From: an uncultured Bacteroides sp.
GTDB lineage: Bacteria; Bacteroidota; Bacteroidia; Bacteroidales; Bacteroidaceae
Length of the DNA stretch: 39,031 nt
Assembly: GCA_949289265.1 (NCBI GenBank)
Contig: CASENE010000042.1
Span: 64,859-103,889 of the forward strand
Reading direction: 5' to 3'
In this document: positions 1-39,031 of the stretch, in pieces
Numbering within the stretch: position 1 is the first letter of the stretch
Layout: the number at the start of each line of letters is the position of its first letter
Position numbers and translations under genes: made by a program
Notes under the pieces: generated by a model
Told to the model about the DNA's origin: nothing
Seen by the model: the letters and a program-made list of their open reading frames with translations, nothing else
Database searches by the model: none

Positions 1-193
1 GCTCCTTGCAGGCCTGGTCGAAGTTGGCCAAAATCTCGGCTTTCGTCATGCAAGGTTCGGGGGCTTCGGCGGCGGCCTTGCGCTCTTCGCGGCGCAGCAG
101 GTTGCGCACTTTCTTCAACACGCCCATATCGTCGATGCGCAACACGTCGCGTATCAACTCGTTCTGCATCATTTCCAAAGATAAAGCTGTCAT
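1..193 (-). CDS. Small helical hypothetical protein, partial (C-terminus outside window)
   Basis: The ATG lies at 191-193 on the - strand and the gene runs off the left edge, so only about 64 N-terminal residues are visible (MTALSLEMMQNELIRDVLRI and onward). The visible part is charged and helical, with an RREERKAAAEAPEP stretch. A strong ribosome binding site, AAAAGGAGGA (201-210), and a complete Bacteroides-type promoter precede it, so the start is well supported. It resembles small Bacteroidetes proteins found next to PIN or RelE-type toxins, but the partner would lie outside the window, so an antitoxin role is only a guess. Confidence 0.7.
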   Translation of the reverse strand, partial: MTALSLEMMQNELIRDVLRIDDMGVLKKVRNLLRREERKAAAEAPEPCMTKAEILANFDQACKE

Positions 194-217
194 ATTTTCG
201 TCCTCCTTTTCAGGAAG

Positions 218-249
218 CAAAGATAAGTCAAACCACCCTTTTCTCCAAA
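218..249 (-). promoter_or_regulatory. Bacteroides-type promoter for the leftmost - strand gene
   Basis: On the - strand, TTTG (246-249), a 20-nt spacer and TATCTTTG (218-225) match the TTTG/TAnnTTTG consensus of the Bacteroides primary sigma factor. The start of transcription would be near 211, just ahead of the ribosome binding site at 201-210. Confidence 0.75.
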
Positions 250-300
250 CTCCCGCATAAAAAAACGGCATCCCGGACACGAAATATCCCAACCTTTCAT

Positions 301-308
301 TACCTTTG
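301..308 (+). promoter_or_regulatory. Candidate -7 element for phoH
   Basis: TACCTTTG fits the TAnnTTTG -7 consensus. No clear TTTG is seen 19-21 nt upstream. If it is used, the phoH transcript has a leader of about 230 nt that contains the 22-bp repeat array at 393-480. Confidence 0.4.
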
Positions 309-392
309 CGCAGATATACACGCAGGCTTGCGCGCAGACCTCGCCCTCAGCCCCTGCGGAGGGGAGAAACCTTGCCCGCAAGGGGGCCGGAC

Positions 393-480
393 GGGGATTA
401 TAACTCCAGCGACCGGGCACTACAGTCCCGGCGAGCAGGGATTATAATGCCAGCAGGCAGGGACTATAAGCCCGGCGACG
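393..480. repeat. 22-bp tandem array, 4 units (dyad family)
   Basis: Four contiguous 22-bp units start at 393, 415, 437 and 459. Each has a degenerate version of the dyad GGGACTATAGTCCC followed by an 8-bp linker resembling GGCGAGCA. The same family recurs at 8551-8638 and 19283-19392. The array lies between the divergent leftmost gene and phoH and contains no plausible coding sequence. Confidence 0.85.
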
Positions 481-545
481 CCCGCCCAGACGACGCCCCG
501 GACAGCCTGCCGACACTCAAAAACCGACATAAGGAACCGAAGCGA

Positions 546-1532
546 ATGATAGAAAAACTGATTGTACTCGAAGACATCGACCCCGTCATCTTCTACGGCG
601 TGAACAATGCCAACATGCAGCTCGTCAAGGCGCTGTATCCCAAGCTGCGCATCGTGGCGCGGGGCAACGTCATCAAGGTGCTGGGCGACGAGGAGGAGAT
701 GTGCGCCTTCGAGGAGAACATCCTCAAGCTGGAGAAATACTGCGCCGAATACAACCAGTTGAAGGAAGAGGTCATTATCGACATCGTCAAGGGCAACGCC
801 CCGCAGGCGGAGAAGAGCGGCAACGTCATCGTGTTCAGCGTCACGGGCAAGCCCATCATCCCGCGCAGCGAAAACCAGCAACGCCTGGTGGACGCCTTCC
901 GCCAGCACGACATGGTGTTCGCCATCGGCCCGGCGGGTTCGGGCAAGACCTACACCGCCATCGCCCTGGCCGTGCGCGCCCTGAAGAACAAGGAGATCAA
1001 GAAAATCATCCTCTCGCGCCCCGCCGTGGAGGCAGGCGAGAAACTGGGCTTCCTGCCGGGCGACATGAAGGAGAAGATAGACCCCTACCTGCAACCCCTC
1101 TACGACGCCTTGCAAGACATGATACCCGCCGCCAAGCTGCAAGAGTACATGGACCAGAACGTCATACAGATAGCCCCCCTGGCCTTCATGCGCGGACGGA
1201 CGCTGAACGACGCCGTGGTCATCCTGGACGAGGCGCAAAACACCACGTCGGCCCAAATCAAGATGTTCCTCACCCGCATGGGCATGAACACCAAGATGAT
1301 TGTCACCGGAGACATGACGCAGATAGACCTGCCCTCGTCGCAAGTGTCCGGACTGGTGCAGGCCCTCCGCATCCTGAAGGGCGTGAAGGGCATCAGCTTC
1401 ATCGAACTGAACCAGAAGGACATCGTAAGGCATAAACTCGTGACGCGGATAGTAGAAGCCTACGACAAGTATGAAGCAGCTACGAGCTACAAGCTACGAG
1501 CTACAAGTACAGAAGAAAGCAAAGAGCATTAA
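546..1532 (+). CDS. phoH: PhoH family ATPase
   Basis: A 328-residue cytoplasmic P-loop NTPase of the PhoH family, whose members are linked to RNA metabolism and phosphate starvation. Walker A is GPAGSGKT (128-135) and Walker B ends in DEAQ (228-231), followed by the family's TTSAQ and TGDMTQIDLP motifs. The open frame extends upstream to 306, but that part is low-complexity repeat DNA. The ATG at 546 gives the usual N-terminus (MIEKLIVLED). The conserved fold ends near residue 310. The last 18 residues (from AATSYKLRAT) are encoded by a heptad repeat, which looks like an insertion that replaced the original stop. The four helix bundle gene starts 6 bp after the stop. Confidence 0.93.
   Translation: MIEKLIVLEDIDPVIFYGVNNANMQLVKALYPKLRIVARGNVIKVLGDEEEMCAFEENILKLEKYCAEYNQLKEEVIIDIVKGNAPQAEKSGNVIVFSVTGKPIIPRSENQQRLVDAFRQHDMVFAIGPAGSGKTYTAIALAVRALKNKEIKKIILSRPAVEAGEKLGFLPGDMKEKIDPYLQPLYDALQDMIPAAKLQEYMDQNVIQIAPLAFMRGRTLNDAVVILDEAQNTTSAQIKMFLTRMGMNTKMIVTGDMTQIDLPSSQVSGLVQALRILKGVKGISFIELNQKDIVRHKLVTRIVEAYDKYEAATSYKLRATSTEESKEH
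1478..1507 (+). repeat. Heptad repeat, left arm of inverted pair
   Basis: Heptads of the form GCTACRA lie inside the 3' end of phoH. The reverse complement matches 1935-1964 at 29 of 30 positions. Confidence 0.85.
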
Positions 1533-1537
1533 GAGCT

Positions 1538-1906
1538 ATGGGAGAAATAAGGACACATAAAGATCTAATCGTTTGGCAGAAAAGCATAGAACTCGTCATG
1601 CTCATATACGGCTATACCAAGCAATATCCCAAGGAAGAGTTGTATGCCATGACCAGCCAGGTCCGAAGGTGTGTGACCTCCATTCCTGCCAACATAGCCG
1701 AAGGGTCGGGCCGTAGGAACAAGGCTGAGTTCATGCAATTCTTGCACATCGCCTTAGGCTCTGCCTGCGAACTGGAAACTTTCTTGGTCATATCTCAAAG
1801 GCTGCAATACCTGCGAGAAGAAGAATATCAGACAGCCAATGCCTTGCTGAACGAAATCATCAAGATGCTGAGCTGCCTGATTAAATCAGTAAAACATTCA
1901 ACTTAA
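1538..1906 (+). CDS. Four helix bundle protein (23S rRNA intervening-sequence protein family)
   Basis: A 122-residue protein with the hallmarks of the four helix bundle family found in 23S rRNA intervening sequences and scattered in Bacteroidetes genomes. The motifs are HKDLIVWQKSIELV (7-20), YAMTSQVRRCVTSIPANIAEG (about 36-56) and EFMQFLHIALGSACELET further on. Relatives include the accessory Avd protein of diversity-generating retroelements, a basic nucleic-acid-binding bundle. No reverse transcriptase or template repeat is present here. The gene is less GC-rich than phoH and purC, lies 5 nt after the phoH stop and is bracketed by inverted heptad repeats, which suggests lateral arrival. The molecular role of such stand-alone copies is unknown to me. 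Confidence 0.92.
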   Translation: MGEIRTHKDLIVWQKSIELVMLIYGYTKQYPKEELYAMTSQVRRCVTSIPANIAEGSGRRNKAEFMQFLHIALGSACELETFLVISQRLQYLREEEYQTANALLNEIIKMLSCLIKSVKHST

Positions 1907-1934
1907 TACTAAACATCTACGTACTGTCAAGCTA

Positions 1935-1964
1935 CTCGTAGCTCGTAGCTTGTAGCTCGTAGCT
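1935..1964 (-). repeat. Heptad repeat, right arm of inverted pair
   Basis: TAGCTYG heptads lie 14 bp upstream of purC. They pair with 1478-1507 (29 of 30) and could form a very long stem across the four helix bundle gene. Confidence 0.85.
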
Positions 1965-1978
1965 AAAAAAATAAAGAT

Positions 1979-2923
1979 ATGAAAGCATTAACTGAAACCA
2001 ACTACACCTTCCCCGGACAACAATCGGTGTACCACGGGAAAGTACGCGACGTGTACAACATCAACGGCGAGAAGCTCGTCATGGTGGCAACAGACCGCAT
2101 CTCGGCCTTCGACGTCATCCTGCCCAAAGGCATCCCCTTCAAGGGACAAATCCTGAACCAGATAGCCGCCAAGTTCCTCGACGCCACCACGGACATCTGC
2201 CCCAACTGGAAGCTGGCCACGCCCGACCCCATGGTGACCGTAGGCGTATTCTGCCAGGGCTTCCCCCTGGAGATGATTGTGCGCGGCTACCTCTGCGGCT
2301 CGGCCTGGCGCGCCTACAAGAGCGGCGTGCGCGAAATCTGCGGCGTCCGCCTGCCCGAAGGCATGAAAGAGAACCAGAAGTTCCCCGTGCCCATCATCAC
2401 CCCGACCACCAAGGCCGAGATAGGCGAGCACGATGCCGACATCTCCAAGGAAGAGATACTGAAGCGCGGCCTCTGCACGCCCGAGGAATACGCCGTGCTG
2501 GAAGACTATACCCTGCGCCTCTTCGAGCGCGGCACGCAGATCGCCGCCCAGCGAGGGCTCATCCTGGTGGACACGAAATACGAGTTCGGCAAGCACGACG
2601 GCAAGATTTACCTGATGGACGAGATACACACGCCCGACTCCAGCCGCTACTTCTACAGCGAGGGCTACGAGGAACGTTTCACGAAGGGCGAGCCGCAACG
2701 CCAGCTCTCCAAGGAATTCGTACGCGAATGGCTGATGGACAACGGATTCCAAGGCAAGGAAGGCCAGCAGGTGCCCGAGATGACGGACGAGATTGTCGCC
2801 TCCATCAGCGACCGCTACGTCGAGCTCTACGAGCACATCACGGGCGAGAAGTTCGTGCCGCAGGACACCGAAGACATCGCCGCCCGCATCGAGCGTAATG
2901 TGACGAATTATCTCAACGCATAA
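1979..2923 (+). CDS. purC: Phosphoribosylaminoimidazole-succinocarboxamide synthase
   Basis: SAICAR synthase joins CAIR and aspartate using ATP in purine synthesis (cytoplasmic). The 314 residues match the longer PurC form. Recognisable segments are KVRDVYN near residue 21, [20 protein letters not shown], the [10 protein letters not shown] segment and [13 protein letters not shown] with [13 protein letters not shown] near the C-terminal third. The ATG at 1979 is the only sensible start and follows an A-rich leader. The neighbour order phoH-purC-menG-aroE is, to my knowledge, common in Bacteroides, with the heptad cassette inserted between phoH and purC. purM, of the same pathway, is at 27.1 kb. 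Confidence 0.96.
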
Positions 2924-2958
2924 GCGCTTGGAAGCCCCCGCGAGTGGAAGACCGGCGC

Positions 2959-3054
2959 ACCCCACGGGTGGGTGTCGCCCCTACCCCACGAGTGACCCTT
3001 CATGATACCCCACGAGTGACCCCTGATGATACCCCACTCGTGGGGTATCACACC
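2959..3054. repeat. 24-bp tandem array, 4 units
   Basis: Units start at 2959, 2983, 3007 and 3031. Each begins ACCCCAC and carries a GAGTG or GGGTG core. The last unit turns into a hairpin: GATACCCCAC (3028-3037), a 2-nt loop, and GTGGGGTATC (3040-3049). The array lies between purC and the methyltransferase gene. The hairpin has no T-run, so a terminator role is uncertain. Confidence 0.8.
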
Positions 3055-3157
3055 CCCTTTACAAGGCCTTCTGGCGGGGGTGACGTCGGATGTACCGAAA
3101 CTATCCGCACGGAAGGCCGGAGGAGTTTTCATGTAAGAACGTATAACCATTATCCCT

Positions 3158-3892
3158 ATGGAATACCCCCAAGAGAAAGTGATGCCCTACGGCAGCGAGG
3201 GCAAGAAGGCGGAACAGGTGGAACGCATGTTCGACCACATCGCCCCGGCCTACGACCGCCTGAACCACCTCATGTCCCTGGGCATCGACCGCCGCTGGCG
3301 CCGCCGGGCCCTCCGCTGGCTCCAGCCCTTCCGCCCGCAGGAGGTGATGGACGTGGCCACGGGCACGGGCGACTTCGCCCTGCTGGCCTGCCGCATGCTG
3401 CAGCCCCGCGCGCTGACGGGCATCGACATCTCCGAAGGGATGATGCAGGTGGCACGGCAGAAGGCGCGCGAGGCCGGGCTGGACGGGCGCATCCGCTTCC
3501 GCCGCGAGGACTGCGAGGCGCTCACGTTTGCCGACGCGTCGTTCGACGCCGTCACCGTGGCCTTCGGCATCCGCAACTTCGAGCACCTGGACCTGGGCCT
3601 GCGGGAGATGTGCCGCGTGCTGCGCCCCGGCGGACACCTGGCCATCCTGGAACTGTCCACGCCCGAGCGCTTCCCCATGCGTCAGCTCTACCGCCTCTAT
3701 TCGCGCCTCATCCCCCTGGTGGGACGCCTCGTGTCGCACGACCGCAACGCCTACACCTACCTGCCCGAGAGCATCCGCGCCTTCCCGCAGGGCGAGGTGA
3801 TGAGCCGGAGCCTCCGCCGCGCCGGCTTCTCCGAGGTCAGCTTCCGGCGGCTGACGTTCGGGGTGTGCACGCTGTATATGGCGACGAAATAA
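3158..3892 (+). CDS. menG: Demethylmenaquinone methyltransferase (UbiE/MenG)
   Basis: A SAM-dependent class I methyltransferase of 244 residues that carries out the last methylation of menaquinone. [21 protein letters not shown] (24-44) is the UbiE signature, [10 protein letters not shown] (65-74) is SAM motif I, and [11 protein letters not shown] and [15 protein letters not shown] are later family signatures. In an anaerobic Bacteroidales the quinone would be menaquinone, hence menG is preferred to ubiE. It is followed directly by heptad repeats (from 3899), whose first unit lies 7 bp after the stop. Confidence 0.94.
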
Positions 3893-3898
3893 GTATTC

Positions 3899-4025
3899 AG
3901 CTACGAGTGACGAGCGACAAGCTACAAGTTTACCCGTAGCTAATTGGAACAAGCATAACACTCGCAGCTCATAGCTCGTAGCTTGCAGCTCGCCACTTGT
4001 AGCTCGTAGCTCGTAGCTTGTAGCT
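3899..4025. repeat. Inverted heptad pair without a gene (TAGCTYG family)
   Basis: The left arm 3899-3928 and right arm 3996-4025 are inverted copies matching at 25 of 30 positions. More heptads fill the middle (3957-3991). It is the same repeat family that brackets the four helix bundle gene at 1478-1964, but holds only about 67 bp between the arms. It fills the gap between menG and aroE, and transcription across it would give a long hairpin. Confidence 0.8.
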
Positions 4026-4045
4026 CCATTAACACCCCTCATATC

Positions 4046-4792
4046 ATGGACAAATACGGATTAATCGGTTACCCCTTGGGACATTCGTTCTCGGTAACCT
4101 ACTTCAACGAGAAATTCCAGTCGGAGAACATCGACGCAGAGTACGTAAACTTCGAGATTCCCCGCATCGAGGACTTCATGGAGGTCGTCGACGAAAACCC
4201 CAACCTCTGCGGCCTCAATGTCACCATCCCCTACAAGGAGCAGGTCATCCCCTACCTGGACGAGCTGGACCCGGACACGGCCAAGATAGGCGCCGTCAAC
4301 GTCATCAAGATTATCCGCCAGGGCAAGGGCAAGGTGAAGCTGGTGGGCTATAACTCGGACATCATCGGCTTCACCCAGTCCATCGAGCCTTTGCTGCGCC
4401 CCTGCCACCGACAGGCCTTGATACTGGGCACGGGCGGCGCGGCGAAGGCCGTCTACCACGGGCTGGAGAACCTGGGCATCAAGAGCGTCTACGTGTCGCG
4501 CACCAAGCGGAGCAACGACGTGCTGACCTACCGGGAGCTGACGCCCGAGGTGATGGCGGCCCACACGGTCATCGTCAACTGCACCCCCGTGGGCATGTAC
4601 CCCAAGGTGGACGAATGCCCCGAAATCCCCTACCACCTGCTGACCTCCGACCACCTGCTGTACGACCTGCTGTACAATCCCAACGAGACCCTCTTCATGA
4701 AGAAAGGCCGCATGCACGGCTCCGCGGTGAAGAACGGGCTGGAGATGCTGCTGCTCCAGGCGTTTGCGGCGTGGGAGATTTGGCAGCGGTAA
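4046..4792 (+). CDS. aroE: Shikimate dehydrogenase
   Basis: Reduces 3-dehydroshikimate to shikimate with NADPH in aromatic amino acid synthesis. It has 248 residues, slightly shorter than E. coli AroE (272). The substrate-binding segment GYPLGHSFS (8-16), catalytic Lys64 in LNVTIPYKEQ and Asp105 in GYNSDIIGF are all present. The dinucleotide loop is LGTGGAAKAV and the late motif is DLLYNPNETLF. It is followed 12 bp later by the hydrolase gene, probably on the same transcript. Confidence 0.95.
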   Translation: MDKYGLIGYPLGHSFSVTYFNEKFQSENIDAEYVNFEIPRIEDFMEVVDENPNLCGLNVTIPYKEQVIPYLDELDPDTAKIGAVNVIKIIRQGKGKVKLVGYNSDIIGFTQSIEPLLRPCHRQALILGTGGAAKAVYHGLENLGIKSVYVSRTKRSNDVLTYRELTPEVMAAHTVIVNCTPVGMYPKVDECPEIPYHLLTSDHLLYDLLYNPNETLFMKKGRMHGSAVKNGLEMLLLQAFAAWEIWQR

Positions 4793-4804
4793 GCACGGCG
4801 GACC

Positions 4805-5764
4805 ATGAAGAAGTTTGTGAAATACGCCCTCATCACGCTGCTGGCCGTCGCTGCCTTGCTGGTGGGGGCAGGCTTCTATATGCTGGACTACGCCCTGAAG
4901 CCGGAGGAGTTGCAGACACGCAGCCGCGACATCCCCGGCTCCTACACCTATTTATATACGGACTACCCGGAGATGCAGCCCTGGGTGGACAGCCTGCGGG
5001 CGAACGGCGCCCTGCGGGCCACCCTCATCAAAAACGAACGGGGCGAAAGCCTCCACGCCCTCTACGTCCGCGCGGCACGGCCCACGGGGCGGACGGCCGG
5101 CATCGTCCACGGCTATACGGACAATGCCCTCCGGATGCTGCCCATCGGCTACCTGTACAGCCGCCAGCTGGGCTATAACATCCTGCTGCCCGACCTCCAT
5201 GCCCACGGGGGAAGCACGGGCGACGCCGTGCAGATGGGTTGGCTGGACCGCCTCGACGTGTTGCAATGGATGGACAAGGCCAATGAGCTCTTCGGCGACA
5301 GCACGCGGATGGTGGTGCACGGCATCTCGATGGGAGCGGCCACCACGATGATGGTCAGCGGCAAAGAAGGGTTGCCCCCTTACGTGAAGTGCTTCGTGGA
5401 GGACTGCGGCTACACCTCGGTGTGGGACGAGTTCCGGGGGGAGTTGAAGAACCAGTTCGGCCTGCCCGCCTTCCCCTTGCTCGATGTGGCCTCTTGGCTG
5501 TGCGGGCTGAGGTACGGCTGGACGTTCCGCGAGGCTTCTGCCTTGGAGCAAGTGAAGCGTTGCACCCTGCCCATGCTCTTCATCCACGGCGATGCCGACA
5601 CGTTCGTCCCCACCTGGATGGTGCATCCGCTCTACGAGGCCAAGCCCGCGCCGAAGGAGCTTTGGCTGGTGCCCGGCGCGGCGCACGCGGTGTCCTACCG
5701 GGAGAATAAAAAAGAGGAATATACGCGCCGGGTGCAGGAATTTACGGACAAGTATATCCGATAA
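4805..5764 (+). CDS. Membrane-anchored alpha/beta hydrolase
   Basis: A 319-residue serine hydrolase of the alpha/beta fold. A hydrophobic N-terminal segment (about 7-26) probably anchors it in the membrane facing the periplasm. The nucleophile elbow is GISMGAA with Ser175, the acid is probably Asp265 in HGDADTFVP, and the histidine is His294 in GAAHAVS. HGYTDNALR (102-110) near the oxyanion hole resembles the BAAT/YqkD-like peptidase or esterase group. The substrate cannot be read from sequence. It starts 12 bp after aroE. Confidence 0.85.
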   Translation: MKKFVKYALITLLAVAALLVGAGFYMLDYALKPEELQTRSRDIPGSYTYLYTDYPEMQPWVDSLRANGALRATLIKNERGESLHALYVRAARPTGRTAGIVHGYTDNALRMLPIGYLYSRQLGYNILLPDLHAHGGSTGDAVQMGWLDRLDVLQWMDKANELFGDSTRMVVHGISMGAATTMMVSGKEGLPPYVKCFVEDCGYTSVWDEFRGELKNQFGLPAFPLLDVASWLCGLRYGWTFREASALEQVKRCTLPMLFIHGDADTFVPTWMVHPLYEAKPAPKELWLVPGAAHAVSYRENKKEEYTRRVQEFTDKYIR

Positions 5765-5779
5765 CTCCCGCAAAAGCCG

Positions 5780-5787
5780 TATCTTAG
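5780..5787 (+). promoter_or_regulatory. Candidate -7 element for the TPM-domain gene
   Basis: TATCTTAG matches TAnnTTTG at all fixed positions but one. Initiation would fall about 20 nt before the ATG at 5814. The spacing to an upstream TTG is not convincing. Confidence 0.35.
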
Positions 5788-5813
5788 CCGCCGAAACCTA
5801 ATCATTCAGACAG

Positions 5814-6737
5814 ATGAAACGAATCGTCCCGCTTCTCCTGCTTCTCTTGTGCCTGCCGCTCGGTTTGCGGGCACAGGAGAAAACCTACACGCCCGACAAC
5901 CTGCCCAAGGTACACATCCAGAACAAATACCGCTATACGTGCGACCCGGAAGGCATCCTCGCCCCCGCCGCCACGGACAGCATCGACCGCATGCTCTACC
6001 GCCTGGAGCAGCAGACGGGCATCGAGACCGTGGTGGTCGTCGTGCCCAGCATCGACGAGGCCACGTGCTTCGACTTCTGCCACGAGCTGCTCAACTCCTG
6101 GGGTGTGGGCAAGAAGGGGAAGGACAACGGCCTGGTCATCCTGCTCGTCACCGACCAGCGGTGCATCCAGTTCTACACGGGCTACGGCCTGGAAGGCGTC
6201 CTGCCCGACGCCATCTGCAAGCGCATCCAGACGCAGGCGATGATTCCCTACCTGAAGGATGAACGCTGGAGCGAAGGCATGGTGGCCGGCGTCCGCGCCA
6301 CCTGCGCCCGGCTGGACGGTTCGATGGAGAACGACGGGAGTGAGGCTGGAGATGACAACATAGGGGCGCCCCTTGGCATCCTTTTTGCTTTCATTCTCTT
6401 CGCCATAGCCATCACCACGGTGGCCGCCCGGCGCAAGACCCGTTGCCCCCACTGCAAGAAGCATGCCTTGAAACGCGCAAGTAGCCGGACACTCTCTTTC
6501 CACAATGGCGTGAAGACGGAGGAGGTTACCTACATCTGCCGGAACTGCGGCCACATAGTCAAGCGGCAAGAACGCCACGGGCATGACAACAACCGCGGAC
6601 AAGGCGACGGCGGCTGGGGCGGCCCCGTCATCTTCGGCGGAGGCGGAGGCTTTGGTGGCTTCGGCGGGGGCGGTGGCTTTGGAGGCAGCTTCGGCGGAGG
6701 AAGCGGAGGCGGGGGCGGCGCAGGCTCGCGCTTCTGA
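5814..6737 (+). CDS. TPM-domain (YgcG-like) membrane protein
   Basis: 307 residues. A signal peptide (1-20, ending LRAQ) precedes a TPM/YgcG domain (about 30-170). This domain is a periplasmic alpha/beta module known from photosystem II repair proteins and from lemA-linked genes. A membrane segment follows near 185-205 (GILFAFILFAIAITTVAA). Next is a cytoplasmic zinc ribbon with CPHC and CRNC pairs, and a glycine-rich tail (about 265-300) ending SRF. The lemA gene follows 59 bp downstream, the usual partner. The biochemical role of the pair is not established. Confidence 0.88.
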   Translation: MKRIVPLLLLLLCLPLGLRAQEKTYTPDNLPKVHIQNKYRYTCDPEGILAPAATDSIDRMLYRLEQQTGIETVVVVVPSIDEATCFDFCHELLNSWGVGKKGKDNGLVILLVTDQRCIQFYTGYGLEGVLPDAICKRIQTQAMIPYLKDERWSEGMVAGVRATCARLDGSMENDGSEAGDDNIGAPLGILFAFILFAIAITTVAARRKTRCPHCKKHALKRASSRTLSFHNGVKTEEVTYICRNCGHIVKRQERHGHDNNRGQGDGGWGGPVIFGGGGGFGGFGGGGGFGGSFGGGSGGGGGAGSRF

Positions 6738-6796
6738 AGAAGGACTAAGAATAAAGAATTTACAAACCAACAATAATCACTAAAGCAGAAAGAATT

Positions 6797-7381
6797 ATGA
6801 AGAAGACAACAACCCTCATCCTCATCGCAGTCGTCGCCGTGCTGGCCATCTGGGCCGTGACGGGCTACAACGGCCTCGTGTCGATGGACGAAACAGTCAG
6901 CAACCAGTGGGCCAACGTGGAGACGCAGTACCAGCGCCGCGCCGACCTCATCCCCAACCTGGTGAACACCGTCAAGGGCTATGCCGCCCACGAGAAGGAG
7001 ACGCTGGAAGGCGTGGTGGAAGCCCGCAGCAAGGCCACGCAGATCAAGGTGGACCCCGCCGACCTGACGCCCGAGAAGCTGGCCGAATACCAGGCCGCGC
7101 AAGGCCAGCTGGCCACCGCCCTGGGCAAACTGCTGGCCATCACCGAGAACTATCCCGACCTGAAGGCCAATCAGAACTTCCTGGAGCTGCAAGCCCAACT
7201 GGAAGGCACGGAGAACCGCATCAACGTAGCGCGCAAGAACTTCAACGATGCCGCCCGCGAGTTCAACACCGCCATCCGCCGCTTCCCCAAGAACATTCTG
7301 GCCGGGCTGTTCGGCTTCGAGAAGCGCGCCTACTTCGAGGCACAGGCCGGGGCAGAGACTGCGCCGACGGTGGAGTTTTAA
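6797..7381 (+). CDS. lemA: LemA family protein
   Basis: 194 residues with an N-terminal membrane anchor (about 6-22) and a long helical domain. NQWANVETQYQRRADLIPNL and the following VKGYAAHEKETL are the LemA signature. The protein is predicted to have a short outside N-terminus and a helical bundle on the other side of the membrane. It is paired with the TPM gene upstream, a conserved neighbourhood in Bacteroidetes. Function is unclear. Confidence 0.92.
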   Translation: MKKTTTLILIAVVAVLAIWAVTGYNGLVSMDETVSNQWANVETQYQRRADLIPNLVNTVKGYAAHEKETLEGVVEARSKATQIKVDPADLTPEKLAEYQAAQGQLATALGKLLAITENYPDLKANQNFLELQAQLEGTENRINVARKNFNDAAREFNTAIRRFPKNILAGLFGFEKRAYFEAQAGAETAPTVEF

Positions 7382-7414
7382 GGCCAAACCGCTTGCCTAT
7401 CCGAAGAATAATCG

Positions 7415-7422
7415 TACTTTTG
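7415..7422 (+). promoter_or_regulatory. Candidate -7 element ahead of the DUF6722-like gene
   Basis: TACTTTTG fits TAnnTTTG but ends only 4 nt before the ATG at 7427. If it is used, the transcript would begin at or just inside the first codons, so either the mRNA is leaderless or translation starts at the internal Met codon at 7454. Confidence 0.35.
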
Positions 7423-7426
7423 CGCT

Positions 7427-7609
7427 ATGAGAAAGGAATTCGGGAAGTGGCTGATGGATATCGCCAAGTACATACTGACGGCTGTCATCATCTCAGCAGC
7501 GTTTCGAGGAATGGACGAGATATGGCTGTATATCCTCGCCGGATTTATTGTAACCATCACCGTCAGCCTGGGACTATGGCTTGTACGGGACAAACAAAAG
7601 GAGGAATGA
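7427..7609 (+). CDS. DUF6722-like small membrane protein
   Basis: 60 residues, MRKEFGKWLMDIAKYILTAV at the start, with two hydrophobic helices (about 12-28 and 33-53). The KEFGKWLMDIAKYI beginning resembles the small Bacteroides family DUF6722. This recognition is from memory and moderate in certainty. Met10 (7454) is an alternative start because of the promoter position. The stop overlaps the ribosome binding region of the next tiny gene, so the two are likely coupled. Confidence 0.7.
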   Translation: MRKEFGKWLMDIAKYILTAVIISAAFRGMDEIWLYILAGFIVTITVSLGLWLVRDKQKEE

Positions 7610-7612
7610 ATT

Positions 7613-7732
7613 ATGACCAACAATGAATTAGGCTTTCTTATCATGTGCGCTACCATCTTGTTGATAGCCATTACAGGTTTCCTCTATTTCTATATACAGG
7701 AAAAGAAGAGAGAGCGCCGCCACGCCAACTGA
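7613..7732 (+). CDS. Tiny single-pass membrane protein (39 aa)
   Basis: A 39-residue frame, MTNNELGFLIMCATILLIAI at the start, then GFLYFYIQEKKRERRHAN. It has one membrane helix and a positively charged tail. AAAGGAGG (7597-7604) sits 8 nt ahead of the ATG, and the start comes 3 nt after the previous stop. These two facts plus the following terminator support a real gene. Function is unknown. Confidence 0.6.
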   Translation: MTNNELGFLIMCATILLIAITGFLYFYIQEKKRERRHAN

Positions 7733-7757
7733 CCTCATGGGCGACCAACCAAAAGCG

Positions 7758-7794
7758 CCGGAAGTCCCTCACCAGGCCTTCCGGTTCTTTTTTT
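7758..7794 (+). terminator. Rho-independent terminator
   Basis: The stem CCGGAAG (7758-7764) / CTTCCGG (7778-7784) is followed by TTCTTTTTTT. It closes the transcript of the two small membrane proteins. A TTTT on the other side may let it also serve the convergent flavodoxin gene. Confidence 0.75.
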
Positions 7795-7799
7795 GTGCC

Positions 7800-8426
7800 T
7801 CAACGGATGAAGTTCGTCCTCACCCCCGGCTCCGCCTGCGGGAAGTCAATCCCCGCCGCGCGCCCCGCCTCGATGCAGCGCAAGAGCCACGCCATGTTGC
7901 GGCCCAGCATGCGCATTGTCTGCATGCCCTCCAGGTCCTGGCGCACTTCGTCGGGCGTATTGCCGTGCACCATGTTCCAGTATTGCGACGAGACCACGGG
8001 CATGGAGCAGATGGTGAAATATTTGTTCAGCTGGTCGAGCGCGGCGGTGGCGCCTCCGCGGCGGCAGCTCACCACGGCCGCCCCCGGCTTGCCCGCAAAG
8101 ACGCCCCGGCGGTTGCCCGCATAAAAGGCGCGGTCCATGAACGAGGTGATGGCCCCGCCGGCCGCCGCATAGTGCACGGGCGAACCGAACACGAAGCCGT
8201 CCGCCCCGGCCGCCTTGTCCAGGAAGTCGTTCACCAAATCGTCGCGGAAACAGGCTTTCTTCTCCGCACACACGCCGCAACCGATGCATCCGGCCAGAGG
8301 CTTCACGCCCAGCCACACCATCTCCGTTTCCACGCCCGCCTCGCGCAGCGTCGAAGCCACTTCTTCCAATGCCGTACAGGTACAGCCCGTCTGGTGGGGG
8401 CTGCCGTTCACTAAGAGTACTTTCAT
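7800..8426 (-). CDS. Flavodoxin-like NAD(P)H-dependent FMN oxidoreductase
   Basis: 208 residues of the NADPH-dependent FMN reductase / iron-sulfur flavoprotein superfamily. The N-terminal LLVNGSPHQTGCT (4-16) is the phosphate-binding loop for FMN. C47, C50 and C53 with C59 form a CxxCxxC-like cluster that may hold Fe-S or act in redox. FGSPVHYAAAGGAITSFMDR lines the flavin. Such proteins usually reduce quinones or small electrophiles. The gene is monocistronic with its own promoter and converges on the 7.4-7.7 kb pair. Confidence 0.88.
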   Translation of the reverse strand: MKVLLVNGSPHQTGCTCTALEEVASTLREAGVETEMVWLGVKPLAGCIGCGVCAEKKACFRDDLVNDFLDKAAGADGFVFGSPVHYAAAGGAITSFMDRAFYAGNRRGVFAGKPGAAVVSCRRGGATAALDQLNKYFTICSMPVVSSQYWNMVHGNTPDEVRQDLEGMQTMRMLGRNMAWLLRCIEAGRAAGIDFPQAEPGVRTNFIR

Positions 8427-8461
8427 AATCAGTCTGTTTTTTTATTGATGGTTCATGCCTG

Positions 8462-8492
8462 CAAAAATAGGCAATCTCCGCCGAAACGCCAA
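8462..8492 (-). promoter_or_regulatory. Bacteroides-type promoter for the flavodoxin-like gene
   Basis: On the - strand, TTG (8490-8492), a 20-nt spacer and TATTTTTG (8462-8469) lie about 35-65 nt upstream of the ATG at 8426. Both boxes fit the Bacteroides consensus. Confidence 0.7.
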
Positions 8493-8550
8493 GCCCCGGG
8501 CGCGCGCCGGCCATAGTTTCCGGGCAACCGACTGGCATTCAGCGTTTAGT

Positions 8551-8638
8551 GGGGCAGTAGTCCCAGCGACCTGGCGCACCAGTCCCAGCCGGCTGGAAGC
8601 AGTATGCCAGGTCGGCAGAGACAGAGTCCCCGGCCGGA
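8551..8638. repeat. 22-bp tandem array, 4 units (dyad family)
   Basis: Units start at 8551, 8573, 8595 and 8617. They follow the pattern GGGGCAGTAGTCCC plus AGCGACCT or a relative, and match the arrays at 393-480 and 19283-19392. The array lies between two divergent promoters (8462-8492 on - and 8707-8714 on +). The rest of the 312-bp gap (8427-8738) shows no gene. Confidence 0.85.
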
Positions 8639-8706
8639 CGGAAGGCAGGAGGGGCAGATTGCGAAAACATTCGCCGCCCCCGCCCCTCGCAACGGGGGAT
8701 TTTTTG

Positions 8707-8714
8707 TACCTTTG
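8707..8714 (+). promoter_or_regulatory. Candidate -7 element for the HD-domain gene
   Basis: TACCTTTG lies 24 nt before the ATG at 8739. It follows a T-run. No clean upstream TTG at 19-21 nt is seen. Confidence 0.45.
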
Positions 8715-8738
8715 CGCCCGAATCTCACAAATCCCGGT

Positions 8739-9986
8739 ATGTCCTCCGAAAGCAAGATTATCAACGACCCCGTCTTTGGCTTCATCAAGCTGCCCAAGGG
8801 ACTGATATACGACCTGGTGTGCCACCCGGTCGTGCAACGCCTGACGCGCATCCGCCAGCTGGGCCTCTCGTCCGTGGTCTATCCCGGCGCGCAGCACACG
8901 CGCTTCCAGCACTCGCTGGGCGCCTTCCACCTGATGAGCGAGGCCATCCGCGAGCTGACGGCCAAGGGCAACTTCATTTTCGACAGCGAGGCCGAGGCCG
9001 TGGAGGCGGCCATCCTGCTGCACGACGTGGGCCACGGACCCTTCTCGCACGTGCTGGAGCACACGCTGGTGAGGGGCATCAGCCACGAGGAGATATCGCT
9101 GATGCTCATGGAGCGCATCAACCGGGAGATGAACGGGCAGCTGGCATTGGCCATCCGCATCTTCCGCGACCAGTATCCCAAGCGCTTCCTCCACCAGCTG
9201 GTCAGCGGGCAACTGGACATGGACCGCCTGGACTACCTGCGGCGCGACAGCTTCTACACGGGCGTCAGCGAGGGCAACATCGGCTCGGCCCGCATCATCA
9301 AGATGCTGGACGTCAAGGACGACCGCCTGGTGGTGGAGTCCAAAGGCATCTACTCCATCGAGAACTTCCTCACCGCCCGCCGCCTGATGTACTGGCAGGT
9401 GTACCTGCACAAGACCTCCGTGGCCTACGAGCAACTGCTGGTCAACACCCTGCGCCGCGCCCAGCAGCTGGCCGCCCGGGGCGACGAGTCGCTGTTTGCC
9501 CCGCCCCCGCTGCGCTTCTTCCTCCGCAACGACATCGACGCCCCCCGCTTCCGCGCCGACTCGGCCTGCCTCGACCACTTCCTCCTGCTGGACGACAACG
9601 ACATATGGACCGCCCTGAAGGCCTGGATGTTCCACCCCGACCGCGTGCTCTCCACCCTGGCGCGGGGCATGGTGAACCGGCAGCTCTTCAAGGTGGAAGT
9701 CTCGGCCGAGCCCTTCCCCGACGAACGGCTGGAGCAGCTGCGCGACGCGATAGCCCGGGGCCTCGGCATCGCGCCCGCCGACGCCGCCTACTTCCTCTCC
9801 ACGCCCGACATCGAGAGCCACATGTACAACCCCGCCGACGACAGCATCGACATCCTCTACGCCGACGGCACCACCCGCAGCATCGCCGACGCCTCGGACA
9901 TGTTCGACATAGCCCTGCTGGCCCGCAAGGTAAAAAAGCACTACCTGTGCTACTGGCGCCTGCCGCAGACGCGCCCTCCGCGCTGA
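8739..9986 (+). CDS. HD-domain phosphohydrolase (dNTPase-like)
   Basis: 415 residues. Metal-binding HD motifs are H53-x-R-F-Q-H58, LLHDVGHGPFSH with His95-Asp96, and a final Asp in LDMDRLDYLRRDS (160-170). LDYLRRD, YPGAQHTRFQHSLG and FYTG match SAMHD1/dGTPase-like HD proteins, so hydrolysis of dNTPs or related nucleotides is the best guess. The start ATG at 8739 gives MSSESKIINDPVFGFIKLP, the usual N-terminus. The upstream extension of the frame is repeat DNA. It precedes lpxD as in other Bacteroidales; a direct link to lipid A is not evident. Confidence 0.9.
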   Translation: MSSESKIINDPVFGFIKLPKGLIYDLVCHPVVQRLTRIRQLGLSSVVYPGAQHTRFQHSLGAFHLMSEAIRELTAKGNFIFDSEAEAVEAAILLHDVGHGPFSHVLEHTLVRGISHEEISLMLMERINREMNGQLALAIRIFRDQYPKRFLHQLVSGQLDMDRLDYLRRDSFYTGVSEGNIGSARIIKMLDVKDDRLVVESKGIYSIENFLTARRLMYWQVYLHKTSVAYEQLLVNTLRRAQQLAARGDESLFAPPPLRFFLRNDIDAPRFRADSACLDHFLLLDDNDIWTALKAWMFHPDRVLSTLARGMVNRQLFKVEVSAEPFPDERLEQLRDAIARGLGIAPADAAYFLSTPDIESHMYNPADDSIDILYADGTTRSIADASDMFDIALLARKVKKHYLCYWRLPQTRPPR

Positions 9987-10117
9987 ACAAAATGCCACGC
10001 CCCACCCCCTCCGTCCCAAGGAAAAGCGGGCAAAACGCTAAAATATTTCCTTTGGTAGAGGGAATTATAAAAAAAAGTACGATATTTGTGTTTTGAAACC
10101 AACATACAAGAAACGAA

Positions 10118-11158
10118 ATGGAGTTCTCTGCCCAACAAATAGCGTCGTACCTGCACGGTGAAATCGTGGGAGACGCACAAGCCACGGTCCACACCTTCGC
10201 CAAGATAGAAGAAGGCGTACCCGGCGCGCTGACCTTCCTGGCCAACCCCAAATACACGCCCTACCTCTACGAGACACAGGCCAGCATCGTGCTGGTGAAC
10301 AAGGACTTCGTGCCCGAACACCCCGTGAAGCCCACCCTCATCAAAGTGGACAACGCCTACGACTGCCTGGCCCGCCTGCTCACCCTCTACGAGCAGAGCA
10401 AGCCCAAGAAGACGGGCATCGACCCGCTGGCCTTCATCGCGCCGACAGCCCGGGTGGGCAAGGACGTGTGGATAGCGCCCTTCGCCTATGTGGGCGAAAA
10501 CGCCGTGGTGGGCGACCGCACCGTCGTCCATCCGCACGCCACCATCGGCGACGGCGCCCGCGTGGGCGAAGACTGCACGCTCTATGCCGGCGTAACCATC
10601 TATCATGACTGCCGCGTGGGCAACCGTTGCGTCCTGCACGCCGGCAGCGTGGTGGGCGCCGACGGCTTCGGCTTCGCCCCCACCCCGCAGGGCTACGAGA
10701 AGATTCCGCAGATAGGCATCGCCATCCTGGAAGACGACGTGGAGATAGGCGCCAACACCTGCGTGGACCGCGCCACCATGGGCGCCACCATCGTGCACCG
10801 GGGCGTCAAGCTGGACAACCTGGTACAGATAGCCCACAACGACGAAATCGGGTCGAACACCGTCATGGCCGCCCAGGTGGGCGTGGCCGGTTCGACCAAG
10901 GTGGGCGAATGGTGCATGTTCGGCGGACAGGTGGGCATCGCAGGCCACATCCACATCGGCGACCGCGTGGTGTTCGGCGCCCAGTCGGGCGTGCCCAGCA
11001 GCGTGAAAAGCGACCAACGCCTCATCGGCGCGCCGCCCATGGAAGAGAAGCCCTTCTTCAAGTCGCAGGCCATCTTCCGCAAACTGCCCGACATGTATTT
11101 CGAGCTGAATGCCCTGCGCAAGGAACTGAACGAATTAAAGAAACAATTAAATAAGTAA
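10118..11158 (+). CDS. lpxD: UDP-3-O-(3-hydroxyacyl)glucosamine N-acyltransferase
   Basis: The third committed step of lipid A synthesis: N-acylation of UDP-3-O-acyl-glucosamine using acyl-ACP. 346 residues comprise an N-terminal uridine-binding domain (about 1-100), a left-handed beta helix of hexapeptide repeats (about 105-310) and a C-terminal helix with a leucine-rich end. The catalytic histidine is His240 in NLVQIAHN. The next gene starts 4 bp after the stop. The 131-bp upstream gap is A+T-rich near 10060-10095 and probably holds a promoter, but no box fits well. Confidence 0.96.
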
Positions 11159-11161
11159 CCG

Positions 11162-12547
11162 ATGTTGAAACAAAAGACTCTGAAAGAAAGTTTTTCGCTC
11201 AGCGGGAAGGGCCTGCACACGGGCCTCAGCCTGACCGTCACTTTCAACCCTGCACCGGAGAACCACGGCTACAAGATTCAGCGCACCGACCTGGAGGGCC
11301 AACCCCTGGTGGACGCCATCGCTGACAACGTGGTCGACACCACGCGCGGGACGGTACTCGCCCAGAACAACGTCAAGGTCAGCACCGTGGAGCACGGCCT
11401 GGCAGCACTCTACGCCCTGGGCATCGACAACTGCCTGATTCAGGTGGACGGCCCGGAGTTCCCCATCCTCGACGGCAGCGCGCAATACTACGTCAACGAG
11501 ATAGAACGCGTGGGCACCGTGGAGCAGAACGCCGTGAAAGACTTCTACATCATCAAGTCCAAGATAGAATTCCGCGACGAACAGAGCGGCTCGTCCATCA
11601 TCGTCCTGCCCGACGAGAATTTCAGCCTGAACGTGCTGGTGTCCTACGACTCCACCATCATCCCCAACCAGTTTGCCACGCTGGAAGACATGGGCCGGTT
11701 CAAGAACGAGATAGCCGCCAGCCGCACCTTTGTCTTTGTGCGCGAGATAGAACCGCTGCTCAAGGCGGGCCTCATCAAGGGCGGCGACCTGGACAACGCC
11801 ATCGTCATCTACGAACGCGAAATGACGCAAGAGAGCTTCGACAAGCTGGCCGACGTGATGGGCGTGCCCCACATGGATGCCAAGCACCTGGGATACATCA
11901 ACCACAAACCGCTGGTATGGCCCAACGAATGCGCCCGCCACAAGTTGCTGGACGTCATCGGCGACATGGCCCTCATCGGCCGCCCCATCAAAGGACGCAT
12001 CATCGCCACACGCCCGGGCCACACCATCAACAACAAGTTTGCCCGCCGCATGCGCAAGGAAATACGCTTGCACGAAATCCAAGCGCCCAACTACGACTGC
12101 AACCGCCCGCCGCTGATGGACGTCAACCGCATCCGCGAGCTGCTGCCCCACCGCTATCCCTTCCAGTTGGTGGACAAGGTCATCGAGATGGGCGCCAACT
12201 ACATCGTGGGCGTGAAGAACGTCACTTCCAACGAACCCTTCTTCCAGGGACATTTTCCGCAAGAGCCTGTCATGCCGGGCGTGCTTCAGATTGAAGCCAT
12301 GGCACAGGTGGGCGGGTTGCTGGTGCTGAACTCGGTGGACGAACCCGAACGCTACTCCACCTACTTCCTGAAGATAGACGGCGTGAAGTTCCGCCACAAA
12401 GTGGTGCCGGGCGACACGCTCATCTTCCGCGTCGAACTGATGGCGCCCATCCGCCGTGGCATCTCCACCATGAAGGGCTACATCTTCGTGGGTGAAACGG
12501 TGGTCTGCGAAGCCGAATTCATGGCACAGATAGTAAAGAACAAGTAA
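11162..12547 (+). CDS. lpxC-fabZ: Bifunctional LpxC deacetylase / FabZ dehydratase fusion
   Basis: 461 residues. The N-terminal part (1 to about 305) is the zinc UDP-3-O-acyl-N-acetylglucosamine deacetylase. Zinc ligands are His78 in STVEHGLAAL and His260/Asp264 in RHKLLDVIGD, and the general acid-base is His287 in RPGHTIN. The C-terminal part (about 316-461) is the FabZ 3-hydroxyacyl-ACP dehydratase, with His364 in GHFP and Glu378 in QIEAMAQVGG. The fusion is the normal form in Bacteroidetes and joins lipid A synthesis to fatty acid elongation. It is likely translated with lpxD and is followed by an octad repeat region. Confidence 0.97.
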   Translation: MLKQKTLKESFSLSGKGLHTGLSLTVTFNPAPENHGYKIQRTDLEGQPLVDAIADNVVDTTRGTVLAQNNVKVSTVEHGLAALYALGIDNCLIQVDGPEFPILDGSAQYYVNEIERVGTVEQNAVKDFYIIKSKIEFRDEQSGSSIIVLPDENFSLNVLVSYDSTIIPNQFATLEDMGRFKNEIAASRTFVFVREIEPLLKAGLIKGGDLDNAIVIYEREMTQESFDKLADVMGVPHMDAKHLGYINHKPLVWPNECARHKLLDVIGDMALIGRPIKGRIIATRPGHTINNKFARRMRKEIRLHEIQAPNYDCNRPPLMDVNRIRELLPHRYPFQLVDKVIEMGANYIVGVKNVTSNEPFFQGHFPQEPVMPGVLQIEAMAQVGGLLVLNSVDEPERYSTYFLKIDGVKFRHKVVPGDTLIFRVELMAPIRRGISTMKGYIFVGETVVCEAEFMAQIVKNK

Positions 12548-12550
12548 ATT

Positions 12551-12731
12551 CGAGTGAACGAGCGGACAAGTTGACAAGTTAACAAGGGAACAAGCAAACA
12601 AGGAAACGAGTGGACGAGTAGACAAGAAGACAAGCGAAGAAGGGGATTCCTCCCGATAGCCTCGTTAACCCGTCAACTTGTCAACCGATAAGAATCCTCC
12701 CTTGCAGCCTCGTTAACTTGTCAACTTGTCC
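12551..12731. repeat. Octamer repeat region with inverted arms
   Basis: The left side (about 12551-12640) is made of degenerate 8-bp units such as GACAAGTT and AACAAGGG. The right side (12664-12731) carries the opposite orientation. A perfect 20-bp inverted repeat is formed by 12564-12583 and 12712-12731. A block of about 37 bp beginning ATTCCTCCC or AATCCTCCC is also directly duplicated about 48 bp apart (near 12645 and 12693). The region separates lpxC-fabZ from lpxA. It leaves an open frame running into lpxA, but that extension is repeat-derived. Confidence 0.8.
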
Positions 12732-12750
12732 ACTAATAAAAAACAAAGAC

Positions 12751-13527
12751 ATGATCAGTCCTTTAGCATACATCCATCCTGAAGCCAAGATTGGCGAGAA
12801 CGTAGAAATCGGCCCCTTCGTTTACATTGACCGGAACGTGGTCATCGGAGACAACAACCGGATTATGCCCAACGCCAACATCCTCTACGGCGCACGCATC
12901 GGCAACGGCAACACCATCTTTCCGGGAGCCGTCATCGGCGCCGTGCCCCAAGACCTGAAGTTTCGGGGCGAAGAGACCACGGCCGAAGTGGGCGACAACA
13001 ACACCATCCGCGAGAACGTGACCATCAACCGGGGCACCGCCGCCAAAGGCCGCACCCGCGTGGGCAACAACAACCTGCTGATGGAAGGCGTTCACGTGGC
13101 CCACGACGCCACCATCGGCAACGGCTGCATCATAGGCAACAGCACGAAGATGGCAGGCGAGATTGTCATCGACGACTGCTCCATCCTGAGCGGCGGGGTA
13201 CTGATGCACCAGTTCTGCCGCGTGGGCGGATACGGCATGATTCAAGGCGGCTGCCGCTTCAGCAAAGACGTGCCTCCCTACATCATCGCCGGGCGCGACC
13301 CCATGTGCTACGCAGGCATCAACATCGTGGGACTGCGCCGCCGCAACTTCTCCAACGAGACCATCGAGCAAATACACAACGCCTACCGCATCATCTACCA
13401 GAGCGGGCTGAACACCACCGACGCGCTGAAGAAGATTGAAGACGAGATGGAGATGACAAAGGAAATCAGCTACATCGTAGACTTCATCAAGGGCTCGGCC
13501 CGAGGCATCATCCCCGCCGGCAAATAA
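12751..13527 (+). CDS. lpxA: Acyl-ACP--UDP-N-acetylglucosamine O-acyltransferase
   Basis: First enzyme of lipid A synthesis, 258 residues. Hexapeptide repeats form the beta helix (about 1-180) and a helical C-terminus follows. The catalytic His is His118 in the segment GVHVAHDATIG. The ATG at 12751 gives MISPLAYIHPEAKIG, matching family N-termini. An upstream in-frame ATG at 12718 lies in octad repeats and would add 11 unrelated residues. Together with lpxD and lpxC-fabZ, the first three lipid A steps are adjacent. Confidence 0.96.
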   Translation: MISPLAYIHPEAKIGENVEIGPFVYIDRNVVIGDNNRIMPNANILYGARIGNGNTIFPGAVIGAVPQDLKFRGEETTAEVGDNNTIRENVTINRGTAAKGRTRVGNNNLLMEGVHVAHDATIGNGCIIGNSTKMAGEIVIDDCSILSGGVLMHQFCRVGGYGMIQGGCRFSKDVPPYIIAGRDPMCYAGINIVGLRRRNFSNETIEQIHNAYRIIYQSGLNTTDALKKIEDEMEMTKEISYIVDFIKGSARGIIPAGK

Positions 13528-13573
13528 GGCCGGCTCCACCCACAAAGAGTAACCACTTAAACGATTGACAACT

Positions 13574-14140
13574 ATGATATACCGATTCACCCTTATCTCG
13601 GACGAGGCCGACGACTTCCTCCGGGAGATTCAGATAGACCCGGACGCCACGTTCTACGACTTCCACGAAGCCATCATCAAGTCCGTGGGCTATACCGACG
13701 ACCAAATCACCTCGTTCTTCATCTGCGACGACGACTGGGAGAAAGAAAAAGAAGTGACCCTCGAAGAGATGGACGACAACCCGGAGATGGACAGCTGGGT
13801 GATGCGCGACACACGCATCAACGAGCTGGTGGAGGACGAGAAGCAGAAGCTGGTCTACGTGTTCGACATGATGACGGAACGCTGCTTCTTCATCGAACTG
13901 TCCGAAATCATCACCGGCAAAAACCTGAAAGGCGCCAAATGCACCAAAAAGCAAGGGGATGCCCCCAAGCAGCTGATGGACTTCAACGAGTTCGAGGCAA
14001 AGACCAATGCCGCCGCCCTGGACTTGGACGAGAACTTTTACGGCGACCAAGACTTCGACATGGAGGACTTCGACAAAGACGGATTCGGAGGCTTCGACGA
14101 AGGCGGAGGCGGCAACCCGTATGACGAAGACAGATACTAA
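13574..14140 (+). CDS. Plasmid pRiA4b ORF-3-like protein
   Basis: 188 residues, strongly acidic (many D/E, and a C-terminal tail with GDQDFDMEDFDKDGFGGFDE). The N-terminal two thirds resemble the pRiA4b ORF-3 / IS1096 TnpR-like family, a small cytoplasmic beta/alpha fold: MIYRFTLISDEADDFLREI, then FFICDDDWEKEKEVTLEEM. Despite the family name, nothing around it suggests an insertion sequence. A TTG start at 13565 would add three residues, and ATG 13574 is preferred. It lies between lpxA and miaA. Function is unknown. Confidence 0.85.
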   Translation: MIYRFTLISDEADDFLREIQIDPDATFYDFHEAIIKSVGYTDDQITSFFICDDDWEKEKEVTLEEMDDNPEMDSWVMRDTRINELVEDEKQKLVYVFDMMTERCFFIELSEIITGKNLKGAKCTKKQGDAPKQLMDFNEFEAKTNAAALDLDENFYGDQDFDMEDFDKDGFGGFDEGGGGNPYDEDRY

Positions 14141-14154
14141 ACGCAACAAGAAAG

Positions 14155-14223
14155 AATGAAGGATGAAGAATCAGGAATGGAGAACCGGCTTGCCCCTCTG
14201 CACCTGATTCTTCATCCTTCATT
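14155..14223. repeat. Perfect 21-bp inverted repeat built from heptads
   Basis: Arm 14155-14175 (AATGAAGGATGAAGAATCAGG, 21 bp) pairs perfectly with 14203-14223 across a 27-nt loop. The right arm runs into TTTTT (14222-14226), so on the + strand it could act as a terminator after the pRiA4b gene or as a leader hairpin for miaA, whose ATG is 18 nt further on. The arms are GAATGAA/GGATGAA heptads like those at 28324-28447. Confidence 0.85.
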
Positions 14224-14240
14224 TTTAATCCTTCAGTAGA

Positions 14241-15146
14241 ATGAACACCCTCATCGCACTCATCGGCCCCACAGGCGTAGGCAAGACCGAACTGAGCCTG
14301 CAAGTGGCCGAGGCTTTCCACACCTGCATCCTGTCCGCCGACTCGCGCCAGCTGTATGCCGACCTGCCCATCGGGACAGCAGCCCCCACGCCCGAACAGC
14401 TGAAGCGCGTCAGGCACTACCTGGTGGGCACCCTGCAGCTGACGGACTATTACAGCGCGGCGCAATACGAGGCCGACGCCCTGCGCCTGCTGGACGAACT
14501 GTTCGGCCGGCACCGGGCCGTGGTGCTGACGGGCGGCTCGATGATGTACGTAGACGCCGTGTGCCGGGGCATCGACGACATCCCCACCGTGGACGAGGAC
14601 ACCCGCCGGCTCATGCTTCAGAAATACGAGACCGAGGGACTGGAACGCCTCTGCGCCGAACTGCGCCTGCTGGACCCGGAATATTACCGCATCGTAGACC
14701 TGAAGAACCCCAAGCGCGTCGTCCATGCCCTGGAAATCTGCTACATGACGGGACGCACCTACACCTCCTTCCGCACGCAGACGCCCAAAGAGCGGCCCTT
14801 CCGCATCGTCAAGGTAGGCCTGCGGCGCGAACGCGAAGAACTGTATGCCCGCATCAACAGCCGCGTCGACCGCATGATGGAAGACGGGCTGCTGGACGAG
14901 GCAAAGAGAGTCTATCCGCACAAAGGATGCAACGCGCTGAACACGGTGGGCTACAAGGAACTGTTCAAATACCTGGACGGAGAGTGGACGCTGCCCTTTG
15001 CCGTGGAGAAAATCAAGCAGAACTCACGCATCTATTCGCGCAAGCAGATGACGTGGTTCAAGCGCGACCGCGACATACGCTGGTTCCACCCCGACCAGGC
15101 GGCGGAGATTCTGGACTACCTGCGCGCGACGGTGCCGGCACAATAG
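14241..15146 (+). CDS. miaA: tRNA dimethylallyltransferase
   Basis: Adds the isopentenyl group to A37 of tRNAs reading UNN codons. 301 residues. The P-loop is GPTGVGKT (9-16). [37 protein letters not shown] and [15 protein letters not shown] are MiaA signatures. It is slightly shorter than the E. coli enzyme (316), as is usual in Bacteroidetes. Its last 31 bp overlap the 3' end of the convergent Ntn-hydrolase gene. Confidence 0.96.
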
Positions 15147-16363
15147 TCGCGCAACCGCTCTTCCAACCGCGCATACAACGCCTTCATCTCATCCCTGTCC
15201 AGCCGCCCCCGTTGCCGCCAAGCCTCCAGGCGGGGCAAGACGAGGCCGAAGAGCTCCTGCTCCAGCGGCGCCAGCCGTTGCATCAGGCCGGTGCCCTCGC
15301 GGTTATACAGGTTTTCCCAACACAGATAGCGGTCGGTGCCCATCCCCTGCCGGTAGCAGAACACGTGTTCCGCCGCCAGCCGGAGCGACGCGGCGCTGAG
15401 CGGAGCCGCCTGGCACGCGCCGTCGTAGCGCACCGGGGCAGGCAACGCTTCGTCCACCCACAGCGGGACGGCCACGCCCGTGGGCGGATAGCCCAACAGC
15501 GTCCACATCGTGGTCAGCCCGGCCTGCTCGCCCGGCTTCACGCCCTGCACCACCACCGAACACGAGGTGCTGGCGCGCGGGATGAAATCCTGGTCGACAA
15601 ACCATCCCGAAGCCTGCGGGCGGTTGTGCGAGCCGTCGCGCAGGTCGATGTCCAGCAGGCGGTTGCGGAACGAGCGCGACAGGCCGTCGAAGATGCCGCA
15701 GGGCGTGATGCTCCCCGTGGCCGAGGCCTGCATCAGCACGGCATCGGTCTCCATATAACGCACGTAGCCTGCCCCTGCGTTGACACGGCCGGAGAAAGAG
15801 AAGTTGGTGCGCGCCACGTATCCGTAGGGCGCGTCGGCGGGGTTGTTGGCGTCGAACAGGCGGTAACTGCGCTCGTCCACCTCCAGCATCACCGCCCCGC
15901 CCCGCGCGTCGATGGCGCCGAAGTTGGCCTCGATGCCGCTGGGCTTGGCCAGGGTGTCGAGGAAGTGGCAGAAGTCGTCCACCGTGGCGCAGACCTCCAG
16001 TGCCCGCCAGATGACGCGCCCGTTGGCCGGGCCGCGCTCGGCGTCGTCCGCCGCGTCCACCAGGTTGTAGGACTGCGTGTTCATCAGCGCGAAGCCCGCC
16101 TCGTTGGTTCCTATCCACGCCTCGTGCCGCTGCCGGAAGTCGGCGCTGTTGACCACGGCGATGAAGTCATAACGCTCGCCGCGGACGTATTCCACGTGGT
16201 TCAGCAGGAATCCCGTGTCGCGGTGTTTCCACAACAGGGGCCGCCCGTCGGGCGTCACCCGCCCGGACACCACGGCCGAAGTGCAGGCGCGCGATGCAGG
16301 CAGACAAAGGAAGGCAAGCGTGCAGCAGAGGGCCGCCCGCCACAGAAGGGCACAGTGTTTCAT
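15116..16363 (-). CDS. Secreted C45-like (acyltransferase-type) Ntn-hydrolase
   Basis: 415 residues. A signal sequence (1-26, hydrophobic [16 protein letters not shown]) ends directly before Cys27. [24 protein letters not shown] is typical of cysteine N-terminal-nucleophile hydrolases of the C45 / 6-aminopenicillanic acid acyltransferase type, so Cys27 is the likely nucleophile after processing. [15 protein letters not shown] and later [15 protein letters not shown] fit the fold. It probably cleaves amide bonds (acyl amino acid, peptide or bile-acid-like substrates) in the periplasm or outside the cell. The longer frame from 16684 lacks a signal sequence and is rejected. A promoter sits close upstream. 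Confidence 0.82.
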
Positions 16364-16390
16364 ATCCAATCGTTCATAGGTTCGTGGGGA

Positions 16391-16398
16391 CAAAGATA
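16391..16398 (-). promoter_or_regulatory. Candidate -7 element for the Ntn-hydrolase gene
   Basis: TATCTTTG on the - strand lies 28 nt before the ATG at 16363. An upstream TTTG is replaced by TTTA-like sequence. Confidence 0.5.
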
Positions 16399-16492
16399 GG
16401 AGAAGTTCCGGTAAATCCGCGCGCCGCCCTGCCTTTCTTTCATCCCCGGCTCCGAGAAAAAGCAAAAGGAAATGGCTTCCGCCATATAGACC

Positions 16493-16524
16493 GTCCCCGG
16501 ACCATCCTTGGACAGCCCGGGGAC
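16493..16524 (-). terminator. Possible terminator hairpin after the M56/TonB gene
   Basis: GTCCCCGG (16493-16500) pairs with CCGGGGAC (16517-16524) across a 16-nt loop, 45-76 bp beyond the stop at 16569. No T-run follows directly; T-rich DNA appears only about 25 nt later, so the call is tentative. Confidence 0.4.
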
Positions 16525-16568
16525 GAAAGATTGTAGAATAAGAGAGAAAATAAGTGCCAGCAGTTTGC

Positions 16569-17999
16569 TTAACGGCCGTCGGACGTGCTGGACGACACGG
16601 AGACGGAAGTGCCGTTGCCGGACTCGCTGTAACTGATAGCCAAGGGCTGCTTGGCTGACGACGAAGCCTTTGCCCCTTCCTCATCCAGACTAAACTTAAT
16701 GGGCATCGTGTAGCGCACGGCCACGGCCTTGCCGTCCTGTCGGGCGGGCGTCCAGAGGGGCATCTCCCTCACCAGGCGGATGGCCTCGGCGTCCAACTCC
16801 GGGTCTGCGCCGCGCAGGATTCGGATGTCGGTCGGCTTTCCCGTCGCATCCAACACGAACTGCAGGATGACACGCCCCTGCACGCCCTTCGCCTTGGCTG
16901 CCTGCGGATAGCGCATGTTGTCTTGCACATACTGCAACAGGGCCGCCGTGCCGCCGGGGAACTCGGGCCGCTGGTCGGCAATCTCATACACGACGGGGGC
17001 AGGCACCGTGTCTTGCGGCACTGCATTTTCCACGCCAGGTGCTTTCACAATCGCCGCCAAATCCGTAACTTTGGCGCCGGAAAGCTGGTTACTGACTCCC
17101 GAAACTTCGAGTCGGGCGAAAGCGGCAACCGCTACGGCTGCCAGCGGAAGTACGTACAGATACTTCGCGCACGCCCACACGCTTGATTTTCTTCTTTGCA
17201 TCATGGTGATACGTTTTTTAAGTTTACTATGATTCAGGCTGTTGGCCATGGAGTAGAGTCTGGTGCCGACAGCCTTTTTTATTAATAACAACTGATATTC
17301 CCTTGCATTGACGCCCGCGCGGAGAACGGCCTCGTCGGCCTCGTATTCGTGCACCGCCTGCAACTCCTGCTTCAAGAGCCAGGCGGCGGGATTGAACCAC
17401 TGGACGAAGCAGCACAGGTCGGCCAGGAGGATATCCCACGAATGCCCCCGGCGAATGTGCGCCAGCTCGTGCAGCAGGATGGGACGCCCGTCTTCCTCCA
17501 GGTCGCGCCGCGAGATGACGATGCACCGCATCCAGCTGAAGGGAGCCACCGCGCGCTCGTGCACCAGCAGCCACACGCCGTCGGCATCTTCCACGTAGCG
17601 GCCTATGTCTTCGCGGCGCGTCCCCCGCAGCAGTTGGCCCAGCCGGACGAGCGACAGGACATTGCGCCCCAGGAAGAACAGCACGCCCAAAGCATAGACC
17701 GCCAGCAACGCCACGGGCCATACCGCCGGCGCCGCCCCCTCCGGCACCCCGGCGGAAAGCGTCGTAGCCCCGGCCGTAGCCAGCCATTCTTCCAGCGACA
17801 GCAGGGTCTGCCCCACGCCCGAGGGTTGCGCCGTGCCCACCTCTATCAGCGGCACCACGGCAGACAGCGCCAGCACGCCCAAGAGGGCCGCGCGGTTGAA
17901 GCTGTGCAGGGTCTCGCGGCTCAGCAGGAGGCGGTAGAACAGGTAGAACGCCGCCAGGCAAAGGGCGGACTTGAGGATGTAGACTAAAAAGATGCCCAT
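16569..17999 (-). CDS. M56/BlaR1-type membrane metallopeptidase with TonB C-terminal domain
   Basis: 476 residues. The N-terminal part has membrane helices (about 4-22, 37-52, 93-111). A zinc peptidase follows, with HELAH at 177-181 and the third ligand in HEYEADEAVLRAG (about 217-229). One more membrane helix lies near 280-296. In place of a penicillin sensor domain there is a periplasmic TonB-type domain (about 338-436), EFPGGTAALLQYVQDNMRYP onwards, with the conserved VxLxFxVDxxGxxxxIxIxxG pattern. It is the sensor-protease half of a BlaI/BlaR1-like pair; the ligand is unknown. It ends an operon with tlpA and blaI. Confidence 0.9.
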   Translation of the reverse strand: MGIFLVYILKSALCLAAFYLFYRLLLSRETLHSFNRAALLGVLALSAVVPLIEVGTAQPSGVGQTLLSLEEWLATAGATTLSAGVPEGAAPAVWPVALLAVYALGVLFFLGRNVLSLVRLGQLLRGTRREDIGRYVEDADGVWLLVHERAVAPFSWMRCIVISRRDLEEDGRPILLHELAHIRRGHSWDILLADLCCFVQWFNPAAWLLKQELQAVHEYEADEAVLRAGVNAREYQLLLIKKAVGTRLYSMANSLNHSKLKKRITMMQRRKSSVWACAKYLYVLPLAAVAVAAFARLEVSGVSNQLSGAKVTDLAAIVKAPGVENAVPQDTVPAPVVYEIADQRPEFPGGTAALLQYVQDNMRYPQAAKAKGVQGRVILQFVLDATGKPTDIRILRGADPELDAEAIRLVREMPLWTPARQDGKAVAVRYTMPIKFSLDEEGAKASSSAKQPLAISYSESGNGTSVSVSSSTSDGR

Positions 18000-18009
18000 G
18001 GGATTTAAC

Positions 18010-18051
18010 GGTTAGTGATTAGTGGTTAGTGATTAGTGGTTAGCGGTTAGT
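18010..18051. repeat. Heptad array, 6 units (GGTTAGT/GATTAGT)
   Basis: Six heptads alternate GGTTAGT and GATTAGT. The array spans the stop codon of the upstream - strand gene, so that its last residues (SLTANH) are repeat-encoded. It ends just before the M56 gene start at 17999. The family also occurs at 20834-20896 and 38847-38880. Confidence 0.85.
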
Positions 18052-18782
18052 GACTTCACGCACTCCAGCAGTTCGTCGCGCTTCTGCTGGTTGGTGCCCA
18101 GCACAATCTTGCGCACCGTGCCGTCCTTGTCGATGACTACCGTGGTGGGCGTCTGCTGCACGCCGAACATCCGCCAGAGCGACTTGTCGCCGGCTATCTG
18201 TACGAAGCGAAAGCCGCGCCGCCGGACGACAGGGCGAATCTCGTCGGCGGTGTTCCACGTCACGGCCAGAAAGTTCACGTCCGGGCAGGCGTCCACCCAG
18301 GTGCTCAGCTCGGGCATCTCCTTGATGCAGGGGCCGCAGCCCGTATACCAGAAGTTCAGCACCAAGGGCCAGCCTTGGGTTGTCCGGTCGGTCCAGACCT
18401 TGCCCCCGATGTCCGTCACGCGGAAGGAGCAGATACGGTCGCCCTCCTTCAGGGCCAGCTCCGCAGGAGCCTGCGCGAGCACCTGCATGCCCCCCTCCGC
18501 CCGCTCGGCCTGCCGCAGCCAATAGTCGGCATCGGACACTTCGGACAAGGGGATGGCATACGTCTTGGCCTTGTCGCTCAGGGCGATGCCCGTAACCAGC
18601 AACATCGTCCCGCCGCCGTCCTTCTTCAGGAGAGAGGCGTTGTAGCGTTGCCCGTCCAAATCGGAAGGCGCCTCGCTGAAGAACAGGCCTTCTATCAGGA
18701 ACTTTGCCACCCGCTCTTGGGCAAAACCCGCCGTGCAAGCCATACACAGCAGAACACATCCGCACACAAGCCTCATCTTCAT
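18033..18782 (-). CDS. TlpA/ResA-like periplasmic thioredoxin
   Basis: 249 residues. A signal peptide (about 1-21, ending GFAQ) is followed by an N-terminal region of unknown type (22-110). A thioredoxin-fold domain follows, with WYTGCGPC (146-152, active cysteines C149 and C152) and the cis-proline segment QQTPTTVVIDKDG. A membrane-side thiol reductase is likely. The gene sits between blaI (4-bp overlap at 18779-18782) and the M56 sensor, so it is probably under BlaI control. The C-terminal SLTANH is encoded by the heptad array at 18010-18051, which also supplies the stop. Confidence 0.88.
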   Translation of the reverse strand: MKMRLVCGCVLLCMACTAGFAQERVAKFLIEGLFFSEAPSDLDGQRYNASLLKKDGGGTMLLVTGIALSDKAKTYAIPLSEVSDADYWLRQAERAEGGMQVLAQAPAELALKEGDRICSFRVTDIGGKVWTDRTTQGWPLVLNFWYTGCGPCIKEMPELSTWVDACPDVNFLAVTWNTADEIRPVVRRRGFRFVQIAGDKSLWRMFGVQQTPTTVVIDKDGTVRKIVLGTNQQKRDELLECVKSLTANH

Positions 18783-19138
18783 TGTCCTTCCTCCACCTGC
18801 TTGATGAGCTCCTTCAGCTCGTCCAGCGAAATCTTTTCTTCCTGCATCAGCGACGAAACCACGCCCAAGTAGGAGTTGTTGAAATACTTGCTGACCACGC
18901 CGCGCAGCGTGCCCCGGCTGTAGTCCTCGCGCGACAGGAGCGGAAAGTACTGATAGGTCTTCCCATAGGCCTTGTGCCCCACAAAGCCTTCCTCCTCCAG
19001 CCCACGCACCACGGTGGACACGGTGTTGAAGTGCGGCCTCGGCTCGGGGTAAAGCTCCAGCATCTCGCGCACGAACAACGGGCCTTTCTCCCAGAACAGG
19101 CCCATCACTTCTTCTTCTTTGGCAGTCAGTCTTCTCAT
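18779..19138 (-). CDS. BlaI/MecI/CopY family repressor
   Basis: 119 residues with a winged helix (about 1-75): RRLTAKEEEVMGLFWEKGPLFVREM, then FNTVSTVVRGLEEEGFVGHK, the recognition region. A dimerisation tail follows (about 76-119). Members repress their operon and are inactivated through the paired M56 protease. The ATG at 19138 is preferred because the frame upstream begins with GTG inside the promoter. It is the first gene of blaI-tlpA-M56, with a strong promoter and AT-rich dyads just upstream that are candidate operators. No beta-lactamase or antibiotic target lies nearby. Confidence 0.93.
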   Translation of the reverse strand: MRRLTAKEEEVMGLFWEKGPLFVREMLELYPEPRPHFNTVSTVVRGLEEEGFVGHKAYGKTYQYFPLLSREDYSRGTLRGVVSKYFNNSYLGVVSSLMQEEKISLDELKELIKQVEEGQ

Positions 19139-19158
19139 AACCTTTCCGATGTTTGCCA

Positions 19159-19188
19159 CAAAGATAACGAAAACTTTTAGTTTATCAA
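19159..19188 (-). promoter_or_regulatory. Promoter of the blaI-tlpA-M56 operon
   Basis: On the - strand, TTG (19186-19188), exactly 19 nt, then TATCTTTG (19159-19166). Transcription would start near 19152, about 14 nt ahead of the blaI ATG. Confidence 0.8.
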
Positions 19189-19213
19189 CTAAATGTTATA
19201 GTTAAATATAACT
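19187..19213. promoter_or_regulatory. Candidate BlaI operator dyads
   Basis: Two overlapping AT-rich inverted repeats abut the -33 box: AACTA (19187-19191) with TAGTT (19199-19203), and AGTTA (19200-19204) with TAACT (19209-19213). Position at the promoter of a BlaI-type gene makes them the best operator candidates. They do not match the staphylococcal TACA/TGTA operator. Confidence 0.5.
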
Positions 19214-19282
19214 AACGCGGGTAGTTCATCCGCCGCCCCCTGCCGACAAAGCCCCCGGCACGCCCGCCAAAGGGCCTCCGGC

Positions 19283-19392
19283 GGACATCAGAACGCTGCC
19301 CGCCGGGGATTAGAACGCCCGCTTGCGGGGACTATAATGCCAGCAAGCGGGGACTATAGTCCCGGCAAGCGGGAACTATAACGCCACTATGC
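19283..19392. repeat. 22-bp tandem array, 5 units (dyad family)
   Basis: Units start at 19283, 19305, 19327, 19349 and 19371. The unit at 19349 has the perfect 14-bp palindrome GGGACTATAGTCCC (19350-19363). It lies in the 572-bp gap between divergent blaI and the small lipoprotein gene. The rest of the gap holds the blaI promoter and the dispersed repeat at 19588-19617. I see no gene there. Confidence 0.88.
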
Positions 19393-19587
19393 GCTGAATG
19401 CCAGGCTGTTTCCGGAGGAGTGGAAGAGAAAAGGGCGCGGGGAGGAAGGCGTTAACATCTGTTCGCCTTTCGGCGGAAAAAAGCCAAGTAATGTTGTCCG
19501 GATGTCACTTTGGGCCGCCGGACGTATCTTATAGGTAAACGCCCGCCGCGACCGCCACAGGCCGACGGGCAGAAGGGAAACATATAG

Positions 19588-19617
19588 TGGTCACTTAATT
19601 CTCCTCTTCCGGGGAGG
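19588..19617. repeat. Dispersed repeat copy with CTCCTC...GGGGAGG core
   Basis: A 30-bp stretch beginning TGGTCACTTAATTCTCCTC is nearly identical (27 of 30) to 38887-38916. A fragment of similar flavour is near 346-371. Confidence 0.6.
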
Positions 19618-19710
19618 GGAAACAGATGGCTACCTCCGTTTCGGAATGCCCGCCACAGTTCCTTCTACACCCACATCGTATAAACGAAATATGACTAATA
19701 ACTTATTAAA

Positions 19711-19971
19711 ATGAAGAGTATGAGAATCGTCCGTTTCTGCAAACTATTGGTGCTGTCGGCAGCCACCCTGGCTTTGTGCGGCTCATGCGCCACGTTGTTC
19801 CCCCACCGTCGCCATCCGCATCCGCCCCACCACAAGCCGCACGGCAAGCCGCCCCGCCGTCACCATCCGGGGCCTTACGGGCCGATGTCGAGCCTCAGCC
19901 CGGACAAAACAAACCGTCCGCAGGTCTTCGTCCTATGCAACGCATGGACGGACCGGCGGACGGCGGGATGA
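19711..19971 (+). CDS. Small histidine/proline-rich lipoprotein
   Basis: 86 residues. A signal peptide carries a lipobox-like LCGSC (lipid on Cys at about residue 26), followed by a His/Pro/Arg-rich segment (HRRHPHPPHHKPHGKPPRRHH) that may bind metal. The last 28 residues look unlike the rest, so the true C-terminus could be altered by a frameshift. The start could also be the Met at 19720. No clear promoter is seen, although the DNA at 19676-19710 is AT-rich. Confidence 0.55.
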   Translation: MKSMRIVRFCKLLVLSAATLALCGSCATLFPHRRHPHPPHHKPHGKPPRRHHPGPYGPMSSLSPDKTNRPQVFVLCNAWTDRRTAG

Positions 19972-19995
19972 GAATTGGGCCAAAGACGAGGGGCG

Positions 19996-20820
19996 TCAGC
20001 AGAGCTGCTTCAGCTGCGCGGCCATCTGCTGCTGCACCTCTTGGGCGGCGGCACGGGCGGCCTGGGCAAAGTCAGTCCCCCGGCTGGCATAGATGATGCC
20101 GCGGCTGGAGTTGACGATGAGCCCGCAGTCCTCCGTCATGCCATACCGGCAGACTTCTTCCAGCGAGCCGCCCTGGGCCCCCACGCCGGGGACGAGCAGG
20201 AAGTGGTCGGGGGCCACCTTGCGGATGTCCTCGAACATGCGGCCCTGCGTGGCGCCTACGACGTACATCATGCGGTCGCTGCCCGCCCACTGCTGGCTCG
20301 TGCGCAGCACCTTCTCGAAGAGGCGCTCGCCCCCGGCGTCTTCCGTCAGCTGGAAGTCGTGCGAGCCTTTGTTGCTGGTCAGGGCCAGCAGGATGACCCA
20401 CGTGCCGTCGTACGTCAGGAAGGGCGTCACGCTGTCCTCGCCCATGTAGGGGGCCACGGTGACGGCGTCCACCTGCAAGTCCTCGAAGAACGAGCGGGCG
20501 TACATGGCCGACGTGTTGCCGATGTCGCCGCGCTTGGCGTCGGCGATGATGAACTGGTCGGGATACTGCTGGCGGATGTACTTCACGGTCTTCTCCAGCG
20601 CCTGCCAGCCCTTCACGCCCAGGCATTCGTAGAAAGCCAGGTTGGGCTTGTAGGCGATGCAGAGATCGGCCGTGGCGTCGATGATGGCCTTGTTAAAAGC
20701 AAAGACGGGGTCGGGCTCGTCCAGCAGGTGGTCGGGGATTTTCTTGATGTCCGTATCCAGGCCTACGCAGAGAAACGTCTGCTTGCGGCGGATGTTGTCG
20801 ATGAGTTGTTGCTTGTTCAT
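19996..20820 (-). CDS. pyrF: Orotidine 5'-phosphate decarboxylase (type 2)
   Basis: Makes UMP, the last step of de novo pyrimidine synthesis. 274 residues, the longer type-2 form. Catalytic segment DAKRGDIG (94-101) with Lys96. LCVGLDTD (17-24), [12 protein letters not shown] and VPGVGAQGG are further signatures. In many Bacteroides it follows prfA directly; here a DUF4153 gene and a heptad array lie between the two. Confidence 0.96.
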
Positions 20821-20833
20821 AATTATTTTAGTT

Positions 20834-20896
20834 GTTAGTGTTTAGCGATTAGTGATGAACGGTCAGCGATGAACGGCTACCGATGAACGGTCGGCA
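20834..20896. repeat. Heptad array, 9 units ending in CG or TG
   Basis: Nine consecutive heptads include GTTAGTG, TTTAGCG, ATTAGTG and ATGAACG (three times). The array fills the gap between pyrF and the DUF4153 gene and enters the latter's 3' end, encoding its final residues (RSSVAVHR) and stop. The first 15 bp region (20833-20847) is identical to 38846-38860. Confidence 0.85.
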
Positions 20897-22614
20897 GGGG
20901 AACCGTGGTGGAAGAGCAGGCCCGTCACCTCCAGTCGGCGACGCACGCCGGGCGTTCCCTCGTCGTCCTCCGTGAGACCGTAGACGGGCTGGAAATCGGT
21001 CAGTACGAACACGTTGCCATGCCGGGTGCGCAATACGGGCGGGGGCAACTCGTCCTGCAGGTCGCGGCTACGCAGCGTGTCGACAGGCAGGTAGAGCGTG
21101 TCCGGCGCGAGGCGGGCATCCCCTCCCAAGGGGATACGGTAGGCCAGGCTGTCTCCCGTCCCCACTCCGTCGAGGGCGGTGCAGCAGCGGTAACCGGAAG
21201 GCACGGGCAGGGTGTAGGGAGAGGCGGCGTGATAGTAGAACTGCTCTTCCCCCACGGTGACGGTATCCGTCTCCACCGTTACCGCATACTTATAGAACGA
21301 CGTGCCTTCTGCCACCAGGTCGCGCGTGCTCTCCGTGCCATACAGGTCGTTCAGGTACATCAGCTTGCCGTTGATGCGCCCCGCCTCTTCTTGGGATACG
21401 GTCTGCTGCCAGGCTTCGTATTGCTGTCCCGAGAGGGGCAACGGCCCGCCCAAGGCCGCCCGTACCTCCCCGCGCAAGACGCTCCGCGTGAGGCTGGCAT
21501 AGTTGACCGGCAGCACCGAGGTGAGGAGAAAGACCAGGGAGAACGAGATGGGTATCCAGCTGATGCGCCGCGCCCGTCCCGCAATCAAGCCGATGCAGAC
21601 GAAGTAGAACCAGGCGTTGAGCGTGACGAGGTAGAGGCGGTTGAGCGTGATGCCGTAGTCCAGGAAGCGGCGGGCGATGCCCACCGTCATCAGCACCAGC
21701 AGGGGCAGGGCCAGGATGGGCAGCCAGCGGGCGATGCGCTCGTCTGCCGGCTTGCGGCTCTTGACGCGCGAGGGATACAGCCCCAGCTCGATGCCGATGC
21801 AACCCGCCATCAGGGCCGTCACCAGCCACGACACCCACCCGTCGGGCAACTCCCAGCGGGCAATGATGGTGGCGGCATAGACGTAGAGCACCAGCAGGTA
21901 CAGGCCCGCCAGGGGCAGGAAAAGGTAGTGCAGGATGTTGCGTGTGAAGGCCGTGGGCTGCGGCACGCGGTCGTGCTTGCGCTCGCCTTGGGGCAGGAGG
22001 CCGAGGAACATCAGCAGGGGCAGCAGCTCGCTGAACAGGATGACGATGCTGGCATAGCACTTATAGCCGACGCTGACCCCGAAGAGCTGGTGGAGGGAGA
22101 AGGCCAGCAGGCACAGGCCCCCGCTCATCACCGCGCCCACGCACACGGTCAGCGCCAAGGTGCCTACCGCCGTCTGCGCGAAGTTCCAGGCCGGTATGTC
22201 GTCCGTCTCGCGGAAGAAGGACAGGAAGAACAGCGAAAGCCCGATGGCCAACAGAGCCGCCGCATGGGCAATGCCCAGGCCGATGTCGCCGCTCTGGTCG
22301 AGACAACGGTAGAGGTAGAAGGCGTCGAGGGCCAGAAGCACTTGCGCCACGGCCTGCACCACAAGCCGCAGCCGCCTGCGCCTGACTTCCTCGGCCCACA
22401 GGTGCAGGCTGAGCGACAACACTGCGCCCACGGACAGGTAATAGGACAGCGCGACAAACAGCCTGTCTTCCGGTTTCCAGCCGGCATTCACCAGCACCAG
22501 TTGATAGGCCGTCAGGGCCAGCACAAACAGCACGGCCAAGGGGAAGCGCGTCGCGCAGCGACGGAACGCCCCGCCCAGGGTACGGAACAGCGATGTGATG
22601 CGTTGCGGTTTCAT
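20863..22614 (-). CDS. DUF4153-type multi-pass membrane protein
   Basis: 583 residues. The first about 380 hold roughly ten to twelve hydrophobic helices, for example FPLAVLFVLALTAYQLVLV, LSLFFLSFF, and LHYLFLPLAGLYLLVLYVYA (family hallmark). A soluble C-terminal part follows, with YDLTEDD-like and RRRLEVTGLLFHHG segments. It matches the Bacteroidetes DUF4153 family; function is unknown. It starts 30 bp after prfA in the same direction and ends in the heptad array, which provides its last eight or so codons. Confidence 0.85.
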   Translation of the reverse strand: MKPQRITSLFRTLGGAFRRCATRFPLAVLFVLALTAYQLVLVNAGWKPEDRLFVALSYYLSVGAVLSLSLHLWAEEVRRRRLRLVVQAVAQVLLALDAFYLYRCLDQSGDIGLGIAHAAALLAIGLSLFFLSFFRETDDIPAWNFAQTAVGTLALTVCVGAVMSGGLCLLAFSLHQLFGVSVGYKCYASIVILFSELLPLLMFLGLLPQGERKHDRVPQPTAFTRNILHYLFLPLAGLYLLVLYVYAATIIARWELPDGWVSWLVTALMAGCIGIELGLYPSRVKSRKPADERIARWLPILALPLLVLMTVGIARRFLDYGITLNRLYLVTLNAWFYFVCIGLIAGRARRISWIPISFSLVFLLTSVLPVNYASLTRSVLRGEVRAALGGPLPLSGQQYEAWQQTVSQEEAGRINGKLMYLNDLYGTESTRDLVAEGTSFYKYAVTVETDTVTVGEEQFYYHAASPYTLPVPSGYRCCTALDGVGTGDSLAYRIPLGGDARLAPDTLYLPVDTLRSRDLQDELPPPVLRTRHGNVFVLTDFQPVYGLTEDDEGTPGVRRRLEVTGLLFHHGSPADRSSVAVHR

Positions 22615-22644
22615 TATTCGTTGGGTTTTGTATGTTTCAAGGTC

Positions 22645-23757
22645 TTAAAGCTCGCTTTCCTTCAGCCGCTCGGCGTTCTCGGCCACGATGAGGTGGTCGA
22701 TGCAGTCCTGTATGTCTCCGTCCATGAAGGCGGCCAGGTTGTAGATGGTGTAGTTGATGCGGTGGTCGGTGATGCGCCCCTGCGGGTAGTTGTAGGTGCG
22801 TATCTTGGCCGAGCGGTCGCCGGTGCTGACCATGGTCTTGCGCTTGGAGGCGATGTCGTCTATGTACTTCTGGTGCTCCTTGTCGTAGATGAAGGTGCGC
22901 AGGCGGCTCAGGGCGCGCTCCTTGTTCTTGGGCTGGTCGCGCGTCTCGGTACACTCGATGAGGATTTCCTCCACCACACCCGTGTTGGGGTTCTTCCAGT
23001 TGTAGCGCAGGCGCACGCCGCTCTCCACCTTGTTGACGTTCTGTCCGCCCGCGCCGCCGCTGCGGAAGGTGTCCCACTTGATTTCTCCCTCGTTAATCTC
23101 CACGTCGAACGGCTCTGCCTCGGGCAGCACGGCGACGGATGCGGCGGAGGTATGCACCCGTCCCTGCGTCTCCGTGGCGGGGACACGTTGCACGCGGTGC
23201 ACGCCGCTCTCATACTTCAGCGTGCCATAGACGCCCTCGCCCGTCACCGAGCAGATGATTTCCTTGAAGCCTCCGGCCGCACCTTCGTTGGCGCTGGAAA
23301 CTTCCAGCCGCCAGCCCTTGCGCTCGCAATACTTGGAGTACATGCGGAAGAGGTCGCCGGCAAAGAGGGCCGCCTCGTCGCCGCCCGTGCCCCCCCGGAT
23401 TTCCAGGATGGCGTTGCGGCTGTCCTGCGGGTCGGCCGGGATGAGCAGGAGCTTGATTTCCTCCTCCAGCTGGGGCCGGCGCGCCTCGCAGCGGTCCAGC
23501 TCCTCGCGGGCCATTTCACGCATCTCCGGGTCGCTCTCGTTGGCAATGATGTCCTTGGCCTCGTCGATGCCGGCCAGCACCTGGACGTATTCCCGCCGTG
23601 CCTGCATCAGGTCGCCCAGTTCCTTGTATTCCTTCGTCAGCTTGACGTAACGCTTCTGGTCGGCGATGACGGCCGGGTCGGTTATCAGGGTGGATACTTC
23701 CTCGTAGCGGGCCACGAGGGTGTCGAGTTTCTCGAGTAGGGTGTTGTTGTCAGACAT
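22645..23757 (-). CDS. prfA: Peptide chain release factor 1
   Basis: Terminates translation at UAA/UAG. 370 residues. GGQ is at 237-239 in RSGGAGGQN, and the codon-reading PxT is P193-A194-T195 in RVPATETQGR, which identifies RF1 rather than RF2. EIRGGTGGDEAALFAGDL (119-136) is also typical. The ATG is 11 nt after the Fic stop. The first 23 nt of the gene are repeated almost exactly at the start of the upstream Fic gene. Confidence 0.96.
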   Translation of the reverse strand: MSDNNTLLEKLDTLVARYEEVSTLITDPAVIADQKRYVKLTKEYKELGDLMQARREYVQVLAGIDEAKDIIANESDPEMREMAREELDRCEARRPQLEEEIKLLLIPADPQDSRNAILEIRGGTGGDEAALFAGDLFRMYSKYCERKGWRLEVSSANEGAAGGFKEIICSVTGEGVYGTLKYESGVHRVQRVPATETQGRVHTSAASVAVLPEAEPFDVEINEGEIKWDTFRSGGAGGQNVNKVESGVRLRYNWKNPNTGVVEEILIECTETRDQPKNKERALSRLRTFIYDKEHQKYIDDIASKRKTMVSTGDRSAKIRTYNYPQGRITDHRINYTIYNLAAFMDGDIQDCIDHLIVAENAERLKESEL

Positions 23758-23768
23758 ATATCTTATGC

Positions 23769-24536
23769 TTATTCTTCTATGAGTTGTATGTATCGTTGCA
23801 ACGCCGCCAGTTCCACCTTCTCCACCAATTGTCGGAAGGGAGCGGGATTCTTGTCTACGTGCGATGCCTCCAGCGCCTTGTAGTAGGCTAACTTGCTCTC
23901 CGCGTCGCCTTTCAGTAGCACCATTACATAGCCGTGGTGCAGGAGGTAGAGGTTCATCAGCAGGCGGGAGGTGCGTCCGTTACCATCTATGAAGGGGTGG
24001 ATGCGCACCAGCTCGTCGTGCAGGTAGGCGGCAATGTCCACGGGGTGGATGCCCTCATTCTCCATCTCGCGGAAGCGGAGCAAGAAGTCCTCCATCTGCT
24101 TCTCTTTCTCTATCAGATAGGGTTGCGGGGGCACGTGGCGGCTGCCCGAAATGAGGACGGGCACCGTGCGGTAACGTCCCGCGTTCTCCCGGTCGATGCC
24201 ACGCAGGATGAGGGCGTGGATTTGAAGAATGGTACGTTCGTTTATCGGTTCTTCTCCTTGGGCAATGTCCTTGATGAAGGCGATGGCTTCGTTGTGGTTG
24301 ATAGCTTCCAGGTGTTCGCGCAGGCTCTTACCGCCGATGGTCAATCCTTCTTCTATGACCAGGGCCGTTTCCTGCAAGGTCAACGTGTTGCCCTCGATGC
24401 GGTTGCTTTCGTAGGTGTATTCGATGGCCAAAGCCTCTTCTATCTTGCTCAATGCGGCTGCCGGTAGGGGACGTAATGAGGCGAGGCGGGCTTTCAGCTC
24501 ATCTATCTGTCCTAATAGGGTATTGTTGTCAGACAT
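23769..24536 (-). CDS. Fic family protein (class II, self-inhibited)
   Basis: 255 residues. The Fic active site is HPFIDGNGR (180-188), followed by TSRLLMN, so AMP or another NMP transfer to a target protein is expected. S44-x-x-x-E48-G49 (SNRIEG) fits the inhibitory helix motif [S/T]xxxE[G/N] placed N-terminal to the Fic core, as in class II proteins. The target is unknown. The first eight residues, MSDNNTLL, are identical to PrfA, and the DNA shows they were copied from it. It lies in an accessory block between purM and prfA, together with a zeta-type toxin. Confidence 0.93.
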   Translation of the reverse strand: MSDNNTLLGQIDELKARLASLRPLPAAALSKIEEALAIEYTYESNRIEGNTLTLQETALVIEEGLTIGGKSLREHLEAINHNEAIAFIKDIAQGEEPINERTILQIHALILRGIDRENAGRYRTVPVLISGSRHVPPQPYLIEKEKQMEDFLLRFREMENEGIHPVDIAAYLHDELVRIHPFIDGNGRTSRLLMNLYLLHHGYVMVLLKGDAESKLAYYKALEASHVDKNPAPFRQLVEKVELAALQRYIQLIEE

Positions 24537-24551
24537 AATGCTTGTTCTATA

Positions 24552-24833
24552 TTATGGATTCTTTCCAAGCCAAGTCACCCCGATGGCCAGCAGGGCGAAG
24601 AGCAGTGCCGTTATCAACCAGTGTTTGCGCTTCCACTTCTTGGGCATGGTGTTGCCAAAGTAGGTGCTTCCGATGTAGGCGCCACCGATGGGCGTCAGCA
24701 GTACAGACAAGTTCTGCAAGTAGGGGCAGTCGTACTTGTGGTCGATGACGAGGCACGCGATGCTGGCCGCGAGAAGCAGTGCGCCGAGGCAGATGCCCTT
24801 GCGTACTTGGTTCTTGGGGGGATTGGAGTTCAT
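24552..24833 (-). CDS. Small membrane protein, paralogue A
   Basis: 93 residues with three hydrophobic stretches (about 14-30, 42-58, 71-88). It shares CPYL, a GG-x-x-IG-x-x-Y segment and the K-W ... LLA pattern with the next protein upstream, so the two look like tandem duplicates. It starts 22 bp after its paralogue and ends 16 bp before the Fic gene. Not recognised as a named family; it could be a membrane partner of the neighbouring toxin-like genes, but nothing proves this. Confidence 0.7.
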   Translation of the reverse strand: MNSNPPKNQVRKGICLGALLLAASIACLVIDHKYDCPYLQNLSVLLTPIGGAYIGSTYFGNTMPKKWKRKHWLITALLFALLAIGVTWLGKNP

Positions 24834-24854
24834 ATCGTTTCTTCTTGGAGTTGG

Positions 24855-25124
24855 TTACTCAAATATCCATGCCAGCAGCACGGCGAAGGCCAACAGACCG
24901 ACAATGCCCAAGACCCACTTCCACCAAGGCTTCCGCTCCATCTTCCGCCCGGCGAGATACTTGTTGCCGATGATTCCGCCGCTGGCACCGGCAAAGGTGT
25001 AGGCCACATATTTCAGGTACGGACAGCCGAGGTAGGTCGACAATATGCCGATGCCTGCACCTGCCAGGATGGCTGCCAGCAGCCACACGCCGCCGAGTAT
25101 GCTGTTCTTCTCTTCCGCGTTCAT
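24855..25124 (-). CDS. Small membrane protein, paralogue B
   Basis: 89 residues with three hydrophobic stretches (about 9-28, 37-52, 67-87). CPYLKYVAYTFAGASGGIIG aligns with CPYLQNLSVLLTPIGGAYIG of the next gene. It overlaps the upstream gene by 4 bp (25121-25124), indicating one transcript. Function unknown. Confidence 0.7.
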   Translation of the reverse strand: MNAEEKNSILGGVWLLAAILAGAGIGILSTYLGCPYLKYVAYTFAGASGGIIGNKYLAGRKMERKPWWKWVLGIVGLLAFAVLLAWIFE

Positions 25125-25333
25125 TTGTCCTCCTCCTCATCCTTCCTCCGCCCTATCTTTGGCTGCATCAGGTCCTTGAACAGGACGTAGGCCGCCACAA
25201 CCCAGAAGCCCACGGTAAGGCCCCGTATCAGCGGGCTGGCATGAAAATACTCGTTGATGCTGTTGGCCAGCACCATGGTAACCAGCCAGACGATGGCGGC
25301 TATCCAGTATTTGCGTTTAGTTTTTTTGTTCAT
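25121..25333 (-). CDS. Small two-helix membrane protein
   Basis: 70 residues: MNKKTKRKYWIAAIVWLVTM, a second hydrophobic region about 37-53, and an acidic/basic tail (GRRKDEEEDK). It overlaps paralogue B by 4 bp. Not recognised; part of the accessory run between purM and prfA. Confidence 0.65.
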   Translation of the reverse strand: MNKKTKRKYWIAAIVWLVTMVLANSINEYFHASPLIRGLTVGFWVVAAYVLFKDLMQPKIGRRKDEEEDK

Positions 25334-25354
25334 GATAAATGTCGTATGCGTTAT

Positions 25355-25797
25355 TCAGACTTTCTTGTTCCTGCGGCTTCCCTTTGCCGATATGAGCGAG
25401 CGACAGATAAAGTAAAACAAGGCACACCACCCGGCGAGGGACAAAGGTCCGGAAATCCAACTCAGCCAATTCGGGTCGCCCAGAATCAGCCTGTCATATT
25501 GGAAGAAGGCTTGCCGCACAATGACGAGGAGGCAGGCGAGCAACGCCACCGCACCATAGAAGCGAAGCCTGCCGGGCCGATGGAGTTGCAATGCCTTGAG
25601 GACGCAGCAGACAGTGGCCGTCACAAATACACACTCTCCACGGCAGTGAATGCCGTGTGCCACCAGGGGGCGGCGTTGCGGACATTGTCTATCGTAGTAA
25701 GTATGGCATCGGCTCCTACTACTGCACTGATGACAAAAGCCAGCACCAGCACCCAGTTGAGGCTGATGCTGAAGTGTCGGAAACGGAATGTCTTCAT
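25355..25797 (-). pseudogene. Frameshifted membrane protein gene
   Basis: A - strand frame from ATG 25797 gives 58 residues (MKTFRFRHFSISLNWVLVLA at the start, ending AFTAVESVYL) and stops at 25621. A second frame continues through the same stretch to 25355 with VTATVCCVLKALQLH and two further hydrophobic helices, ending SAKGSRRNKKV. Joined by a +1 (or -2) shift near 25625 they make a four-helix protein of about 145 residues. Read separately, the second half would start at an unlikely Met (25663) inside the overlap. It is either a decayed gene or a sequencing error in the TATTTGTG stretch. Confidence 0.6.
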
Positions 25798-25807
25798 ACT
25801 CAGTAAA

Positions 25808-26098
25808 TCATTTAAGTCCTTTGTCCCAGAAGAGGCTGAACGTTTCGGTCACGAGGTAGAACAGCAGGGTTACAATCAAGGCTGCCACGATGAAAGCGGC
25901 CCACTGCTTGAATCCTTTGAGGGACTTTCCCCCACTGGTGGCCTGCCCCACCCACGCGCTGGGACCTATGATGCCGAACAGCCTTAAGAACTCGCTGTCC
26001 AAAGCACCGCCAAGCAGGCTGATGGCCACGCCGACGGCTATGCCTGTCAGGACGATAGACGCGTAGCTGAGGCTTTTCTTCGGTTGCTCGTTGTCCAT
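25808..26098 (-). CDS. Small membrane protein
   Basis: 96 residues with helices at about 13-32, 38-52 and 66-85. The layout resembles paralogues A and B (helix, GIIGPSAWVGQATSGGKS loop, K-x-W, helix) without clear identity. It starts 12 bp after the 63-residue gene upstream. Function unknown. Confidence 0.65.
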   Translation of the reverse strand: MDNEQPKKSLSYASIVLTGIAVGVAISLLGGALDSEFLRLFGIIGPSAWVGQATSGGKSLKGFKQWAAFIVAALIVTLLFYLVTETFSLFWDKGLK

Positions 26099-26110
26099 GC
26101 TCCTGAGATG

Positions 26111-26302
26111 TTACAGTTGGATTTCTTCGTTATAGATATCCTTCAGCAACTTGCGTGCAGGAACTTCAATCGTGCCGCCTTTGTAATCGCCTTCGATGAT
26201 GTTCTCATTGCGCAATGCCTTTTCACGGATGAGCTTGTATCGTGAACGCTTCAAGCCCTCGCGCAGCTTTTGTCTGAATTCGGTCCGTTCATTCTCTGAC
26301 AT
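26111..26302 (-). CDS. Small basic protein, candidate antitoxin of the zeta-like toxin
   Basis: 63 residues: charged helical N-terminus (MSENERTEFRQKLREGLKRS) and a short C-terminal TIEVPARKLLKDIYNEEIQL. It overlaps the 3' end of the zeta-like gene by 14 bp. Similar short genes often follow Bacteroides zeta-type toxin genes. This gives a toxin-first order, unlike epsilon-zeta. The antitoxin role is inferred from position only. Confidence 0.65.
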   Translation of the reverse strand: MSENERTEFRQKLREGLKRSRYKLIREKALRNENIIEGDYKGGTIEVPARKLLKDIYNEEIQL

Positions 26303-26870
26303 ATCGTTTTATTTGATTAAATGTGTTATAGTCAAATATCACCGTATCCATCTTTCCTCCTCCTTCTGCCACGTATTCGCTGGTGCCTGTCGTATTATTA
26401 ATCAACAACCAATAATCGACTAAGTTCATGTATATGCGGAAAAAATTGTCAATGCCGGCATAATACCTGCGGATAATGGTTTCGGTAGGGATGCCATGCC
26501 CTCCTTCGCTGACCCGTTGTGCCACACGATTGATGGCAGTTTCGGGCGTATCGAGCCAAAAGAATATGAACTTTACTTGATAACCTTGTTTATGGGCCTT
26601 GTTGACCAAATTCCTATATGATTTGGTGGACAACGTCGTTTCTATTGAAAAGGTCTCATTCATTTTCAATAGTTCTTGGATGCGTTGCAACATAAGTCGT
26701 CCGGCATCAATGGCTACACTTTCTGGATTGAAAGGGGAAAGTCCTTTGGCTATTTCATCGGCATTGACGAATTCCCTGCATTCCAATACTTCGGGCAATA
26801 CCGTATAGGAAGCTGTGGTTTTCCCCGCTCCATTGCAGCCGCTTATGATATAGAGAACTTTCCCTTCCAT
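26289..26870 (-). CDS. Zeta toxin-like P-loop kinase
   Basis: 193 residues. Walker A GCNGAGKT (11-18) follows VLYIIS. NADEIAKGLSPFNPE and FSIETTLSTKSYRNLV are zeta/PezT-type motifs, and FIFFWLDTPETAINRVAQRV completes the kinase fold. Classic zeta toxins phosphorylate UDP-GlcNAc; the substrate of this shorter branch is not known. The gene is markedly more A+T-rich than purM and prfA, suggesting recent arrival, and overlaps the 63-residue gene. Confidence 0.9.
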   Translation of the reverse strand: MEGKVLYIISGCNGAGKTTASYTVLPEVLECREFVNADEIAKGLSPFNPESVAIDAGRLMLQRIQELLKMNETFSIETTLSTKSYRNLVNKAHKQGYQVKFIFFWLDTPETAINRVAQRVSEGGHGIPTETIIRRYYAGIDNFFRIYMNLVDYWLLINNTTGTSEYVAEGGGKMDTVIFDYNTFNQIKRYVRE

Positions 26871-26891
26871 ATTCTGCTTTCAATGTCTTCT

Positions 26892-27113
26892 TTATACCGA
26901 TACTATCCGTCTTTTAAGCACCATGTCCTTCCGCCTGCGGTATTCACTGGCGCAATACACGGCTATCAAGGCCCAACCCAGCAGGTGGGCGGAAGTCTTG
27001 ACGACCTCCATCCTCGTGAAACTGTCCCACAACATGGCCATGTCGATGGCATCGCCGGCAAAGAGGCAGGCAAAGAATACGGCGCCTGCGGCAAACAATA
27101 CTCTGTTCTTCAT
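26892..27113 (-). CDS. Small two-helix membrane protein
   Basis: 73 residues, with hydrophobic helices at about 5-22 and 40-56 and a basic tail (SEYRRRKDMVLKRR). It sits 24 bp after the purM stop and 21 bp before the zeta-like gene, so it is probably co-transcribed with purM. Function unknown. Confidence 0.65.
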   Translation of the reverse strand: MKNRVLFAAGAVFFACLFAGDAIDMAMLWDSFTRMEVVKTSAHLLGWALIAVYCASEYRRRKDMVLKRRIVSV

Positions 27114-27137
27114 ATCTGTTGATTCTTAAATTGGTTT

Positions 27138-28307
27138 TTAATATCTGAACTCCCCGAACTCGCTCCGTATGATCAGCTCCCGCTTCTCGCCCTCCTCGAT
27201 GCGGCCGATGACCTGCGCGTCGATGTTGAACGACTTGGAGATGGCGATGACCTCCTCGGCGTGCTCCGGCGCGAGGTAGACTTCCAGGCGATGCCCCATG
27301 TTGAACACCTTGTACATCTCGGCCCAATCCGTGCCGCTCTGCTCCTGGATGGTGCGGAAGAGGGGTGGCACGGGGAAGAGGTTGTCCTTGATGACGCGGC
27401 AGCGGTCGTCCACGAAGTGCAGCACCTTGGTCTGCGCGCCGCCCGAGCAGTGCACCATGCCGTGAATCTCCGGGCGCAGGGCGTCCAGCAGCTTCTTCAC
27501 CACCGGGGCATAGGTACGGGTGGGCGAAAGGACGAGTTTGCCCGCGTCGATGGGGCTGCCCTCCACGGCGTCCGTCAGGCGGAGCGCGCCGCTATATACC
27601 AGTTCCTGGGGCACGGCGTGGTCGTAGCTCTCCGGATACTTCTCGGCCAGATACTTGGCGAAGACGTCATGCCGTGCCGAGGTCAGTCCGTTGCTGCCCA
27701 TGCCGCCGTTGTATTCCTTCTCGTAGGTGGCCTGTCCATAACTTGCGAGGCCCACGATGACGTCGCCCGGGCGGATGTTGGCGTTGTCGATGACGTCGCT
27801 GCGCTTCATGCGGCAGGTCACGGTCGAGTCCACGATGATGGTGCGCACCAGGTCGCCCACGTCGGCCGTCTCGCCGCCCGTGGCATAGACGCCCACGCCC
27901 ATCTGGCGCAGTTCGGCCAGCAGCTCGTCCGTGCCGTTGATGATGGCGGAGATGACCTCGCCCGGCACCAGCAACTTGTTGCGCCCGATGGTGGAGGACA
28001 CGAGGATGTTGTCCACCGCTCCCACGCAAAGCAGGTCGTCGATGTTCATTATCAAGGCGTCCTGCGCGATGCCCTTCCAGACGGAGAGGTCGCCCGTCTC
28101 TTTCCAATAGAGGTAGGCCAGCGAGGACTTGGTGCCTGCGCCGTCGGCGTGCATGATGTTGCAATACTCCGGGTCACCGCCCAGGATGTCGGGGATAATC
28201 TTGCAGAAGGCCCGGGGGAAGATGCCCTTGTCGATGTTCTTGATGGCGTTGTGAACGTCTTCTTTCGATGCGCTCACGCCGCGCATCATGTATCTCTGGT
28301 TGCTCAT
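27138..28307 (-). CDS. purM: Phosphoribosylformylglycinamidine cyclo-ligase (AIR synthase)
   Basis: Closes the imidazole ring in purine synthesis using ATP. 389 residues, the longer Bacteroidetes form. HADGAGTKSSLAYLYW (about 53-68), NIDDLLCVGA, GGETADVGDLV and IVGLASYGQATYEKEYNGGMGSNGLT match the AIR synthase fold. Its own promoter lies upstream at 28402-28409. In relatives purM, prfA and pyrF are close neighbours; here about 3.4 kb of accessory genes separates purM from prfA. Confidence 0.96.
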   Translation of the reverse strand: MSNQRYMMRGVSASKEDVHNAIKNIDKGIFPRAFCKIIPDILGGDPEYCNIMHADGAGTKSSLAYLYWKETGDLSVWKGIAQDALIMNIDDLLCVGAVDNILVSSTIGRNKLLVPGEVISAIINGTDELLAELRQMGVGVYATGGETADVGDLVRTIIVDSTVTCRMKRSDVIDNANIRPGDVIVGLASYGQATYEKEYNGGMGSNGLTSARHDVFAKYLAEKYPESYDHAVPQELVYSGALRLTDAVEGSPIDAGKLVLSPTRTYAPVVKKLLDALRPEIHGMVHCSGGAQTKVLHFVDDRCRVIKDNLFPVPPLFRTIQEQSGTDWAEMYKVFNMGHRLEVYLAPEHAEEVIAISKSFNIDAQVIGRIEEGEKRELIIRSEFGEFRY

Positions 28308-28323
28308 AACAGGATAAGTTTAA

Positions 28324-28372
28324 GAATGAAAAATTAAGAATGAAGAATTAGGAATGAAGGACTAAGGACGGG
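28324..28372. repeat. Heptad array (GAATGAA family), left arm
   Basis: Seven heptads (GAATGAA, AAATTAA, GAATGAA, GAATTAG and so on) lie between purM and its promoter, hence in the purM leader. The inverted partner is at 28420-28447; a 12-bp core AAGAATGAAGAA is perfectly complementary between them. Confidence 0.75.
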
Positions 28373-28401
28373 GAAGTCCTCCGCTCCGCGTTACCTGTGT
28401 G

Positions 28402-28409
28402 CAAAGGTA
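28402..28409 (-). promoter_or_regulatory. Candidate -7 element for purM
   Basis: TACCTTTG on the - strand lies between the two heptad arms. The -33 position is occupied by heptad DNA and does not fit TTTG well. Confidence 0.45.
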
Positions 28410-28419
28410 GCGATATTTC

Positions 28420-28447
28420 TTCATTCTTCACTCTTCCTCCTTCATTT
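28420..28447. repeat. Heptad array (GAATGAA family), right arm
   Basis: Inverted relative to 28324-28372. It runs into the 3' end of the HU-like gene and encodes its final EMKEEE and stop. Confidence 0.75.
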
Positions 28448-28850
28448 CTTGCAGGTTTCCCCACTCCACCAGCGTGATGCCCTCCGTCAGCGGGCGGCGC
28501 ATCTGCTTGCCCCGGCCCTGCCGTTCGGGCAGGAACTGCACGCGCACGGCCTTGATTTGCTTGCGGTCCACCTCCTCCGGCGTGTCCACGCCCCGCCCGG
28601 CGCACGACAGCTTGAAGTGGAACGACCCCAGGCCGTCGATGTGCACCGGCCGGCCTTCGTCCATGAACTGCGCCATCACCACGGGCAGGCAGGTCAGGAC
28701 CAGGTGGACGTCGCCCTCCGAGGCAGTGCTCATGCGGGCGATGCGCTTGGCCACGTCCTTGGTGGTGGCAGGGTGGGCACTGAAGTTCACCGCGCGGGGG
28801 AACCATTTGATTTTGTCTCCGATTTTCAGCTTGGATTTCTTAAAGAACAT
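28428..28850 (-). CDS. HU-like (Bacteroidetes HU-HIG type) DNA-binding protein
   Basis: 140 residues. ATTKDVAKRIARMSTASEGDV (about 28-48) and VHIDGLGSFHFKL (69-81) match the HU fold, including the GxGxF-like turn of the beta arms. This single-domain type is common in Bacteroidetes and acts as a nucleoid or regulatory protein. The ATG at 28850 gives MFFKKSKLKIGDKI; a longer frame to 28961 has no homology-like content. The last six residues are heptad-encoded. An AT-rich palindromic region upstream may carry its own control sites. Confidence 0.85.
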   Translation of the reverse strand: MFFKKSKLKIGDKIKWFPRAVNFSAHPATTKDVAKRIARMSTASEGDVHLVLTCLPVVMAQFMDEGRPVHIDGLGSFHFKLSCAGRGVDTPEEVDRKQIKAVRVQFLPERQGRGKQMRRPLTEGITLVEWGNLQEMKEEE

Positions 28851-28913
28851 AATTCGTTGGTTTACAGATTCATATTCAGCTCCCGCGTCTGCCTTTGCCG
28901 GTCGGGCGAGGGT

Positions 28914-28957
28914 CTTGTCCCAACCACAGGCCCCGCTTGTCCCCGCCAAGAGGTCGT
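28914..28957. repeat. 22-bp repeat, two units, inverted relative to 29085-29194
   Basis: Units at 28914 and 28936, both starting CTTGTCCC, resemble the reverse complement of the unit in the 29085-29194 array (CTTGTCCC then GGCC). They lie in the leader of the HU-like gene. Confidence 0.6.
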
Positions 28958-28983
28958 CCAAATTCAGCCACGGGTTTATATTA

Positions 28984-29081
28984 AAGCCTTTTTCACGCCA
29001 AATATAAGGCTTAAATAGGACATATAAAAGCCTTAAATCCGTCTTATTTAAGCCTTTTATATATTATTAAGAAGCCTGATA
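28984..29081. repeat. 22-bp spaced AAGCCTT array with large palindrome
   Basis: AAGCCTT or AAGGCTT recurs at 28984, 29006, 29028 and 29050, and AAGCCT at 29072, exactly 22 bp apart each time. Within it, 29022-29038 and 29046-29062 form a 17-bp inverted repeat with one mismatch and a 7-nt loop. It surrounds the HU promoter. Confidence 0.8.
28999..29006 (-). promoter_or_regulatory. Candidate -7 element for the HU-like gene
   Basis: TATATTTG on the - strand. It gives a leader of about 140 nt to the ATG at 28850. The palindrome at 29022-29062 covers the -33 region, a suitable place for a repressor. Confidence 0.5.
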
Positions 29082-29084
29082 GAG

Positions 29085-29194
29085 GAGACCGGGAGTGTGG
29101 CAAGAGGAGGTCATGATTGGGACAAGACGAGGCCGGGATGGGGAGAAGAGGAGGCCGGGGGTGGGACAAGACGAGGCCGGGGATGGGACAAGAG
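29085..29194. repeat. 22-bp tandem array, 5 units (GAGGCCGGGG type)
   Basis: Units start at 29085, 29107, 29129, 29151 and 29173; the clearest read GAGGCCGGGG then TGGGACAAGA. Together with 28914-28957 and 28984-29081 it makes the 460-bp divergent gap (28851-29310) almost wholly repeat DNA. No gene is seen in it. Confidence 0.88.
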
Positions 29195-29226
29195 GGCGGC
29201 GCGGCGGCAGGATGGGATGGGAGAAA

Positions 29227-29273
29227 TACCTACAAATGGGGATTGCAAGTCTCGCGGGAAAGCCGTTACTTTG
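29227..29273 (+). promoter_or_regulatory. Hemerythrin/luxR promoter with upstream TACCTAC element
   Basis: ATTG (29242-29245), a 20-nt spacer and TTACTTTG (29266-29273) make a fair Bacteroides promoter 38 nt before the ATG. TACCTAC (29227-29233) lies 8 nt ahead of the ATTG, the same arrangement as at the orphan promoter 30744-30790. Confidence 0.6.
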
Positions 29274-29310
29274 CGGCCGGAAAATGACTGTAAACCTAAC
29301 ATAAACCGCA

Positions 29311-30024
29311 ATGAATGAACTGCATAAATACCGCGAAACGGACAAGATGAGCGACCTTATCTGCGACAACTACTCGCTGCTGATGGTGATGAGCCGCTTC
29401 GGCCTGGCCCTGGGCTTCGGCGACCAGAGCGTGCGCGACGTCTGCCGGTCGCAGGGCGTGGACTGCCGCACGTTCCTGGCCGTGGCCAACTTCATCAGCG
29501 AGGGCCGCTGCGCCTACGACGAGGAGGGGGGAGCCGACTGCTCGCTGCCTGCCCTGATGGACTATCTGAAGCGGGCGCACGCCTACTTCCTGGACTTCAA
29601 CCTGCCCGCCATCCGCCGCAAGCTCATCGAGGCCATCGACTGCTCGGAGGGCGACGGGGTGGCCGTGCTCATCCTGCGATACTTCGACCAGTACGCCCGC
29701 GAGGTGCGCCGGCACATGGAGTATGAGAACGAGGCGGTCTTCGCCTACGTCGAGGGGCTGCTGCGGGGCGAGCTGTCGGAAAGTTTCTGCATCGCCTCCT
29801 TCGCCAGCAAGCACAACGGCATCGACGCCAAGCTGAAGGAGCTGAAGAACATCCTCATCAAATACTATCCGGGCAAGGGCGACGCGCGGCTGCTGAACGC
29901 CGTGCTGTTCGACATCTTCAACTGCGAGCAGGACCTGGCCACGCACTGCCAGGTGGAGGACTACCTGTTCGTGCCCGCCGTGGCGCAAGTGGAAAGGAGG
30001 CTGCACGATGACGCGCAACGCTAA
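29311..30024 (+). CDS. Hemerythrin-like protein, RIC/ScdA type
   Basis: 237 residues. The N-terminal part (about 14-65) resembles the ScdA_N/DUF542 domain (LALGFGDQSVRDVCRSQGVD, FLAVANFI). The C-terminal helical bundle has hemerythrin-style iron ligands: RRHMEYENEAVF, KHNGIDAKLKELKN and HCQVEDYLFVPAV. RIC proteins repair iron-sulfur clusters after nitrosative or oxidative damage, so a stress role is likely. Its 3' end overlaps the regulator gene by 17 bp, indicating coupled translation. Confidence 0.82.
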   Translation: MNELHKYRETDKMSDLICDNYSLLMVMSRFGLALGFGDQSVRDVCRSQGVDCRTFLAVANFISEGRCAYDEEGGADCSLPALMDYLKRAHAYFLDFNLPAIRRKLIEAIDCSEGDGVAVLILRYFDQYAREVRRHMEYENEAVFAYVEGLLRGELSESFCIASFASKHNGIDAKLKELKNILIKYYPGKGDARLLNAVLFDIFNCEQDLATHCQVEDYLFVPAVAQVERRLHDDAQR

Positions 30025-30634
30025 CCGCCCGTCCGTCCTCGTGGCCATCGCCGACTCGTCGGCCATCATCCGCAGCGGCCTGGCCGCCGTCTTGAGGCGC
30101 CTGCCCGAGCTGGGGGTGCAGCCCGTGGAGATTGCCACGCCCGAGTCGCTGACGCACTACCTGCAGCTGCACGAGCCGGACGTGGTGATTGCCAACCCGG
30201 CCTTCGGCGGGCGGTTCGACCCGTCGGCCCTCAAGGCTGCCCACGCCCGGCCCTCGACGCGCTACGTGGCCCTGCTGAGCGCCGTGGTCGACCCCGCCCT
30301 GCTCCGCCCCTTCGACGGACAGTTCTCCATCTGCGACGAGCCGGAAGCCATCGGCGCGCTCATCGCCCGCCTCCTCCACGCCGACGCGCCGGACGACGAG
30401 GCCGCCGGCGCCAGCCAGGACGTGCTGAGCCAGCGGGAGAAGGAAATCGTGGCCTGCGTGGTGAAGGGCATGACCAACAAGGCCATCGCCGACCGGCTGT
30501 TCCTCTCCATCCACACCATCATCACCCACCGCCGCAACATCGCCCGCAAGCTGCAGATTCACTCTACCGCCGGCCTGACCATCTATGCCATCGTCAACAA
30601 GCTGGTGGAACTGGAGGACATCAAGCTGGAGTGA
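30008..30634 (+). CDS. LuxR/NarL-type regulator with degenerate receiver
   Basis: 208 residues. The receiver-like N-terminal domain (about 9-120) lacks the acceptor: the usual D-x-x-M/L-P after strand 3 reads IANPAFGG (from DVVIAN), and the acidic pair is reduced to AD. The C-terminal LuxR helix-turn-helix is intact: LSQREKEIVACVVKGMTNKA, then LFLSIHTIITHRRNIARKL (about 140-200). It probably acts without phosphorylation or senses something else. It is coupled to the hemerythrin-like gene and followed by a strong terminator. Confidence 0.88.
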   Translation: MTRNANRPSVLVAIADSSAIIRSGLAAVLRRLPELGVQPVEIATPESLTHYLQLHEPDVVIANPAFGGRFDPSALKAAHARPSTRYVALLSAVVDPALLRPFDGQFSICDEPEAIGALIARLLHADAPDDEAAGASQDVLSQREKEIVACVVKGMTNKAIADRLFLSIHTIITHRRNIARKLQIHSTAGLTIYAIVNKLVELEDIKLE

Positions 30635-30657
30635 CCCCACGGACGCCCGGAAACACA

Positions 30658-30700
30658 GTTCCCGCCCCCCGATGTCGCATCGGGAGGCGGGAATTCTTTT
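30658..30700 (+). terminator. Rho-independent terminator after the luxR-type gene
   Basis: TTCCCGCC (30659-30666) and GGCGGGAA (30686-30693) form the outer stem, with CCCGAT/ATCGGG inside. TTCTTTT follows. Confidence 0.85.
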
Positions 30701-30743
30701 GTTACGTAATTATGACTAACTAATTCATTTCTGTCTGACGGTG

Positions 30744-30821
30744 CAAAGATACGGCGGCGGAGGCAGCGGCGCAATCGCCAGAAGTAGGTATAATGCGGCA
30801 GGCCGTCCGCAGAAGTAGGTA
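30744..30821 (-). promoter_or_regulatory. Orphan promoter with duplicated upstream element
   Basis: On the - strand: TACCTACTTCTG at 30810-30821 and again at 30779-30790 (31 bp apart), then ATTG (30772-30775), a 20-nt spacer and TATCTTTG (30744-30751). No gene follows. The transcript would run through the terminator hairpin and then antisense to the luxR-type gene. TACCTAC-8 nt-ATTG also precedes the hemerythrin gene. Confidence 0.6.
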
Positions 30822-30829
30822 GGAACCCT

Positions 30830-32878
30830 TCAGCCGGCATAGCTGTGCATCCCGCCCAGCAGGTAGTTGACGCCGAAATACGTCATCAGCACGGCCAGGA
30901 AGGCGGCGGCCATGTAGGCATGGAACAGGCGGGGACGGCGGAAGAAGCGGAGGCTGCGGGCATGGAGCGGCAGGGCGTAGAGCATCCACGTGACCAACGC
31001 CCAGGTCTCTTTGGGGTCCCACGACCAATAGCGTCCCCACGACTCGTTGGCCCACACCGCGCCCAGCACGATGCCCGCCCCCAGCAGGAACACCGCCGGA
31101 TAGAGCAACAGGCGGCCCAGCAGCATCAGCCGTCGGGCCTCGCGCCGCACGCACAGGGCCAGGACACCGTTCAACATCAGGAAGGAGAACAGGGCGTAGG
31201 ACATCATGATGAGCGACACGTGGGCGCTGAGCCAGGGCGAGAGGAGCACGGGCGCCAGGGGCGTGAGCTGCGGATTCATCTGCCCCAGGTGGGACACCAG
31301 CAAGGCGAAGCCCGACAGCAGGAAGCCGAAGGGCAGGAAGACCGGGAAGCGGCGCCGCAGCAGCGCGGCCAGGCAGAGGACGGCCAGGGAGAGGAACTGC
31401 ATCGTCTCGTAGCCGTTGCTCAAGGGGATACGCCCGCCGACGTACCACCGCAAGCCGTAGTCCGCCACCTGCACCGCCAACGCCGCCCACAGGGCGCACG
31501 CCCATCCCCTCTCCACCCGCCGGAGCCACCGTCCGTCTCCCGCAGGCTTCGGACGGATGCCCCGCCACAACAACCAGCCGAATGCCAGGACGCCAACAGT
31601 CAGATTGAACACGAACAAGAGCCGGGCGAAGGGGATGCGGTTGTAGAGCAGTTCGGCACGGACTTTCGCCTCGGGCAGGGGCCGGACGCTGCCGTCTGCA
31701 GGCAGGGGCCGAATCAGCGTGCCGTTCTGCAGCATGAGGATGAGCCCCACCTTCTCGTCCGTCTCCACAATGGCTTTCTCCAGGGCAGACGGCCTGTCTC
31801 CCCGCCTCGGCAAAGCGTCCCAGAAGGCCTGCAGGCGATAGGTCTGCCCGTCGAACAAATCGCCCAGGCTGGCACATTCCCCCTCCAGTCCCAGGCGTTC
31901 CCGCAGGGCGGCGCTCCGGATGCGTATCATCGGCTCGTCTTTCCAGCCCTCGGGATGCAGCAACCATCCGCCCAACACCTGCTCCGGCGTCAGTCCTTTG
32001 TACGAAGGCTTCCCGGTCAGCTTCAGCAGGAAGTCCCGGGCCAAGGTGTTGAGGGGTGTCACCCGGTCGTGGTAAATGACCTGCACCGCCGCCAGGCTGT
32101 CGGCCTGCGCCAAAGTCAGCACGGGCAACCGCCGTCCCTGCGCCTGCACGGCCATCCCAGCCCCCGCCAGCAGGCAGACGGCCAGGAAACCGCCCTTGCG
32201 CAACAACGGATGCCGCAGCAACCGCCGGAACTCGCCCGCACGAGACAGCAGCACGGCCAGCATGGACAGGCACAAAAGGGCATAACCGGCATAAGTCACG
32301 CCCATGCCCCAGGGATCGTGGTTGACAGACAGCCAGCTGCCCCGCAAGTCCGGGTCGTAGGAAGACTGATAGAAACGGTAGCCCCCGCACGACCAGACAC
32401 GATTCATGGACACCGTGACCGCCTGCCCGCCGCCTTCAAGCCCCGACACCCGCACATGGCTGACATAATCCTGGGGGGCCTCCGTGCCGGGATAATACCG
32501 GATGCGGAAGCTGTCCAGGCGCAAGACAAAAGGCAAGGGGGACAACCCGCGGCCGCCGCGCGACAGGAAGTGGCGCGTATCCTCGCCCACCACCAGGTGC
32601 ACATACCCCTCTCTTCCTCCCACGAACGTAATCAAGGCTCCCAGCAGGATGACCAGGAAAGAGCCATGCAGCAACAGCAAGGGCACGCGCCTCCGCAAAC
32701 GTGTCCGGAAGCAAGCAACAAGGGTCAGCCCGGCCAGCACGCCCCACAGGACGCAGAACCAGACCGACCGATAGACGTGCTCGCCGACGAAGGCCGTGCC
32801 GCGGGCCTGTTCGACAAACGTCGCCGCCACCAGCACGACAAGCAGGGATACATAGGTAATCAGAAAGAAACGCTTCAT
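30830..32878 (-). CDS. ccsBA: Cytochrome c synthase, CcsB-CcsA (ResB-ResC) fusion
   Basis: 682 residues. The N-terminal ResB/CcsB part (about 1-240) has four hydrophobic helices and a periplasmic loop. A linker domain follows (about 240-400), then the CcsA/ResC part with the heme-handling tryptophan-rich motif WGRYWSWDPKETWALVTW, flanked by histidine segments (SHLGQMN, HARSLRFF) and ending YLLGGMHSYAG. It exports heme and attaches it to CxxCH motifs in the periplasm. Its start shares one base with the preceding stop (TGATG). Two c-type cytochrome genes sit upstream on the same strand and are likely clients. Confidence 0.94.
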   Translation of the reverse strand: MKRFFLITYVSLLVVLVAATFVEQARGTAFVGEHVYRSVWFCVLWGVLAGLTLVACFRTRLRRRVPLLLLHGSFLVILLGALITFVGGREGYVHLVVGEDTRHFLSRGGRGLSPLPFVLRLDSFRIRYYPGTEAPQDYVSHVRVSGLEGGGQAVTVSMNRVWSCGGYRFYQSSYDPDLRGSWLSVNHDPWGMGVTYAGYALLCLSMLAVLLSRAGEFRRLLRHPLLRKGGFLAVCLLAGAGMAVQAQGRRLPVLTLAQADSLAAVQVIYHDRVTPLNTLARDFLLKLTGKPSYKGLTPEQVLGGWLLHPEGWKDEPMIRIRSAALRERLGLEGECASLGDLFDGQTYRLQAFWDALPRRGDRPSALEKAIVETDEKVGLILMLQNGTLIRPLPADGSVRPLPEAKVRAELLYNRIPFARLLFVFNLTVGVLAFGWLLWRGIRPKPAGDGRWLRRVERGWACALWAALAVQVADYGLRWYVGGRIPLSNGYETMQFLSLAVLCLAALLRRRFPVFLPFGFLLSGFALLVSHLGQMNPQLTPLAPVLLSPWLSAHVSLIMMSYALFSFLMLNGVLALCVRREARRLMLLGRLLLYPAVFLLGAGIVLGAVWANESWGRYWSWDPKETWALVTWMLYALPLHARSLRFFRRPRLFHAYMAAAFLAVLMTYFGVNYLLGGMHSYAG

Positions 32879-34041
32879 CAGAACGGGGCGAACTGGTCAT
32901 TCTTCTGGGCCTTCACAGCCATGCACTCCATCTCGACCAGCCAGCCCGGACGGCAGACGGCAGCATGCACGAAGACCTTCGGCACGTGGGGGAAACGGGC
33001 GTCGTACATGGCCTTCACCACGTCGTAGTCCGCCGCATCGCGCAGGTAGACAATCATCTGGCCGACATCGCCGTAAGAACAGCCGGCCTCGGCCAGAAGG
33101 GTCTCCACGTTCTCCCACATGCGTTCCGTCTGGCGGCGGACATCGCGCGGGTGCAGGATTTCGCCCTTGTTGTTGATGCTGGCCGTACCCGAAATGAACA
33201 CCTGGCGGCGGTCGCCGTAGTCCACATACGCGCCGCGCTCGAAGCTGACTCCATATTCATACGTAGGATTCAGATGGGTACGGGCGTAGAGATAGCCCAT
33301 CTGCCCGGGGCGAAGTCCGTCCACGGCATAGGCATCCATCTGCACCAGCACCTTGGGGTCGGCATGGCGGCCGCCGATGCCCGTGCTGGCGATGTAATGC
33401 GTCCGTTCCGTCAGGTTCTGCGTGACAAAGACCTCGTTGCGCGCCTTCACCACCCCGCCGTAGTTGACGTCCACATTCTGCACGAAGAACCATGTGCGCA
33501 CGCAGTGGTCGGCCAACCGGCAGCCCTGCTCCATCAGCTGCATCACGTAGTCGTTGAGCAGCAGGCGGGTCTGGTATTCGGAATTGGCGGCACGGTTGTA
33601 GGCGCCGGCGCTCCACAAGTGGCGATAGGCGCCGTGTCTCGCCTCGAAAAGTCCGCCCGGCAACACCCGGCTTTGCACGCCTTCCTGCAAATAGGCCCAC
33701 AAGGCTATCTTCGTCCCGTTCAGCGGGGCTTGCTCCACGATGGAGAGAGGGAAGCCGACGGCATCGGGCAGCAAAGCCTGCAAGGGGTCGGCCTGATTGG
33801 CGGCATCGCTGAGAAAGCAACGGACGAAGACGGACACAGCCCCCTTCAGCTCGCCGTCCAGCAAGCCGTAAAGGGTGGACAGCACGGCCTCCGCCTGTTC
33901 GGTGAAGGCAAGGCCGGTGTCCGCCACACGGACTGTGACGTGGTATTCGGCCACGCCGCCGGGAGGTTGGAACTTGAATATCTCGGTCAAGGCAGGAGCC
34001 GTTTCCACAGTGTTTACTATCTTGTTTGTATCGTTCATCAT
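32878..34041 (-). CDS. Rid/YjgF superfamily protein, long two-domain form
   Basis: 387 residues from the ATG at 34041; the upstream extension to 34077 contains the promoter. The C-terminal third carries the Rid/YjgF fold (VFISGTASINNKGEILHPRD, then QTERMWENVETLLAEAGCSYGDVGQMIVYLRD), and the earlier part looks like the N-terminal domain of chorismatase-like FkbO/Hyg5 proteins. Rid proteins hydrolyse reactive imines; this longer form has no firm function. It overlaps ccsBA by one base, so the two are translationally coupled. Confidence 0.85.
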   Translation of the reverse strand: MMNDTNKIVNTVETAPALTEIFKFQPPGGVAEYHVTVRVADTGLAFTEQAEAVLSTLYGLLDGELKGAVSVFVRCFLSDAANQADPLQALLPDAVGFPLSIVEQAPLNGTKIALWAYLQEGVQSRVLPGGLFEARHGAYRHLWSAGAYNRAANSEYQTRLLLNDYVMQLMEQGCRLADHCVRTWFFVQNVDVNYGGVVKARNEVFVTQNLTERTHYIASTGIGGRHADPKVLVQMDAYAVDGLRPGQMGYLYARTHLNPTYEYGVSFERGAYVDYGDRRQVFISGTASINNKGEILHPRDVRRQTERMWENVETLLAEAGCSYGDVGQMIVYLRDAADYDVVKAMYDARFPHVPKVFVHAAVCRPGWLVEMECMAVKAQKNDQFAPF

Positions 34042-34064
34042 AGATATATCCTTTAATCTTTGTG

Positions 34065-34072
34065 CAAAAATA
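34065..34072 (-). promoter_or_regulatory. Candidate -7 element for the rid-ccsBA unit
   Basis: TATTTTTG on the - strand lies 24 nt before the ATG at 34041. No clear TTG at 19-21 nt. Confidence 0.45.
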
Positions 34073-34120
34073 ACCAATAACGGGCATTTAACCCATAAGC
34101 AAGGCCGGAAAAAGCAGGAA

Positions 34121-34828
34121 CTATTCCCTGGCCCCGCCGTCTATCCAGTCTTCTATCAAGGCAAACTGCTCTTCGCCCAGCGTGAACTGCGTCTGGTGGT
34201 CGGTGGCCAGGCCCGCGCTCTCGCCGGTGGTGAGGATGGTGTAGAGCACGCTCCCGGAGGCATTGCCGGGCAAGACGCGCGTCCGCCCCTCGAACACGGT
34301 GGAAGGCTGGTTCACCAACGTCCGATGGCTGGCGCCGGCACTCAAGTCCAGCCAACGCCCCTGGCCATGGCATCCCGTGCAGGTACGGTCGAAGATGTCC
34401 TGCTGGATGGTGGCGAACATGCCCACGTCCAGCGTGCCGGCGTCGATGCGGAGGGTGTCATCGTCCAACGTCGAGCAATCCAGTGCATAATAGGTGGCCA
34501 CCCGCTTGCGGATGCGGTTGATGGCGCACAGTTCGAGGGTGGTGACTTCTTCGGACACGCCAGACAGGGTGAGAGCCACCGTTCCGTCGCTTCCGGCCTG
34601 CACGGGCTTGGCTATGACGGTATAGTCGCTGCCCCTCTCGAAGCCGGCCAAGACGATGCTGTATCCGTCCGTCCACGTGTCCAGTCCGCTGAGCGTGGCG
34701 GTGAGTTTCACCACGCGACCCTCTTCGGGGAGAATCAGGCGGTCGGCATGGAGGCGGCCGTCGTCGCACGCAGCGAACGTACACAGCCAGACCGCCCCAA
34801 TCATCCATTTGCTTGCAAAGTTCTTCAT
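34121..34828 (-). CDS. Mono-heme cytochrome c-type lipoprotein
   Basis: 235 residues. A signal peptide with lipobox FAAC (Cys21) is followed by a beta-rich domain (about 35-115). A cytochrome c-like domain follows, with CTGCH (150-154) and IEDWIDGGA near the end, as in planctomycete-type cytochrome c domains. It is likely an outer-membrane-anchored electron carrier facing the periplasm. It lies 15 bp after the porin gene and upstream of the ccsBA unit needed to attach its heme. Confidence 0.85.
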   Translation of the reverse strand: MKNFASKWMIGAVWLCTFAACDDGRLHADRLILPEEGRVVKLTATLSGLDTWTDGYSIVLAGFERGSDYTVIAKPVQAGSDGTVALTLSGVSEEVTTLELCAINRIRKRVATYYALDCSTLDDDTLRIDAGTLDVGMFATIQQDIFDRTCTGCHGQGRWLDLSAGASHRTLVNQPSTVFEGRTRVLPGNASGSVLYTILTTGESAGLATDHQTQFTLGEEQFALIEDWIDGGARE

Positions 34829-34843
34829 ACGCTCCGGATTAGG

Positions 34844-36058
34844 TCAGAAGGAATATTGCAGTTGTACGGTGGCACTGTGCGTGGCCAGGCCCAAGTTGTC
34901 GTTGTCGCGGTCCAGTTGGTCGTCGTGCCCGTAGCGTCCCACGTATTGGTACATGGCCTGCAGCTTGAGGTTGCACCCCCGGAAAAAGTAGTTCAGTCCC
35001 ACGGCGGGCATGTTGAGGAAGCCGTTCGTGTCCATACCGTTGCGGTTGAAGAAGTCATACCGTGCAGCCACCTGGAGTCGCGGCGCCACGAAGTAACCGC
35101 CCTGCACGTATCCGCCCAGATAGTCGTAGGTCTCGTCAATCTTCTGCCGCTTCGTGAAGCCCACGTGCATCCAATAGGCCTCGGCGGCCAGGTAGAGCTT
35201 GTGGTAAAGCCAGGCCGCCTCCACGCCGATGCGGGTGTCGTTGGTGCTCTCGTACTCGCTCTCTACATTGAGGGAAGCAGAGAGGCCGACGAGGAGTTTG
35301 TTCTCACGCAGCCGGTTGGGATTGCCCTGCGTGGCGGGCATCACGCCGTGCGGCATCCAGGTCAGGCGTCCGGCATAGAGCAGGGAGGGGATGTGCCAGT
35401 CGTCGCTCAACGTCTTGCCCGCCACGTTGACCGAAGCGCCCGTGCCGTTGAAGAGCCCCACCTCGTAGCCGAACTTGCCGTGCACCAGCCCGTGCAGCTC
35501 GACGCCCAGGTCGAAACCCGTGCCGATGTTGGGCAGTACGGCGTTGAGCGAATAGGGCATGATGACCGACGTGGTGAGCGACAGGGGCATCTGCGGCAGC
35601 AAAGCCTCGCCCAAGGTAGTAAGGTAGGCGTGCGAGAAGGGCGTCTTGAACTTACCCACACGCAAGGCCAACTGGGGCCGGAAAGCCACGTCGAACCAGG
35701 CCTGCTGCAGCAGGGCGCCCCCACTGGCCGCGGCATTGAGCGAGAGGTTGAACGTCACCCGGTCGAACGCCTTGCCCGTGAAGCCCAGCACGGCGTAGGG
35801 GATGGCGAAGCCGCTGTTGGCCACGTTGTCCTGGTTGTAAGCGGGGTCCAGACCCTCGTCGTCATACCAGTTGTAGTGGGCGCTGGCCTGCACCAGCAGG
35901 TAGGGTTTAAAGACGAAATCGCCTTTCTTGGTTTCGATGGAGAAGCCTTCGCGGCCTGCCAACGACACGACGCCATTGGCGGTCTCTTCTTCGTATTGTG
36001 CCCACAAGGCCGTCGGCAAGAACAGGGCCAGGAGGGCAAGAATCAGTATCTTTTTCAT
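34844..36058 (-). CDS. Outer membrane porin (phosphate-selective porin O/P type)
   Basis: 404 residues. The signal peptide (1-20, ALWAQ) precedes a beta-barrel sequence with alternating aromatic strands: FVFKPYLLVQASAHYNWYDD, then ALRVGKFKTPFSHAYLTTL, which is typical of the OprO/OprP-like superfamily, and a terminal aromatic (LQLQYSF) as required for barrel insertion. The transported solute cannot be told. Its place between a di-heme protein and a heme lipoprotein suggests a link to iron or electron flow. Confidence 0.85.
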   Translation of the reverse strand: MKKILILALLALFLPTALWAQYEEETANGVVSLAGREGFSIETKKGDFVFKPYLLVQASAHYNWYDDEGLDPAYNQDNVANSGFAIPYAVLGFTGKAFDRVTFNLSLNAAASGGALLQQAWFDVAFRPQLALRVGKFKTPFSHAYLTTLGEALLPQMPLSLTTSVIMPYSLNAVLPNIGTGFDLGVELHGLVHGKFGYEVGLFNGTGASVNVAGKTLSDDWHIPSLLYAGRLTWMPHGVMPATQGNPNRLRENKLLVGLSASLNVESEYESTNDTRIGVEAAWLYHKLYLAAEAYWMHVGFTKRQKIDETYDYLGGYVQGGYFVAPRLQVAARYDFFNRNGMDTNGFLNMPAVGLNYFFRGCNLKLQAMYQYVGRYGHDDQLDRDNDNLGLATHSATVQLQYSF

Positions 36059-36137
36059 TGTATGAAGTCTGTTTGGTTCGTTAATGAAACTGTCATAAGC
36101 GACACAGTCTGCTACGTCCGCGATGTCACAAAGAGCC

Positions 36138-37574
36138 TCACAGCGATTGCAGAAAGCGCACCAGCGCGTCGCGCTCCGTCTTCGTCATGTTCTTGAAGAG
36201 GTTCTTGGACGCCTCGCCCTCGCCGCCGTGCCACATGATGGCCTCGACAAAGTTGCGCGCCCGGCCGTCGTGCAGAAAGTAAGTATGCCCGTTCACAATC
36301 TCCTGCAGGCCGATGCCCCACAGCGGGGTGGTGCGCCACTCGTTGCCGTGGGCCAGGCCGCTGACATAATTGTCGTTCAGGCCGACACCCATGATTTCGC
36401 TACCCATGTCATGCAGCAGGAAGTCGGAATACGGGTGGATGGTCTGCCCGCCCAGCCAAGGCAGGTGCGTGCCCATCAGCAGGGTGGAACCGCGCGTCTT
36501 GGTGTGCAGGGTGGTGACGTGGCACAGGTGGCACTTGGCCTCGTAGAACATCTGTTCGCCCAGCTGCACCTGCGGGTCGTCCACGTCGCGACGGGCGGGC
36601 ACGCCGAGGGCCTGCATGTAGAGGTCGACGTCCTCCATGTCTTCGGCAGAGACGTCCAGCTGGTCATAACTGAGGCCCATCAGGCTGCCTTGGCTGACCT
36701 GCGCCTGCCCCTCGCAGATTTCCTCGGGATAGCGGCTGTTGGTGACGCCCATGTCGCTGGAGAAGCCCAACTCGACGGTCAGATCCAGGTGTTGCGCCTT
36801 GTTGCCGGAGAGGCCTACGCCCGTGACGCCTTTCTCCGTAATGTAGTTGCAGCGGCCGCTGATGCCATACTCCGGGTAGTTGCTCCGGGCGGCCAGGGCT
36901 TCAATCTCCTTGGTGTCGATGGCCATCATCTGCCCCATGCCCACGTGGCGCAAGGGGATGCGGACGGTGCAAAACAGGTCTTCGGGCGCGATGCTGTCGG
37001 CATACCACTCGGTGATGCGGTACGTGGGCGCGGCCAACTCATACTCTTCGCCGTCGGGGAACCGGAACTTCTCATACCGCCAATCCACGTGCAGCTTGCC
37101 TTCGGGCCGGACGCCGTAGATGGCCTGGTCGTGCAGGACGCGGCCATAGTCGCGGAAGAAAGCGCCGTTCTTCCGGCTGACGTAGACCAGCATCGACGAA
37201 AAGCCCGTGCTGCCCGTGCCGCCCTCAGTCCACGTGGTCGGGGTGGTGCGCCCGGCATTGCGGTGGCAACTGCCGCAGGAATAGCCCGCATAGACAGGCC
37301 CCAATCCGCCGCCCTCGGTGTTGCCGCTGGTGCGCACGTCGTCATAGAGGCCGTCGCCACTGTTGAAACGCGAGTTGTAGACACCCGTCACCCACGAGGC
37401 CGGCATGTCATACGCCTTGGACGAACGCACGAAGAGGGTGGACGTGCCCGCCGACAGTTCGTAACCGGCGGGCACCTCGATGTCCAGCACGTCGTACGTA
37501 TCCTCGGTGTCGCAGGCGACCAGCAGGGAGGCGGCGCAGAGCAGGACGGCCAGTAATCTGTTCCTATGTCTCAT
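36138..37574 (-). CDS. Di-heme oxidoreductase (DHOR/DUF1111) lipoprotein
   Basis: 478 residues. Lipobox LLVAC (Cys21). Two heme-binding motifs, CGSCH (100-104) and CHLCH (348-352). TPLWGIGLQEIVNGHTYFLHDGRARNF near the C-terminus is typical of the DHOR family (formerly thiol oxidoreductase), related to MauG/cytochrome c peroxidase. In proteobacteria this family is encoded with imelysins and is linked to iron. Here it follows the imelysin gene by 12 bp, so the association is kept. Confidence 0.92.
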   Translation of the reverse strand: MRHRNRLLAVLLCAASLLVACDTEDTYDVLDIEVPAGYELSAGTSTLFVRSSKAYDMPASWVTGVYNSRFNSGDGLYDDVRTSGNTEGGGLGPVYAGYSCGSCHRNAGRTTPTTWTEGGTGSTGFSSMLVYVSRKNGAFFRDYGRVLHDQAIYGVRPEGKLHVDWRYEKFRFPDGEEYELAAPTYRITEWYADSIAPEDLFCTVRIPLRHVGMGQMMAIDTKEIEALAARSNYPEYGISGRCNYITEKGVTGVGLSGNKAQHLDLTVELGFSSDMGVTNSRYPEEICEGQAQVSQGSLMGLSYDQLDVSAEDMEDVDLYMQALGVPARRDVDDPQVQLGEQMFYEAKCHLCHVTTLHTKTRGSTLLMGTHLPWLGGQTIHPYSDFLLHDMGSEIMGVGLNDNYVSGLAHGNEWRTTPLWGIGLQEIVNGHTYFLHDGRARNFVEAIMWHGGEGEASKNLFKNMTKTERDALVRFLQSL

Positions 37575-37586
37575 GGTCGGGCGGGA

Positions 37587-38816
37587 TTATTCGGCGGGCA
37601 CCGTGCGGGCCTTGCCGTCCTTGAAGAGGAGGAACTCCAGCGTGTGGAAGCCGCGGACGTTCTGCGCGTCGGCAATGGACGAAGAGTTCTCGTCGTAGTC
37701 GCCGTTCCAGATGAGCTGGTCCAGGTCGCCCGTGTTCAGGATGTTCACAATGGCCGTAGCGTCGAGCGGCCAGCTGTCCATGTTGGGGTCGAGGCCCTTG
37801 TCGGCCACGGGACCGAAGAGAAAGGCTTCGCTCTTCTCCCACGGGGCGCGGGACACAATCCATTGCTCGGCCACGGACTCAAAACCGCTGTTCGTGGGGT
37901 TCTTGGCCAGGGCGGTGACCTCGGCATACAACTGGGCGGCGGCGTTCTTCAGGTCGAGGTAGGTGGGCAATACCACGTCGTCCACGTAAGTATCGACCAC
38001 GCCGTTCAGCAGTTCATCGCTGGCCAAAGGTTGTCCGGCATCGAAGACGCCCCGCAGGCGGTTCTGCAACAACGTGGCCAGTTCCAGGCAAGCCTCCTGG
38101 GCATCCAACGCCTCTTGGCTGTTGATGTGGCTGCGGAAGGGAGCGGGAATGGCCAAGATGGCATCGTGCGCCTTCTTGATGGCCTGCATTGTCTCGTCGG
38201 CCAGGTCGGCATAACCGTTATCCTTCAGTACGTTGTACACGGAGTTGGGAGCCACGGCAGAACCGTCCAGCATCAGTTGGTCGCTGGTCACCGTCACGTC
38301 CCTCGAGCCGACAATGGCGCTGTAGATGGAGATGATGTTGTTGGAGTAGTCCTCGCGGGAGTGCCAGCTGAACCAGGATTCCACGGCATAGAGGGCGCCT
38401 TGCGTGTCGCCGCTGACGTACATGTCATACGGGTCGCCAATCTTGGCGTCGCCCACCTCGTTGGCTATGTCGTAGCAGCCGTCGATAATCTGCTGCACGC
38501 ACAAGGCGGCTGTCTGGAAGTAGCCGGACACGTTGTGCTGCTTGAAAATCTCGGCGTAGCTGTGGCCGCTGTTGTTGTACTCCTCGCTCCAGTAACTGTA
38601 GAGGTCGGAGGCGTCGCGGTCCAGCAGACGGGCCACCTCGCCCATGTAGGCATACCAGTTGGAGGCGTTTTCGGCGGTGATGTCAATCTCTTCCACCGTG
38701 GAACCGCCGGTGTTACCGCCGTTGCCGTTGTTGTCATCGTCGCTGCAAGCCGTGGCAGCGAAACTCATGCAGAGCGTCAGGGCTGCTGCATACAGGAAAT
38801 TCTTCTTCATGTTCAT
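37587..38816 (-). CDS. Imelysin family (M75) lipoprotein
   Basis: 409 residues. A lipobox-like TAC (Cys24) is followed by a low-complexity Asp/Asn/Gly linker. The GxHxxE motif is G389-F-H391-T-L-E394 near the C-terminus, preceded by SRAPWEKSEAFLFGPV and SWPLD. In many imelysins these segments occur in the first half, so this is a circularly permuted order. The family is implicated in iron uptake with DHOR proteins. The start may be 38816 or 38810. It is the first gene of the imelysin-DHOR-porin-cytochrome run. Confidence 0.92.
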   Translation of the reverse strand: MNMKKNFLYAAALTLCMSFAATACSDDDNNGNGGNTGGSTVEEIDITAENASNWYAYMGEVARLLDRDASDLYSYWSEEYNNSGHSYAEIFKQHNVSGYFQTAALCVQQIIDGCYDIANEVGDAKIGDPYDMYVSGDTQGALYAVESWFSWHSREDYSNNIISIYSAIVGSRDVTVTSDQLMLDGSAVAPNSVYNVLKDNGYADLADETMQAIKKAHDAILAIPAPFRSHINSQEALDAQEACLELATLLQNRLRGVFDAGQPLASDELLNGVVDTYVDDVVLPTYLDLKNAAAQLYAEVTALAKNPTNSGFESVAEQWIVSRAPWEKSEAFLFGPVADKGLDPNMDSWPLDATAIVNILNTGDLDQLIWNGDYDENSSSIADAQNVRGFHTLEFLLFKDGKARTVPAE

Positions 38817-38846
38817 CTGTTTATTGTGTTAAATGATAATTTATCT

Positions 38847-38880
38847 GTTAGTGTTTAGCGTTTAGTGATTAGTGATTAAT
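38847..38880. repeat. Heptad array (GTTAGTG family)
   Basis: Heptads GTTAGTG, TTTAGCG, TTTAGTG and ATTAGTG lie upstream of the imelysin gene. 38846-38860 is identical to 20833-20847. The array is likely to mark the 3' end of a gene outside the window. Confidence 0.75.
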
Positions 38881-38886
38881 ACGCTG

Positions 38887-38941
38887 TGGTAACTGAATTC
38901 TCCTCCTCCGGGGAGGTTGCCCTCCCCCGATAACGGGGGAG
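38887..38941. repeat. Dispersed repeat plus G/C hairpin
   Basis: 38887-38916 is the second copy of the 19588-19617 repeat (27 of 30). It is followed by a perfect 8-bp stem CTCCCCCG / CGGGGGAG with loop ATAA (38922-38941), then GAAGGGGG motifs to about 38971. I see no gene in 38882-39031. Confidence 0.65.
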
Positions 38942-39031
38942 CCGAAGGGGGTGAGTACCCGAAGGGGGAGGTGGTAGGGAAAAATATTCTATGAATTAAG
39001 TAGTTATTCGCTACCACCCCGTCACTTCGTG

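Follow-up and report, generated by a model that had tools for sequence, protein, structure and literature searches.

The window, that is, the whole stretch of 39,031 nucleotides from an uncultured Bacteroides sp. that was analyzed, carries a single gene between phoH and purC, as the original prediction had it, and this gene is bracketed by inverted arrays of a heptanucleotide (Table 1). In a profile search, its product scored 134.6 bits against PF05635, for which the curated cut-off is 33.8, thereby confirming that it belongs to the four-helix-bundle (4HB) family of the rRNA intervening sequences. The arms, anticipated as inverted heptad arrays of about 30 bp with one mismatch, are real, each being 32 nt long with 97% complementarity to the other, and the window contains 14 matches of the two-heptad word AGCTACRAGCTACRAG (with up to two mismatches), where 100 shuffles gave 0.03 on average. 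Between the arms, the G+C content is 44.7%, as against 58.3% in phoH and 59.6% in purC, in agreement with the A+T-rich insert that had been proposed, and the left array, rightly placed at the 3′ end of phoH, is part of the phoH reading frame, coding for the C-terminal residues of PhoH. A phoH-tail origin of the stretch between the left arm and the start of the 4HB gene was favored in only one or two of eight comparisons, in that these beat most codon shuffles (G033 against G020, with 4 of 500 shuffles as good, and the window genome, G000, against G062, with 14 of 500); the other comparisons gave no such result. Treated as RNA, positions 1470-1972 had a predicted fold of -159.1 kcal/mol with the arms paired, corresponding to a z of -5.3 relative to 100 shuffles (mean -124.4, sd 6.6). 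No rRNA family in Rfam matched positions 1300-4200; a mir-21 match there fell under the gathering score and was read as chance. That arms flank the gene thus stands for 1478-1964, but they are not confined to it, as a pair of the same heptad lies in the ubiE-aroE gap and the word has 107 exact matches in the genome. Two further sets of repeats were noted: in the gap downstream of purC (2982-3050), a pair of 24-nt direct repeats (TACCCCACGAGTGACCC...) precedes an inverted copy that is exact over 16 nt, and upstream of phoH (394-478) lie two imperfect 41-nt repeats (GGGATTATAA...) with a spacing of 44 nt.

Table 1. Position and strand of the cassette, its host genes and a second array pair in the window.
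Feature	Position	Strand	Remarks
phoH, upstream host gene	546..1532	+	last codons made up of the left arm plus a short tail
Left heptad arm, AGCTACR four times plus part	1478..1509	+	within the phoH 3′ end
4HB/23S_rRNA_IVP gene, PF05635, 122 aa	1538..1906	+	
Right heptad arm	1933..1964	-	inverted copy of the left arm, 31/32 complementary
purC (SAICAR synthetase), downstream host gene	1979..2923	+	
Same-heptad array pair without 4HB gene, ubiE-aroE gap	3899..4025	+ and -	+ arm 3899-3929, - arms 3961-4025

Among 21 phoH regions, one from the window and 20 from further genomes of the genus, a 4HB gene or its remnant occupies the phoH-purC junction in three, namely the window, G033 (L283) and, as a decayed copy, G011 (L291). 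Of the other 18, 17 have a short spacer and one (G064, L298) has a different gene, which is small and by eye glyoxalase/VOC-like. Empty junctions, which the original prediction had suggested looking for, are present in genomes whose PhoH is 98% (G015), 98% (G016) and 95% (G062) identical to that of the window, and the remnant is present in G011, at 92%. Presence of the 4HB gene therefore does not track PhoH similarity, and with such a pattern repeated insertion, transfer and loss are indistinguishable. The array pair between ubiE and aroE is filled also in G016 and absent from G015. Comparison with insert-free relatives by eye, at ubiE-aroE and at phoH-purC, revealed no target-site duplication, there being no recent insertion among them; nor did the expected exact cassette ends emerge, as the arms in carA (see below) enclose host coding DNA.

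Inverted Heptad Arms Around 4HB Genes in Many Phyla

For each 4HB gene, the upstream 260 nt were aligned to the downstream 260 nt in reverse complement, and the score was compared with those of mismatched partners (the locus's own 95th percentile), with an additional threshold of at least 14. The possibility, raised with the original prediction, that flanking arrays would be absent around other family members was not borne out, as inverted arms scoring at least 14 were found at 125 of the 167 unclipped 4HB loci in three samples combined, with the proviso that the samples may share genomes and that L161 and L379 look like one locus in G066. The order sample comprised 101 PF05635 places, of which 72 were read and 65 were unclipped, the 29 left out being mostly weaker; 50 of the 65 scored at least 14, 55 exceeded their own 95th percentile and 33 beat all 64 partners. 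The many-phyla sample, consisting of the best 80 of at least 569 relatives and including by record title Clostridia, Proteobacteria, Patescibacteria, Elusimicrobia, Acidobacteria, Phycisphaerae and others, yielded 53 of 77 unclipped loci at 14 or more, 66 above the 95th percentile and 38 that beat all partners. The third sample was drawn from the class of G066, the genome of L161 (Thiohalocapsa, a gammaproteobacterium). With the Xanthomonas protein 2gsc as query, 60 of 369 genomes matched and 30 loci were kept, 25 of them unclipped; in this sample only, the downstream flank was shifted to the stop codon for partial matches. Here 22 of 25 scored at least 14, although 6% of mismatched pairs did so as well, some words being alike; 20 of 25 exceeded the 95th percentile and 13 beat all partners. 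In a cyanobacterial set, made up of 10 of 32 plasmid records together with L216 and L217 (both also among the 77), 11 of 12 loci scored at least 14 and nine beat every mismatched partner. Control neighbor genes from the first two samples reached 14 in only four of 233 cases and exceeded the 95th percentile in 14 of 233, approximately the rate expected by chance, and two of those four controls (L155 and L171) have heptad-like arrays of their own.

The remaining 42 of the 167 loci scored below 14, and some have no arms (for example, L116, L108, L095, L216, L221, and L195). The armless loci are mostly low-scoring family members in the order sample, but not so in the many-phyla sample. Eight loci whose arms scored no more than 10 were compared with Rfam, yielding no rRNA and two riboswitches, both in L157. 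That 4HB genes are associated with inverted heptad arms is, in our estimation, nearly certain, and it points to a widespread protein-and-repeat partnership that has so far been without explanation. Some cyanobacterial plasmid 4HB genes with heptad arms lie inside CRISPR operons (L363:89-2253, L367:13-2736, L368:1-2691), in the orders cas6-4HB-cas4 and cas10/cmr2-4HB-cmr3. At L391:1360-2010, a decayed 4HB gene with arms of GGGAATC, the Xanthomonas heptad, lies between genes that by eye resemble accB and accC.

The arms are constrained in period and length. A period of 7 was found in 37 of 50 arms of the order sample, 35 of 53 of the many-phyla sample and 22 of 22 of the G066-class sample (94 of 125 overall), and a period of 8 in nine of the 50 and 15 of the 53, respectively; the period-7 peak was absent from random windows. 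Most arms measure 27-32 nt, with a median of 4.3 units and tails either way, and the outer length of the cassette has a median of 467 nt (103 loci). When the upstream arm and the complement of the downstream arm were read on the gene strand, G exceeded C in 93 of 103 loci and purines exceeded pyrimidines in 78 of 103, indicating that one strand is distinguished.

Gene-Less Hairpins, Exchanged Words and the Protein-Word Link

In the window genome, the 107 matches of the two-heptad AGCTACR word (50 on the plus and 57 on the minus strand) compare with none for the reversed word. Inspection of the stretches around the first 100 of the 107 listed matches, single near-matches being skipped, yielded 28 clusters, of which 25 run plus then minus (convergent), three are single-stranded and none is divergent. 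Only one of the 28 holds a 4HB gene. The genome has two PF05635 matches, the window cassette and L002, and the latter is flanked on both sides by arrays of GAATGAA, not AGCTACR; the remaining AGCTACR clusters are therefore without a PF05635 gene. Seven displayed AGCTACR hairpins have an identical loop, which contains no 4HB gene, and identical outer sequence, implying that gene-less copies have spread. Local tandem duplication of an arm together with host flank was also found (L033, L039, and L007, as well as ubiE-aroE of G016). Some AGCTACR hairpins (L015, L023, L034, L036, L038, L041, and L045) are surrounded by an outer frame running from TAAATGATAATTTA-like to TAAATTCCTATTTA-like sequence, with a GC hairpin, which may represent a separate MITE-like family acting as target. 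In one array pair of the window genome (L040:1920-2327), the long loop seems by eye to enclose a further inverted repeat, as would result from insertion of one element into a second.

The heptad word (all words being named by eye) may differ between genomes at one and the same site. One orthologous site is occupied, within a common outer frame (TAAATNATAATTTA to TAAATTCCNATTTA), by hairpins of AGCTACR in G033, of GAATGAA in G015 and of an 8-nt word in G062. The corresponding hairpin of the window genome, also of AGCTACR, lacks this frame, and no hairpin is present there in G016. In carA, whose family was checked by profile, two in-frame arms lie about 100 nt apart with host codons as the loop (L312:1432-2580, L329-L358). 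Among the 24 of 30 genomes parsed for carA, with degraded and nested classes assigned by eye, the arms are of AATTGAC in G016, G033, and G001, of GAATGAA in G062, G030, G031, and G005, and of GAGAGTT in G012; four further forms are degraded or one-sided, G007 has a GAATGAA hairpin at the left position, and 11 are short and armless. Both arms change word together, which neither plain slippage nor the simple insertion of a closed hairpin readily explains, and insertion of arm, loop and second arm as one closed hairpin was rejected on account of the host codons in the carA loop. Exchange might instead begin with an insertion into one of the arms already present, the other arm then being repaired by template switching.

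The words tend to go with the proteins whose genes they bracket. In a Mantel comparison of protein and array similarity that covered 108 loci and left out 39 of the 5778 pairs because their flanks were homologous, r was 0.145 and the best of 300 permutations 0.097; after correction for G+C, the values were 0.147 and 0.096. At a protein similarity of at least 0.6, the median array similarity was 0.50, as against 0.21-0.25 below, and array similarities of at least 0.6 made up 28% of the 102 pairs in that range, 5.5% of those with protein similarity of 0.5-0.6, and about 1% or less below 0.5. This is a modest effect, to which the recent common descent of entire cassettes may contribute, shared ancestry being only partly controlled. 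Words are also specific to genomes. AATTGAC (as an 18-mer) was found in two of nine genomes, G001 and G016, which are the two known to have an AATTGAC-armed 4HB gene, and the word of L158 occurs only at its own 4HB gene. AGTGGTT is less clear-cut: in G065 it is confined to the 4HB gene, and G066 has three exact sites; elsewhere, it has 11 matches in the window genome, in which a cognate 4HB gene was not found, and one each in G016 and G031. TAGGCAG arrays have 73 matches in a Mesorhizobium genome and none in eight others, and one of the 11 Mesorhizobium array regions opened encloses a 4HB gene (L200/L301). Across 61 genomes, some of them incomplete and with 4HB genes read in part, AGCTACR arrays occur in nine, with an AGCTACR-armed 4HB gene or remnant seen in three; G016 (39 matches) and G007 (23) have the arrays with no cognate 4HB gene seen. 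GAATGAA arrays occur in 18 of the 61, with a GAATGAA-armed 4HB gene seen in G000 and G031 only, and the reversed control gave one match (G013). Arrays thus often outlive or outrun the cognate 4HB gene.

A Model of the 4HB Protein and Its Hairpins, and Alternatives

The explanation that we propose, and regard as about evenly poised between right and wrong, is that the 4HB protein and the heptad hairpins form a cognate unit, in which the protein reads the heptads and the hairpins spread as a miniature element. The association itself is shown by the sequences, whereas we infer protein-heptad binding and hairpin mobility. Several findings speak against the model: many arrays have no cognate 4HB gene in sight, the carA loop is host coding sequence, neither target-site duplication nor movement was seen, the Mantel effect is modest, 42 of the 167 loci score below 14, and the L158 word does not occur away from its own gene. 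The solved relatives 2gsc, which is XCC0516 of Xanthomonas campestris ATCC 33913, and 2rld, from Bacteroides thetaiotaomicron, have five chains per entry, which suggests a pentamer, and the 4HB protein is probably pentameric; a stretch of 2rld is identical to the L063 protein of G001, whose gene has arms of about four AATTGAC units. Such a pentamer may read tandem heptads on one strand, of either RNA or single-stranded DNA, perhaps with one heptad per subunit. A ring binding in this manner would hold the period constant and cap the array length while leaving the word free, as is observed. The protein would then assist host enzymes in copying hairpins, gene-bearing or gene-less, to new sites, in a REPIN-like partnership in which the 4HB protein replaces the transposase and host enzymes do the chemistry. 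This reading is suggested by the five-chain relatives, the role of Avd in retrohoming, and the stem, excision and suspected mobility of the rRNA intervening sequences (IVS). Through the arm stem of about 30 bp, the 4HB message could also be excised from the operon transcript, as in the rRNA IVS. The original idea of a protein-plus-stem unit holds up, and the original interpretation as a whole is partly supported.

Other explanations have to be weighed against this model. It is possible, though unlikely, that the cassette operates as RNA with no function in mobility, RNase III cutting the arm stem to free the 4HB mRNA from host operons, the protein binding its own stem for autoregulation or protection, and the gene-less hairpins being decayed cassettes. 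The 23S IVS of Coxiella, of 428 nt with a 28-bp stem and an S23 ORF, is excised by RNase III (PMC4990558), and the cassettes are of similar size, with the arms paired in the predicted fold of the window. However, hairpins without PF05635 far outnumber cassettes in the window genome, seven of them with a common 4HB-less loop, and the exchange of heptad words at orthologous sites also argues against an RNA-only unit. A rather improbable alternative takes the repeats to be passive, arising by slippage and kept palindromic by quasi-palindrome template switching, with 4HB genes hitchhiking in the hairpins. The tandem duplications of arm and host flank would fit such an origin, as would array numbers that vary widely between species and arrays that persist without a cognate 4HB gene, yet it leaves unexplained why 4HB genes in particular are bracketed when their neighbors are not, why period and length recur while the sequence is free, and why word and protein are linked.

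The 4HB protein might itself be the recombinase of a minimal transposon ending in the arms, that is, the cassette of the original prediction taken literally. We hold this to be quite improbable; the terminal inverted arms, the foreign composition and the gene-free sites in close relatives are in its favor, but target-site duplication was not seen and the carA arms enclose host codons. No nuclease or transposase motif is known in the PF05635 family. Finally, the arrays might be G-quadruplex regulatory elements unconnected with the 4HB gene, quadruplex formation by GGGAATC in Xanthomonas and GGGGA(C/T)T in Nostoc being the subject of PMC4692102. However, words without runs of G (AATTGAC, GAATGAA, and AGCTACG) have a similar period, number of units, inverted pairing and tie to 4HB genes, and as many words are not G-rich this reading, which seems to us scarcely credible, was set aside.

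To the broader proposal we give somewhat less than even credence: that many bacterial heptanucleotide arrays, including the cyanobacterial STRRs, GGGAATC of Xanthomonas and those of the window's genus, belong to a single system in which pentameric IVP/4HB proteins act on them, each protein reading its own 7-nt word in the manner of a ring on a tandem code, and together make up a new class of miniature hairpin elements, mobile or self-copying and requiring no known transposase, of which the rRNA IVS is a special case. If this is true, PF05635, a large orphan family whose solved structures are unexplained, would gain a function; heptad repeats reported separately in cyanobacteria, Xanthomonas and Geobacter, and explained differently, would have a common origin; and the origin and movement of rRNA IVS would become directly testable. 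A protein-word code, should it prove readable, could provide a sequence-tunable nucleic-acid binding scaffold.

Relation to Known Systems

The 23S rRNA IVS with an S23p/IVP ORF has its protein family in common with the window cassette. Its length of 428 nt is comparable to the cassette median of 467 nt, both end in an inverted stem (28 bp in the IVS), and a mobile origin has been proposed for it (PMC4990558). However, an IVS sits in an rRNA gene, whereas the window cassette sits between phoH and purC, and tandem heptad arms are known here from the cassettes, whose cognate gene-less hairpins are dispersed. For REPIN/RAYT, co-evolution of protein and repeat has been proposed, with a repeat class tied to a nearby single-copy gene (PMC3116915). 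The AGCTACR clusters resemble REPINs in being dispersed, inverted pairs of short repeats that would form hairpins, 25 of the 28 running plus then minus. They differ in that the gene between the arms encodes a PF05635 four-helix bundle and not a RAYT tyrosine transposase, and in that the arms are tandem heptads of free word on both sides of the gene. Retrohoming of diversity-generating retroelements requires Avd, a homologous four-helix-bundle protein, which acts in a nucleic-acid-copying system (PMC10053308). However, the window protein scored 32 bits against the bAvd-like model, below the curated cut-off of 40, and the immediate neighbors of its gene are phoH and purC rather than a reverse transcriptase.

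The heptanucleotide families described in cyanobacteria (STRR), Xanthomonas, Geobacter and Beggiatoaceae are like the 4HB arrays in consisting of dispersed 7-nt tandem units. GGGAATC of Xanthomonas has a ‘clear preference for four units’ and forms 70 and 75 convergent pairs in two genomes (PMC4692102), and GGACCGG of Geobacter metallireducens occurs as four heptads in 49 elements (PMC2700814), both in agreement with the arm median of 4.3 units; the TAACTGA sets of Beggiatoaceae are reported as direct repeats, with one inverted case (PMC4679880). The available parts of these three papers contain no link to 4HB genes, and a literature search, with subscription papers and preprints mostly outside its reach and hence no proof of absence, found, among the papers listed, no publication tying 4HB/IVP genes to heptad arrays. 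The parts of the system are of known kinds; what appears to be new is that a variable heptad word is coupled to PF05635 across phyla.
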